Shown piece after piece: positions 1-64,000 of a DNA stretch of 64,000 nucleotides. The stretch lies in contig CAUYUJ010015026.1 of NCBI GenBank assembly GCA_963575745.1, positions 214,942 through 278,941 of the forward strand, given 5' to 3'. The notes below the pieces were generated by a model, which saw only the letters and a program-made list of their open reading frames with translations, was not told the origin of the DNA and searched no databases. The DNA comes from Prorocentrum cordatum (taxonomy: Eukaryota; Sar; Dinophyceae; Prorocentrales; Prorocentraceae). How positions within the stretch are numbered: the stretch's first letter is position 1; the number at the start of each line of letters is the position of its first letter. A program made the translations under genes and the position numbers.

Positions 1-2330
1 GCCCGCATCGTCCAGCGCGTTGGCATCCGCATCCCTGGCAAGCAGACGATTGCAAAGTCTCCGCACCGACATGGCGCAGGCGCTGCAAGCCCACCGGCTC
101 GCCATCTTTGCCGACATGGATGTCGACCGCTGCGCCGCGAACACATTTGTTCTGCAACGCGCATCCACCCTGCCGCGGCCCCCACCACTTCTTCTTCCGA
201 CTCCTGCCGCTCTCCGCAGAGCAGCTCGGCGTGCTGGAGCCTCTGCGCCTCTGGTCCCGATCGTTGTCCACACCGCGCATGGCTCTCGGCACCCAACGCG
301 TTGGACGCGCTCGACGACCTGATCCGGGACATGCTGGAGTCGGGTCGGGCACCGACAGGCTTCAACGACTCCAACTTCTCCTTCGTTCCAAAGGGGACGG
401 ATGACGACGACACTTCAGCGCGCACCGGGACACCGGACACCTTCGTCCGTTTTCGCGCAAGAACACCGACAGCAAGCTGTTTCCAGCTGCACTCAATGAG
501 CAGATGCGTATACCAGTCGAGGAGCACGCTCATCAAATTCAGCAGGGCTTCATCCGCGGCCGTAACTTCTGCCCCAACATCGCGGTCATGGACGCGCTTG
601 GGCGAGCTGCAGGCCTTCCCCCAGACGCAAGTGTAGATTGCCACGTCCAAGTTCTTTTTGACATCGCGGCAGCGTTTCCATCCTTGGGCCGCGATCGGTT
701 CTTTGCCACGTTGTCGAAGTTCCACTTCGATCCAGGTTTCACGCATGCTGTGCAGGCTCTTTATCACGACGCCCACGGCGTGGTCACATTATTCGGAGAC
801 TACCACTGCATCTGTCCCTTCTCTGCCGGTGTCGCGCAAGGGCGCCACCTCTCGGGGACCAGATGGGCCATTGCAATGGACGTCATCATTCGCGCACTCG
901 ACACAGATCGGCCCCGCTGATATGGGCACTGCGGCAGCATGCGCTGCCAATCTGGGGTTGCACCTCACTCGGCTCCAGAACCTACCTGCACTACACTCTA
1001 TCTGCCATGCCGCCGAGCGTCTTGTGCACCTGCGGCTCCATTCAAAGACCATCATCCCGCCGTGGATTGCAACGACACCACAGATTCAACAAGAGGTCCG
1101 ATCCTTCCTCGCCAGCCGCATCCCTGAATGGCAACACTTTGACATTCAAGGGCTTGGCACTTACCTGTGGGGCGAAGATTGGGCCTGCAACAACGAATCA
1201 ATTACAATGGAAGGCGTCTTCCAACAAATGGTGGATGCGTAGCGCGGCCCTCTCTAGCACGGGAGCTCCCACGGATGCGCCGGCCAGGTTGCATCAGACA
1301 TCGTGCATCACGGTCTTCGGCTACCCCATGCAATTATTCGACCTCCCACACGACGTCTTCCAGCGCGAGATCCATGCGCTTCATCGAGCACTCAGGCTAC
1401 CACCCAATACTATGCGACATACGGATATCATGGCCCTCACTACCTGGTCTCCATCTCCAACCCCGCATGGGCTGGCACCCTACAACATTGCCTCACTGTG
1501 GCGCGCCTCCCAGTACACGATTCATACACGGCGGCAATTCCTCGACCTCATGAGCGATGCGGCCCTGGAATACCTCCCGCTGGTAGCGCATATTAGGGGC
1601 CGATGGTCACTTGCATTCTGGCAAACTGAAACGGCGATCGCGAAGCGTTTTGCTCGCGCGCAGGAAGGGCTCACGGACATTCCCATCCAGATCGCTCCTA
1701 ACCAGATGCGCCTGACCGTCCGCAACGCCCAGAACCAGCTCGCCGAGGCCATCACCGACGAATCACGGCCACGCCCGCAGCGGTTACTGCCACGAGCCCT
1801 CACCAGCTGGCCCATACACCCTTTCCAAGGGATCGCAGCGTGGTATGGTCCAGATGTTGCCCATCGCGATCTCAAGCGGTGCTGGTTGCATCTTCGTCAA
1901 CCTATTTGTCAGATCTCTGCGGCCTGGCGATGGGCGGCACTCAGAGCAATATGCGGGGGATGGCACACTACTCGTAGGATGCATGCACGGCCCGATCGGA
2001 CGAGTTGCATCTTTAGTCGCGTTGCTGCCGACGCCATCAGCCCATCATCTTCAATGCCCTCGTCTGACCCATCTCACGCGTTTGCCTCGCACGCCCACGC
2101 ACTCACATCCTTCGGCGCGCATTGGGCTCGGCGCTGCCTCCGACTACCCACTGGAGCCACACCACGAGCAGTCACTGCCGAACACCATCAAGCGCCTCAA
2201 CCTCGCCTACTACATCGTCCTCGAGTTGCGCCATACGCAGGCAGACAATTTGAAAGGTTCCCACTACGACTTACAACTCCGAGCTCTTTGTGCAGCCCGC
2301 GATCGTCTCCAACACGGTGCAGTCCCGACT
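1..2330 (+). pseudogene. Decayed non-LTR (LINE-type) reverse transcriptase, 5' end beyond the window
   Basis: RT blocks read in order but in changing frames. A FNDSNFSFVPKG block lies near 360-396 and a GFIRGRNF block near 545. Palm motif A (LFDIAAAFPSL) is at about 654-686, and motif B (GVAQGRHLSG) at about 829-860. Motif C, normally FADD, is reduced to PADM near 916-927, and the thumb-like GLHLTRLQNLPALHS follows. A C-terminal region runs through 1,240-2,040 (LFDLPHDVFQREIHALHRAL). It ends in a zinc-finger-like CIFSRVAADAI / HHLQCPRL that is split by a frameshift near 2,036-2,045. At least three more frame changes are needed (about 440-500, 880-930, 1,200-1,260). It copied element RNA into DNA in its active ancestor; this copy is dead. 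The family is clear from the motif order; the clade is not resolved. Confidence 0.8.
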
Positions 2331-3250
2331 CCAGCGCCATCGCGTCCTCAGGCCACGGCTCCCGTTGCTGCTGACGACGTCAACCTTGCGGTACCCATAC
2401 CTCTACGGCTTGCTGAAGTTCTTCATGACGAAGAACATGTGCGCACTGCTACTGAGCCACTGTCACACTCTGTCGTTTCTCACGACCACAGCCTCAACAT
2501 CACCTCTACCTCCGACGTCAATGACCTCAGCTCAGTAATATCTGCACCTCCGCGGCCACATGAAGTTCTGTCGACTCCGCTGGTGGCCACCAACTCAGGC
2601 CCAGCTACGAGGTCACCGCTCCCTTCTGGCGTGAATGAGGCCGGCATGGAAGGTCTTCCGAATGTCATCGGCATCACCGCCGCGGATCTCCCCGACCAGG
2701 ATAGCCACAACGTCCGCGCCCTTGACGCTACCACCCCAGGCTCTTCGCGAAGCCCCATCCTCCATCAGCCATCTACGAAGTTCATCGCGCCAGCCTCCCG
2801 GATGTGACAGCGACTGGCGAGACCCCCAATCGCACGCTAGGCAACAGCATCACTCACGCGGAGCTTGCCAACCAGGTCGGCGACAACGACTGCGGCGCCT
2901 GTGCAGCTCGTGCGCTTCCCCAGCAAGGGGCAGTCCCGACTCCAGCGTCAACCCTACCTCATGGAGCCGTCGCTCAATCTTCTCCTCTCACTTTCCTCAT
3001 GGTGATGCGGCTGTTCGACCTGCCGTTGAGCCGCTCACATATACTGCCGCACCTCGTGGCCATGGCTGCCACATCATGGTTCCCTCTGCTGTTGACGGTG
3101 TCAGCCTTGTGGTGCCCCTACCTCCACGGCTTCTTGAAGTTCCCCATGACGAATTGCTTGGACGTGTTGTTGCCGAGCCATCGTTACATTGTCGCCTATG
3201 GCGATCACGGATACAACATCAACATGACCTCTCTCGCTGATGATTTCATC
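2310..3250 (+). repeat. Diverged duplicated segment with a protein-like repeat
   Basis: Two segments, about 2,320-2,530 and 2,930-3,245, share matching blocks. The offset is 611 bp at the CAGTCCCGACTCCAGCG block and 721 bp at the CGGCTT(G/C)(C/T)TGAAGTT block, so an indel of about 110 bp separates them. Translated, both carry a pattern like V(P/A)LxLRLxEVxHDE followed by (A/V)xEPL. The segment follows the RT relic and may be its 3' region. No known domain recognised. Confidence 0.5.
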
Positions 3251-3738
3251 GCAGCTGTACCTGTACTTCCACGGTGGCAAGGTGCAGCAGAGATAGTGGA
3301 GTGGCATGCGGGGGAGCGTGTCGGCCTCAAAAGCGGCTACCTTCACAGTCAAAATGCGAATACGGTCCCAAGCGGCATCCAGCCATAGCCACGGACACTC
3401 CGAGGCCGTTCCGAACCTCGGAAAGTTTATCTAATCCGCGCAGTTCCGGATATCAGTGAGGGGGAGGGGGGTCGCGTTGCTTTGCAAGAGTTGTGGGGTT
3501 CGACAGCACATGTACAGAAGTCCGTTGCAGGGCCCATATTTCCTTTCGACAAATCAGCCCGCCAGAGGAGCTGCTCTTGGTGCGAAACAGCATGGATGCG
3601 TTGCCGCAGGGCGGGGCGTCGGCGGGGCGCGAAGCCCGAAAGCAAAAGCAAAGAAGCTCGTCGCGGGCTTAAGTTCTTGTCTTTTCGGCACAACCAGTCC
3701 ACCGCAGGCAGCGATTCATTTCAATTCAGTGAAGGTGG
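3251..3738. other. Unassigned sequence
   Basis: Short overlapping ORFs only, none with recognisable motifs. The end of the preceding duplicated region (about 3,440) may be a retroelement 3' boundary, but no tail or target-site duplication is visible. Confidence 0.4.
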
Positions 3739-3862
3739 ATCGCGGATGAGTCGTGGGCGTGAGTCGGGGGCGTGGGCCGCGGGAGGGTCGCGGATGGGTC
3801 GCAGATGGGTCGCGGGTGGGTCGCGGGTGGGGGGTCGCGGAGTGAGTCGCGGGGAGTGGCGC
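3739..3862 (+). repeat. G-rich minisatellite
   Basis: Imperfect tandem copies of a roughly 10-12 bp unit close to GGATGGGTCGC, with variants such as GGGTGGGTCGC and GAGTCGCGG. The G-strand bias gives it some G-quadruplex potential. Confidence 0.75.
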
Positions 3863-3869
3863 AGGGGCG

Positions 3870-4470
3870 ACAACAACAACAACAATCATTTTAACATAGT
3901 TCGTTCTTATCGGACCGAGTGCCATTCAACACGTTTATCCCGAACCTTCGATACCCGCCATCTTCGTCCTCGACCGTACCCCCTTGGAGGTATATCTGTC
4001 TTACCTGCAATTTGTATTTCGCGCAGCCCCTGAGGCATGGGAAAAGAGGACGGATGGAAGGAAGGACAAGGGGGAGGGAGGAGGATGGAGCCCGGCTAGG
4101 AACAGAAAACACGCGGCAGAACCAGACGGGCAGATCGGGCGGGCAGACCCTACCAGGCGGATCGGGAAGGAGGGCCCTGGCGGCTAGGTCGAGCAGGCGG
4201 GTTGCTCAAGCGTGCGTCCTGCATGAATCGCGAAGGAGCCTCGAGCGACAGCTCGATTCCCAAGTCAATCGTGAGGGAATCCAAGGCGAGAGCGTGACTT
4301 CTGAATGTCGAGGGCGCGGCGTCTGAATCAATTGCGGGGAAGTCCCGCCCGAGAGCGCGATTCCTGCAAAAATTGTACGGAAGTCCTGCGCGAGAGCGCG
4401 ATTTGGGAATACATTGTGAGGACGCATCAGGCGGGAGCCGTTGTTGTAGTAGTTCGGGAGCCAACAACGC
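3870..4470 (+). repeat. Dispersed repeat R1, copy 1
   Basis: Matches 31,520-32,050 (same strand) and 34,273-34,640 (opposite strand). Shared blocks are a CCTGC-rich start, a GACAAGGGGGAGGGAG purine stretch, a GGCAGAACCAGACGG..CAGGTCGGGCGGGC block, and then subrepeats of the form GCGAGGAAGTC.CGAGCGAGAGCGC. No ORF with protein motifs. Confidence 0.75.
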
Positions 4471-4504
4471 AGTTTGACCCGAGTGCTTTTCCTTGACCTA
4501 TACA

Positions 4505-4711
4505 AAATCCAAGCGAACAAACAAACAAACAAACAAAAACAACAACGAAAAGGAAGGTGCGAGCCCCGGGGGAAGCATTTCAATCGAAAACACAATGGAC
4601 AATGGAAGGGGGTTAACAATAAATATTCTTCAATATTGAGAGTTCAACAGCAGCGACAACACTTACAGCAGCAACAACAACAGCAGCAACAACAATGACA
4701 ATAACGACACC

Positions 4712-4744
<33 letters not shown>

Positions 4745-4745
4745 C
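4505..4745 (+). repeat. (AAAC)n and (CAA)n simple repeats
   Basis: (CAAA)n near 4,515-4,545, followed by interrupted (CAG)/(CAA) triplets from about 4,646 to 4,742. Confidence 0.9.
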
Positions 4746-4954
4746 ACTTTACCCGAACGCTCAGTGTTCTCACCAGTGCCAGGGTTTTCATGCGACGCCA
4801 GCCAATACCCCCACTTTGTGGGGGGGCAGTGCAAGCTCTACCAAATATCCACACGACTCTTCGCCACCACCCACACCCAGCTTCCCGCCCTATGACGTTC
4901 GGACACTTCACTTCGTGGCCTGCGGACGACCGTGGCTACTACACTGGCGTGGAG

Positions 4955-5046
4955 TACACACCCACAGAAGTTGTTAAGCCTACGTTCGTACACCCACAGA
5001 AGTTGTTAAGCCTTGTTAACCCACAGAAGTTGTTAAGCCTTCCACA
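4955..5046 (+). repeat. Short tandem repeat, ~21-bp core
   Basis: CCACAGAAGTTGTTAAGCCT recurs three times, with a truncated fourth copy (CCACAGAA) at the end. Spacers differ slightly (TACGTTCGTA, TGTTAA). Confidence 0.85.
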
Positions 5047-5094
5047 GAACATCTGTTGCATATGATGCATATGGTACATGATACACATGATACA

Positions 5095-5500
5095 CATGGT
5101 TTTTGGAGATTTCGGCGTGCGCGCGCGAAGAAAAAACGAATGTGTCCCGCATGGTATTATTTGACAGGGATGATGGCCCTGGCAGGTGCGCAACCGTTGT
5201 CGCAGAAGTTCGAAAAAGTTGCTCGCAAAAGCCCGTTTGACAGAAATGTTTAAAAAGTGTTGGGTTTCCTACGAATCCGCAAGAGCGCGCGGGATGAGAT
5301 TTTGACAATTTTTTGTTGAAAAACCATTGGTTTTTTGATGTTTTTATGTTAAAATCGCTGCGAACACTAAGGTTTTGGAAGGATTTCGTCTTGCGCGCGC
5401 GAATGTCCACTTTACCTTATTTTTTGCAAGGGATTCTTGAAATTTGATTATATTAGAACAAGAAATGTCATTTTCTATTGTTTTTTGCAAGGGAAAGCGG
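5095..5500 (+). repeat. Dispersed repeat with GCGCGCGC cores, copy 1
   Basis: GATTTCG(G/T)C(G/T)TGCGCGCGCGA occurs twice, followed downstream by TTTTTGCAAGGGATTC and ATTAGAACAAGAAATGTC. The same blocks occur at 45,836-46,340. The T-rich segments alternate with alternating purine-pyrimidine runs that could adopt Z-DNA. No coding signal. Confidence 0.7.
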
Positions 5501-5985
5501 ATTACAACAAAACAACCGGATCCTGTACACACCCTCTTTTCTGAGGCTTCCTCACGAAAATGATGAAAATGTAGCTGCGGCCTAGGCGGCGCAGGGGGGG
5601 CGCGCACCAGGGGGCCCAACAATAATTATTCTTTAGAATAAATAATGTTCAACAACAACAACAGCAACAGCAGCAACAACAACAACACAACATAACAAGA
5701 CTCGGCGCCGCGGCACCGCATGTCACCCACGCACCCAGGTACATTTTAAGATTGGTCGGCCCCGTCACTCTGATGCGTACTCAGCGTCCGTTACTCCAGG
5801 ACTGCCGCTAGGCAGGACGAAGACGAAGAAGGAGTTACGGGATGCCAAGAGCGGGCGAAATTGCAATGGCATGCGAGAGGGGCCGATGGTGAGCTACGGG
5901 CGAGCCAAGAGAGGAAAGTGCAGCGGCAGCAGTCGGAGTCACACTCGTTGCGCTGGTCCTGGCCTCATCTTCTCCAGCTCTATTC
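5501..5985. other. Noncoding stretch with a (CAA)n tract
   Basis: (CAA)n lies at about 5,645-5,692. The remainder has no recognisable gene or repeat. Confidence 0.5.
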
Positions 5986-6085
5986 CATGATTCTAGAGGC
6001 AGCGCGGTATCATCGAGGACGTTTTCGGCGAGTCGCCGCCGCTCCGTGCCTTTTGGAAACGCTTGTGCCGTGAAACGTCAGGCGA
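5986..6085 (+). repeat. Hairpin-bearing dispersed element, diverged copy
   Basis: Shares GAGGACG.TTTCGGCGAGTC.CCGCCGC...TTTTGGAAACGC with 7,595-7,705, and more loosely with 10,690, 11,765 and 12,705. The hairpin stem is weak in this copy. Confidence 0.55.
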
Positions 6086-6149
6086 AGGTGCGGCCACGCG
6101 TGTGTAAAGCGTGCCCAGCGATCGCAAAAGCCAATGGGGAACGTTTGGG

Positions 6150-7225
6150 AGGACCTCTCTGTGGCCATCTTGGGGTCCGTTTCTTTCCTGTGAGGCCTCC
6201 ATAGGGGCCTCCTGGAGCCCTCGTCGTCGGCCATCTTGGGGCTCTTTCGGGCCGTCCTAGGACCCAGGGCGCTCTTAGGCCGTCTGGCGCTTTCGGATGC
6301 CGTTTTGTCGGAGCCTCCTTGGGCTATCTTAGTGTTTTCTTGGGGGCCTGCAGGGCCGTCTTGGAGACCTGGTCGGCCGCCTTGGGGTGACATTGAGGGC
6401 ATCTTGGGCCGTCGTGGACGCTCTTCTTACGACCGAACAGAGGATGATCCGAAAAACACTGAGATACCTAGAGGAGCTGAATTACTGTTGCCTCTCGAGG
6501 CCTTCCTGAGGGACCTCTTGGAGCCTTCGGGGGGCGCCGTGGGGGCCTCTTCTTGTTCCATCATGAAGCCATCGTCGGTCGCATTGGGCAATACCGGGCT
6601 CTCTTGGAGGTATCTCATCTTGAGCCTACCTGGAAGCCACTAATGCCATGGTGTTCTTGATTGTCTCTTAGGCCTCGTCGGGGTCTTCTTGGGGGCCCTT
6701 TTGGAGCCCTTGGGGAGGCCTTTGGGGGCACGTTTGGGCCGTATTGGAGCCTTTGGGGCCGTCTTGGAGCGTCTTGGAGGCCATGTCTTGGGGGCCTCTG
6801 GGACTTCTCTTGATAGCCTCTTTGGGCCCTCTTGGGGCTCTCCCGGGGCCGTCTTGGAGCCCTCTTGGGCCGTCTTAGAGCCCTTTTGGACCGTTTAGGG
6901 CTCCTCTGGGGCTGTCTTTGGGCCCTCTTGGAGTGTTTTCGGGCCCTTTCTGTGGGCCTCTGGGGCCGTCTTGGGACGATCTTTGGAGCCTCTTGGACCG
7001 TTTTGGACCGTTCTTGGCCCAGAAAAAAAGAAATCCCAAAAACCTGCACAAAGCATAGAATAAGCAATGCTTTTTGCCCCTGGGGGCCGCCTCGGGAGCC
7101 TCTGGAGAGACTTCTCGAGGCTTTCTTGGACCGTCTGGGGGCCATCTGAGGCTCTCTTGGGGCCGTCTTGGGGCCCTGTGGGGCTGTTTGGGGGCCTTCT
7201 TGGGCCGTCTTGGAGCCCTTGGGCC
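6150..7225 (+). repeat. GCCGTCTTGG-type ~10-11 bp repeat array
   Basis: Degenerate 10-11 bp units close to GGGGCCGTCTT fill this stretch, interrupted near 7,018-7,078 by an A-rich insert that resembles inserts in the other arrays. Long ORFs on both strands here (rich in Pro/Arg/Lys/Gln or Leu/Gly) are repeat artefacts. Confidence 0.8.
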
Positions 7226-7226
7226 G

Positions 7227-7425
7227 CGTCATTCGAAAAAATACGAAGAAACGGGCCATGGGAGCCGCCTGGGGAGCCGCTTCATTCGAAAAAGCATAAG
7301 GAAAGTTGGCCATTAGATCCGCGGTGCGCGCTCCTCGCCCCTCCTCTGCACTCCTCCCGAGAGGGCTTCGCCCCACCAGAAAGCTCATCACTCGTACCTC
7401 GCTCTTTCCGTTACATTACGGAAGG
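7227..7425 (-). repeat. Dispersed element DE-A, copy 1 (minus)
   Basis: Reverse complement of blocks seen at 50,257, 61,930 and 63,610: GACGGAAAGAGCGAGGTACG, then GGGGCGAAGCCCT, GGGGCGAGG, and CGAATGAAGCGGCTCCC..GGCGGCTCCCATGGCCCG. It abuts a ~10-11 bp array, as most other copies do. Confidence 0.75.
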
Positions 7426-7439
7426 GCAAGAAGGAGTTG

Positions 7440-7705
7440 TAAAGTCGGACACGCCTTGCACCCTTCCGCAGGCCACGGGGGCGGCGGATCGAGGACGCCT
7501 CTGGCGAATCACCGCCACCCCCATGCCCTTGTGGAAACGCCTGCGTGGCGAAGTGTGGAGCCCTGGCCTCATCTCCTCCGCCTCTGCTCCATGATCCTAG
7601 AGGCAGCGAGGTGTTATCGAAGACGCTTTCGGCGAGTCACCGCCGCTTCGTGCCGTTTTGAAACGCCTGCGCCGCAAAACGTCAGGCGAAGGTGCTGCCA
7701 CGCAA
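7440..7705 (+). repeat. Hairpin-bearing dispersed element, two tandem copies
   Basis: The first copy (about 7,455-7,560) has GGGGGCGGCGG and CCGCCACCCCC arms with one mismatch around GACGCCTCTGGCGAAT. The second (about 7,595-7,705) matches the 5,986 copy. Both sit just outside DE-A. Confidence 0.65.
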
Positions 7706-7739
7706 GCCGAGTTCCCCCAGCCTTGGCGATAGCGCTGGG

Positions 7740-7930
7740 GAGACACTGGGGGGGGGCCCTCTGAGGCTTCCTATGGGCTCTTGTCGGACCTCAAGGCCTT
7801 CTTGGGGATCTTTGGAGCCGTGTGAATCAAGGCTTTTTGGGCCCGCCTGGTGCCTTCAGGGCCGTCTTGGGGCTCTGTTGGGGCCAGTTAGGGTTGTTTT
7901 GGGGGTAGTTTTGTCGGCCCTCTGGGGCCG
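7740..7930 (+). repeat. Short ~10-11 bp repeat array
   Basis: GCCGTCTTGGGG-type units continue to the start of the RT relic. The join at about 7,930 looks like a 5' truncation point. Confidence 0.6.
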
Positions 7931-7933
7931 TGG

Positions 7934-9944
7934 TTGCCACACCTGCTGGCCGTGGGCGTCAAGGCCGGGGTCGAGGTGATGCCGCATTTGGTGCGCCAGT
8001 GGCGCGATGATAACGCCAACGACCCTGACAAGTTCTGAATCAACTACGACGAGGGCAATGCACACAACGAGGTCGACCGCCACACGTTCTTCACTCGCAA
8101 CCCAACAGATGTGACAACGTGCGTTTTCCGACCGTGGTCGGGAGATCGAATCGCGTGCGGGTGGGCAACAGGGGTGCCCCCTCATAGGGGCATGCCATGC
8201 TGTGGTCAAGCGCATGGTCCATGAGAGCCAGGGGTTGGTAGAACCACTGGCGGGGGCCACGGTGCATGTGCCTCGCATTGCCGAGCCCGTGTTTTTGGAG
8301 ATAGCGCCATTCTTTGCACACGATGGGGTGATTGCCGGCTCGTCTGGCGAGGTGTTGCGAGCACTGGCGCAGATGAAACGGGTGATGCCGCTGGTCGGGT
8401 TTAAGTTTTCGCAGCTGCAGGTGGTAAAAGTCACAGGCGGAGGTCAGCCAGCAGGGGACTTCTCGCAGTTTGCGGCTGAAGGTTGTGACCCAATACTGAC
8501 TGGCAACATCGAAATCCTGAAGTCGCCAATCGGAGACGAAGCATTCTCGCGAGAATATTGCATGGCGTCCGCCACGAAGCAACGGTGGACCTTGAACTTC
8601 CTGGCAGACTTCGGTGACGCGCACACCACGTTCTACCTGATCAAGGGGTACGTGAACGGCAGCCGCCTGAGCTTCATGATTCGGACGCGGCCGTGCAACA
8701 ACATGCTCCCGGCGGCGACGACGTTCGACAACGATGCCGCCGACACCCTGTCCGCTGTGTGCGGGTGAATGTTCTCGGCCAGGCAGCGCGCCCGCATCGT
8801 CCTCGCGGTCAAGCAGGGCGGGCTTGGCCTGCGGACGGTGGCAGAGCGGGTGGACGCTGCCTACGTCGCGTCCCTGTCCGCCACCAACGCCCTCTGCGCT
8901 GGGATCCGCCCAGGACACCGGGGTTTCGGGCACGGCCGCGACCCGCTGCTGGGCGCAGCCGTCGAAACGCTGGCCCCGACACTGCTTGACGCGAGTGTCC
9001 TAAGTGAGGACTCCTTTGTTGTCGTGACGCAGGCCAAGCTCAACGACAACATCGATGCATTCAACGCCCGCGCGTGGAAGGAGGCCGCCGAGCCCGTGGA
9101 GCTAGTGCACGCGAGTGCATACTCAGCCCCTGGAGGCGGCCAGGAATTGGGTATGGTACCATCGAAGACGCTTGACACACGCCTTTTGCAGGACGATTTC
9201 GCGACTGCTGTTGCCCTTCGTCTTGGAGTCGACGTCATGGATGGGAACGTCCCTTGCCCGTTGCGCGGTGAGCTGTTGGATTCTGGGGGACTGCACGCAG
9301 CGTCGCGTATGTCCGGAGGCGACGCCACTGCCCAGCACAATGGCGTGCGAGACGTTTACTTTGATTTCTGCGAGCGGGCTGGGCTCCGCCCACTGAGCGA
9401 AGCACCGCGTGTACTGAGGGAAGTGCTCGGGCGGGACAACAGACGGAGGCAAGCAGACATACTGTGCATCCCCGCGCTGGCATTGCCCAGGCGCCTCCCT
9501 GATGGTTCGCGCGCGATTCGGACAGAGCCTGTCTGTTTCGATTTCGCTGTCATTAACGCCTCGGGGGCTGGCCACTGGCAAGACACAGCTGCAGGGGCCG
9601 GTGCAGCGGCGGAGAGGTACGACCAGAGGAAAAGAACCGACCAGAACACGGAGCAGCAGTGCCTGGCAGCCGGTTTTCGATTCTGGCCCGTCGCCCACGA
9701 GACGCAGGGCGGGATGGCCGCGGCCGCTTGCGTGGCTGTCCGGGCCATCGCGGCGGCGGTGGCTGCCCAAGAGCGCCGGGAGGCAGCTTCGGTCAGGAGG
9801 GGGTTGCTGTCCCGCGCGGCAGCGGTGATCGCTCGCAGCACAGCCAGGGCTATCAAGAACAGGAGAGCCCTGAGGCCGGCAGCCGACGTGCCGCCAGCAG
9901 TCCGGCAGATCATGCGGGACAGGGACGGGCCGGACGACGTGTAG
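7934..9944 (+). pseudogene. 5'-truncated retroelement RT with a nuclease-like C-terminal domain
   Basis: RT motif A reads INYDEGNAHNEVDR at 8,039-8,080, just after an in-frame TGA (8,036-8,038). After a frameshift, motif B reads GQQGCPLIGACHAV (about 8,168-8,210). Motif C is degenerate (FAHDGVIAGS, 8,313-8,342, His for Asp). The thumb carries GFKFSQLQ and ILKSPIGD. A TGA (8,766-8,768) in the same frame separates this from a 391-codon open stretch that begins with QGGLGLR. The C-terminus has ADILCI, then VCFDFAV, then AAERYDQRK, an arrangement like a PD-(D/E)XK nuclease core. This RT type with such a tail occurs in algal retroelements, from my general knowledge of the family. Dead copy: two stops and at least one frameshift. 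Confidence 0.75.
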
Positions 9945-10390
9945 ACAGCGCGGCCGCCTTTCCCCTCTCTCCGCTCTTCCTCCTGCGCCCCCTCCTCCCC
10001 CTCCTACTTCCCTCCTTTCCTTCAACGCGAGTCGAGTTTGAGCATGTATTCTAGGGTTCTGCGCGAGAAGGCCTTGCGAACCCCGCTTCCCAGCCGATCG
10101 GCGGCCTGCAATTTTCGGGCGCGGGCGCTGACGTTTTGGTGCTTATTTGGGCCCGTTTCTTCTCTCTTTCCTCGGCTCCTCGCTCTCTTGGCTCTGTTCC
10201 CTTTCCTCGCTCCTTCCCCTTCCCTGTCCGTCGGCCTGGTATGTCCTTTCCTGTCGCCTTGTTCCCTTTCGTCTTTCTCGCTCCTCGGCCCCTCGCCCCT
10301 CGGCCCGTTTTTGTTCCTTCTCTGGCCCGCTTTTCTTTGTCGGCCCGCCCCGTGGTCCGAATCAGAGATGCAGGCCTGGATGGGCCCTCA
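9945..10390. other. Pyrimidine-rich noncoding stretch
   Basis: A strong C/T bias on the plus strand (about 9,957-10,020 and 10,145-10,345) leaves long ORFs in several frames. None has motifs, and I see no gene. Confidence 0.5.
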
Positions 10391-12870
10391 GCATTGTTCG
10401 CGTTTGTCTGTCCAGCGGGCAGGACTTGCGAGTTGCCTGAGGATCTTGACAGCGTCGTGGGCCGCATTGGGGCTATCTTGTGGCCGATTTGGGTAAACGT
10501 TGAGGCCTCTTGGGGCACTCTTGGCCTCCTTGCAGGCCGTCAAGGACCATCTTGGAAGCCGTCTTGGACGTCTTGGATGCGAGATCTCTGAACGTTCCGG
10601 TCGATTCCGCGGGGCTTGCGGCTTGTATTGGAGGCCACCATGAACCGTTTGGAAGGGCAAGATTGGCACGCCAGCACCCTTCGGCATGCTACAGGGGCTG
10701 CGGATCGAAGGTGCCTACGGCGAATCACCGCCGCCCCCTGCTCTTTTGGAAGCGCTTATGTGGCCGACATCTGGGTTAGAGTTTGGCCAAGCTATCGGGC
10801 CACTTGTTCCCCGAAAAGGTTTGGAAAGCCTTCGGGGAACGCGTGGGGGAGCAAGACGAGGAGGACCAGGAGAGGGAGGAGAATGATGATTAGGAGGAGG
10901 ATAAGGATGAAGATGAGGATTGGGATGATGGATGAGGAGGAGGAGAAGGAGGAGAAAGCCTCTTGGGAGCCTCTCAGGGCACTCTTAGGGTTTCGTGGGA
11001 GCTTCCTGGGAGCCTCTTGAAGGCCTCTTTCGGGCCTCCTTTGGCCTCTTGGGGGCCTTTGGTGGCTTCTTGGGGACTTCTTTGGCCGTCTTAGGGCATT
11101 CCTGGCCCGTCTGACGCCGTCGTAAGCCGTCTTGGGGGCCGTTTGTGGGCCCTTCTTGGAGCGCCTGAAGGCCGTCTTGGAGACCATATTGCGCGTCTTG
11201 GAGGCCACTCGGGCCGTCTTGGGGCCCTCTTGGGGGCGTTTTGGGGGCGTCTTGGGCCGTCATGGGGCCATCTTGGAGGCCTCTTGGGCGGTCATGGGGC
11301 GATCTTGGGGGCCTCTTGGGCCGTCTTGGGCCGTCGGAAGGCCGAAAAGGCGCAAATGTCAAAATGTTTCAAAAGCCTTAGGAAAATCCATGTGCTTCGC
11401 CTCTTCGGGCCTTCTAGAGGACCTCTTGGAAGCGTCTTGGGCCGTCTTGGAGGCCTCTTGGGGGCCTCTTGGGCCGTCTCGAGCCATCTTGAGACTACCT
11501 TAGGCCGTCTTCGGTGCATCTTGGGCCGTCTTGGAGGCATCGTGGGGCCATCTTCGCCGTCTTGGAGGCCATCTTGGCCGCCTTGGGGGCATCTTGGAGG
11601 TCATCTCGGGCCATCTTCAGCCGCCTCGGGAGAATGTTTCCGGGAATTGGGCGCCTTTCGGGTGGCCAGCGGGCTGGGCCGAAGCTTCAGGGAGAGTCCG
11701 TTTGGAAAAGAGCCAAAATCCAAACCAAAAGGATCCACCACGCCAGGCACCCCTGTGATGAATCAACAGGGGGCGGCGGATCGAAGACGCCTACGGCGAA
11801 TCACCGCCGCCCCCTGCCTTTTTGGAAGCGCCTATGTGGCCGAACGTTGAGGCCAGACCTGCCAAGCTATCGGACCACGTGTTCCCCGAATCGGTTTGGA
11901 AAGCCTTCGGGGAACACGTGGGCATCTTGAAGGTCATCTTGGCCGTCTTGGAGGCCTCTTGGGCAAGCTTTGGGCGATCTTTGGGGCTTTTTGGGCCGTC
12001 TCGGGCCAGCTTCGAGCCAACTTCGGCCATCTTGGTGGGTTCCTGGCACGTCTGAAGCCGTCGGAAGCCGTTTGGGGGGCCTCTATGGGCCGACTTGGGG
12101 CCCGCTTGGAATGCTCCAGGGCCGTCTTGGAGGCCATCTTGGGCGTCTGGGAGGCCATCTTGGGCGTGTTGGAGGCCTCTTGGGCCCTCTTGGGGCCCTC
12201 TAGGGGCCATCTTGGAGGCCACTTGGGCCATCATGGGGCTCTCTTGGGGGCCTCTTGGGCGATCTTGGGGGCTTCTTGGGCCGTCTCGAGCCGTCGGAGA
12301 GCCGAAAAGGCGCAAATGCCAGAATCCTTCAAAAACCAATGAAAATCAATGATTTTGGCCTCTTCGGACTCTCCTGGAGGACCTCTTGGAGGCCTCTTGG
12401 GCCGTCTGGGAGGCCTCTGGGGGGCCTCTTGGGCCGTCTTGGGCCGTCTTGGACTCTCTTGGGCCGTTTTGGAGGCCGTCTTGGACCATCTCGGGCGGAC
12501 TTGGAGGCCATCTTGGGCCATCTTCGCGATTTTTTGAGGATGTCCCGAGCGAAACGGCCGTTTTTTGGAGGATTTTTTCCGGTCGTTGAGCACCTTCCGG
12601 GTGGCCGGCGGGTTCTGCCGGAGCCCACTGGGGAGTTCTTTTGGAAAAAGAACCAAAACCAAAACCTGACAGCTCATCCAGCACGCCGTGCACCCCTGCA
12701 AGCAGGGGGCGGCGGATATAGTGGCTTTCGGCCTATCCCGCCACCGCGCCTCGGTCGTGAACCAAATTCCTCTTACAGGCATCTTTGGGTCTGTTGGGAG
12801 GCATTTCGGGATCCTCTTGGGGAGCCCTTGGAAATCCATTGGAAGCTTACGGGGTCCTATGCATGATATA
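10391..12870 (+). repeat. Higher-order repeat of ~1 kb, about 2.5 copies
   Basis: Each unit contains in order: a ~10-11 bp array (GGCCGTCTTGG), an A-rich insert (CCGAAAAGGCGCAAATG at 11,337 and 12,303), more array, a GGGTGGCC(A/G)GCGGG block (about 11,660 and 12,600), and a GGGGGCGGCGG hairpin (10,695; 11,769; 12,707). The spacing is 940-1,075 bp. Two of the three units also carry a second hairpin (10,800 and 11,875). A purine-rich GAGGA/GATGAG tract interrupts at 10,858-10,960. Confidence 0.75.
11740..11921 (+). other. Best copy of a two-hairpin dispersed element
   Basis: Hairpin 1 (about 11,769-11,812) has arms GGGGGCGGCGG and CCGCCGCCCCC, with an inner GCC/GGC helix around TAC. Hairpin 2 has a perfect 16-bp stem, CCACGTGTTCCCCGAA (11,875-11,890) with its complement at 11,906-11,921, and a 15-nt loop. 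Between them is TTTTTGGAAGCGCCTATGTGGCCGA, which recurs with small changes in several copies. Possibly a SINE-like or structured-RNA-derived repeat; no pol III boxes identified. Confidence 0.65.
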
Positions 12871-13240
12871 GATTGGGACCTGCATCATTTCGACGAAACG
12901 GCACGAAGTGGATCCCCGCTCGGCCGCGAACGCTCCCCAGGATCGGGCGGTGGGCGAGCGATCGCGCCTGGGCGCGCGATCTGCAAGGCACGCCTCGCCC
13001 TCCTGGTTCCCATCGGCGGCAACGGCAGCGGACGGTTTCGGCGACAGCGGACGGGTGGCAAGGAGGAGACCGCCTTCGAGCAGAAGTCGTCGATGGGCGG
13101 GTGCTCCGACGGCGAGTCCGCCGCTCCTCGTCCCGCCTCTCCCCCGGCGCCTCCCCGCTTTCTGGCTTTCTGACGCCCCGGGCCTTGCCCCCCTGCCCAA
13201 CGCAGCCATTGGCGGCGAGCGTGGGCACTGCCGCAGACAC
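12871..13240. other. Unassigned GC-rich sequence
   Basis: Open in several frames because of base composition. No motif recognised. Confidence 0.4.
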
Positions 13241-13581
<341 letters not shown>

Positions 13582-13709
13582 GCCATGCATTCCCAGCGGG
13601 TGCAAGTCACGTTGTGGCGCTGCGAGCACTCTGGGGGAGTGCTGGCGGAGCCAAAATCCTCTTTCACGATTCAGTGCGATCAAGTCTGCCGCCCCAGTCC
13701 TTGCGCGCT

Positions 13710-14738
13710 ATGGGCAGCCATGGGCGCGGAGGCGCAGAGGGAGCAGCGGTTGTGCTCCGCGGGCCCAAGTCACCGCTGTGGCTGTGCTCCTGCGGCTGCG
13801 CATCCAACTGGGCCAGCAGGCTCAGGTGCCGTGAGTGCGACCGGCGTTGCTCCACCACGATCGAGGACGCCGCCAGGAAGGCTCACAAGGAGGCGCTCAA
13901 GGGCGGGCCCAAGCCAGGCAGCCACCCGCAGCCCCGCGGTGCATGGGCGCGGCAGAAGCTGGCCCCTTGGGAGCATGACAAGCTCCAGAGGCAGGACAGC
14001 GAGCTGGCTGCCCTGCGGCAGCAAGTCGAGGCACTCAAGGCCGACAGCGCCAAGGCCAAGCTCACTGCACTCAGCGACCTCAGGGAGGAGCTGCAGCTTG
14101 GAGGAGGAGAGCAGGCCACGAGCTGCGTCAAGGCCGTCGAGGCCAAGTAATCAGAGCCGCCTAAGCCCAAGAGCCTCCCAGCCTTGGAGGGACAGCGCAG
14201 GAAGCTCGAGGGCCAGCTCCAGAAGGCCCTCTCCAAGGTGGCGGAGCTCGAGGACCAGCGCGGCAAGCTCGACCAGAGGATCAGCGAGGCCAAGGATTCG
14301 GCCGCCGAGCTCAAGTGCAAGCTGCAGGCGGCGGACGCCGAGATCGAGTCCCGCCATGCCGCTGGCGTCCTCGGCGACGGGCTCAGGGGCCTGGCCAAGG
14401 TGCTGGAGCAGTTCAAGGCTACGGCTGTGGAGAACCAGGCAGTGTTGCAGGGCCTCATCCAGCTGCAGGACGTCATCAAGAAGGAGCAGGAGACCCTGGA
14501 GGCAGCGGACGACGCTGCACCTGGTGATGGCGATGGTGATGACGCTGCTGTCCCAGGCAGCGGGGAACCACACGAGGGTGTCCCTGGCAGCGCTGGGTCA
14601 GGGGGGGTGTCTGTCCCCGTCCCTGACGAGCTTGTCGACAGTCTCATGGAGGACGCCCCAGAAGGCGAGAGCGTCGAGCAGCGACGCAAGCGCTTCAGCG
14701 ACATCATCGAGGCCCAGCTCAGGCGGCCTCGGGTTTGA
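13710..14738 (+). pseudogene. LINE ORF1: zinc finger plus coiled coil, one in-frame stop
   Basis: First ATG in the open frame after the DinoSL relict. Near residues 25-45 is WLCSCGCASNWASRLRCREC, a RanBP2-like pattern (W-x-C-x-C-G..N....R..C-x2-C). This is followed by Lys/Glu/Gln/Leu-rich heptad-like helices (KLQRQDSELAALRQQVEALK and, later, KLEGQLQKALSKVAELEDQR), consistent with trimerising or RNA-binding ORF1 proteins of LINEs. TAA at 14,148-14,150 interrupts, and the same frame then stays open to TGA at 14,736-14,738. The C-terminal third is acidic and Gly-rich. ORF2 starts 5 nt downstream. Expected role: RNP formation with element RNA. Function inferred from position and domain layout. 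Confidence 0.75.
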
Positions 14739-14742
14739 TAGC

Positions 14743-17700
14743 ATGTGGCTATACACTGTCAACGCGAACACCGAGAAGGGCGATCGCGACTTCCTCGACT
14801 GGCTTGACAGCCAGCACAGCCTCGTGGAGGCTGGGCCGAAGAGGCTGCCAGTCGCAGACATCACCTTCGTGCAGGAGACGCGTGCGCGTGCTTGTGGCAG
14901 GGAGGCAGTCCAGCGTTGGCATCGGAAGCGCGGGCTCGACTTCGACCTTGCCGCAGGACTCAGCACGGGGGACGGGCCTCAGGCAGTCTCAGGCGGGGTA
15001 GGCATCGGAGTGCGGCAGCGGTTCGCGGCAGCCACGCTCGACGCCGCTTTCAAGCAGCCCCACCGCGTGCTGCGGCGGGTTGTCAACATTGGCGACGGGC
15101 TCGCCATCGATCTCCCGTCCATCTGCCTCCGCGACGGGGAGGGCATGAGCGAGGCCAACGCAGACATTATCTGGGAGGTCGCGTCGCAGCTCAGGGTGGC
15201 GGTGCGGCCGTGGATCCTGGCGGGCGACTTCAACATGGACCCCCTCAAGGTCGCGGCGTGGGCGGCGACGGCTGGAGGTCTCGCGCTACATACAGGTACG
15301 GCGACCTGCAGGGCGGGGTCGCTTCACGAGCTCGACTACGCAGTCATCTCCGACGAGCTCCAGCAGTTCGCGCTCAGCCACGGGCCCGCGATCGAGGCCC
15401 CCGTCGGGCCACACAGCCCCGTCCTGTTGGAGGCACGAGGGCTGCGTGCAGACGCCACGGTGCAGCAACTTCATCGGGCAGCGCGGCTGCCGTTCGATCG
15501 GGCCATCGGCTGTCTGCCCCGCGCCCCGCTGCCTGCCTGGACTTGGGAGGGGGGCACGCCCACCCCCCCCCCAGGCCGCGAGATGCCATGCAGGAGCGGC
15601 TACGGCACGCTGAGGGTTACCTTCTCCCACTCTACGACCTACACGGGGACGAGGCTCAGAAGTTCACTGGCAGGGGCGACGGAGTGCGCTTCGTCAACGC
15701 GCCGCTCGCGGACGCCAGCCGCCGCCACCGGGCTCAGCTCAGCCCGCAGGAGACCCACGCCTGGGGCGGCCTGGTCAGCCTGCCGCAGCGCGCAGACCTG
15801 CTGGTGGCGCGGGGGAAGGACCCACAGGGCCTGGCCAGCCTGCGTGCACGCCTGGCAGCGCTGCGCCTGGGCGACTACGACGGCACCATGGCCCCTGTGC
15901 CCAGGGATGAGCTCGGAGCTGCGGCGACCTCCAGCGACCCGGCTTCGAGGAGGAGGCCCATCGAGCATGCTAGGGCCCAGCAGCAGGCCTGCCAGCGCAG
16001 CGACGCAGCTGCCGCCAGGAGGCAGTGGCAGGACTGGGCCAAAGGCTCGACCACAGGCGGGGGGAAGCTCGCCCACCGCTTCTCCAAGCCTGAGCCGCTG
16101 GCCAAGGCGACCCTCGTCACGGAGGACGAGGCCGAGGGGGAGGCCCTACCAGTCAACGGCGACGAGGCAGCGCGGCATTGCCTCAAGGAGTGGCTTCCGC
16201 TCTGGCTAGACCCTCGGCGCAGAGGAGGCCTCGAGGAAGCGGCCAGCTGGGAGGCGCCAGAGCCGCTGCCGAGGCTCGGGGTGGACAGCCTCAGGCACCT
16301 GCTCAAGCGGCACGGGAGGTGGGCAGGCCTGGGCTGGAACCAGCTCCACCCGAGGCAGCTGCTCCTCCTCGACGAGCCCTTCCTCGACAGGCTCCTCGAC
16401 GTGCTGGCCAGCTGGGAGGACGGTCCCGAGGCCTACTTGGACTGGCTCGCTGCCATCGTCTTCCGCGCCAAGGCGGACGGCGGCAGGAGGCCCATCGCTT
16501 TCACCTGCCTCCAGCTTCGCCTCTGGTCGGCCCTGCGAGGGCCCATCGTCAGGAATTGGGAGGCTCAGCGCCACGAAGTTTGGTACATCGGCGGGGAGCT
16601 GAACACGTGCGAGAGGGCAGGTTGGGCGCATCAGACCCTCACGGCCCTGGCCTACGAGAAAGGCCTCAGCACGGGCACGGTCCTAAGGGGACCTCCGGAA
16701 GTTCTACGAGAATATCAGCCACAAGGAGCTCCTGGTGGAGGCGCAGGACACGGGCTTTCCTGTTAAGCTCCTCAGGGCATGCTGTGTGTCGTATTCTGGC
16801 TACAGAGTCATCACGGTCGACGGGGCATGCAGCTCGCCCTTTCGGGCAACTGGCACGGTGCTGGCAGGCTGCTCCTGCGCGACTGGGATAGCCAAGCTGC
16901 TCCTCTTCCGTTCTTTCAAGAAGGTGGCGGCCTTCTACCCCAGCGTGCGACTGGGCAGCGTTGTCGACGACTTCACGCTCCAGATTGTGGGCACCACGGG
17001 CATGGTCAAGGCAGTTCTGGGCCCCGCCACACGCATGCTGTTGAGCTGATTCGATGAGAAGCGGGTGCCCGTCCACTTCGGGAAGCTCTGCTACCTCACC
17101 CCCGACGCAGAGGTGGCGAAGCAGCTGGGGTCGGAGTGGCCCGCCGAGGACGGCAGGGCGCTGCGCGGCAGGCTGCTAGGCAACGACGTGCACGACGGGC
17201 GCTGGGGGCGCACCGTCATCGGGGCACAGCGGGTCGAGGATGCTCTTGCAAGGTCTCGGAGGCTGCAGGTGCTGAGGTCAGCTGGAGCCAAGGTGGCCAC
17301 GGTGCAGAGGGGAGGCCCCACGGCAGCCGCCACCTGGGGCTCGGCCACGACTGGCCTCGCCCCCTCGGTGCTGCACGGGCTTCGTGTAGCCGCAGCGCGT
17401 GGAGAAGGGCCTCTAGCGCCAGGTTATTCGGTCGGCCTGCGGCTGAGGTGCTTCCCCAAAGGCATCGAGAGAGACCCAGCGGTGGTGAACGCTGGGCAGG
17501 TGGTGCTGCAGTTCGGCATGACGCTCTGGCTGGGCTACCCCACTCCGTTCGCCTTCAACACGCTGCTGGAGAAGGCCAAGCAGCGGTTCTCGACGGCGAG
17601 GCGGCCCTGGGCAACCTGCAGAGACCCCGTGGCAGCCTTTTTCCTCACCATCACCAGGCTTGGCTGGACCATCGAGGGCGGCAGGCACGTCACCACCGAC

Positions 17701-19477
17701 CAAGGGCTGGAGGTCGACCTGGCCAGAGTCTCGCCCTACTTCATCGAGGAGCTTGCAGAGGGGGCGGCCAAGAGGTGGTCCGACCGCGACGCCACCTTCA
17801 GGCTGTACCCCCACCAGAGCTCGGACCTGTACTGGGGCTCGCTGCAGAGGCTCGGCAGGTCCAAGGAGTCGCTCGGCTGGCAGCAACATCAGCGAGCGGC
17901 TCTCCACTCGGTCATTTCAGGCACGGTTCTCTCTCAGACGCGGCTCTACAAGAGAGGGTTGGCCTCCGAGTGGGACTGCCTCATGTGCAGGGGAGCGCCG
18001 GGCACGCTCTGGCACAGGCTGTACGGCTGCGATGGTCACGCGGCCTATCGCAAGGACGAGGCCTCACCTGAGCTCCTTCGGCACGCAGAGGTGGCTCGAG
18101 CTGCTGGAGGGAACTGCGGCGAGATGTTCGCCAGGTGCCTCTTCCCGTCGCTCGACCACGTGGTCCCGAGGCGTGGCCCAGAAGGGGACCCAGTGCGATG
18201 GTATCGGCGCCCAGCCTCGGGGTACCTCACAGGCCTCATCTTCACGGACGGCAGCGCTGTGGGCACGCGGTGGCCCGAGCTGCAGCGTGCTGGCTGGTCG
18301 CTCGTGCAGCGCGACAGGCATGGACGCCTTGCGGTTGCTGCGTGGGGATGGGTGCCCCTCCCCATGGCGCCGCGGCAGGAGGTGAGAGATGGCGAGGACT
18401 ACGCGTACCACATGGCGGCCTTCCTCTGCGAGGGCCACGTCGACTTCCAGACGGACTGCGCTGGGACGGTGGCGTGCGCCCAGAGGGGAGCCGCATGGGC
18501 ATGTCGCCCAGGGTCGGCAAGGGCCCACCTGTGGAACGCATTCCACGCCTCCTTCGACGGCTCGCGCAGCTACACGGTCACCAAGGTGCTGGCCCACGCC
18601 TCCGCCGCCGACGTGGAGGCGGACCGCACGACCTGGTGGCAGCGGGCAGGCAATAGGCTCGCAGACGAGGCGGCGAAGGAGGGAGCGAAGCTGGCGCTGG
18701 GCGACGACCAGCTGGACTTAGCCTACGGCCTCGACCTCATCGCACGGCAGGCGATGATCTTCACGGGCAAGCTCCACGCGCGCATGGCGGATCGGAAGCT
18801 GCTCGACCACGCCAGCGACGTCATCCTGGAGTTCTCGGAGCCCGAGGCGGGCCACGAGGAGCACGAGACCAGCGGGGGCCACGCTGCCGAGGCCGCTTGG
18901 GGGGGCTGCTGGCGCGGCGGCAGGGGCCCTGGCGGCTGCGAGGGCCTCGGCGGAGGGCGACGAGCCCCCTGCAGCTCGACGACCTCGACAGCCGTGGTCG
19001 ATCGGAGGCCACTCGATCGCCGAGCGAGCCGTCACGGGGCCAGGCACGGACGGCACCACCATGGTCCACTGTGTGAAGTGCTACGCCTACGCTCACCAGC
19101 GCATGCAGGGCATCCTCGGGCCGTGCGGCTCGGGGGCAGGTCGCGAGCCACAGATCGATAGGATTCGCAGAGGGCTTTTCCCTAATGCGAAGGGCGGGCG
19201 TGGAGCCTGGCGCCTCGGGGAGCAGCCTTTTCCTTCTGAGGCATGGCGTACGAAATTCAGCCAGAGGCTCGCGCCAGCCGCCGCCCCCGAGGCCAGCAGG
19301 GCCACGGGCAGCGGGCAGCAGGGCCCTGCTCAGCGCCTGACCCGCTCGCGCGCGCTGTTGCGTTTCGGGGTCGGGCCCGAGCAGGAGGCCGACTTCCTTT
19401 CCTGGTCGGCCAAGCAGCGAGCCGATCGGAGGTCCAAGGGAGACCCCGACGAGCTCGAAGGGGAGGCTTCCGACTAA
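14743..19477 (+). pseudogene. LINE ORF2: APE endonuclease, reverse transcriptase, RNase H
   Basis: About 1,578 codons with breaks. The N-terminal APE-type endonuclease shows VNANTEKGDRDFLDWL, DITFVQETRAR, GDFNMD (15,222-15,239), LDYAVISDEL and GPHSPVLL. The frame changes in the C10 run at 15,563. The RT shows FRAKADGGRRPIAF. After a second frame change near 16,685 come motif A DLRKFYENI (16,690-16,716) and motif C SVVDD (16,957-16,971). TGA at 17,047 interrupts. A zinc-ribbon-like CLMCRGAPGTLWHRLYGC follows near 17,977. RNase H residues are TDGS (18,244-18,255), QTDC (18,451-18,459), and GNRLADEAAKEGA near 18,649. The frame changes again at the G7 run (18,899), and the C-terminus has CVKCYAYAHQR...LGPC. 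It would nick target DNA, prime on it and copy the element. The clade (RNase H-bearing) is not assigned. Confidence 0.87.
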
Positions 19478-19700
19478 GAGGGTTGGAGGCGCCTCTCGTT
19501 TCTCTTGTGGCGCGGAGGCTCGTCCTTTGCAGTGGCCTCTGCAGGATTGGAAAGGCCCCAGCTCAGAGGGTTGGGGGCCCTGACCTCTTGAGGGCTCCGA
19601 CAAGGTCTCGGGGCCTGCGAGGCAGGCTTGGCGAGGCCCCAACTTAGAGGGTTGGGGGCCATTGACCTCTTGAGGGCTCCGACAAGGTCTCGGGGCCCGC
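19477..19700 (+). repeat. LINE 3' UTR tandem repeat (81-88 bp)
   Basis: AGAGGGTTGG(G/A)GGC starts copies at 19,477, 19,565 and 19,646. The last two also share TGACCTCTTGAGGGCTCC and AAGGTCTCGGGGCC. Tandem 3' UTR repeats are common in LINEs and may bind the RT. Confidence 0.8.
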
Positions 19701-19806
19701 GAGGCTCTGCTCTAGGGTGCCAAGGGCGCCCGAGCTGGACTGGACGGTCCTTCAGGTTGGGGGCTGGGCCGGCTCGGCCAACCCCCCACCTGCCGTGTAG
19801 CGAGGC

Positions 19807-21400
<1,594 letters not shown>

Positions 21401-21500
21401 NNNNNNNNNNNNNNNNNNNNNNNNNNNNNNNNNNNNNNNNNNNNNNNNNNNNNNNNNNNNNNNNNNNNNNNNNNNNNNNNNNNNNNNNNNNNNNNNNNNN
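21401..21500. other. Assembly gap (100 N)
   Basis: Exactly 100 N placed inside the (CTA)n tract, probably an unsized scaffold gap. True tract length and continuity with the region to the right are unknown. Confidence 0.98.
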
Positions 21501-21638
21501 TCGGCACCGAGGGGGCGTTTATGCATTCCAGTCGACGACAACCGGCGGGAGCCAGCCTCATTCCGAGGGCCTGCCGCCCCAGCAGTTCACGCTGCTCGCG
21601 GTCGGCAACGACGACCAGGATCACCACGACGCCGACAA

Positions 21639-22188
21639 TTGAAGATCCAGCCTCTCAGTCCGAACGCGCGGGGACCTTCGCGCAGCTACGACCCCTACGC
21701 CTGTTCCGACGCTAGCATCGCGACCTATGATCGGGAACTGGCACCCACGGGCGTAGCAGCATTGGCACCACCAGGCACGTGCACACGCATCGCCCCACAC
21801 TCTGGTCTCGCCCCCACTGGCGTCGACATCTCCAGCGGCGCGGCGGACGCCGACTACCGCGGAGAGATCAGGGTCATCACGCACAACACCCGTCCGCGGT
21901 CCCACGCGGTTGACCAGGGCCACCGGATCGCCCAGCTCATCATGAAACGATAACGACGACGCCGAGATAGTGGTCGCTCCCAATCTGCCTCCGTCTCATC
22001 GGGGGTCGGGCGATTTCGGGCACGCCGGCATGGTGCACCTTAGCCACGACGCCATCCCGAGCAATTTCGGCCGCGCGACTTCCGAGGGCCTGTTCGGCAC
22101 CTACGGCGCCGGCGGCCCCGAGGAGTCGGCGCGCCAGGAGATTGCCGAGCGAGTCCGCCAGGCTGGCCCCGCCGACCTGCCTCGGTAG
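21639..22188 (+). pseudogene. Retroelement dUTPase domain
   Basis: Trimeric dUTPase motifs read in order: IAPHSGLA (motif 2; the family has R-SGLA), GAADADYRGEI (motif 3; G-V-D-DYRGE), GHRIAQLI (motif 4), then after a frameshift near 21,950 RGSGDFGHAG (motif 5; RG-GGFGSTG). The enzyme hydrolyses dUTP to dUMP and limits uracil in cDNA. It is known in several retroviruses and in some LTR retrotransposons. A stop at 21,951-21,953 and the frameshift disable this copy. The open stretch after motif 5 (to 22,188) is Ala/Glu-rich and unassigned. Confidence 0.75.
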
Positions 22189-23824
22189 ACATGGGCAGCA
22201 GGACCAGGACGCCCCGCCCAGGCCCTGGAACGGCGACGGGACATATCACAGGCATTGTAGGACTACGGCTCCGATGTTATCTGCACCACCGATTACGAGG
22301 ACGCAGTCGAATCGTTGTCCAGCGGCACGCTTCCCAGTACAATTTAAGCATTTGGTGGATCACATTCGACACCCGGGACGAGGCACGCCTCAACCTTGAT
22401 TCCTTGCCTCTTTGGCGATCCCAGATCAAGATGTCAAAAACAATGACATTGCGTTCGTGTTGTTGCATGGAGCACCCGGCCACAATCAGTTTTTAGTGCC
22501 AATACTCATTCTTTTCATAAGGCGAGTGGCAAGCGCGACCCCAAGTGTCACAATCAGGACCACAGAACAAGATCATCGAAGACAGTGTGTTTTGGGGATA
22601 GTGCCAGCGGTCCTATGGCGACTGGCAACCGCGGCACCAAGCAGCACACTCAGGACACCAAGCCGCACATTCAGAACCATGACAGCAGGCAGCACAATCA
22701 GAACGACAAGCACCAGCAGCCTCGGGGGGCGCCTGGCAACTACGTTGCCAGCGCTGGCCCCGCCCCATAGAGGGAGGCATCTGGCGACTACGCTGATAGC
22801 GCCTACCCCACGGCAAAGCGCATGCACAAGAAGAAGAAGAAGGAAGGTCATGTGCCTAAGGCTCGGAAGCAAATCGTCGAGGATCATTACGACGGCTGCG
22901 GATCCGACCTCACATCCCTTGCCCCTTGCGAGCTGGGTCACGCTGGCGAGTTCGAAGAGAACGAACTCCACGGCAATCTCACCTCAGGTTTGCCGACACG
23001 GTGAGTCCAGGGATTGTCGACCGCGGCATCAGATCGCCATCTGACGAATGCCCAAACGACGTCGCCGCATACCGAGTTCGACTCCCTTCACCATCTCGTT
23101 AGCTACCTCACCTGTCTCGACTACGGCGTCGACGTCATTGAGGTTTGCGGTGGGGGGGGCTCGGACTAGCCGATTTGCTGTCCGACGCAACTTCAAGGCC
23201 AGTGAAAATTTCGATTTGGTCACCAGCTGCGACTTCAACGAGGAGGGCTAGCAATGAGCCGTAGAGAGGTGCAAACAACAAACTGGCACCCAGTAGACAC
23301 GATGGCTCCGACTTCCCGACCAATCAGTCGTTGGTCGATGTTTTACTACAAGCGGAATTACAGCACCTGGCTGCGTTCCTCCAAAGACACGGCCGATTCT
23401 GCGGCCACATGGCACAATTACAGTTCGAACTGCGCGGCTACTTCGGCAGCGACTTGCCCGACCCATCGCGGCTGCACTCCGAGCCGCCGTGGCCAGACGC
23501 GCTTGTAGCACGTGGCGTGGATATAGAGTCATCTTCGACCAGCGCATGCTCGGACTTCGCGTCAGCAATGGGGTATCGCGCGGAAAACCACCAGCCGGGT
23601 AGTGCCCGAACAGGCAGAAGCACGTCCACATCGAGGGCCACAACAGCGTCGACGCCCAAATTCGGCCGCGAAGGATGGCCGAATAACTCGCCAAAAGTGT
23701 GGCGGACCTACGTCGCCGCTTCAGGCGTCAGCATCTCGCGAGCTACGTTCGTGAATGCGACGTCGCAGCATCATCCTTCCCAACAGTGCCCTCGTGAGCA
23801 ATGTAGGGCGGGACCCGAAGTGCA
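22189..23824 (+). other. Retroelement spacer, probably decayed gag/protease region
   Basis: Several overlapping ORFs, His/Asn/Gln-rich near 22,600-22,770 and acidic near 22,270-22,320, without a clear aspartic protease DTG or zinc knuckle. Its position between dUTPase and integrase suggests retroelement origin. The element CGCGAGCTACGTTCGTGAATGCGAC near 23,737 recurs with changes near 26,225 and 26,405. Confidence 0.35.
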
Positions 23825-25655
23825 ATGGCCGCTGAGCGCGCACGCTACACGCGCAGGGCGCGCAAGCACAACACGCGCGCGGACTCGCCCGTGCACCCCA
23901 GGAATCCAGCCACGTTCCGATGCCCGCACAGCGCCCCTATCCACAGGGAATGCCCAGGCTGCCGCGAGGAGATGGAACGCGACCACCCTGCACACACTCA
24001 CGAGCTCAGCAAGCGCAGGGTCGCGGACCCTCACACACGGCCGCGCCCGCGCTCCGGCCAACACCCACGGGCACCAGCACGACCTGGAGGACCACGCCTT
24101 TCCAGTGACCAGCAGGCTCAACTACCCGGCGGAGCCGACCTGGGAGCAGCGGACGAATTTGCCCTGCCACCGGCGCCCGCAGGCACATCAGGAGCCAGTT
24201 CATCGTCTAGCGCAGTCCTCAGGGAGGCTTTGTGACTGGGACTGCGAGCCAGCCCAGTAAGAGTGAGAGCGCCGAGAATGACGGCGCCACGAGCCACCGA
24301 CGCAGCGGTCGGCAATACAACCCACTCCGAGTGGTCTCGCTTCGACGCCGGCACGTCACTGCGAGCACTACGCGGGAACTCGCATGAGACATGTACGCGA
24401 GAACTTCGCAAGTTATACCCCCGGTGGTGGCACGCCACTGAGGGGGAGATAGCAGGAGCATTACGCGCAGCCGAGATTCCCCATGACATCCTCGACCTCA
24501 TCCCTCAGTGGTCAAAAACTATAAGGAACGCCGAAAGTGGCAACCACCAGACAACAAGCCATCCCTACACTCCGCCTTTCGACACGATTCAACAAACACG
24601 TCGAGTGCGACACCCTGCACTGAAAGGAACTCACGATCATGCACCTGATCTGCGGCGTCTCACGGTGGCACAACGCCCAGGAGATCGACTCAAGGCAATC
24701 GACCGATCTTGGATCCAGCTGTTCGGCGCCTTGGAGACGCCCATCGTGGACGGCGAGGGCGGCATGACCTCAACGCACTTCGCGGAGGAGACCAGGAGGC
24801 GCGGAGTCCAGGTGAATACCAGAGCTCCGCGACAGCACGCTCGTTTCTTCGAAACGCGGGGCCATGCTAAGACACGCATTTCACGCCACAGAGGAGCAGC
24901 TCGAGCGCGAAGGTATCATCACAGCCAACTTTGACTCTATGCTGGCTCACGCAATTCTCGCGGGCTACAACCTCACCCACGCGGGCGGCGTTACATCGTG
25001 CAAGGTCGCCTTCGGAAGGCAATCGTCCATGCTGCCGCCACTAGAAGCAGACGAAGCGGGTGAGTGGGTCGGACAAGGTGAAGGGTGGGGACGCGTTGGG
25101 GGCGTGATCTGGCGACTACGTGGCCGGCGCCGACCCTTTTGCTCGTGGAAAAGCGCAGCCCAGCCGATTGCAGCGGCGACCAGCTCCCTGGTCAACCGCA
25201 CCTTCCGGACACGCTTCAACGTCGGCGACCAGGTGGAGACACATCTGCCCCCGAGCATGAAGGACGCGCCGGGCTGGGCGGCCCCTGCGACTGTCGCGTC
25301 TGTCGACCCAGCTCGAGGCAAGATAATGGTAGAGCACCGCCGAGCCGACATGGTTTGCAGACTGCAGGACGCCTGGCCCTTCATCGGTTTCGTCTTCGAC
25401 GACATGGTCATTGGCTTGGCGCGATCTGGCCTGGCCTGGGACCGAGAGGAGAACTTCCTGGGGCACATCATACGGGGATCCGGTACCAGGGCCGTCGGCC
25501 ATTGGGAAGACGCGAGGGGCGTTCAGACCACCACGCAGACACGGCAACGCCCCGGCACCCTCGAAGTTTTGCGCCACGCATCCCGCAGATGCTTTCAGCT
25601 GCCAGACGTTTGTGCCATACGTCCGCTACGCGGCCAGTACTCTGTGGGTGACTGA
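23825..25655 (+). pseudogene. Copia-type integrase, frameshifted
   Basis: A Cys/His segment (CPGCREEMERDHPAHTHEL) lies at about 23,957-24,015. After it comes LRKLYPRWWHATEGE, matching the HHCC-like integrase N-terminus. Core residues: first Asp in RFNKHVECD (24,609-24,611, different frame), HLICGVSRWH (about 24,640-24,670), second Asp in IVDGEGGMTS (24,749-24,751), and Glu in QHARFFE (24,851-24,853), with 33 residues between the second Asp and the Glu. Another frame change leads to LREG-like EREGIITANFDSMLAHAI, GGVTSCKVAFGRQ, and RFNVGDQVET...APGWAAPATV, the typical C-terminal segment. The integrase would insert cDNA into the host genome. At least three frame changes make it non-functional. 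Confidence 0.7.
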
Positions 25656-25769
25656 CTGGGCTGCACGCGCAGCCTCGTCATCTGGTGGACCCCATCAGAG
25701 TCTGGATGTCATTTAGCAGGTCCACCTCGACGGCGTCCAGTCCGACATCCATGCTCTCGCCAGCGAGCA

Positions 25770-26185
25770 GTGGAAGGAAGCTCGCATCGCCCAGTTCACG
25801 TCGCAGCGGGGCCCGTCTCTGCCGACGAGATCAGGAAGCTGAGAGAAGAGGGAGGCGATGCTGTGCCAGCGACCCTTCTCGTGGACGGGACTTCCGTCTT
25901 CACGGCATTGGTCACGATCTTGTCCGGCCACCGTCCGAGAACAGCATGGCTGGCCATCTGCGGCGTTTATCAGTCCAACTTCGCACCAGGCTGATTGACA
26001 CTCGCGACACGCGGGCCGACCCCATGTTTAGTGGGAGTACAGGCTGGGAGCTGCTCCTGGAAATCATGAATGGCCAGCTCAGCCACGACCAAAACACTGT
26101 CAAGCTGAACGAAAAAAGGCACAACAAGTTCGTGCCCAGCCCCCAACAGCGACTTCACCATCAAGGAGGAGGGCGTCACGAATGA
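25770..26185 (+). pseudogene. C-terminal RNase H remnant of a Copia-type Pol
   Basis: LLVDGTSVFTAL in one frame continues, after a shift near 25,910, as PPSENSMAGHLRRL, then DTRDTRADPM, then LLEIMNGQLSHDQNT. Copia-type elements have a matching tail (DTRDM-AD-LTKG, LxxxMNG). The RT catalytic domain that should precede it is absent. Confidence 0.65.
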
Positions 26186-26190
26186 TTGAA

Positions 26191-26870
26191 CGATCAGGCG
26201 CCCACATCTCCCAGACAACGCTCGCGAATGCGACGTCCGATTGTGCCAGTGAGGGTTGACAAGTTTACGCAAAGCCGACCAAAGTGACGAAGTCACCGGG
26301 TTGTCCAACATCGCCAGCAGTTGTGGCTTGGGCTTGCAGGACCACGTCATCGCAGTTCACGGCGTCAGCGATGGCAGAGAGGGATACAGGTTCTTGCATT
26401 GCGCGAGCCACGTTCACGAATGCGACATAGCAAGGCGTGCAAGAGATGGGCTGCTTCCGTGGACTATGTTCGTGGAGCAGCAGGCGCAAAGAATGAGCAC
26501 GCACGTGAGTGAAGCCTGCTCTATCTAATCGTCTGCTGCCTGCAGCTTTCTATGAGGCTGCGTTGGCTGCCGCACGGTTTGCGCGCGGCGGACGAGAAGG
26601 CACAAGAATCTTGTCTGAGCACCAGACTCGGACGGCATGTCCCCTTTGTGCCCCTGACCTTTTTGTATGTTGTATAGACAGAAAGACGGAGCTGCACGTA
26701 AGGAACAGGCGTGTCCCTGGGCATTTAGCTCAAGGAGCGTTCCTGGCGCGCCCGCTTTATTCTCTTTTGACACTCTCCTTATACCGGCCTTACAGAAACA
26801 TGTGTTTCTCATACACATATAATTCATTATTACCTTCACCCTTCTTTTCACGCTAGACCAACGTAAGGAA
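26191..26870. other. Unassigned sequence after the retroelement
   Basis: Two diverged copies of a GTTC(A/G)(C/T)GAATGCGAC motif (26,225 and 26,405) relate it to the retroelement spacer. The rest shows no gene. Confidence 0.4.
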
Positions 26871-26879
26871 CGAGCCTGT

Positions 26880-26970
26880 CGCGTTCCTCATCCTCCTCCT
26901 CCTTCCCCTCCTCCTCCTCCTCCTCCTCCTCCGCCTCCTCCTCCTCCTCCTCCTCCGCCTCCTCCTCCGC
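26880..26970 (+). repeat. (TCC)n simple repeat
   Basis: TCC triplets with a few TCCGCC interruptions. Confidence 0.95.
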
Positions 26971-26984
26971 ATCCGCTCCTTGAA

Positions 26985-27260
26985 GATAACCCCTCCTTGT
27001 CGCACCTCCAGACGTGTTGGCAACGCGGGCACGGCGTTTCGCTTGAGACTTCCTCACCATTCAGCATCCTGAAGCTTGAAATTTGCAGCAGTTCCACGGG
27101 CGGGGGGAGGGTAGCTTTCAAACCCGGAATTCTCGTTTTAACGCCCTGCATGTTCGGTTGAAGAGTTTGCAATAGTTATAGGGTTCGAGGGGGTTGTGCT
27201 CAAAATGGAATTATCGCCCTAGCGCCGCGCACACGCATTTTAAGAATTAGTTCGGTGAAG
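26985..27260 (+). repeat. Dispersed repeat related to the ~100-bp satellite
   Basis: TTGTCGCACCTCCAGACGTGT..GGCGTTTCGCTTGAGAC and CGCCGCGCACAC recur at 46,920-47,080 (CACCACCAGACGTGT, GGGCGTTTCGCTTGAGAC), where the same start leads into the ~100-bp satellite. Confidence 0.65.
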
Positions 27261-27289
27261 GATCCAACCGTATGCAGTTGTGGGTGCCG

Positions 27290-28260
27290 TCGTTGTACCC
27301 ATTGCACTCGATGGAGATCTCTACGGAGCCACGAAACGTGTGAGGGGTGTGCCACGATGGGTGCGGTGGGCGCACGCAAGCGCTTGCATGTGGGCTGTCG
27401 GTGAAGTTCCTTGTGGGGCCACGAAACGCGTGAGGGGTGTGCCAAGATGGAGGCGGTGGGCGCGTGCGAGCGCTGGCATGCGGGCTTTCCGTGGAGTTTC
27501 CTATGGGGCCGCGAAACGTGCGACGGGTGTGCCAAAATGGGCGCGGCGGCCACATGCGAGCGTTGGCGTGTGGGCCGTCGGTGGGAGCTTCCTATGGGGC
27601 CACGAAACGCGTGAGAGGTGTACCAAAATTGGTGCGGCGGCCGCATGCAAGCGCTGGCATCGGGGCCGTCAGTGGAGCCCCCCATATGGGGCCACGAAAC
27701 GTGCGAGGGTATCCCTAAATGGGCGCGGCGGGCGCATGCAAGCGTTGGCATTTGAGCCATCGGTTGAGCTCCCCATGTGGCCACGAAACGTGTGAGGGGT
27801 GTGCCAAAATGGGTGCGGCGGCCACATGCGAGCGCTGGCATCTGGGCCGTCGATGCCCGATGGGGCCACGAAGTTTATGAGGGGTGTATCAAAATGGGCA
27901 CGGTGGCCTCATGCAAACGTTGGCATCTGGGCAGTCGGTGAAGCTTCCTTTGGGGCCACGAAACGTGTGAGGGATGTGCCAAAATGGGTGCGGTGGCCGC
28001 ACGCGAGCGCTGGCATGTGGGCATTCGATGGAGCTCCATATGGGGCCACGAAGCGTGTGAAGGGCTTGCCAGCATGGCCGCGGTGGCAGCATTCGAGCGT
28101 TGGCAAATGGGCTGCTAGCGGAGTGCACGATGGGGCCACGAAACGCGTGAGGGGTGTGCCAAAATTGGCGCGGTGGCCGCATTCGAGCGCTGGCATTTGG
28201 GTATTCGGTGGAGCTCCTAATGATATGGGGATACGAAACGTGTGAGGGGTGCTCCACAGT
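27290..28260 (+). repeat. 90-bp tandem repeat array, locus 1 (11 copies)
   Basis: GGGGCCACGAAACGTGTGAG marks units starting at 27,331; 27,421; 27,511; 27,602; 27,694; 27,783; 27,868; 27,958; 28,048; 28,138; 28,233. The step is mostly exactly 90 bp. Because 90 is 30 codons, one frame encodes a repeating GATKRVRGVPKWARW-type peptide, and the other strand is open too. I treat these as repeat ORFs, not a gene. Confidence 0.85.
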
Positions 28261-28900
28261 GAGGGAGGTGACGGAAGGAGGGTGGAGGAGGAGGAGCAGG
28301 AGGAGAGGAGAGGAGATGCGGGATTTGTTTTCAAAACGAGGACCCAACACCCCAGGATGGTTGGGAATTGAAGCAGTTACAGGGGTGGAGGGGTCAAATC
28401 TAGTTGGCAGCAAGTGCAGTGATGGAGGGTGTGCGTTTCAAAAAGAAGTTTGCACATCAGCGCCGCGCACGTTCTTCTCAGGTTTGAAACAGTTTTAATC
28501 AGATAGGGTGATGGAAGGCTCCTTCGCGAAACGGTGATATCGCACAAGCGCTGTCACCTACGCCCTAAAAGATAGAAGCAGGTGCAAGGATGCAGAGGGT
28601 CCGAAGTCAGTTCTCATCCTAGCGCCTCGCACATTCGTCGTAACAGCTTGCGGCAACAAGGATGAGAAGTGAGTGGTTTCAGAATGGGTCCTCGCTCGGG
28701 ACCTTCCTGAGTCTACACAAACTTGAACACATGTAACGGCTGCACGGATGGAGGGCGTTTCGTTGTCAGCATGGTGGTATCGTTGGGGACTTCTTGGGAT
28801 GCAGGACCAGAGCAGCAAAGTTGCGCTACAGTTACACTGACGGGGGGGAGTCAAAGCGGTGATATCACGGGACGCTTCGCTGAAATGCATGACCAGATCG
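28261..28900 (-). repeat. 90-bp array head and ~100-bp satellite fragments
   Basis: Read on the minus strand, 28,365-28,261 is CCAACCATCCTGGGGTGTTG, then GTCCTCGTTTTGAAAAC, then (TCCTC)n leading into the 90-bp array. The same head precedes the arrays at 33,715 and 42,865. From about 28,380 to 28,900, pieces with GCGCCGCGCAC(G/A)TTC and ATGGAGGG(C/T) resemble the satellite at 46,905-48,800. Confidence 0.6.
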
Positions 28901-29339
28901 GTTCAGCATTCTTTATTGTTCGCCAGAAGGATGCAAGGCATGTTTGTTGTCAAATGGAGGTCGCGCTTGAACGGTCGGGCAGCAGGGTGCTAGTCTTTCT
29001 AGGGGGCCCTTGTTGCAGTGAAAAGGAAGGCCTGTAGGGACTGTGAAAGGGGAAGTTGGAACGGAATGGTGTTTTGCACCATTGTCAACGCATAGTGGGG
29101 TGTCTCTTTTATTCATCTTCATACGCCCACCCCCCTTTATCCTCATACTTCTCCGCATTCTCCTCCGATTGCCCTTTCTCGTTCGCCTCCTCCTCCTCCG
29201 ACCCCCCCTCCCCCCGCCGTCTCTTTCATATCCGTAAGGGCTTCGCAACATGCCGCCGGCCCCCTGTCTCGGATAATGGGAGATGCAAAAGCTAAATCAT
29301 GAGGTCTGGGCGCCGCCGTGAAGCAGTGTCGGGACCTCA
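28901..29339. other. Unassigned stretch with a C/T-rich tract
   Basis: 29,125-29,225 is CT-rich (CTCCGATT, CCTCCTCCTCC). No gene seen. Confidence 0.5.
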
Positions 29340-29950
29340 TTGTTTTTCGACCCTGACCCTACGGATCTGCGTCACGGGTGCCACCGAATTTCAGAAATGT
29401 GGCAAATTCTTTGTGCTTTTGGACCCTGACCCTACGGATCTGCGTGAGGGGTGCCGCCGAATTTCAGAAATGTTGCAAATCCCATGTGTTTTTGGACCCT
29501 GACCCTGCCGATCTGCGTGAGGGGTGCCGCTGAATTTTAGACATGTGGCAAATCCCATATGTGTTTGGACCCTGACCCTGCCGATCTGCGTGAGGGGTGC
29601 CACCAGATTTCAGAAATGTGGCCAATCCCATGTGTTCTTGGACCCTGACCCCGCCGATCTTCGTGAGGGGTGCCACCGGATTTCAGAAATGCGGCAAACC
29701 CCCTGACCCCGCCGATTTGCGTGAGGGGTGCCACCCAATGTCAGAAGTGGATCAAATCCATTGTGTTTTTGGACCCTGACCCCGCCGATCTGCGTGAGGG
29801 GTGCCACCAGATTTCAGACATGTGGCAAATCCTATATGTGTTTGGACCCTGACCCCGCCGATCTGCGTGAGGAGTGCCACCGAATTTCAGATATATGGCA
29901 AATCCAATGTGTTTTTGGACCCTGACCCCGCCGATCTGCGTGAGGGGGTC
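29340..29950 (+). repeat. 73-bp tandem repeat, 9 copies
   Basis: ACCCTGACCC starts units at 29,350; 29,423; 29,496; 29,569; 29,642; 29,700; 29,773; 29,846; 29,919. Every step is 73 bp except one 58-bp truncated unit. Each has GAT(C/T)TGCGTGAGGGGTGCC and TTTCAGA.ATG(T/C)GGCAAA. As 73 is not a multiple of 3, the short ORFs cycle through the frames. Confidence 0.95.
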
Positions 29951-31420
29951 CAATTTTTACCCACCCCAGCAATTCAGAGCACACTCAGGGCGTGGTAAGA
30001 ATGCCCGTTTTGGGCCTCCCCCCTCGCGCGGTCCATCAACAAGGAACAGTAAGCAGCAAGAAGCAGAATTGTAACAGTGGAAACTGGAAGCTGCAACTGG
30101 TATAGGAAACTGCGAACCTTCGCTCTACAGCCTGGTGACCCTACAAGGGGGCAGGCGGATTCCTCTCCCCAGGCTCATCCCCCTCTTCCTCTCCCCTCCT
30201 CATTCTGCCCACCTCTGCCTCTTCCCCTGCTTCTTCCGTATCATCTTGTGTCTCTTCCTACCCTACGGCGACGTTGACCGCCCCAGTTGCGACGGCGACG
30301 GCACCGGGTGGCGGCGCGCAGCGCAGGAGCGTGCAACAGGTAGTGGAAACTATTGCGGTACAGTAGTGGCGGCTGAACCAGCGACCCAGCGGCGACAGGG
30401 ACAAGGATTGCAGCGGCAGCGGCAGGCGGATGGGGACACAGCGAGAAGGGCGACGACAAAGGCCTGCGGCGAGCGCAGGTGCCGACAACTGGCGGCAGCG
30501 GCGGTGATGCGGCTGTACGACAGGGACAGACTCGACAGTCGTGGCAGCAGCGGTGCCGACACAACGGCGGACACCCTTTGAGCGCCGACGAGGGCAATGC
30601 GAGGAGCGGGGGCGCGCAAGTGTGGCAGCAGCGGTGGCGATACGACTGCGGCAGCGGTGGCGCGGAGAGATCGCAGCGGTGGCGGGGGCACGACGACGGT
30701 TTCGACGACGACGGCGGCGACGATGGCGGCGACGACGACTGTCCTCCGCCCAGGGGGCTCGAGCAGGACGCTATCGTGGTGCCCTCGGGGGGGGGGGGGG
30801 CTTGCTGGGGAAGGGGGGGTGAAAGACAAGCTGGGCGTGTGCGTAACTAGTCTGGCCTGCCCGACTTATTCGTTTTGTCCCGTTCCGTTGCGTTTCCTTC
30901 CCGATTGCCAGTGTCCTGGAGGCTTATATTCCATGCGCCATGGTTGCGGCGGTCAAGCATCAACATGCCCGTCCCAAGGGGGAGAACCAGGCAACGGTGT
31001 CCAAGATCGTTGTTTGGTGCGTGGAGCCGTTCGAACCCATGTGAACCAATGGTATTGCAAAGAGACAGTTTCAGAGCACGCAGGAAATCATGCGACATTG
31101 AACGGTCGGCCTAAAGTGACAACTAAGCGAGGACCACGTCGGCTGGGTATCGCGTTGTAAGACCATCGGGAACACAGCAGGGTGTTTGCCGGCGTGGACC
31201 CAATCAGTGGGTTTTGGTGCGCTCGATCTGGATTGCGCGTGATGCCGTATGTGCACGTTGCGCATATGTGTTGCAATGCTTACATGTGTGCACGCATCTG
31301 CGTGATATGCAGACACACATATATGTATATATAAAAATACACACACATGTATTTGAGATATGATGCATCGATGTTTGTTGTTCAAGTGATGTGGTGTTAT
31401 TTACGTGGTGCTGTTAAACC
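29951..31420. other. Unassigned region with GC-rich and AT-rich parts
   Basis: 30,250-30,840 is rich in GGCGG/GCAGCG and open in several frames. 31,230-31,350 is alternating pyrimidine-purine (CATATATGTATATATA, CACACACATG). No gene or RNA recognised. Confidence 0.45.
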
Positions 31421-31475
31421 AGTGAATAATGAGTTGTCAGCCCCACTGCTCAAGCAAACATCCCACTCGGTCGGC
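31421..31475 (+). repeat. Short dispersed repeat shared with 44,934-44,975
   Basis: GAGTTGTC..C(C/T)CCACTGCTC followed by GCAAACATCCCAC occurs at both places. Both precede a disrupted AAGA(G/C)..TGA(T/G)G segment. Confidence 0.7.
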
Positions 31476-31519
31476 GTCGTAAGAGATTGTGATGTTAAGG
31501 CTCTCTCTTGGCTCACTCT

Positions 31520-32050
31520 TTCTTCGCGTTCGATCGAACCCTCCTTGGGGATATAGCTTCCTTTCCTGCCACAGGTAGTTGGCGCCGCCCCCAAAGCAGG
31601 AGAACGGAAGAAGGAGGGAACGGACAAGGGGGAGGGAGAAGGATGGAGCACGAGAAAGATTAGCAGGAGCGGGTGTAGGAGCAGGAGAACAAGCGGCAGA
31701 ACCAGACGGACAGGTCGGGCGGGCGGACCCTGACGGGCGGGTCGGGCGGACAAGCCCAGACGGCCAGGGGGTCGAGCGGGCGCGTCGCTGAAGCGTCAGT
31801 CCTGAATGAATAGCGAGGAGGTCTCGAGCGGTAGCGCGATCCCCAAGTACATCGCGAGGAAGTCCAGTGCAAGAGCGGGATTGATTGTCGAGGGCGCGGC
31901 GTGTCAATAAAATGCGAGGAAGTCCCACGCGAGAGCGCGAGTCTCGGACAAATTGTGAGAAAGCTTCGCGCGAGAACGCGATGCTGAACAAATTGTGAGG
32001 TAGTATCAGGCTGGAGCCGCTCTTGTGGTAAACCAGAAGCCAGGGGCACA
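31520..32050 (+). repeat. Dispersed repeat R1, copy 2
   Basis: Aligns with 3,950-4,470: CAGGTAGTTGGCGC, GACAAGGGGGAGGGAGAAGG, CAGGTCGGGCGGGC, TGTCGAGGGCGCGGCGT and repeated GCGAGGAAGTCC.CGCGAGAGCGCGA. Confidence 0.75.
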
Positions 32051-32149
32051 CTCTAAGGCCCACAGCTCCCCCCTAAAAAAACAGCCAATTTAACAAAAAA
32101 TCCATGGGCACTGGAGCAGAGAGATCCGCAATATGTTTTAAAGAAAGGA

Positions 32150-32345
32150 GATGTCAACGATCACTTTACCGTCACGCGCCATGATGCTACATTCCATTTG
32201 CATCCGTCATGATTGCACACCTTGTTGGGGGAATTGTACAAAAAGGGTGGCGAGATTCCCGCACCCAGATCTCCCGCCCAAGGAGGTCGAGCCAACACTT
32301 CTCCCGCGGCACTTCCTCATTTCCAGCTCGCATGAGACATCAAAA
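32150..32345 (+). repeat. Dispersed repeat R2, copy 1
   Basis: Matches 34,765-34,955: CATGATGCTACATTCCA / CATGCTTCTACATGCCA, CATCC(G/A)TCATGAT, CTCACCCAGAT.TCCCGC and AAGGAGGTCGAGCCAAC. Sits downstream of R1 here; 32,346-32,655 holds nothing I recognise. Confidence 0.75.
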
Positions 32346-32654
32346 GAGCATGACCAACTTGGGGAGCGGACAGAGGGGAGACTACCCTCAAACCGCCTTG
32401 CGCCATTCGGTGCGTTCTTCTGTGAGGAAACCGTGAAAGAAATTGCAACGAATTCGCCATGCAAAAAATGGTGCGCACCCAGAAAAAACCTGCTGTAGTT
32501 GAACAGTCACGCTCTGGCAGTTAAAACTCGGCGCTCCCAGGCCGGCCACGCCCCTTAAGGAAGTACACTGGTCCGCGTTCCACAGGCTACGCCCAAGGAA
32601 GTATCGATCAGGAGCCCTTGTCGTGACAGTTGGGCCTCCACACGTTTTTATTGA

Positions 32655-33535
32655 ATTGCGAGGAAGTCTCGAGCGAGAGCGCCCTGCTTGAGTTTGGGTG
32701 CCTCTGTGGCCAGGGTCTCGGAGTAAACTGTGAGGAAGCATCGAGCTTGCATTCCGAAAAGGCTCGACCGAGAGCGCCGTTCGTAAATTTCTGGGCCCTC
32801 TCTGGCCGGGGCGTTTCGGTGCAAATTGTGAGGGAATATAGAATGGGTTGCCGTTGTCGTCGTGGTTAAGCCTCCAACACGTTGAATGCAGTGCAAGGAA
32901 GTCTCGAGCGAGACCGACGTTCCTGACTTTCGGTGCCTTTCTTGCCAGGGCGTCTCACAGGAAGTATCGAGCGGGAGCCCTTGTCGTCATGGCCGGGCCT
33001 CCGTCAACAAGTGCAAGGACGTCTCGAGCAACAGCGCCGTGCTTGAGTTTGGGGGCGTTTCTGGCCAGGGCCTCTAGGAGTAAATTGTTAGGCTTATCGA
33101 GCGGGAGTCGTCGACGTCGCAGTTTGGTCTCCACCAACTTCATTGCCTTGAAATCCATTGGCCTGCAAGGAAGTCTCAACGAGAGCGCCGTCCCTGAGTG
33201 GTGGGCCCTCTCTGGCCAGGGCGTCTCGGAATAAATTGTGAGGTAGTCTCATGCGGTGGCCATTGTCGTCCCACTTGATTGAATTGCAAGGAAGTCTCAA
33301 CGAGAGCGCCGTCCCTGAGTTTGGGGCCTGCTCTGGCCAGGATCTCTCGGAAATAGATTGTGAGGATGTATCGAGAGGTAGCCGTTGTCGTCGCAGTTGG
33401 GTCTCCACCTACTTGGTTGGATTGCAAAGGAGTCTCAAACAGAGCGCCGTTCCTGAGTTTTCGGCCCTCTTTGGCCAGGCCTTTCGGAGTGAATTGTACG
33501 GAAGTGTCGAGCGGGAGCGTTGTTGTTGCTGGTGA
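32655..33535 (+). repeat. ~120-155 bp tandem repeat, 6-7 copies
   Basis: Units begin with (A/G)AGGAAGTCTC at 32,660; 32,895; 33,015; 33,167; 33,288; 33,426 and contain GAGCGCCGT.CCTGAGTTT, CTCTGGCCAGGGCGTCTCGG, AAATTGTGAGG and ATCGAGCGGGAGCC. The opening is the same subrepeat as in R1. A partial unit lies near 32,760. Confidence 0.8.
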
Positions 33536-33564
33536 AATATCATGTCTCAAGAATAGTTATTGAT

Positions 33565-34272
33565 GATGTCACTCTCTGGTGCCCACTTGGTTCCCAACCA
33601 TCTCTTGGTGTTGGGTCCTCGTTTTGTAGAGACAGCGCCCGCGTTCCTACCGCTGCCCCCCCCCCTCCCCATCCATCCTTGCATTTGCCTTCCGCACCAG
33701 CCAACAATTTCTGCACATTCTTCACGCTTCGTGGACCCATCGGGAGCTCCACCGAGGGCCCCAGTGGCTGCGCTCGCATGGCACCACCGCACCCATGTCG
33801 GCACACTTCGCACACGTTTTGTGGCCCCATGCGGAGCTCCACCGAAGGCCCGCTGCGCTCGCATGGCACCACCGCGCCCACTTCGTCTCACCCCTCACAC
33901 GCTTCGCCGCCCCATACGGAGCTCCACCGAGGGCCCCAGTGGCTGCGCTCGCATGGTACCACAGCGCCCATATCGGCACACCTTTCACACGCTTCGTGGC
34001 CCCATAGGAATCTCCACCGACGGCCCCAGTGGCTGCGCTCGCATAGCACCACCGCAACCACGTCGGCGCACCCCTCACACGTGGCCCCATAGGGAGCCCC
34101 ACCGAGGGCCCCAGTGGCTGCGCTCGCATGGAATCGCCACACCAATGTTGGCGCACCTCTCACACGTTTTGTGGCCCCATAGGAATAGGAATCTCCACCG
34201 AGGGCCCCAGTGATTGCGCTCGCATGGCACCACCGCGCCCATGTCGGCGCACCACTCACACGTTGATCAGCC
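33565..34272 (+). repeat. 90-bp array with head, locus 2 (minus-type units, 7 copies)
   Basis: The head (CCCAACCATCTCTTGGTGTTG, GTCCTCGTTTTGTAGAGACAGCGCCC) is followed by a C-rich tract. Units marked by GTGGCCCCAT(A/C) follow at 33,731; 33,821; 33,907; 33,997; 34,081; 34,171; 34,267. Unit sequence is the reverse complement of locus 1. Confidence 0.8.
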
Positions 34273-34640
34273 CCGTATGGGAGTTCCGCCCGCTCAACCT
34301 TGCCGCCCGGGCTTGTCCGCCCGACCCGCCCGATAGGGTCCGCCCGCCCGACACGCCCGTCTGGCTCTGCCACTTGTTTTCTGCTCCGATCCCCCTCCTG
34401 TTAATCTTTCTCATGCTCCATCCTTCTCCCGCCCCCTTGTCCCTTCTTTCCATTATCCCTCCTCTTCCCCTGTTCTAGGGGCTGCGCCAACTACACGTGG
34501 CAGGTAAGGAAGATACACCCCCAAGGGGGCACGGTCGAAGACGAAGAGGGTGGGTATCGAGGGTTCGGGATATACGTGTTGAACAGTTCTAGAGCAGATA
34601 AGAGCGAACAGTCTTAAAATGATTGTTGCTGTTGCTTGGG
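34273..34640 (-). repeat. Dispersed repeat R1, copy 3 (inverted)
   Basis: Reverse complement matches 3,870-4,210, including CAATCATTTTAA, CGACCGTGCCCCCTTGG, and the GGCAGAGCCAGACGG / GTCGGGCGGGC block. It directly abuts the 90-bp array. Confidence 0.75.
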
Positions 34641-34764
34641 ACACAGTTTGGGCGCACTCGCGAAACGCTTGAGCATGAGCCTCCAGTTCGAAGGACATGT
34701 AGCCGCCTGATCCGAGGCGAGAACGCCAGAGCGCATTGAGGGGTCCAACAATAATAAGCGTTGA

Positions 34765-35440
34765 GTAACTTATTCAGCAACCATTTTACCCTCATGGGGC
34801 ATGCTTCTACATGCCACATGCATCCATCATGATGCAACCCACCTCCTGGGAGAACTACATAAATAGAGGGACTTGTGTTCCCTCACCCAGATATCCCGCT
34901 CAAGGAGGTCGAGCCAACTCTTCCCCGAGGCACTTTCTACGACCTTCAGCTAGGGAGTTTCAGGCGGAAGCCTTGGTTTTGTTGGAGGGCCGGCATCGAG
35001 CAAAAGCGCCAGTCATGAGTTGTAAGCACGTAAGCATCGAGCAACACGATATTCGTGTAGAATGGCTGGCTTGCAGCGCAAGGCGTGAGCACCACCCCTG
35101 AGTCAAAAGCAAAGAAGTACAATTGGAGGACTGGCTATCGGCGGCGAGCAGACAGCGCTTCTCCTGAGCCAAATACATAGAAGTGTCGAGCGGAAGCGTT
35201 AGTTTTGTTGAAGGGCCAGTTTTCGGCGGAGAGCAAGAGCGCCAATGCTAAGCAAAAGTTGAGGAGATATCGAGCGGGAACGTCGTTGTTGTAGGTGGGG
35301 CCGTTTGCGGCGCCGAGGCGAGAGCGCCAGTCTTGGGTCAAAAGCAAAGACGTATCGACCAGGACCGCTGGTTCTGTTTGAGGGCTGGTTTTCGGCGGCG
35401 AGCAAGGAGCAAGAGTACCGGTCCTGAGTAGAAAACGCGG
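34765..35440 (+). repeat. Dispersed repeat R2, copy 2, plus related subrepeats
   Basis: R2 at 34,765-34,955. From there to about 35,430, units with GAGCAA(A)AGCGCCAGTC.TGAG, ATCGAGC(G/A)GGAGC.TTGGTTTTG and GGCTGGC/GGGCCAG recur at roughly 110-130 bp, a diverged relative of the 32,655 array. Confidence 0.6.
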
Positions 35441-36985
35441 GACGGCGTCACGACCACACCCAGGGGCCGAAGCCAAAAGGTTGACCAGTGCGCTAGGAAC
35501 GACAGGAAGAAGACCCACGGCAGCAGGAGCGGGAGCATCCACGTGTTCACCACGATGCCGAGAGCGTCAGACGTCGCTGCAAAGGTATAAAGGTGTGGCG
35601 CCAGCAGGATGCGAGGCGCGGTCCGGCTGGCCGTGAAAGGGGCTCACGGGGCTGCGTCAGTGCACGTGGGCTGCAGCAAATTGCTGCCACATTGAGCCCC
35701 CAGGGTGCGAACGCAGCAGGGGCCGGAACGCCAACTCCCATCGCCAGGCGAAACGCGTGAGGCGTGGGGGAGGAGGCCAGCCACGAGCCGCCAGGCCTGG
35801 CCGGTGCACGCATCACAGCTGGGCGGGGCGGAAGACATTCGACCACAGGGTCAGCCAGGCGGGGGCGAGGAAGTCGTGCACAGGATGAGAGGAGAGGCGT
35901 GAACAGTACACGAGAGCAGGCGTCCCTCCTCTCACGACGCCTAGAAAATATTTGCCCCACTCGCCTCGCCCACTCCCGTTCCCTCCCTCCTGTCCTCTCC
36001 GGACAAGAATTTGGGCTGAGCGTGTCGCGCCGCCAGTTCTGGCACACCACGCCTCGGCGCGGCACGCTAACCACGTCCCAGTCCCAAAGCATGAACGTCC
36101 CGAGTTTTTCCGAGCCTCCCGCCCCGCGGAGCTGAGCGAAACGAGATCCGCTCGCAGGGCATAGCGTGTCGCCGGAACCGCCGCCGCGTGACGCCAAACA
36201 AAAGTTCCTGACCGTACTTATCGTCCCTCCCTCCCTCCTTCCCTCCTTCCCTCCCTCCCTCCCTTCCTCCCCCCTTGTCATCCTGTCATCCCTCATGTCC
36301 TCCTGCCCTCCCCCATCCTCTTCGTCCCTTCATTTCTCTCCCTCCACGGCCCGTTGTGGGGAGGCGAGCGGACGCGCTGGACATGGGCGACAGGCTCGCG
36401 TCGTCGTCGGCCGCAAAGAAGGGCGGCGCGTCTGTGGACGGGCGCCGCCGGGGGGGGGAGGGCTTCGAGCGGCCTCCGAGGAGTGGAACTGCTGGCCGCG
36501 GGTAAGGGCAATGTTAGGGGTGGATGGGTTTCGGGACGTGTTCGTCTGCTCTCGGCGACTTTCTGGCCTTGGGATGCCCTTCAGCGGCTGGGCCTCGCCA
36601 AAAGCGTTCCGGGGGTACCCGAATAGTCCCGAACGGCCGCCAGAGAGCCGAGTTAGGACCCGAAGAACAAGGGGCAGCGTTAGGGGAGGATAGTTCGGGC
36701 GAGCAGGGCGCGAAAGACAAGACGGTGAAAGAAGGATAACCTTGGGCTCGGGAGGGGCTCTGGTTTTCGGGACCGTCCTTGGACCCAGATCGCCGACAGA
36801 CTGAAAAAGACAAGGCGGAGATTTCTTGTTTTCGGCCCCTCGGGGCCCTTGCCAGGCCCCAGGACTGTGAAAAGTCGGCTCAGGATGAAAAGTTTGCTTG
36901 GGGAAGGAGTCCATACTTCTGGGGGCCCCGGATTGGGGAAAGACTATCCTGGCGAAAGACCCGACCATATGCAGTCGTGAGCGAC
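35441..36985. other. Unassigned GC-rich region
   Basis: Long ORFs occur on both strands (for example minus 36,296-35,547 and 37,055-36,330), but none has motifs and composition explains them. A (CCCT)n-like tract lies at 36,228-36,275. Confidence 0.4.
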
Positions 36986-36989
36986 GCAG

Positions 36990-37090
36990 TTGTGAGTATC
37001 GTCTTCGGTGGAGCTCCTTGTATGGACACGAAACGTGTGATGGATGTGGCAACATGGGCGCGGTGGTCGAATGCGAACGCGTGTGGGGGG
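36990..37090 (+). repeat. Single 90-bp family unit
   Basis: GTGGAGCTCC..GACACGAAACGTGTGA, ATGGGCGCGGTGG and CGAATGCGAACGC match the unit of the 27,290 array. Confidence 0.75.
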
Positions 37091-37094
37091 TGAG

Positions 37095-38380
37095 CCGGCA
37101 CTAAGGCGCGTCGCCAGCCGAGCAGGTCTGCCTCAGCACCAAGGGCAAACGGCGGCGCACGGGCGGAACGGACAGCCGACCCCGCAACGCTCCCCCTAGC
37201 CTCCTGGATGACCTCCCCAGCGTCAATCCTCCGGCTCGCCCCCACCTGAATGTGAGAGCCACTGCCAACTTGTAGGCAACCACGCACATCCATCCTGACA
37301 AGACGAACGGAAGTGCTGACAACACAATCGTACGCGTCATGGTGGCGTTTACCCGGACAGTCTCTCCAGAGGTGGATGAGCGTTGAAGGACATGGACGGC
37401 AAGTAACGTTGCCTCCTCGCTACGCGAGCCCAAGAAAGGCATGGGACCCCCCTTTTCTGACCCCAGAGCCTGGCCTGAGGCGTGCTGCCAAGGGGGAGCT
37501 GCCCCGGCCAGTCCTGTTAGCGGACGCTCTGGGAGACGGCGCAGCCCCGGCAGCTCCTCTCTGCCGACCATCAGCGCGCCCCCTTCCCGCCAGCCCCAAT
37601 CGTGCGGAGGCACCACTGGCTGAGCAGCCCGACGCCGACGCCTCGCAGGCCGCGGAAGAAGAGCCAGCGCGCAAAACCCCCCAGGACAGACGAGCAGTGC
37701 GGCCCAGGCGCCTCCCAAAGGTGGCGCGGACGAGGCTCCGCGGAGAGGGCCCCGCCCTGGAGACCAGAGCCGGCACCTCGCCAACCGCCCCCTTCCGCGT
37801 CGCCCCCGCCCCAGTCCGACAACACGGACAAGCTCTGCTACAAGCCAAGGCACCAGGTGACCTGGTACCCGACCTGGAACTACCGAGCCGACGCAAGGGA
37901 GGACCGGAGAGCAGTGGTCAACCGCCTCAAGAAAGAATGTGGCCCCATGCTGGCCATCCGCTGGAACGCCATCTGCGACCAGGAGTGCGGACCCCACTCT
38001 GCCAAAGACCCCCAGCGTCACCATTCGGATCTGTGCCAAGGTTTCGTGCGGACCTCAGCGAAGCCACTTACGACGTACGCAGGCTTTGCCGGAGGAAAGG
38101 CGTCCAAGTCGATTGGATTGCTGAGTGGTATCGAGAACTTGACAAGAGGAGACAAATCGCTGAGCTTGCCAAAGGCAAAAGGAAGGAGGGCTTCGCCGCA
38201 TGGGAAAGGGAAGCGGCCGGCGGACTCCTCTTGGCCCAGCAATGACCCTTCCCGCCAGCGCTGGCCAGCCTCTAGCAGCCACCTTTGGTAGCCCTCGCAC
38301 AGCTGCCCTGCCTCCCCGACCTCTGCTGAGTTTGACGACCCAGCCCTGGCAGTGGCCATCCTGGCCGCCGCCCGCCCCCC
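37095..38380 (+). other. Possible decayed coding region, unrecognised
   Basis: A plus-strand reading around 37,820-38,245 (KLCYKPRHQVTWYPTWNYR in one frame, DWIAEWYRELDKRRQIAELA in another) looks protein-like in composition but matches no family I know. Upstream, the Ala/Pro/Arg-rich frames look like base composition. Confidence 0.2.
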
Positions 38381-38575
38381 CTCGCCTTCGCGGCTGTTCT
38401 ACATTGTGCACCTATCCGGTGCCCCCCCGCAGGCCTCCAGCTCGCGCTCGGGGCCTGCCTCGCCACCCTCCCCCATGCCTTCGCGGCTGCTGCACATCGC
38501 GCACCTGTGCGGTGACCTCCCCGCAGGCCTACAGCTCTCGCTCGGGGCCTGCCTCCTCCCGCAGCCGCCGGCAGG
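38381..38575 (+). repeat. 93-bp tandem duplication
   Basis: CTTCGCGGCTG at 38,386 and 38,479 starts two copies sharing GCACCT.T.CGGTG, CCGCAGGCCT and CGCTCGGGGCCTGCCT. Confidence 0.8.
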
Positions 38576-39985
38576 GCCACCTCGCCATGGAGTTGGCGCG
38601 CCTGCGCCACTTTCCGCGCCCTGGTGGGGCTCTCCCGCTGGCTGGCGGCTCTTGGCCGGTGCCCACCTCTGCTGCCCCACTTCGGTCTCGCTGAGCTGGT
38701 CTCGCCGTCTACTCGCGGCCTCCGGGCCGCCCCTCTCTGTCCGCCTCGGGGCGCCTTGCCCTGCCCCGCCGCCCGCCCCCTGCTTCCTGGGGCGTCGGCA
38801 TTCTGCAGGTTTTGTCCAGGCGTTGCCTGCAGCACCCCGCTGGCCCTTGCCGCGCTCCGCTGGCCGGGCGACGCTCGCCGCGTTGCCAGTGTCCTGCCCT
38901 TCTGCTTGGTTTTCTGGCCACCTCCCCAGCACCGGCCACCGGTGTCCCGGCCGTTGCTGCTCCCGTGGCACCGCGCCCTCTGTCGGCATTTGCCCAGTTG
39001 GCCCATTGGCCTTGTAGCCCACCTTGTTTGCTCCACCTGGCCCGCCGCCCCCCCTTGGGCGCGGCCTCCTCGCGCCATCCGCCCCCAGCCGGCGTTCCTC
39101 CGCCGCTCGCCGCCGCCCTTCTCCACGCTTGTGCTTCGTTGGCCCGCCTGGACTCGGCGCTCGCACTTTTGGTCTCGGCACCCGCGTTGGTGTTCTGAGC
39201 GTCGCTGTTGCTGCATCTCCTTGCCTCGCCGTTGGCCGGGGCCGCGCCTTAGCTTCGGCTTTCGCCTCGTCTGCGCTCTAGGCCCGCCGCCCCCCCATTT
39301 GGCGCGGCTACCGCTCCTTCCCGCCCTGACTTGCAGCGCCGTTGCGCGTCGCCGGGCCGCATCCTCTCTTCCACGCCTTGCGCCTCGCAGGCCGTCCTGG
39401 TCTCGGCGCTCCCCCGCCTTGGCAGTCGATCGCTGGACCCCACCATATGGTTCGGCGGGTCGGGTCTCTGCTTTGCTTTCCCTGCCCCCCCTCCCGCCGC
39501 CCTGCCGCGGGCTGCCTCCTTTAGCTTCAGCTCAGTGCAGCGCAGTGCCGACGCTGGTCTTCCCCCTCGGCGCCCTCTTTCGCGGCGCCTTCGTGCCTGC
39601 CCGCCTTTCACCTCTCGACTGCCCGCGCCTCGCGGGCCCGCAGGTCTCGGCGCACTGGCCCATCCCCGACCGCACCGCCTGGTTCACTGGGTCGGGCCTC
39701 TGTCACGTTGTGCTTCTCCCCCACTGGCCGCCCAGTCTGCTGGGCTGCTTCCCCCCCCCAGCTTCAGCTCAGTGCAGCTCAGTGCCGGCGCTGGTCCCCC
39801 CCTCGGCGCTCCCCCCGCCGCAGTCGGCGTCTCTGAGTGGACCCAGCTTTCTCTTCCCCTGTCGCGCCGAGGCTCCTCCTCCTCCTCCGTGCATTGCGGT
39901 TTCAATTTGCATACAGCGCGCCCCCTGTTGCCAATCCGCCGGAGCAGTCGCCCTCTGCCCAGCCGCCGAAGCGAAAAGTGCCATG
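38576..39985. other. Pyrimidine-rich region with a ~240-bp duplication
   Basis: Cys/Pro/Leu/Ser-rich ORFs reflect C/T bias. AGCTTCAGCTCAGTGCAGC recurs at about 39,522 and 39,762, and GGGTCGGG(T/C)CTCTG precedes each copy. No gene seen. Confidence 0.5.
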
Positions 39986-39989
39986 GGTG

Positions 39990-40815
39990 AGCCGACATGG
40001 GTACGGTAGCGCCATGCGAGCGCAGCTGCTGGGGCCTTCGGTAGAACTAGCTCCCTATGGGGCTACGAATCGTGTGAGAGTGTGCCGACATGAGCGCGGT
40101 GGTGCCACGTGAACGCTGGCATTGAGGCCTTCGGTGGAGCTCCCTATGGGGCCACGAAACGTCTGAGTGGTGTGCTGACATGGGCGCGACAGTGGCATGC
40201 GAGCGCCGCCATTGTGGCCGCTGGTGGACCTCCCTATGGGTCCACGAGCTCCCTATGAGGCCACGAAGCGTGCGAAGGGTGTGCAGAAATGAGCGCGGTG
40301 GTACCATGCGAGCGCCGCCTCTGGGGGCTTCGGTAGAACTAGCTCCTTATGGGGCTACGAGGCGTGTGGGAGTATGCCGACATGAGCGTGGTGGTTCCAC
40401 GTGTGGACGTTGCCATTGAGGCCTTCGGTGGAGCCCCCTATGGGGCCACGAAACGTGTGAGTGGTGTGTTGCCATGGGCGCGACAGTGGCATGCAAGTGC
40501 CGCCATTGTGGCCCCTGGTGGACCTCCCTATGGGGCCACGAGCTCCCCATGAGACGAAGCGTGTGGAGGGTGTGCAGAAATGAGCGCGGTGGTGCCATGC
40601 GAGCGCAGCCACTGGGGCCTTCGGCGGAATTCCCTATGGGGCCACGAAGCGCGTGAGGGGTGTGTTGACATAGGCGCGGTGATGCCATGCGAGTTCAGCC
40701 ATTGGGGCCCTCCACGAACCGCGTGAGGGGTGCAAATGGGCGTGGTGGTGCCATGCGACGGCAGCCATTCGGGCTCTCGGTGGCGCTCCCTACGGGGCCA
40801 CGAAAAGTGTGAATG
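39990..40815 (+). repeat. 90-bp array, locus 3
   Basis: GG(G)GC(C/T)ACGA(A/G) marks units near 40,065; 40,154; 40,263; 40,357; 40,448 and onward, with one unit carrying an extra GGGTCCACGAGCTCCCTAT insert (also at 40,535). Same strand as locus 1. Confidence 0.8.
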
Positions 40816-41589
40816 TCGTCGTCGTCGTCAGTCCCAAAAGACATGGAGGAACGAATAAAGAAAAAGAAACGTCGTAGTTCAGTTGACTCCCTTCCCTTCT
40901 TCCCTTCCCTGACCGCCGGGGGGGGGGTCGACGGGGTGGGGGGTGGGGGGTACGGGGGGAGGGTTAAATTAGCCAACTCGAACGAGCCAGAGGGTTCCGT
41001 CCACTCCCACCCGCCCTCCCACAACATAAGAAGCAAGTGCGTCGCGTCCGACGCCTGTCGCTCATCTTATATCGTGGGCGGCACGTGGGACCTACGGCCA
41101 CGACAGCGACCATGACGAGTACGACGCGGACGATGACTCTGGTGGCGAGGATGAGACGGAGGACGACGATCACCGACGTCCTTTTCGCAATGCCATTTGC
41201 ACTGTCGTCGCCGGGTCGGCTCAGCTCCGAGTGCACCCCGTCCCCCGAGAAACCCGGCCCCGCTGCCCAGCAGTCCCGCCATGGAGACGCTCGGACAATT
41301 CGCCGCCGGCGCCGCGGCAGCCGACAACGGCCGCGACGCTACAACGTCGCCGACGCGTAAAGGTGACTTTTCGCCAGGGGGACCTTTTGTGCGCTGCTTT
41401 TTGGCCCTCGGGGGGGGCCTTCTTTGCCGCGGCCGCAAGGGTCTGGGGGTCGATTTTGGTTTGATTTGTGCGCACCAAAGGTCACTGTTACCATAGGCTT
41501 CTCTTACGTGGACACGACAACGGGCGCGCCGGCGGCGATCCGCACTTGTTCGAGGCATTATGACTTGCCGCCCGCCCAGCTTCTCAACC
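40816..41589. other. Unassigned, with a G-run
   Basis: A G-rich tract at 40,918-40,967 (G10, then GGGGTGGGGGGTGGGGGG) has G-quadruplex potential. The rest is open in several frames without motifs. Confidence 0.45.
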
Positions 41590-42035
41590 CGACGGACCGC
41601 AGCGTCTACGACAAGAAAGTCCATGTTGACGAGCAGGCGTCCCCGCGCGATGTGCGCCGCGTCCCATTCCCGCCACGCGACTCGCAGCGCCGACGAGGAG
41701 AAACTACATATTGGCAAGAAAAACGTCGACGTTGCTGTGTTTTTTGACAGGTCGGACGGGGGGGGTCCCCCGTAGGGTTGGCCAGGCGTCCGCGCGCGAT
41801 TTGCGCCACGCATTATTCCTGCTACACTTTTCGCAGCGTCGACGACAAGAAAGTCCATGCTGACGAGAAAAACGTTGATTTTGTATCGTTTTTGATGGGC
41901 AGGACGCGACCACCCGCTTGGGGTTACCCAAGCGATGTTCATTCCTTCCCATTCCTGTTGCACGTTTCGCAACTCGACGACATGTTGGCGAGAAAAAACT
42001 GGCTTCTTGTTGTTTTTTGACAGTCAGGACGGCGG
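41590..42035 (+). repeat. ~80-150 bp tandem repeat, 4 copies
   Basis: CGCAGCG.C.ACGACAAGAAAGTCCATG-type starts at about 41,600, 41,686, 41,836 and 41,967 (CGCAACTCGACGACATG). Most are followed by GAAAAACGT and TTTTTTGACAG.(C/T)GGACG. Confidence 0.75.
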
Positions 42036-42620
42036 GGTTGCTATCGGCCGGCTAGGTGGGGATGTGGGGGTGCTTCATCATAAGAAGTACGGATAAACGG
42101 GGGTGCGGGGAGACGGGGGGGGTGTCTCGCGTCAGATTACCGCCCCAGCCCCGGCTCCGACCCCGGCCCTGGCCTCAGGGTCCCATGAAGGTGCCAGGGA
42201 GTCCCGGGGGAGGTCCCGCCTTCAGGGTCGGCGGCACCAGCCGTAAGGCCTTCACATTGTACTAAAATCCGTTGCGTTTTCATCGCGCATGTGCGAATAT
42301 GCGAGGATTGTCGCTCAATTCTCGATCCTCCAGCAACCTCAGAATCCACCCTGTGGCTGGCTCCCTACATGCACCCAGCTGGCCAACCAAGAGCCATCGC
42401 GACGATGAAAAGGCGTTGAGCGGTTCAAGTGAGTTAGCAGCCCTAACTGAGGGCAGACACCTCCACGCTGCGCCCTCGGACGAGCAGCGGAGGACTGGCT
42501 TTGCTCCCGCCCGCCCAGATCACACTTGGGTCGTGCAGCCATCGTGCTACCCCCAGGAACGCCGATAAGGAACCAAGGTGCTCCTGGCCACGGAGAGCCT
42601 CGGCCATGAATAAGCTCCCG
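42036..42620. other. Unassigned sequence
   Basis: No gene, array or strong structure recognised. Confidence 0.4.
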
Positions 42621-42624
42621 GATC

Positions 42625-43320
42625 CAGACCCCCAAATATCGGGTGGCGTGTCCCCAACCATCCTGTGTTGGGCCCTCGTCTTGAAAAGACAGCGCCCCGC
42701 GTCTCCTCTCCTCTCCTCTCCTCTCCTCTCCTCTCCTCTCCTCTCCTCTCCTCTCCTCTCCTCTCCTCTCCTCTCCTCTCCTCTCCTCTCCTCTCCTTCC
42801 TCCTCCTCCTCCTCCTCCTCCTCCTCCTCCTCCTCCTCCCACCCTTGCCTCTGCCCTCCGCATGTCTCTGTTTCGGCACACCCCTCACACGCTTCGTGGC
42901 CCCATAAAGGAACCCCGCCGAATGCCCCAGTGGCTGCGCCCGCATGGCACAAGCGCGCCCATTTCGGCACACCCTTCACACGTTTCGTGGCCACATAGGG
43001 AACTCCGCCGAGGGTGCCAGTGGCTGCGCTCGCATGCCACCACCGCGCCCATGTCGGCAGACCCCTCACACGCTTCGTGGCCCCATAGGGAGCTCGACCG
43101 AAGGCTCCAGTGGCTGCGTTCGCATGCTACCGCCGCACTCATTTCGGTACACCCCTCACGCGCTTCGTGGCCGCATAGGAAACTCCTCCGAAGGTCCCAG
43201 CGGCTTTGCTTGCATGCCACCACCGCACCCAATTCGGCACACCCGCCACACGTTTCCCGGCTGCACAGGGAACTCCGCCGAGGGCCCCAATTGTTGCGCT
43301 CGCATTTCACCGCCGCGACG
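42625..43320 (+). repeat. 90-bp array with head and (CTCTC)n, locus 4 (minus-type units, 5 copies)
   Basis: The head (CCCCAACCATCCTGTGTTGG, CCTCGTCTTGAAAAGACAGCGCCC) is followed by a ~95-bp (CTCTC)n tract, (TCC)n, then units at 42,896; 42,987; 43,077; 43,167; 43,257 with a 90-91 bp step. The same architecture as 33,565 and, inverted, 28,365. Confidence 0.85.
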
Positions 43321-44930
43321 ACGACGAGGAAGACGACGACAGCGTCTCACGCACGCCAAAGAGTCGGCGGATTAGTTCACGCTGGCTTGTTTGTCTAGCG
43401 TGGTCGTCGGCAGGCGTGGTAGGGATCGTCGTGGGAGCGCCGTCGTCGCCACAGCTGGGCTCGGCCGCAAACGCTGGACATGTTACAGTGCAGCAGGCTG
43501 CTGGGTTCCGACGCACGCGGGGGCACCAGAACACATGCTTCTGGCGGCATTGCCAATCAACGGCCACGGATCGAATCGACGTTGGTTGGGAATTTTTCCA
43601 GGACGTTCATCATTCATCTAATTGCTCGCCAGCCTCATCGCGGGTCTGGTTCGCCAGGCTTTCGGCCGAATCGCTCGCCAATCCCCACCGATGTAATTCG
43701 CAAGATGCTCGCCGATCGAATACACAACATGCACATTATGTGGAAGACCGAGGCGGGCGATCGATCGCCCTTGCATGAAGAGATCGGCAGATTGTGTCTT
43801 TCCATAATACGCATCAGGCATTGGACCTTGGATGGGGGACTGGATCATACATGGCTGGTCAGCTGATGCAGGGCTCAGTGATGAATCGTCGATGGTTTTG
43901 CGCATGCGTAGTTGGTTTGGTCGGTCGAAGACGTCCATGTCTGGAGGGGAGCTGGCTGCGGGCTGACTTGGCATAGAGGATTAGAGGGAACGTTCCCAGA
44001 GCATTGAAGGAGGAGATCTGTGGACCGGAGGACTCCATCGTAGACTTGGTGACCGCGGAGCGCGAGCGCTGGGAGGAGGAGAAGCAGGCCGCTTGTCCAA
44101 ACAGCCCGCGCGCTAGCCTGAGCGAGATGTGCAATCTTGGACGACCTTCCCCGCTCAGAGGGCACACAATCGCCCCAGGATGGCAAATCCGTTTCCGATC
44201 GTTATCTACCACCCACCCTTTGCCACGCCGAGCGGAGACGGCTGGCAAGTGGATGCGGAAGATATGGGGGAGGGGCCCAAGTGACGGCGACACGAGGGAG
44301 CATAGCGCAAGTATAAATAGACCAGCGCGTGGGCCAAACAAAAATGATACAACACCATGACAAGGAACCAGCGATCTCGGGAACAGCAGTCGACAGCCAG
44401 ACCGAACAAATATTTGGTGGCCAGGTGAATATGGAACACTTGGGAAGAATCGGGCCACGCAAATCCCCAATGGACAGGCGCAACGGGAGCAGACAGGCAA
44501 CAGCGGTACTGCACAAATAAATGACACCGTCGGGCAAGTCTCAAGTCAGCTATATCAGAACCAGCACTGGTCGCGAACCATGCGAAATTGGACCAGCCAG
44601 AAGGACTGTGGAACACCAGAGCCAAGAAGATCATTTTTGGCGGCCAGGCGCATCAGCTGGGAACCACCTTATTAGCTGAACCGAAAAACTCCCGCTTGCC
44701 AGGTGCAACAGGAACAGCCCGCGACAGCCAGGAACATCCGAACGACGAAGATCACCGACGGCCACGGTCAACCCCAAACAGTGAGCCTGTGCAACTTGTT
44801 CAACGCAATGTATGCTGTGCAATCTATGGGGTCCAGGCCACGGGGAGCAATTCATGCGCTGCACCTCATGGGGTGCACGTTGTTGGTTGTAAGATATGCG
44901 AAGCGATCTATGCAGTGCAATTAATTCCTG
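43321..44930. other. Unassigned region of moderate GC
   Basis: Short ORFs on both strands, none with recognisable motifs. Possibly an old decayed element. Confidence 0.35.
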
Positions 44931-44933
44931 TTC

Positions 44934-44975
44934 GCAGTGAGTTGTCCACTCCACTGCTCGCGCAAACATCCCACC
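44934..44975 (+). repeat. Short dispersed repeat, copy 2
   Basis: Matches 31,421-31,475 (GAGTTGTCCACTCCACTGCTC, GCAAACATCCCACC). Confidence 0.7.
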
Positions 44976-45027
44976 CACCCACCCGCAACTTGGTTTGCGA
45001 AATCTCTTAAGACCGTGAGGTGGGTAC

Positions 45028-45246
45028 CAAATGGCACTTGGCAACGACAGCAACGCCGACGACGAAAGCGACAACGACGACGACGACGACGCCGACAACG
45101 ACGACACCGACGACGACGACGACGACGCCGACACCGACGACGACGACGACGGTGACAACGACGACGACGACGACGATGACGATGCCGCCGACGACGACGA
45201 CGGACGACGACACCGACGACGACGACGACGACGACGTCAACGACGC

Positions 45247-45311
<65 letters not shown>

Positions 45312-45774
45312 CCGTCGTCGACGACGACGACGACGACGACGCCGACGCCGACGACGACGACGACGACGAAGACGACGAGGACGTCGCCAACGAAGACGAC
45401 GACGAGGGAGGAGGGAGGACGACGACTGCGACAACGACGACAACGACGAGGGAGGAGGGAGAACGGCGACGACGCGAACGACGAAAAAGGAGGAAGGATG
45501 GCGACGACCACGACGACAACGACGAGGGAGGAGGGAAGACGACGACGACGACAACGACGACGACGACGACGACGAACGAAGAAATAGGAGGGACGACGAC
45601 GAGACGCCGACGACGGACGACGACGACGACGACGAGGGAGGAGGAGGAAGGACGACCACGGCGACAACGACGACGGAAACGACCACGACGCCAAAGAGGA
45701 CGACGACGACGAACACGAGGAAAGACAGAGGACGACGTAGGCGACGACGACGACGACGACGAGGGAGGAGGGAG

Positions 45775-45805
<31 letters not shown>

Positions 45806-45835
45806 ACGCAAGAGCGCGCGCGCACGCTTTTGTTG
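45028..45835 (+). repeat. ~800-bp (GAC)n-type microsatellite
   Basis: CGA/GAC triplets with interspersed GCC, AAC and GAGGGAGGAGGGA interruptions. Its Asp-, Thr- or Arg-rich ORFs on the plus strand and Val/Ser/Arg-rich ones on the minus strand are artefacts. Confidence 0.95.
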
Positions 45836-46340
45836 AAAAGCCGTGTTGAGAAACCTTGTGATTTTGTAGGCTTCTTGGAAACACGATGTTGACATTCTTC
45901 CGAAACCGATGGGTTTTGAGGATTTCGGCATACGCGCGCGACGACGCGCGCGTCTGCACTTCGTCCCATTTTTTTGCAGAGGATTCTCGCGACGGCACAC
46001 GCGCAAGGGCGTTCGACAGATTTCGACATGCGCGCGCGCGAAGCCCGTTTGGTAGCATTTTGTGAAAATCTTGGAAACCAATGGTTTTCTTAAGATTTCG
46101 CAAGAGCTCGCGCGTAAGCTTTTTTGGCAAATCAGTGTTGCGAAACCCTGTGTTTTTCTTTGTTTTGGGGAAACTCGATTGCGAAATCCTTGCGGGACCG
46201 AAAGTTTTTGAAGGATTTCGGCATGCGCGCGCGACGACGCGCTCGTGCGCACTTCGTCCCATTTGTTGCAAGGGATTCGTGAAAAAGTGCTATGTTAGAA
46301 CAAAAAATGTCCCGCATAGTGTTTTTCACAAGGGAATCTC
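45836..46340 (+). repeat. Dispersed repeat with GCGCGCGC cores, copy 2
   Basis: Three or four diverged units carrying GATTTCG(G/A)CAT(A/G)CGCGCGCGA, CACTTCGTCCCATTT and TTGCA(A/G)(G/A)GGATTC. It ends with TTAGAACAAAAAATGTCCCG as in the 5,095 copy. Confidence 0.75.
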
Positions 46341-46519
46341 AGGGGGGGGAACCTGGCCCCCCGGTGATAGTGTAAATTCATATTTAGGATGGACTTGTGG
46401 TCAGAATCATGTATGATTTACATACTCGAAAGGGGGACCGATAACGCCTGGGGGGGGGTAGAGCCTATTTTGTTTTTAGAAAGGAGAATCTAAGCGTGCA
46501 GGAGTGAGCACTATCAAGG

Positions 46520-46830
46520 GCCGATGGGAGCCACAGGAATCCATAGGAACCCATTGGAACCAAAGCAGCAACAAGTAAGTGCAACACGCGTGGCCAGGTG
46601 GGAAGCCATAGGGAGCCAAGCGGCCACACACACACAAAAAAAAAAAGTGCGATACGTAGAGCCAGCGGGGGCAGAAGCCACAGGAAGCCAGAGGAAGACA
46701 AGCGGCCACCTGCAAGTGCGACGTACAGGGCCAGTGGGGGGATAGGACACCATAAGAAGCCAAGCGGCGACCAGAAGGTGCGACGCGCAGGGCCAGCGGG
46801 GAAGACAGGATGTCAAGCGGCCACTCTCCT
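46520..46830 (+). repeat. ~65-bp tandem repeat, 4 copies
   Basis: AAGTGC(G/A)A(C/T)(A/G)CG(T/C)..(G/A)GCCAG units at about 46,581; 46,647; 46,714; 46,775, each followed by GCCA..GGAAGCCA and AAGCGGCCAC. Confidence 0.8.
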
Positions 46831-46904
46831 CCTTCACTTTCGGCTCCCCTCTCCTAGTCCTCTTCCGGATCCCCTTCTCTTCCTCTTTCTCCACCCCTAG
46901 TTTT

Positions 46905-48800
46905 TATCAACAGCTTGTCTTTGTCGCACCACCAGACGTGTCGCTGGAGTGGTCCGGGCGTTTCGCTTGAGACGTCATCGCATTAGACCTTAAAGTTTTA
47001 AGTTCCCAACATTTACACGGATCTAGGGCTGGTCGTGTTTGAATAGGGTTCTCGCCGTAGTTCCGCGCACACTTATCGTAAGACATAGCAAGAGCCAAAA
47101 TGGGGTTTCGCAGTTTGGGAACACGACGTTTAAGCATGTGCAACAGCTACAAGGATTGGCCTCGAGGTTTTTCACCATGGGGTTTTCGATCCATTTTTTC
47201 GAAATGTGAGTATTTACCAGAAGGCCAGAATCTTCCAACATTTATACGGATGGCGGGCGGTGCCTCTTCAAAACGGGGGTCACGCTTCAGATGTCGCCAA
47301 ATTGCATTCCCCGACGTTCAGATTCGGGCAGCAGCAACACGGGATGTAGGAAGATGTTTTTTCAAAATTGGGTTCGCGCGTGCGACATTCGCAAACTGTT
47401 TTACCATGCATTCCAAGATCGTGCAACAATTCTACGGATGGATAACAGTTTATTGTTCTACAGGGGCTGTCGCCTGATACGACATCACAAGTATGACCAG
47501 AAGTTTGACAGCGTGTACCTGCAAACCGGGTGGGGGCGTTCTTCTTCACAACGGGGTGTTCGTTTCATATTTGTTGAATGTGTTTACAAGCAGCTACACG
47601 GACGGAGTCTCACAATGGGTTTCTTGATATAGATTTCCATACATGCGACCACCATACATTACGAATGTGCGCAACAGCCCACACGGATGGAGGGCAGGCC
47701 ATTTGGTCAATTTGGGGGTCACTTGTGGTTAAGTGTATAATCAGACGTTCAAAAATGCATTACATCTATGTACACGGATGGAGGGCGATGATGTTGCACA
47801 ACGGGGTTATCGGTGGGTATACTTCGAATTTCTGCTTACCAGTTATTCAAAAGTGTCCAACAGTTAAACCGCTACACGGATATATTGCAGCGCATGTTTC
47901 AAAACAGGGTTGACGTTTGAGATTCTGTCACACGTCACTACGGTATGTGAATAACTGCGTTACCGCTACACTGGTTGAGGGCGGTACTTTTGCTTAACAG
48001 CATGTTTCTTCGAGACGACCCCAGATGATACAACCGTACGTTCAAAAATGCATAACAGCACGAGGATGGAAGACGATGTTTCAAAACGGGTCTCTCACTT
48101 GATATCGCATTAGTTGTGATGGCCCGAAGTTTGACCTATCGCACCTGCTACACTGATCGAGGGCGGTTCCTGTTTTAAAGCGGTCGCAATAGTTGTAGTT
48201 TGAAGGTATGAGTCAGCTTCGTGTTGAAACCCGGTTTCCCCCAAATTGTTTTCACATCGGGCGTCCGTTTTTTTCAAGGAGGCGTTCCACGCGGCGAAGC
48301 AAAGTAACGGTTGCACGTATTAATGAGACGCGGATTGGGCACGGGGGGTGTATCGCAGCATCGTTCAAACAGATTGTTTGTATTGTTGTCTTCCTCTCCC
48401 TTCCTCTCTCCGCACCATCTACACAGTTGCAGAAATTGATTGCGAGCCTAGATAAATCCCAGTGTGGTTTACCATTGCGCAGTCATCTATTGTTGTGGTC
48501 GTGTTGACCTTCGTTATAGAACCAATTGGTTTCCCACCATCCCTGTCATTGGTGGCACTAGCTTGCCCAAGTCTCACGTCTGCCGCTTGGCTATAGAAGC
48601 ATTACCATGCCAGCCCAAGTGTTGAACCTGTATCTTGACCGTGGGACCGTTAAAAATCACAAGGACGGAGGGCGACATGCGGCTATCATGGTGTAGCGTC
48701 GCGCAGATTCGCTTGCAAGATTCCCAAAACAGCTGCACAGATGTGAGGCGGTTCCTTGTCAAAATGCGGTTATCGCATTAGCGTCTTGCACGTCCGTTAT
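46905..48800 (+). repeat. Diverged ~80-120 bp satellite
   Basis: CAGC(T)ACACGGATGGAGGGCG-type cores recur near 47,018; 47,136; 47,240; 47,420; 47,590; 47,675; 47,770; 47,870; 47,965; 48,055; 48,145; 48,650; 48,730. Many are followed by CAAAACGGGGTT and (in several) TCGCGCACATTCGT-like blocks. 48,200-48,600 is a less repetitive interruption. No ORF with motifs. Confidence 0.7.
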
Positions 48801-48852
48801 GAAGCATTCAAAAATGTGTTGGGAAGGTTTTACGGCCAGTGCCGCCGACCTG

Positions 48853-48869
48853 GACGACGATGACGACGA

Positions 48870-48949
<80 letters not shown>

Positions 48950-48955
48950 GCGGCG

Positions 48956-49006
<51 letters not shown>

Positions 49007-49036
49007 TACGGCGGCGTCGGCGGCGACGACGACGCT
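48853..49036 (+). repeat. (GAC)n / (GGC)n microsatellite
   Basis: GAC triplets, a short GGC run at about 48,936-48,954, then CGA triplets. Confidence 0.95.
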
Positions 49037-49037
49037 G

Positions 49038-49580
49038 ACGTGGGGCAGAGTCCTCAGGGATGTTTCGTGGGGCCTCGTCGGAGCGCGCTCGTAGGCCTCT
49101 GGAGGGCAGGTTGGGGGCATTTGGGGAGCATATTGGGGGCCTTCTGGGGGCCGCTTGGGGGTCTCTTCGGGCTTCCTGGGGAACCTCTTGGGGCCTCTTG
49201 TGGGCCTCTTGGGGCCTCCTTGGAGCTTCTCGGGGCCGAGGGCTCGAAATGTTCGTTCGGGCTCCCATGTGGCCATCCTCTTGGATCCGTTTTGGGGGCC
49301 TCTGGGACCGTGTGGAAGGCCTCTAGGGCTGCCTTAGGGCCTCTTGTGCCGATCTGGGTCTTGGAGCGTCGGAAAGCCGAGAGGGTGAGAACGCCAGAGT
49401 CTTTCAAAAACCTGAGGAACATCATTAAAGTTTGCTTGGCGGGGCCCTCTTGGTGTGCTCTTGAAGGCCTCTTCGAGAGTCTTGGCAGCCGTTTGGGTTG
49501 TGAGGAGGCTTTCCCTGGCGTCTTGGACCGATCGTTCGGCGAGTCGGGGTCCTCTTGGACCGCTTTTGGAACCTGTTGGA
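49038..49580 (+). repeat. ~10-11 bp array, GGGGCCTCTT strand on plus
   Basis: GGGGGCCTCTTGG-type units. The A-rich insert GAGAACGCCAGAGTCTTTCA (about 49,386) resembles those at 11,345 and 12,311. Confidence 0.75.
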
Positions 49581-49584
49581 CTGG

Positions 49585-50085
49585 GCTGGCCCCAAGACGG
49601 CCCAAGACCGCCCAAGTCAGCGCCAGGAGCGCCTGAGAGGCCACCAAGATGACCCAAGAGAGCCCCAAAAGCGCCCAAGATACCTCCAAGACGGCGTCGG
49701 AGAGATCCAAGAGGGCCCGAAGACGGCCCAAGAGCGCTCCAAGACGCCCCAAGAGGCTCCCAAGTGGATCCCCGAGAGGCAAGCACAGTCCCACTCCCGA
49801 AGGAAAACGTACCCAGGAGGCCCCGAAGACGGCCCCCAAGACAGCCCCAGAGGCCCCCAAGACGGCCCCCCAGTGGGTGTCAAGACGACCCAAGAGAGCC
49901 CCAAGACGGCCCAAGAGAGGCACTTGAGGGTCCCCAGAGGTTCCCGAGAGGGCGACAGGAGGTCCCCAAGGCGACCCTGGAGGGCCCCCAGAGGGGACCA
50001 ACACGGCCCACGCCCGCCAACGGCCCAAGAGGGTCCCCAGGACCGCCCAAAAGGGCCCCAAGACGGCCCAAAAGAGACCAAGAGA
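49585..50085 (-). repeat. ~10-11 bp array, opposite strand
   Basis: CCCCAAGACGGCCCAAGAG-type units, the reverse complement of the preceding array. The switch occurs at about 49,580-49,590 next to GGACTGGGCTGGCCCC, a block also seen at 61,238, 61,588 and 62,938. Confidence 0.75.
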
Positions 50086-50256
50086 AGTACCCCCAGGAAG
50101 ATCCAGAAATGTAACATGCATTGATGTTCGCAAGGTTGGCGGCTAGATTTTTGTATGTCGCACCCAAGCCTTAACACCAGCAGGGCTCCAACACACTAAG
50201 CCAGCGACCTCGCGCCCTCACAAAATAAACGCGCGTTCCGTCCCCATGCCAAGCAG

Positions 50257-50470
50257 GTGACGGAAAGAGCGAGGTACGAGCGATGTACGTTGAGTTAGGG
50301 AGGGGTCCAGGGGAGGGGCGAGGAGCGCGTTGATGGTTGGAATGGCCGCCCTGGCGCAGTTTTCCTTCCATGTGTTTCGAATGAAACGGCCCCCAGGCGG
50401 CTCCCATGGCCCGTTTCCTCGTATTTTTCCAGAGTGCCTTACAACGAAGCTTTTTGCATTCGTTGTCGAG
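50257..50470 (+). repeat. Dispersed element DE-A, copy 2, with terminal hairpin
   Basis: GTGACGGAAAGAGCGAGGTA, GGGGTCCAGGGGAGGGGCGAG and CGAATGAAACGGCCCCCAGG lead to a hairpin (ACAACGAA, 10-nt loop, TTCGTTGT; 50,441-50,466), followed by GAGTGGGGGGTCG. The same hairpin in inverted orientation is at 60,791-60,824. Confidence 0.75.
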
Positions 50471-50511
50471 TGGGGGGTCGTTCTTGGGAGGTGGGGGGTG
50501 GGAAGCCGCCA

Positions 50512-51897
50512 CGAAAGGAATCCCTTTTGCATTCCATCGCAAAAAGAATTCCTTTGTATTCCGTTACAAAAGAATTCCTTTTGTATTCCGCCACAAAGGG
50601 AATCCTTCTGTATTCCGTCACAAGAAGAATTCTTTTGTATTCCGCCACAAAAGGAATTCTTTTGTATTCCGCCACACAGGGAATCTTTCTGTATTCCGTT
50701 GCAAAAGGAATTCCTTTGTATTCGCTACAAAAGGAATTCCTTTGTATTCCGCTACAAAAGAAATCCCTTTGTATTCCGCCACAAAAGGAATTCCGTTATA
50801 TTCCTCTACAAAGGGAATCTCTTTGTATTCCGCTACAAAAGGAATCCCCTTGTATTCTGCTACAAAGGAAATTCTATTGAATTTGTATCACTGCCTGAAA
50901 ACCTGTGTTTTCACAGCTTTTCAGCTATTTTCAATGAAAAACATTGTTTTTTCATTGCCTGGCACAGCTATTCAGCTATTTTTAATAGAAAATATTGTTT
51001 TTCATTGCCAGGCTCAGCTATCTTAGTTTTTTTAATGATTTTCCAACTATGGCGTATTGATTTTAATAAAAAGCTGTGAAAACACAGGTTTGTCTTTGAT
51101 TTTCGAATGAAAAATCAAAGGAAACCCTGTGTTTTCACAACTTTTTTGCTAGTTTCAATGAGAAACGTTGCAAAAAGCTGTGAAAAAAAACATGGTTTTC
51201 TTTGCTTTTTCATTCGAAAATCAAAGAAAGCCATATGTGTTCACAGCGTTTCAGCTATTTTCAATGAAAACATTGTTTTTTCATTGCCTGACACAGCTAT
51301 TCAGCTATTTTTAATAGAAAATATTGTTTTTTCATTGCCAGGCTCAGCTATCTTAGCTTTTTTAATGATTTTCCAACTATGGCGTATGTATTTCAATAAA
51401 AAGCTGTGAAAACACAGGGTTTTCTTTGATTTTCCATTGGAAAATCAATGAAAACCATGTGTTTTCACAGCTTTTTATTAAAACCAATACGCCATAGTTG
51501 GAAAATCATTAAAAAAAGCTAAGATAGCTGAGCCTGGCCATGAAAAAACAATATTTTTTATTAAAAATAGCTGAAGAGCTGTGCCAGGCAATGAAAAAAC
51601 AATGTTTTTCATTGAAAATAGCTAAAAAGCTGCGAAAACACAAGGTTTCCAGGCAGTGATACAAATCAAATAGGATTTCCTTTGTAGCAGAATACAAAGG
51701 AATTCCTTTTGTGGCGGAATACAAAGGAATTCCTTTTGCGGCGGAATACAAAGGAATTCCTTTTGTGGCGGAATACAAAGGAATTCCTTTTGTAGCGGAA
51801 TACAAAGGAATTCCTTTTGTAGCGGAATACAAAGGAATTCCTTTTGTAGCGGAATACAAAAGAATTCCTTTTGTAGCGGAATACAAAGAGATTCCTT
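50512..51897. mobile_element. AT-rich foldback element with 27-bp arrays as arms
   Basis: The left arm (50,512-50,880) has about 13 copies of a 26-28 bp unit like GGAATTCCTTTGTATTCCGC followed by TACAAAA. The right arm (51,670-51,897) has 8-9 copies of its reverse complement. Inside, CAGCTATTTTCAATGAAAA / CTATGGCGTAT sequences occur as a direct pair (about 50,917 and 51,240), and again inverted (51,465-51,660). The fold centre is near GATTTTCCATTGGAAAATC (51,430-51,448). No transposase. Long inverted arms made of tandem repeats define foldback elements. The 9-residue repeat GIPLYSATK in the ORFs is a by-product of the 27-bp unit. Confidence 0.75.
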
Positions 51898-51945
51898 TCT
51901 CTCTCTCTCTCTTTCTCGCTCTCTCTCTCTCTCTCGCTACTACTG

Positions 51946-52000
<55 letters not shown>

Positions 52001-52009
52001 CAACACTAG

Positions 52010-52078
<69 letters not shown>

Positions 52079-52081
52079 CAT

Positions 52082-52114
<33 letters not shown>

Positions 52115-52137
52115 CATTACTACTACTACTACTACAA
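51898..52137 (+). repeat. (CT)n then (CTA)n
   Basis: CTCTCTCT with CTCGCT interruptions to about 51,937, followed by (TAC)n with CCA and CAC interruptions. Confidence 0.95.
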
Positions 52138-52347
52138 CTTTTACTGGTTCTAAGAGCACCACAGATCCTGTGAGCACCACAGAGCCCACGAGCACTGGTG
52201 CACTATATATTAACCCCGCAATACCTGCATCCACCACAGGTCCTATGAGCACCGCAGAGACGGCGGAGGAGAGCGCAAAGCGCGGAAATCTCACTGATCA
52301 AGGGAAATCTCGTGCTATTTTCCTCGCGTCTGGTCTGCAGAGAAGCT

Positions 52348-52448
52348 GGTAGCTAGCAGCTACCCTAGGAATGCTGGCGAGCAGTCAGCTTAGGGTGAGG
52401 ACGAGGAGGAGAGGGAGGAGAGACGACACTTGATGGCGAGCAGCCATC
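52348..52448. other. Hairpin cluster at the 3' end of the cassette
   Basis: GGTAGC-TAGCA-GCTACC (52,348-52,364), GCTGGC-GAGCA-GTCAGC (52,373-52,389, one G-T pair), GATGGC-GAGCA-GCCATC (52,432-52,448). All lie just past the stop codon of the 483-aa ORF. The second and third keep the GGCGAGCAG core while the outer stem changes on both sides (CT/AG to AT/AT). Confidence 0.8.
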
Positions 52449-52455
52449 TTGAGAC

Positions 52456-53907
52456 TCATAGCCGGTCCCCGTCTGGAGTGAGGAGAACAACCAAAGTGCT
52501 TTGAGGTACTTCAGAGACAGCCGTAATATTGTCCAGCATTGAACTTACCACGCATTGCACCTCATCAAGAAGAATTCCATTCGCCGCCCATTCACCCTTC
52601 CACCTCTGAGCGTACCACAGCTCTTCAACAAGACTTGAATCTGTGAGCGCTGCACGTTTCATATAGCAACGTCTGCTCTTGTAAGTTGGAATATCTATGC
52701 GGCCGAAAAGACCCTTCGAACCCAGAATAGTACAAGATTTGAACTCATTCCTGAATAGCTTAGAAGGCGTCCCACCAATCTGAGCAGTTGACCGGCCATC
52801 AACAGTGAAAGCCCGCATAACCGAATTTATGTTATCCACGCGGCCAATATGGGCATCTGCATATTTGTATGTAGGCCACTTATGCATAGATGTCTCACTA
52901 ACGATGCAATGCAAGTTGATATCTTTTGCAGTATTGGCGTTCAACTTGTTCTTCGCTGCGGCGGCCAGCAATCCACCATCCAATGCGTGTATCAAATAAG
53001 AAATAGCATTTGACGTATGCAAAACCATATTGTCAATTGGAAGCCGAACAGATAATTGTTTCCATCCCTTCTCCTTGCTTGTGCGCACTACAGTATCATT
53101 GAAATTGCCATCCAATGCGTCGTCTCCAGCAATTATCCATATATCTTTAATGTCATAAGTGTCCGAAGCGAAACCCTTTGTCGGCTGAGGAGGTGGAATT
53201 ATCGATTTTGGGTAAACCCTGGCACTAATGTCATAAGTGTCCGAAGCGAAACCCTTTGTCGGCTGAGGAGGTGGAATTATCGATTTTGGGTAAACCCTGA
53301 CACTGAGATCATCGTCTTCCTCGTCCACCCACGGCCTCTTCTTGCTAGTTAACGGTAAAGATTTAGGCTTCGCTGTCCTCGTGGCTTCTGCATCGGTTGA
53401 TATGTCCAAGGGCTTGCCATTGGAGCTGGTCTTGAGGTCGCCGAAACATTGTCCCTCGCACTCGTCCTCTGTAGAAGAAGATGATGACGAGCTGTCCTTA
53501 ATAGTTGCTCTCTGTCCGCCAACTTCATGCGTTGTCTGATAACCACTATAAAAATTCCCAGCGTATTGACACCCATAATAATTGCCAGCATATGGATAAT
53601 GCATAGGAACGTACACAACTGGTTGAGGATGCGCTGAAGAAGAACCACCGTTTGAATATTGATTATTTGTCTTGGCAAAGGGTCCAGATTCGAGAGCGAG
53701 TGCAGCCTCTGGGAACAAACTTTTCCAAATCCCAATTACTCCACCTCCTTTCTTTTTGGCTTCGTGCATTTTTTTCGAAACCTTTAAATTGTGCGTTGCC
53801 TTCAAGTCTTTCCATAACTTGTCGCCGAAATCACCCCAGCTTCGGCACCTGGAAATGACTTCGGGCTGGGGGCCCGCACTGCGGATTATACGCTGCAGTT
53901 CGTCCAT
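52456..53907 (-). CDS. Hypothetical 483-aa protein of the cassette
   Basis: First ATG of the open frame is at 53,907 (MDELQRIIRSAG); the frame extends 24 codons further upstream without an ATG. I recognise no domain. Visible features: a basic, Trp-containing N-terminus (SWGDFGDKLWKDLKATHNLK), a Tyr/Gly/Asn-rich stretch near residues 100-125 (HYPYAGNYYGCQYAGNFYSG), a Ser-rich acidic patch, then a tandem 26-residue duplication (SVRVYPKSIIPPPQPTKGF...). The C-terminal half (from WIIAGDDALDG) looks globular and is rich in aliphatic residues. The ORF is intact. It is last in the cassette, with hairpin clusters on both sides. Could be a structural or DNA-processing partner of the HUH-like protein; no evidence decides. 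Confidence 0.7.
   Translation of the reverse strand: MDELQRIIRSAGPQPEVISRCRSWGDFGDKLWKDLKATHNLKVSKKMHEAKKKGGGVIGIWKSLFPEAALALESGPFAKTNNQYSNGGSSSAHPQPVVYVPMHYPYAGNYYGCQYAGNFYSGYQTTHEVGGQRATIKDSSSSSSSTEDECEGQCFGDLKTSSNGKPLDISTDAEATRTAKPKSLPLTSKKRPWVDEEDDDLSVRVYPKSIIPPPQPTKGFASDTYDISARVYPKSIIPPPQPTKGFASDTYDIKDIWIIAGDDALDGNFNDTVVRTSKEKGWKQLSVRLPIDNMVLHTSNAISYLIHALDGGLLAAAAKNKLNANTAKDINLHCIVSETSMHKWPTYKYADAHIGRVDNINSVMRAFTVDGRSTAQIGGTPSKLFRNEFKSCTILGSKGLFGRIDIPTYKSRRCYMKRAALTDSSLVEELWYAQRWKGEWAANGILLDEVQCVVSSMLDNITAVSEVPQSTLVVLLTPDGDRL
53148..53303 (-). repeat. In-frame 78-bp tandem duplication
   Basis: Two nearly identical 78-bp copies (starting 53,148 and 53,226), 26 codons each, differing only near their junction. 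Low divergence points to a recent event that kept the frame. Confidence 0.92.
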
Positions 53908-53940
53908 TCGCCGGAATACGGATGTGTCGAACAACGAAAA

Positions 53941-53963
53941 CCTTGAGCCGCAGGTTCTACGGA
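53941..53963 (-). other. Degenerate DinoSL-like sequence upstream of the 483-aa ORF
   Basis: Read on the minus strand: T-CCGTAG-AACCTGC-GGCTCAAG. The outer parts match DinoSL (CCGTAG and GGCTCAAG) and the middle seven bases match at only one position. It lies about 35 nt before the ATG on the correct strand. A match this weak is expected about once by chance in a window of this size. Confidence 0.25.
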
Positions 53964-54164
53964 TCAGTTGGAGTCGCAACCGGAATACAAGAGCAGAGGC
54001 TGATCCACGACCCAGGCACGGCGCAGGAAGGAGAGCAGGCGATATATTGATAATGATGATAACCCTGATATTGATAAATATGACATTGGAAATGGTGATA
54101 ATCTGTGTAGCGATGATAATGTGTATGAATGATGGTATTGATTAGAATGAATGATTTTTTTGCG

Positions 54165-54289
54165 GCGCAACTTGAACAGCGAAACTGTTGTAGGCTGCGC
54201 CCCTGTCATTATGAAGACGATCAGTCTTCTTTCGCGCGCGACGCCTGAAGTGAAAGCGAACAGCTTCCTTGTGAGAACAAGCAGTCCTC
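54165..54289. other. Hairpin cluster between the 134-aa and 483-aa ORFs
   Basis: GAAGAC-GATCA-GTCTTC (54,213-54,229, perfect), GAAAGC-GAACA-GCTTCC (54,252-54,268, five of six pairs), GAGAAC-AAGCA-GTCCTC (54,273-54,289, five of six pairs). A different stem, GCGCA...TGCGC around AACAG-CGAAA-CTGTT (54,165-54,200), lies beside them. 54,040-54,150 is AT-rich with GATAAT repeats. Confidence 0.75.
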
Positions 54290-54349
54290 TTAAAGAAAGG
54301 GCCTAATTGTTGATGTGTTTCAACTCGTTTCCAGTGAACGAGAGAGGCT

Positions 54350-54754
54350 TCATCGCTTGCGTTTCGGCGTGCGCTTCTGCTTCGGCGTACGCTTCTGCTT
54401 CGGCGTGCGCTTCTTCACTTTTCTGAGTGACATGCATGTGCCTGGGTAGTCCTTCCTGGAATTCCCCGCTGTGAACTTGTTGCGCCATAAACAGTAATGG
54501 TACAAGAAGCATCGGTAGCGAGCGCGCTTCATCTTTGACAGCCAAGCCAATTTGTCCAAACGCGACCGCAACTGTTCCGCCGCCTGAGAGTTCAATGTCT
54601 TTTTATGAACAATGGCTGGTGCTTTGCACTTGTGCTTCTTGCTGTGATACCCATCCAGATAACATTTATCGCATAGCGATCCTTCGAAATGCTTAGCGAC
54701 TACGCAACCACAATCGCACGCGTACTTGCCAACAATCATCTTGGTTTTCTTCAT
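54350..54754 (-). CDS. 134-aa Cys/His-rich basic protein
   Basis: Starts with ATG at 54,754, only 12 nt after the TAA of the CxC-like ORF and in the same frame, so stop readthrough would give one fused protein. Residues 13-43 carry CDCGCVV, CDKC and HSKKHKC (C13, C15, C17, C28, C31, H37, H41, C43), a likely zinc-binding cluster. The C-terminus is very basic and ends in three TPKQKR/TPKRKR repeats (about 117-134), coded by an 18-bp repeat, suggesting nuclear localisation or nucleic-acid binding. No family assigned. Position suggests it is a detached C-terminal zinc domain of the preceding protein or its partner. Intact. Confidence 0.7.
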   Translation of the reverse strand: MKKTKMIVGKYACDCGCVVAKHFEGSLCDKCYLDGYHSKKHKCKAPAIVHKKTLNSQAAEQLRSRLDKLAWLSKMKRARYRCFLYHYCLWRNKFTAGNSRKDYPGTCMSLRKVKKRTPKQKRTPKQKRTPKRKR

Positions 54755-54766
54755 ATCAACTAAACA

Positions 54767-55708
54767 TTATTTTTTGTATGCTGTGTTCTCACCGTTCAAC
54801 ATCTCACCCAAATGAAGAATTTCGTTGCCACCTCCCTTGCGGTTCTTCATGTTCACGGTTGCGTAGAGCCCGCCAGTTTGAGTGCGCGCAATCTTGATGT
54901 TTTCAATCTGCGTCACTGCTCTGCACCTCGACTTTGATTTCGCCTTTGCTTTAGCAGTGGCATGCATCTTCTTGATGGCTCTTTCCAATCTCTTGGAGTT
55001 GGGGCGTCCAGGAAGATTTTTCTTTGCATACTTCTTCTCTGTCTCCGCCAGTTTCCGATTGCATTGGAAATTGCCGTCGGTGACAACGTCAAGTTTACCG
55101 CGCGGTTGCTCGTATAACGGATCGTCCCGGGCAGCATTGAAAATCACGTGCAGGCCTTTGTTGTCCACGTCGAAAACTTCGTCGCCATCTGGCACTGGGT
55201 CGTTGACATCAAAGTCAAAGACGCCCTCTTGCAAGCGCAAGAAACAAAATATAGCTTGCCAAATGGCACCGCTTAGTTGGTAATTATTCTTTACAGATTG
55301 AACTGCTTTACTGGAATTCCCGATGCTGATGTCAGGATACGACAACGATATCACTGCCGCCTCGGCACCCGCCGATACACCTGCGCGACACATTCGATGC
55401 CACATCTGCACAAGGTAATTATATGTGAAGCCAAGTTGTGCGTGCACTAGAAGAATTGGGTTGTTATCAGTTTTCGTCATAATGTTTTCCTTTGAACCAG
55501 AACGCGCAATGTAGTTTAGTTTGTAACGTAACCCACAAGATCTGTTCGTGCAAAGCTTCGTTGAGTGGCGCACCGTGCTCCACTCAGCTCCGTTCCAAAC
55601 AGTAGCATCATGCGTCCAGCAGTGCCCTTGCTTCTTCTCTAAATCAGAGCCGCATTCTTTGCACGAATCTATATCCGGCCAAATTATCGGAATAATTTCT
55701 TCTACCAT
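54767..55708 (-). CDS. 313-aa protein resembling the CxC5 cysteine cluster of KDZ transposases
   Basis: First ATG at 55,708 (MVEEIIPIIWPDID). The frame opens 21 codons earlier without ATG, and that part holds a hairpin, so I exclude it. CKEC (16-19), then STKLCTNRSCGLRYKLNYI (C53, C58), then LLVHAQLGFTYNYLVQMWHR follow the layout of the KDZ-associated CxC5 cluster (C-x2-C, C-x(2-4)-C..Y..NY, then H/F-rich helix). VVTDGNFQC (about 208-216) resembles the DG start of the CxC6-like segment. A Lys-rich tract follows. KDZ elements are eukaryotic DNA transposons; the transposase core is not visible here. The match is by pattern from memory, so treat it as tentative. Ends in TAA (54,769-54,767), in frame with the next ORF. 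Confidence 0.6.
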   Translation of the reverse strand: MVEEIIPIIWPDIDSCKECGSDLEKKQGHCWTHDATVWNGAEWSTVRHSTKLCTNRSCGLRYKLNYIARSGSKENIMTKTDNNPILLVHAQLGFTYNYLVQMWHRMCRAGVSAGAEAAVISLSYPDISIGNSSKAVQSVKNNYQLSGAIWQAIFCFLRLQEGVFDFDVNDPVPDGDEVFDVDNKGLHVIFNAARDDPLYEQPRGKLDVVTDGNFQCNRKLAETEKKYAKKNLPGRPNSKRLERAIKKMHATAKAKAKSKSRCRAVTQIENIKIARTQTGGLYATVNMKNRKGGGNEILHLGEMLNGENTAYKK

Positions 55709-55729
55709 TGCAGAGCTGACTTCTCTGGG

Positions 55730-56012
55730 GTCGGCTAGAAGCCGACTTGTTTCCGGTTGGCAAACAGCCAAGATGTTTTGAGCCGATGGCTACTGCCGCG
55801 ACAACAATCAATATTGCCATCGCAACGATATGAAAGCGCACGCATGATTAAGTGCATCTGCAAGGCATTAGTTCTTTTTTCTCAAACGCAACATTAAATC
55901 GAGTTTCTCCTACATCGCTAGCAGCGACAGTATGCAAGCACGCGCGTGGGCTTCGCCGCTAGCAGCGGCGTTATACAAACGATCGGCATAAGTTTCGCTG
56001 CTAGAAGCAGCG
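55730..56012. other. Hairpin cluster between the HUH-like and CxC-like ORFs, candidate origin or processing site
   Basis: GTCGGC-TAGAA-GCCGAC (55,730-55,746), a short TCGC-TAGCA-GCGA (55,915-55,927), CGCCGC-TAGCA-GCGGCG (55,954-55,970), CGCTGC-TAGAA-GCAGCG (55,996-56,012). The last three are spaced 41 and 42 bp. The two long stems differ by a compensatory change (C-G to T-A at the fourth pair). GTATGCAAGC / TTATACAAACGATCGGCATAAG / TTGTATATGCAATCG links suggest a tandem unit. Confidence 0.8.
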
Positions 56013-56140
56013 TTTGTATATGCAATCGACCAGCAGTTGAAATCTCAACTACCAAAATGTACGAAGTTAAAAAGCGAAAGGTGCAAATTGACAGCAAGCA
56101 GCTGCCTTCAGATTCAGTCGCAGAGTTGCGCGAACCTCTA

Positions 56141-58336
56141 TCAGTACATACCCTCACGTTGGTGACCAAACACGTCCTCCTCATCCAAATCGTTGTTGCT
56201 TGGGCGAGATCCCGCTGACATTCCCGCGTTGACGCGAGACTCATGAACAGCGCGGGCCACTTCCTCTCTGTTAGTTTCCTCCCACGCTCTCTCCATGTTC
56301 TCATCTTCGCCGACTAGATCTGCCTCGGCCGTGGTCCTCTCTTTTTTGGGTGCGCCAGGAATCTCTGGCTCCTCTGCCCTGCTGCGCTTCCTCTCAGGCG
56401 TCTCAGGCGTATCAGCAGTCAGATCAAACTCGCTTCCGTGGTGAGGCTCTGCTTTCATTGATAGAATGCGCTGCCTTTCTTGCATGTCCTCGATGGTACC
56501 ACAAAACGCAATCGGGGCTGCATTCGCGCTGCGTTCCAAAGAGCTAAACCCAGCAGCCGTCAATAGGGGATGGTCGTATGACTGAGGCGCCATTGATGGA
56601 TCATTGAACAATCCTCTGGCGCCCCGTGCAGATGAAGGCCTGATCGTTCTGGAACGGGGAATCGGCTCACCTCTCATAGCCCTGCTCAAATATTCCAACG
56701 ACCACTTCACATCCTCATGGTAGTTCGGCGGGACCTCCTTTAACTGTCCATTTTTCCACTTCTGCATAAGGATTTTCACTTCTGGTTTGAATATATCCAT
56801 TTCTTCACCAACCGGCCAATGGATGATTGGCACATCCACCATCTCTTTGGTAGCATTGCGGTGGATGATCCCTTCGCGAGTAACGACGATGGTGTGGAAA
56901 CGACGCCTGAATGCAACCCAGTCCTCTTCGTCGGCCTCTTTATCGATTGACGGCATAATAAGTTTTTGCCAATCCTTGTCGGTGATCTTATCTTTGCGCA
57001 AAAACCTCTTGGACAATTTGCTGTCGTATTGCTGACTCACAGCTTGGCGGCACGAATACATGTCGAACCCTGAACCTCCCCACCTGGCCCATAGAAGAGC
57101 ATCTACCTCTGCGGGATACAAAAAAGCTTTCACCAGATCGGCGCCAAGCTGATAGAACTTCCCGTCATCAAAGATACACGGCTTGAAAACATTGTTTCGC
57201 TCGCCTCTGAACATATCAATAAATTTGGCGGTCGCTATGGCAGGTTGAACATCGTCTCTCTTTTCTTCTTCTATCCAATGATTGGACACCATGAAGGCGT
57301 GCGTCCGTGAACACAAACTTTTACCGCATTCCGAAATTCCGATCCATAGAATTCCATGTTCCTTATGCGTTGCAATCTTATCTTTCAGGACCAAGTCCAT
57401 GAACCACGGCTTCAAATCTTTATAGGTTGTGAAATTGAAATCAATCTTTCTGGCAGTAGACGCGCCTCTTGCCAAACAGTCTAAGAACGATCTGCACTTT
57501 GCTTCTGGCCAATCCAAGATTGGGCTTCCTGGCTTTTTGGTCCACACGTCAACCCACTCCGCGAATTGCCCTTCGTTGTTTGAGGAGGGTCTCATCTTTC
57601 GCATGAACTCGTAACCAGCTGAGATCTTGTTGAAATCAACTTGCTTCTCTTCAACATCACCCGACCATTTGCCGTAGCGAACTTGAAAACCACCAAGCCC
57701 TTCAAATAGTTTCTGGAATATTTTCTTAGTCACCACTGGGTTGTGAGGCCACCACGAATGGCAGTGCAGAGAGCCGCAAGCCAGTTCTTCTTGCACCTTC
57801 ACAAGCTTTTGCTGTTCGTCGAACATAATGTGTTTGATGACGTGCCACTTTTCGCCGGCGGGCACTATTGCCAGTTGCATTGTGTACGCCACTTGCCAGG
57901 AACCCGACGGACCGAATGGATGTGGTAAGTTTTTGTAGTTCCCTTTGTCCATCTCTTTTGCAATCAACCCTTTCACATGATCATTGTAATTGCCGTTCCA
58001 CTCATTGCTCCAATCAATATTACCGTGGAAATCATTTGCCAAATTCTCCACAATCTTTTTGGCATCGTCTTCAAACTTCCCGCTCCATTCGAAAATGCAA
58101 TCAACAGCCCACTTGTTTTTCTGACTAACGTTCGTGTGTGGGAAGGCGTAGATAGGTAAGTCTGCAGCTTCGGTCAACGCAGGAGCATCAAACTTGATGA
58201 TTGGTTTCTCCGTAACAAAATGCAGCTTGTTATTGTCAAGTTGCTTTTCTGTGTCTGCGAGAATTTGATTTGTCTTCCCTGGCATTTCTAACGCAACGCC
58301 TAATGTTTTCATGCCGCCGCATATAACGTTAGCCAT
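56141..58336 (-). CDS. 731-aa Rep-like protein with HUH-like and SF3-helicase-like motifs
   Basis: ATG at 58,336 (an alternative is Met9, 58,312, which would leave the overlapping hairpin outside the CDS). GSLHCHSWW (H191-C-H193) fits an HUH metal-binding motif, followed after about 50 residues by SAGYEFMRKM (Y242), a plausible nicking Tyr. GISECGKS (333-340) fits Walker A GxxxxGKS, and KPCIFDDGK (386-393) a Walker B as in superfamily 3 helicases. The C-terminal 180 residues are polar and acidic with a basic patch (PERKRSRAEE). This domain order is that of rolling-circle replication initiators of CRESS-type DNA replicons; the protein is about twice their usual length. It would nick a hairpin and unwind DNA in the nucleus. 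Assignment rests on motifs alone. Intact and intronless. Confidence 0.55.
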   Translation of the reverse strand: MANVICGGMKTLGVALEMPGKTNQILADTEKQLDNNKLHFVTEKPIIKFDAPALTEAADLPIYAFPHTNVSQKNKWAVDCIFEWSGKFEDDAKKIVENLANDFHGNIDWSNEWNGNYNDHVKGLIAKEMDKGNYKNLPHPFGPSGSWQVAYTMQLAIVPAGEKWHVIKHIMFDEQQKLVKVQEELACGSLHCHSWWPHNPVVTKKIFQKLFEGLGGFQVRYGKWSGDVEEKQVDFNKISAGYEFMRKMRPSSNNEGQFAEWVDVWTKKPGSPILDWPEAKCRSFLDCLARGASTARKIDFNFTTYKDLKPWFMDLVLKDKIATHKEHGILWIGISECGKSLCSRTHAFMVSNHWIEEEKRDDVQPAIATAKFIDMFRGERNNVFKPCIFDDGKFYQLGADLVKAFLYPAEVDALLWARWGGSGFDMYSCRQAVSQQYDSKLSKRFLRKDKITDKDWQKLIMPSIDKEADEEDWVAFRRRFHTIVVTREGIIHRNATKEMVDVPIIHWPVGEEMDIFKPEVKILMQKWKNGQLKEVPPNYHEDVKWSLEYLSRAMRGEPIPRSRTIRPSSARGARGLFNDPSMAPQSYDHPLLTAAGFSSLERSANAAPIAFCGTIEDMQERQRILSMKAEPHHGSEFDLTADTPETPERKRSRAEEPEIPGAPKKERTTAEADLVGEDENMERAWEETNREEVARAVHESRVNAGMSAGSRPSNNDLDEEDVFGHQREGMY

Positions 58337-58367
58337 CAGCTAACCTTCTTGCCAACAAGCAGTCAGC
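58328..58367. other. Hairpins at the 5' end of the cassette
   Basis: GTTAGC-CATCA-GCTAAC (58,328-58,344) is perfect, and its loop contains the complement of the Rep-like start codon. GCCAAC-AAGCA-GTCAGC (58,351-58,367) keeps four of six pairs and the loop type. Confidence 0.7.
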
Positions 58368-58419
58368 GCAGTTTGTTTGCTGGGTGTGCTTGAGCCTCTG
58401 AGGCGAGGAGAAGGAGAGG

Positions 58420-58745
58420 AGGAGGCAAATGATAATAATGATAATACATAACGAAAATGGACAATGATACAATAAATCAAGATTATGGTAACAATACATA
58501 TCATACTCTATCACGATAGATGAATTGAAGCGCAGTTACCTTCAGAATGCCCTTGGCGCATTCTCTGGAATATTTTGTCGCACCGGCAATATTCATCTCC
58601 CTGCGGCGGCCGAAGACGCAGAAGGCCTTCGACATTCGGAATCAGAGAGCAGGGCGGCCAAGAATGCAAATGATGATTATGATAATGATACATATACTGC
58701 AATATGTATAAGTATGTATTGAAGCGCAATTATCTTCAGAGGACG
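58420..58745 (+). repeat. Diverged ~190-bp duplication, AT-rich
   Basis: GCAAATGAT(A/G)AT..TGATAATG/ATACATA and TTGAAGCGCA(G/A)TTA(C/T)CTTCAGA each occur twice (about 58,426/58,665 and 58,521/58,711). Immediately outside the cassette; function unknown. Confidence 0.7.
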
Positions 58746-58754
58746 CTTGGTGCA

Positions 58755-59035
58755 CTCTCTGTCGCACCGGCGGTCTCGCCCCCAGCGCCGGCGGTCTCTC
58801 TGTCGCACCGGCGGTCTCTCTCGCACGTCTCTGTCGCACCAGCGGTCTCTCTGTCGCACCGGCGGTCTCTCTCGCACGTCTCTGTCGCACCAGCGGTCTC
58901 TCTGTCGCGAGGGAAGGCGAGGAGGGGAGAGAATTTTTCCAGTGTCGCCGCAGCGAGCGAGCGTCTCTGCAGCGAGCGAGCGTCTCTGCAGCGAGCGAGC
59001 GAGCGTCGCTGCAGCGAGCGAGCAGTCGCTCCCGG
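58755..59035 (+). repeat. GTCGCACCGGCGGTCTCTCT tandem repeat and (GCGA)n
   Basis: GTCGCACC(G/A)GCGGTCTCTCT repeats, some with a CGCACGTCTCT spacer (about 54-bp higher unit), then GCAGCGAGCGAGCGTCTCT repeats from about 58,948. Confidence 0.9.
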
Positions 59036-59037
59036 TG

Positions 59038-59047
59038 TCTTCGTCGT

Positions 59048-59112
<65 letters not shown>

Positions 59113-59137
59113 TCGCCGCCGCCGCCGTCGTCGTCGT

Positions 59138-59181
<44 letters not shown>

Positions 59182-59415
59182 TCGCCGCCCTCGTCGTTGT
59201 CGTCGTCGCCGCCGCCGCCGTAGTCGTCGTCTTCGCCGCCGTCTTCGCCGCCGTCGTCGGCCTGCTCCTGGCGCCCTCGGGGGCTGCCGTCCACACTCCC
59301 GCCTCGGAGTGTGGACGACCGCAGCGCCGTCCCCCGAGGGCCCAGGCTTGTCGTCGCCGTAGCGTCGTCTTCGCCGCCGCCGCCGTTGCGTCGTCGTCGT
59401 CGCCGCCGTCTTCGC

Positions 59416-59467
<52 letters not shown>

Positions 59468-59482
59468 TTCGTCGTCCGCCGC

Positions 59483-59540
<58 letters not shown>

Positions 59541-59543
59541 GCT

Positions 59544-59620
<77 letters not shown>

Positions 59621-59640
59621 CGGCGTCGGCGCCGCCCTGT
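59038..59640 (+). repeat. (TCG)n / (CCG)n microsatellite
   Basis: TCG and CCG triplets on both sides of a hairpin at 59,273-59,341. All homopolymeric ORFs here are artefacts. Confidence 0.95.
59273..59341. other. 69-nt bulged hairpin inside the (TCG)n array
   Basis: Outer stem GCCCTCGGGGG with CCCCCGAGGGC (11 bp), middle CTGC with GCAG, inner stem CGTCCACACTCC with GGAGTGTGGACG (12 bp), and a 6-nt loop CGCCTC. Bulges of 6 and 3 nt lie on the right arm only. Confidence 0.9.
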
Positions 59641-59889
59641 CCCCGTCCCTCAGTAGGGCGAGGAGCGGCCCTTGCCCCAGTAGCTCTTGCCCCCCCAGTT
59701 GTTCTGCAGCTCGTCCTTTTCCGGCGGGGGGGGCGGCGGCGGCAGCGACGACAACGACGACGACGAATATCCTCGCCGTGCGCGTAGTTGCAGCGCTCGC
59801 CCTGCTTGCAGAAGCCTTCGGCCCAGTAGCGGCAGAGGTCGGTCTTCCAGCGCGAGTCCTTGTGAGCCGTTATTTTTTTCTAATTCGCG
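59641..59889. other. Unassigned sequence
   Basis: Includes a G9 run (59,725-59,733) and short GAC triplets; nothing recognised. Confidence 0.4.
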
Positions 59890-59981
59890 CTACTCTTGCG
59901 TCTGGCCAGACCAATTCTAGCCTCGAGGTGGCGCGCGGGCCACCCCGAGGCTAGAATTGGTTTGGCCAGACGCAAGAGTAG
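59890..59981. other. 43-bp near-perfect hairpin
   Basis: Left arm 59,890-59,932 and right arm 59,939-59,981 pair at 41 of 43 positions, plus one G-T. The single A-C mismatch is at 59,926/59,945. The loop is six bases (GCGCGG). Sequence starts CTACTCTTGCGTCTGGCC. It could be a miniature element reduced to its terminal inverted repeats, or a hairpin replication end. Confidence 0.92.
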
Positions 59982-60073
59982 TGCGTTGGGAGTTTAGGGT
60001 TTCTGTCTTTGTAGTGCTGCTGCTTCTCGTGCTGCTCCTGTTCGTCCTGCGCCTGCTTGGCGCGCTGCTGCTC

Positions 60074-60408
<335 letters not shown>

Positions 60409-60469
60409 ACCTTCCAGGCAGCTCCCTCCACCCAAGCGGCCCGGAAGCTCGCCGGCGCCAAGCCAGGCT

Positions 60470-60780
60470 GACGAGGAGACGCCATGCCACCGACTAGAGA
60501 GAAGGGTTATGGATTCAGCTATGGATGGCTTGTGCCAGAGCTGATACGGATGTCTTCGTCGGGGTCGTCGTCTTCGTCGTCGCCGCCGAGCCCGCCGCCG
60601 AGTCCTCTCTCCTCCTCCCTTCCCTTTCTCCTCCCTCCTCTCCTCCTCCTCCCTCCTCCTCTCTTCCCTTGCTCTTCCCTCCTCCTGCCTCGCTCCCTCT
60701 CCCTTCCCTTCCTCCTCTCCTCCCTTTCTTTCCTCCCTCTTTCCTTTTCTGTTTCCTTTTTTCCATCTTAAGAGGATGGA
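60470..60780 (+). other. Pyrimidine tract
   Basis: 60,599-60,770 is almost all C and T (CTCCTCCCTTCC-like) with few purines, possibly triplex-forming. No gene. Confidence 0.7.
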
Positions 60781-60790
60781 CGACCCCCCA

Positions 60791-60824
60791 CTCGACAACG
60801 AATCTTTTCAGATTCGTTGTCGAG
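60791..60824. other. 14-bp perfect hairpin, end of a dispersed element
   Basis: CTCGACAACGAATC, loop TTTTCA, GATTCGTTGTCGAG. Preceded by CGACCCCCCA, as in the inverted copy at 50,441-50,480. Confidence 0.9.
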
Positions 60825-60839
60825 CACCCTCTATTTTTC

Positions 60840-61630
60840 ACGTGAAGCGGTTCAAGGGCCCTAAGACGGCCCAAGAGGGCCCCAAAGCGGCCCGAAGACC
60901 GCCCCAAGAGAGCCTCAGATTGACTCCAGGTGGTCCTCGAGACGGCTCCAGAGGCCCTCAAGAGGGCCCTCGAGAGGACCTGAGAAGGCCAAAAACATTC
61001 ATTGTCCACTCGTTCTTGAAGGTTTTTCGGGTTCTCCCCTTTTCGGGCCCAGACGGGCCCAACACGGCCCACGAGGCCCCGAAGCTCGGCCCAAGACATA
61101 CCGAAAACACTCCAAGGGGCTCCCAGACGGCCCAAGAGGGCCCCACAACAGCCCAAGGGGGCCCCAAGACAGCCACAAGAGAGCCCCAAGAGGCTCCCGA
61201 AGAGGCGGTGTGGGGACTAGGCTGCTTGGGCGTGGGAACTGGGCTGGCCCCAAGACGGCCCAAGAGACCCAAAACGGCCCTCAAGAGGGCCCCCGAGAGG
61301 GCATCGGGAGGCCAAAAACATTGTTTGCCTTATAGTTGTTTCAAGGTTTTTCTGGTTCTCCCCTTTTCGGGCCCAGACGGGCCCAACACGGCCCGCGAGG
61401 CCCCGAAGCTCGGCCCAAGACGGCCCCAGAGGCCCCAACAGGGCCCGAAAACGGTCCAAGAGGGCCCCCCAGAGGGCCCCACAACAGCACAAGACGGCCG
61501 CACGAGAGCACCAAGATGGCCCCAAGAGGCTCCCAAGAGGGCCCGGAGAGGCGGTGTGGGGATTGGGCTGCTTGGGTATGGGGATTGGGCTGGCCCCAAG
61601 ACGGTCCAAGAGTCCCAAAACGGTCCCACA
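60840..61630 (-). repeat. ~10-11 bp array with conserved inserts
   Basis: CCCAAGACGGCCC units. The insert TTCAAGG-type/TTTTTC.GGTTCTCCCCTTTTCGG (61,021 and 61,341, also 62,661) and the block GGCGGTGTGGGGA(C/T)T(A/G)GGCTGC (61,204; 61,550; also 62,904 and 63,250) repeat at about 320-350 bp, forming a higher-order unit. Confidence 0.8.
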
Positions 61631-61659
61631 GGGCCCCTAACAGACTCCCAAAAAGCCCC

Positions 61660-62120
61660 AGAGACGCCAAGTAACACCATGGCTCCCCACAGCGAGCGGT
61701 GGCGTTAGAAGCTCTGAACACCAAGGCTCCCCAGAGTGCGGTGACGCAAAGAGCGCTGAACAGCAAGGCTCCCAAGAGCGAGCGGCAACGTAAAAGTCTC
61801 TGAACACCAGGGCTCCAAGAGAGAGCGATGACGCAACAAGCTCTTCACGCCAAGGCTCCCCAGAACGAAGGGTGCCAAGAGCCATCTCGGGCCAGTTCCT
61901 GCAGCGCTCTTTGCGTTCCCGTGCCGGCCCAGGTGACGGAAAGAGCGAGGTACGAGTGATGTACGTTATTTGGTGGGGCGAAGCCTTTCAGGGAAGGGCT
62001 CCAGGGCAGGGGTGGAGCTGGGCACGACGGGTGGTAATGGCCAGCTTTCCTCGTACTTGTTCGATTGAAGCAGCTCCTGGGCGGCTCCCATGGCCTGATT
62101 CTTTGCATTGTTTCAAATGA
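61660..62120 (+). repeat. ~42-bp array and DE-A, copy 3
   Basis: Units CAAGGCTCCC(C/A)AGAGCG.GCGG(T)GACG recur at about 40-45 bp to 61,870. DE-A (GTGACGGAAAGAGCGAGGTA) follows at 61,933. The block repeats at 63,341-63,800 with an offset of exactly 1,680 bp at both ends. Confidence 0.85.
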
Positions 62121-63310
62121 AGCGGTAAGAAGGCCCCAAGACAGCCCCAGAGAACCCCTAGACGGCCCAAGAGCGTACCAAGACGGCCCCAAGAGAGCCT
62201 CAGATGGCCTCCAGACGGTCCAAGAGAGCCTCAAGGCGGCTCCAGAGGCCCAAAAGAGGGCCCCCGAGAAGGCCCCTCTGTGGCAAAAAAACACTGATGT
62301 TTCGATGGTGTTTGCAGGTTTGGGGGGTTCCTGCCTGTTCGGGCCAAACACGGACCAAAACGGCCTCACGGGCTCCAAAGATCGTTCCAAGACGACCCAA
62401 GGGGCCCCCAAACGGCCCGAAAAATATCCAAGAGGGCCCAAAGACGGCCCCAGAGGGGCTCCAAACTGCCCAAAAGGGTCCTAACACGGCCCAAGAGGGC
62501 CCCAAGACGGCACCAAGAGAGTTCCAAGAGGCTAGGGCCCGAAAGACGGCCCCAAGAGAGCTTCAGATGGCTTCCAGACGGTCCAAGAGAGCCTCGAGAC
62601 GGCTCCAGAGGATCCTCGAGAGGGCTTGAGAAAGCCAAAAACATTCATTGCCCATTCGTTCTTGAAGGTTTTTCGGGTTCTCCCCTTTTCGGACCCAGAC
62701 GGGCCCAACACGGCCCACGAGGCCCCAAAGCTCGTCCCAAGACGGCCCCAGGGGCCCCCCAAAGGTCCCGAAAACGGTCCAAGAGGGCTTCCAGACGGCC
62801 CAAGAGGGCCCCAAAACAGCCCCAGAGCGCCCCAAGACCTCCCGAAGAGAGCCCCAAGCGGGCCCCACGAGGCCCCCAGGAGACCCCCATGGAGGCCCGC
62901 AGGGGCGGTGTGGGGACTGGGCTGCTTTGGTGTGGGGACTGGGCTGGCCCCAAGAACCCCAAAACAGCCCTCAAGAGGGCCCCCGAGAGGGCCTCAGGAG
63001 GCCAAAAACCTTGTGTTCCCTAAGGTTTTTCAAGGTTTTGGGGGTTCTCGCCTTGTCGGGCCCGGAAAGGCATAAGACTGCCCAAGAGGTCCCAAAGATC
63101 GTCCCCAGACGGCCCCAGAGGCCCCACAAGAATTCGAAAATTGTCCGAGAGGGCCCCCCAGACGGCCCCAGAGGGGCCCAAGAGGAGGCCCCAAGACGGC
63201 CCCACGAGAGCACCAAGATGGCCCCAAGAGGCTCCCAAGAGGGCCCGAAGAGGCGGTGTGGGGACTGGGCGGCTTGGGTGTGGGAACTGGGCTGGCCCCA
63301 AGGTGGCCCG
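62121..63310 (-). repeat. ~10-11 bp array, second block
   Basis: Same units and inserts as 60,840-61,630. The insert near 62,282-62,345 differs (CAAAAAAACACTGATGTTTC). Confidence 0.8.
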
Positions 63311-63340
63311 AGAGTTCCAAAACTATCCAAAAAAGCCCCA

Positions 63341-63800
63341 GAGACGCCAAGTAACACCATGGCTCCCCACAGCGAGCGGTGTCGTTAGAAGCTATGAACA
63401 CCAAGGCTACCCAGAGCGCGGTGACGCACAGAGCTCTGAACAGCAAGGCTCCCAAGAGCGAGCGGCAACATAAAAGTCTCTGAAAAACAGGGCTCCCAAC
63501 AGAGAGCGGTGACGCGACAAGCTGTTAACGCCAAGGCTCCCCAGAGCGAAGAGTGGCATGAGCCTTCAGGGCAAGTTCCTGGTCCGATCTTTCCGTTCCC
63601 GTGCCGGCCCAGGTGACGGAAAGAGCGAGGTACGAGTGATGTACGTTGAGTTGGGGCGAAGCCCTCTAGTGAGGGGTCCAGGGGAGGGGCGAGGCGGGCG
63701 CACAATGGTCGAATGGCCGCTCGCGCCTGGTTATTTATCGAATGAAGCGGCTCCCGGGCGGCTAACATGGCCCGTTTCTTCGTGGTTGTTCGGGTGAACA
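63341..63800 (+). repeat. ~42-bp array and DE-A, copy 4
   Basis: Near-identical to 61,661-61,970. DE-A here keeps GGGGCGAAGCCCTCTAGTGA and CGAATGAAGCGGCTCCCGGG. Confidence 0.85.
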
Positions 63801-64000
63801 TTGTTTTCTCTGTGGTTTTGGGAGGTTTTTCGGGTTTTCCAATTTTCCGTCCCAGAAGGGCCCCAGACGGCCCAAGAGGCCCCCAAGATCGTCCAGAGAC
63901 GGCCCCAGGGGCGCCCCAAAGGAGCCAAAACGTTCCAAGATGGCCCACAGACGGCCCAAGAGGGCCTCAATACGGCCAACAGGGCCCCCAGACGGCGCTA
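63801..64000 (-). repeat. ~10-11 bp array running off the window
   Basis: After GGTTTTGGGAGGTTTTTCGG (63,811), CCCAAGACGGCCC-type units continue to the end, the same order (DE-A, insert, array) as elsewhere. Confidence 0.75.

Follow-up and report, generated by a model that had tools for sequence, protein, structure and literature searches.

Small hairpins in the noncoding gaps of a multi-gene KDZ-like DNA transposon from Prorocentrum cordatum suggest a shared motif of its messenger RNAs

Why should a set of similar small hairpins lie in the gaps between a few genes, and would they act as DNA or as RNA? The question is raised by a cassette in the 4.1-Gb genome of the dinoflagellate P. cordatum, within a stretch of 64,000 nucleotides that is referred to here as the window. 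The earlier note on this DNA listed 12 hairpins, and all of them are present, with six of six Watson-Crick pairs in seven, five in three and four in two. The hairpin family thus stands, but not the strand on which it was read: the telling strand is the gene (minus) strand, with the consensus N4-R-C-T(G/T)NTN-G-Y-N4 (Table 1). On this strand, and with G-U pairs allowed, 11 of the 12 stems are fully paired, including the two (55913 and 58351) that had been taken for decayed. The exception, at 52373, has an A-C mismatch, and its counterpart in copy L016 forms all pairs. Two further hairpins in the cassette (55756 and 56090) had not been listed.

The 6,150-bp cassette holds 12 consensus hairpins, compared with a mean of 0.064 and a maximum of 2 in 500 dinucleotide shuffles. 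There is one more on the gene strand in the rest of the window, and one on the opposite strand in the whole window. The excess is also seen for sites taken by their loop motif, blind to the stem, and scored in the window scan as fully paired if the five outer pairs form (G-U allowed). This applies to 12 of 29 sense and 0 of 23 antisense sites in the cassette, and to 1 of 281 sites in the window outside the element. In six diverged copies, 55 of 109 noncoding and 0 of 60 coding sites are fully paired, which supports the claim that the hairpins are concentrated between the ORFs. Among the distinct noncoding sites of these copies, 38 of 88 are fully paired (arm shuffles: mean 3.7, maximum 10 in 2,000), and these comprise 31 distinct stems. 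It is thus the pairing that is kept and not the stem sequence, as the earlier note had proposed. On the gene strand, G-T (21) outnumbers A-C (7), and wobble pairs favour this strand.

A covariance model was trained on 28 hairpins from six other loci, each of which differs from every hairpin of the window. In a scan of the window, the model placed all 12 originally listed hairpins among the top 14 of 40 matches, while hairpin 55756 reached only rank 17. The set A6 contains 28 of 35 distinct fully paired hairpins from loci outside family F1 (seven near-duplicates or later loci were omitted), and pair counts in it are circular, because its rows were picked for pairing. Within single orthologous gaps, covariation is weak and not significant: the score was reached by 27 of 500 and 81 of 500 shuffles.

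The cassette is the middle part of a larger element. The hairpin set is that of one cassette, as first described, but the unit that moves is a transposon with terminal inverted repeats, CGACCCCCCACTCGACAACGAA at one end and its reverse complement at the other. The 10.4-kb element belongs to a multi-gene family of KDZ-like DNA transposons with a P-loop partner protein; it is multicopy and carries three minus-strand genes, one of which is KDZ-transposase-like. A clear 8-bp duplication was found in 5 of 10 F1 copies examined (the window copy, L010, L013, L015 and L017). As to the other copies, L009 has only 4 bp common to both flanks, L011 adjoins another copy, L012 sits in a TA repeat, L016 shares its start flank with L017 but not its end flank, and the 3' end of L014 was not found within the piece fetched.

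Table 1. Features of the element in window coordinates; hairpins are written on the gene strand.
Feature	Position	Strand	Remark
Whole transposon, 10,402 bp	50430..60831	genes on -	F1-copy homology stops at 50430 and 60831
Left target site duplication TATTTTTC, 8 bp	50422..50429		sequence
Distal inverted terminus with hairpin	50430..50485	+	
Hairpin GGTAGC-TGCTA-GCTACC	52348..52364	-	3' of ORF4
Hairpin GCTGAC-TGCTC-GCCAGC	52373..52389	-	one A-C mismatch
Hairpin GATGGC-TGCTC-GCCATC	52432..52448	-	7 nt past ORF4 stop
ORF4, 483 aa from first ATG	52456..53907	-	136 matches
GGCTCAA in CCGTAGn7GGCTCAAG spliced-leader-like stretch	53943..53949	-	before ORF4
Hairpin GAAGAC-TGATC-GTCTTC	54213..54229	-	
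Hairpin GGAAGC-TGTTC-GCTTTC	54252..54268	-	3' of ORF2
Hairpin GAGGAC-TGCTT-GTTCTC	54273..54289	-	3' of ORF2
ORF2, CxC5/KDZ transposase-like	54350..55708	-	
Hairpin GTCGGC-TTCTA-GCCGAC	55730..55746	-	21 nt upstream of ORF2 ATG
Additional hairpin CTTGGC-TGTTT-GCCAAC	55756..55772	-	5' of ORF2; 5/6
GGCTCAA in GTAGCCATcGGCTCAA spliced-leader-like stretch	55778..55784	-	before ORF2
Hairpin TGTCGC-TGCTA-GCGATG	55913..55929	-	3' of ORF1; 4 Watson-Crick + 2 G-U
Hairpin CGCCGC-TGCTA-GCGGCG	55954..55970	-	3' of ORF1
Hairpin CGCTGC-TTCTA-GCAGCG	55996..56012	-	3' of ORF1
Additional hairpin GGCAGC-TGCTT-GCTGTC	56090..56106	-	3' of ORF1; 5/6
ORF1, 731 aa, P-loop protein	56141..58336	-	67 matches in genome
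Hairpin GTTAGC-TGATG-GCTAAC	58328..58344	-	ORF1 ATG inside loop
Hairpin GCTGAC-TGCTT-GTTGGC	58351..58367	-	5' of ORF1; 4 Watson-Crick + 2 G-U
GGCTCAA after polypyrimidine stretch + AG	58390..58396	-	before ORF1
Gene-side inverted terminus, can fold into hairpin	60770..60831	-	
Right target site duplication TATTTTTC, 8 bp	60832..60839		sequence

The 731-aa product of ORF1 had been called HUH-like. In alignment A1, its HCH is found in 0 of 7 other rows, with the second histidine kept in two; the only invariant histidine columns, 324 and 481, do not make an HxH, and the idea of a HUH nuclease fails for this reason. The HUH/Rep candidate was dropped on motif conservation, the ORF1 structure model being too poor to bear on it. 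The invariant features are a P-loop (GxxxxGK) and, further downstream, DD. The protein has no Pfam family and no PDB sequence match at E<=1. In ORF2, CxC5 (PF18718) is found in 4 of 20 members of alignment A2 (best E 1.8e-6) and KDZ (PF18758), weakly, in 1 of 20 (E 0.0079); the window's own ORF2 piece has CxC5 at E 0.014, under the cut-off. A stop, absent from the 9 other F1 copies examined, breaks ORF2 of the window copy into 54767-55708 and 54350-54754. The ORF4 model (pLDDT 53.2, too low for a fold verdict) gave no Foldseek match at E<=0.001. In the protein database, ORF2 has 18 relatives, and ORF1 has 7 among its top 7,999 candidates, to which scoring was limited. No relatives were confirmed for ORF1 in IMG/VR or for ORF2 in IMG/VR and GTDB contigs, and the best E in PHROGs was 0.04.

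The motif is present in diverged copies. In ten further loci picked by the ORF4 protein (from 136 ORF4 matches), hairpins are found in the gaps of all ten, and all 40 covariance-model matches at E<=0.1 lie on the gene strand. As a control we used three loci with relatives of ORF5, the extra gene of family F2, from outside the clade (L050-L052, 3 of 129 matches). They have no fully paired loop-motif site on either strand; the covariance model found one antisense match with a 10-nt loop in L051 (14.7 bits, E 0.026) and, in L052, a weak one (E 0.63). Judging from these three control loci, it is apparently the ORF1/2/4 element, rather than ORF5, that the motif accompanies. In F3 copy L024, one stem (GTCAAC..GTTGAC) is repeated nine times.

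Hairpins tend to change less than their surroundings. Between the window copy and L020, 10 of 119 hairpin positions differ compared with 58 of 202 in the flanks (p=9e-6). By gap, hairpin conservation shows clearly between ORF1 and ORF2 and is slight between ORF2 and ORF4, and L047 reverses the trend (6 of 51 vs 3 of 40). Hairpin 54213 is identical across the 12 rows of A4, save for one loop base in L047 and with one end of the hairpin outside the piece in row L022. Hairpin positions are kept between families, and the ORF1 ATG lies within a hairpin loop in F1, F2, F3 and L030.

The gene order and a second signal suggest where the hairpins would lie in a transcript. The heptamer GGCTCAA, the end of the dinoflagellate spliced leader, occurs in the element three times in sense, always upstream of a gene, and never in antisense. 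Taken singly, the sites are weak, with p values of 0.009, 0.05 and 0.12 in the window copy and of up to 0.67 in other copies. Such a site ahead of each gene would place the hairpins in mature 5' and 3' UTRs; for ORF4, there is no hairpin between the leader-like site and the ATG.

On balance, the hairpins are probably a cis-acting RNA motif in the UTRs of the mRNAs of this KDZ-like dinoflagellate transposon, read by one factor. The minus strand would be transcribed and then trans-spliced at the leader-like acceptors just upstream of the genes. In the mRNAs of ORF1, ORF2 and the ORF5 of F2, the 5' UTR would contain one or two hairpins, over the start codon or close to it, and in those of all four genes the 3' UTR would contain two to four. 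One RNA-binding factor, encoded by the element or by its host, may read the stem of 6 bp and the T(G/T)NTN loop, indifferent to most stem bases, and its binding would jointly control translation, stability or processing of the mRNAs. A folded shape that is kept while the sequence changes suggests control of these mRNAs by the transposon itself. More tentatively, and with rather less chance of being right, the element could be a post-transcriptional regulon, in which one of its own proteins reads the UTR hairpins of every mRNA, including a start-codon operator of ORF1, so that genes are switched together and coding sequences can be swapped while the hairpins stay.

It appears fairly unlikely that the sites work at the DNA level, as sense-strand hairpins or cruciforms bound by the ATPase-like protein or the transposase of the element in excision, replication or repair. 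Against the RNA reading, all genes share one strand, and gene direction and element direction are therefore inseparable. RNA folding with ±70 nt of context favours the hairpin in 7 of 14 cases (3 intermediate, 4 near absent), and 6 of the 14 reach at least 0.6 on the antisense strand; as the antisense folds equally well in several cases, folding alone cannot choose the strand.

RNA 3'-end or cleavage signals, with each hairpin cluster as the place where a polycistronic transcript undergoes cleavage or polyadenylation, are a less probable explanation. Clusters do follow ORF1, ORF2, ORF4 and ORF5, and according to PMC10666404 the transcripts of dinoflagellates are believed to start out as polycistronic. 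However, hairpins also precede ORF1 and ORF2, one of them with the start codon, and cleavage there would destroy the mRNA.

It is very improbable that the folded hairpins mark the limits of coding sequences swapped between elements, in the manner of integron attC sites. The ORF2 coding DNA of F1 is 87.6% identical to that of F3 over nearly the whole length and does not align with that of F2, whereas its flanks resemble those of F2 (76-84%) and scarcely those of F3. Nevertheless, this is a single case, for which ordinary recombination or gene conversion is enough, the hairpins remain with the recipient backbone, and the Pfam matches (E<=1) of ORF1, ORF2, ORF4 and ORF5 include no tyrosine recombinase. 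Just as remote are neutral, self-multiplying mini-hairpins like the double-hairpin elements of fungal mitochondria, which would account for the nine-fold stem of L024 but not for positions kept between families, for ORF1-ORF2 gap hairpins more conserved than their flanks, or for pairing that stays though stems differ.

Phages and some cellular mRNAs are known to use structural RNA operators. If the RNA reading is true, the genes of a DNA transposon of a eukaryote share a repeated set of hairpins whose stems have been exchanged, and this in a lineage considered to regulate its genes mostly after transcription. With so many natural variants of the stem, structure and function could be tested readily, and the binding protein could be sought. 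No account of hairpins like these in a DNA transposon of a dinoflagellate came up in the literature searches, and by word count "hairpin" is absent from the main text of PMC12730594.

With Zisupton and KDZ transposons the element shares 8-bp target duplications, terminal inverted repeats and a CxC5-containing transposase-like ORF2, but it differs by a KDZ core that is detected only weakly, by its three to four genes, including that for the P-loop protein, and by the UTR hairpins. The earlier note's parallel with REP hairpins and their nucleases is confined to dispersed hairpins beside an element's genes. Stem sequences vary here, the hairpins lie between genes of one transposon clade, the four window ORFs have no Y1 transposase in their Pfam matches (E<=1), and without a conserved HxH or a Pfam family for the 731-aa protein the parallel lacks its nuclease. 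In some giant viruses, hairpins after genes serve as transcript-end signals; the position after genes fits this second parallel, but the hairpins of the window are short C-G-closed pentaloops and are also found before ORF1 and ORF2 and over a start codon. The histone mRNA 3' stem-loop, bound by SLBP, has a 6-bp stem and a 4-nt UYUN loop. It resembles the hairpins in the stem length, the U-containing loop, A-rich flanks and the UTR location, whereas theirs is a 5-nt T(G/T)NTN loop on a variable stem, in several copies and also 5' of genes. Identity with it was rejected on the loop and on Rfam 15: up to E 1 there are 22 matches in 50430-60831, of which none reaches the gathering cut-off and none coincides with a hairpin. 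Finally, the coat-protein operator of MS2-type phages is a small start-codon hairpin in which the structure and a few loop bases matter; the hairpins described here are alike in these respects and differ by their many copies, which stand on both sides of genes, and by belonging to a DNA transposon of a eukaryote.

The twelve hairpins described in the earlier note lie in the middle 6,150 bp (the cassette) of a 10,402-bp KDZ-like element with its genes on the minus strand, and each was confirmed at the position assigned to it, with six Watson-Crick pairs in seven stems, five in three and four in two. On the minus (gene) strand and with G-U allowed, 11 of the 12 pair in full; the hairpin with an A-C mismatch is listed in the table, as are two extra hairpins in the same gaps. 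Consensus hairpins number 12 in the cassette, whereas 500 shuffles average 0.064 and never give more than 2. Sites can also be chosen independently of pairing, with the loop motif CT[GT]NTNG as the sole criterion. All five outer pairs (G-U allowed) are then found at 12/29 sense and 0/23 antisense sites of the cassette. The assignment of the hairpins to noncoding gaps of this cassette is supported by two comparisons: only one of 281 loop-motif sites in the rest of the window, outside the element, has all five outer pairs, and in six copies of the element fully paired loop sites amount to 0/60 in coding and 55/109 in noncoding DNA.

The first ORF (ORF1), coding for a 731-aa P-loop protein, is 100, 81, 79, 62, 55 and 50% identical to that of the window in these six copies. 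The 55 fully paired sites include same-sequence repeats from different copies; among distinct noncoding sites, 38 of 88 are fully paired, whereas 2,000 arm shuffles average 3.7 and never exceed 10. The 38 paired sites comprise 31 different stems, in agreement with the idea that stem sequences vary while pairing stays. In the 55 sites, position 5 is a purine and position 13 a pyrimidine in 53 each, position 8 is G in 50, position 9 is C in 42, position 11 can be any base, and A is the commonest base immediately outside. G-T pairs outnumber A-C pairs on the gene strand (21 versus 7).

Ten new loci, several of them closely related to each other, were picked from 136 matches to ORF4 (483 aa). All ten have hairpins in their gaps, with 39/100 sense and 0/64 antisense loop sites fully paired. 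A covariance model was trained on 28 hairpins that came from six other loci and all differed from those of the window. In the window, its places 1-11 are all element hairpins, and the original twelve are all inside the top 14 of 40 matches, together with the hairpin at 56090 and an opposite-strand match at 60048. In the ten new loci, the model gives 40 matches at E<=0.1, every one in gene-strand orientation. The window copy and the new loci share common ancestry, and the tests are therefore not fully independent.

Features in the window
Feature	Position	Strand	Remark
Spliced-leader match	13561-13581	+	20/21 bases; 3 nt upstream of the ATG of the 874-aa ORF
874-aa ORF	13585-16209		
Element (family F1)	50430-60831	genes on minus	limits of homology among fetched F1 copies
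Long inverted repeats	51060-51600		near distal end; sub-threshold microRNA-like Rfam matches
Hairpin with A-C mismatch in stem	52373 (start)		window copy
ORF2 coding DNA compared	54350-55708	minus	
Extra hairpin	55756 (start)		
Extra hairpin	56090 (start)		
Consensus-like hairpin	60048-60064	+	upstream part of element; 16.9 bits, E 0.093 (covariance model)

Between the window copy and copy L020, hairpins differ at 10/119 bases and flanks at 58/202 (p=9e-6). The contrast comes from the ORF1-ORF2 gap (in L020, for example, 5/68 versus 50/162); the ORF2-ORF4 gap shows little of it, and in copy L047 it has the opposite direction (6/51 versus 3/40). Covariation is weak within single orthologous gaps, where the score was reached by 27/500 and 81/500 shuffles. 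In local RNA folding of the 14 hairpins, the mean pair probability is at least 0.7 in seven, intermediate in three and at most 0.13 in four. The antisense strand folds too (at least 0.6 in 6/14), and thus energies alone cannot choose the strand.

The element that carries the hairpins is a TIR-type DNA transposon and has young copies. The ORF1 protein has 67 matches in the 4.13-Gb assembly (21,875 contigs), ten of them full-length at 99-100%. Both element ends share a 22-bp inverted core within a self-complementary stretch, and TATTTTTC flanks the element at either side. Clear 8-bp target duplications are present in five of ten F1 copies. As for the other five, the flanks of L009 share 4 bp, L011 abuts another copy, L012 is located in a TA repeat, the 3' end of L014 is absent from the fetched piece, and L016 has only one flank in common with another copy. 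The start flank of L016 is that of L017, and the sequence adjoining its 3' end resembles the terminal hairpin of the element, as if a related element were there. On contig G000:C5559 (L011, L031), two F1 ends are arranged in tandem, so that one copy ends exactly where the following one starts. The long inverted repeats have tandem GGAATACAAAGGAATTCCTTT-like repeats on either side.

The dinoflagellate spliced leader is given as DCCGTAGCCATTTTGGCTCAAG in a section of PMC12014239. Its terminal GGCTCAA occurs three times in sense and never in antisense orientation in the 10.4-kb element, once upstream of each gene, and the similarity to the leader is longer upstream of both ORF2 (CxC5/KDZ transposase-like) and ORF4. 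Against random window DNA, the sites score weakly when taken singly, with p values of 0.12, 0.009 and 0.05; the range among other copies is 0.009 to 0.67, and the 7-mer is frequently altered in other families. Judged from sequence, the sites are probable trans-splice acceptors. The hairpins 5' of ORF1 and ORF2 are downstream of them, and would therefore be part of the mature 5' UTRs; for ORF4, there is no hairpin from the leader-like site to the ATG. Elsewhere in the window, the 874-aa ORF behind a near-complete leader match is likely a retrogene.

The hairpins are close to gene boundaries. The ORF1 ATG is inside a hairpin loop in families F1, F2 and F3 and in locus L030, and 3 nt downstream of a hairpin in L029. 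In F1, F2 and F3, the first suitable ORF2 ATG lies 21, 0 and 10 nt downstream of a hairpin, respectively, and the ATG of ORF5, an extra gene of F2, is 5 nt downstream of a hairpin. Clusters are present 3' of each gene, and in F1 there are 7 nt between the ORF4 stop and the hairpin downstream of it.

ORF2 of the window was compared with copies L019 and L024, the latter of family F3. Its coding DNA is 87.6% identical between F1 and F3, beginning at the start and reaching almost to the stop, and cannot be aligned between F1 and F2. The gaps flanking F1 ORF2 match F2 at 76-84%, and their match to F3 is limited to 100 bp or missing altogether. The ORF2 coding sequence seems to have been exchanged between element families, with the surrounding gaps and their hairpins retained by the backbone. 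This would point to hairpins that serve the element and not one particular gene. ORF5 belongs to a large family (129 matches in genome G000). The scans found no canonical hairpin in three other ORF5-family loci sampled, the one exception being an antisense covariance-model match with a long loop.

The hairpins could act as DNA or as RNA. That one strand carries all genes leaves the choice of RNA short of proof. RNA is nevertheless preferred, because the hairpins stand beside starts and stops, are absent from coding DNA, have their wobbles on the gene strand and are accompanied by leader-like sites. On these sequence features, the best-supported reading is that the hairpins may constitute a set of RNA operators in the mRNAs of the element, defined by shape, all of which would be read by a single putative protein.
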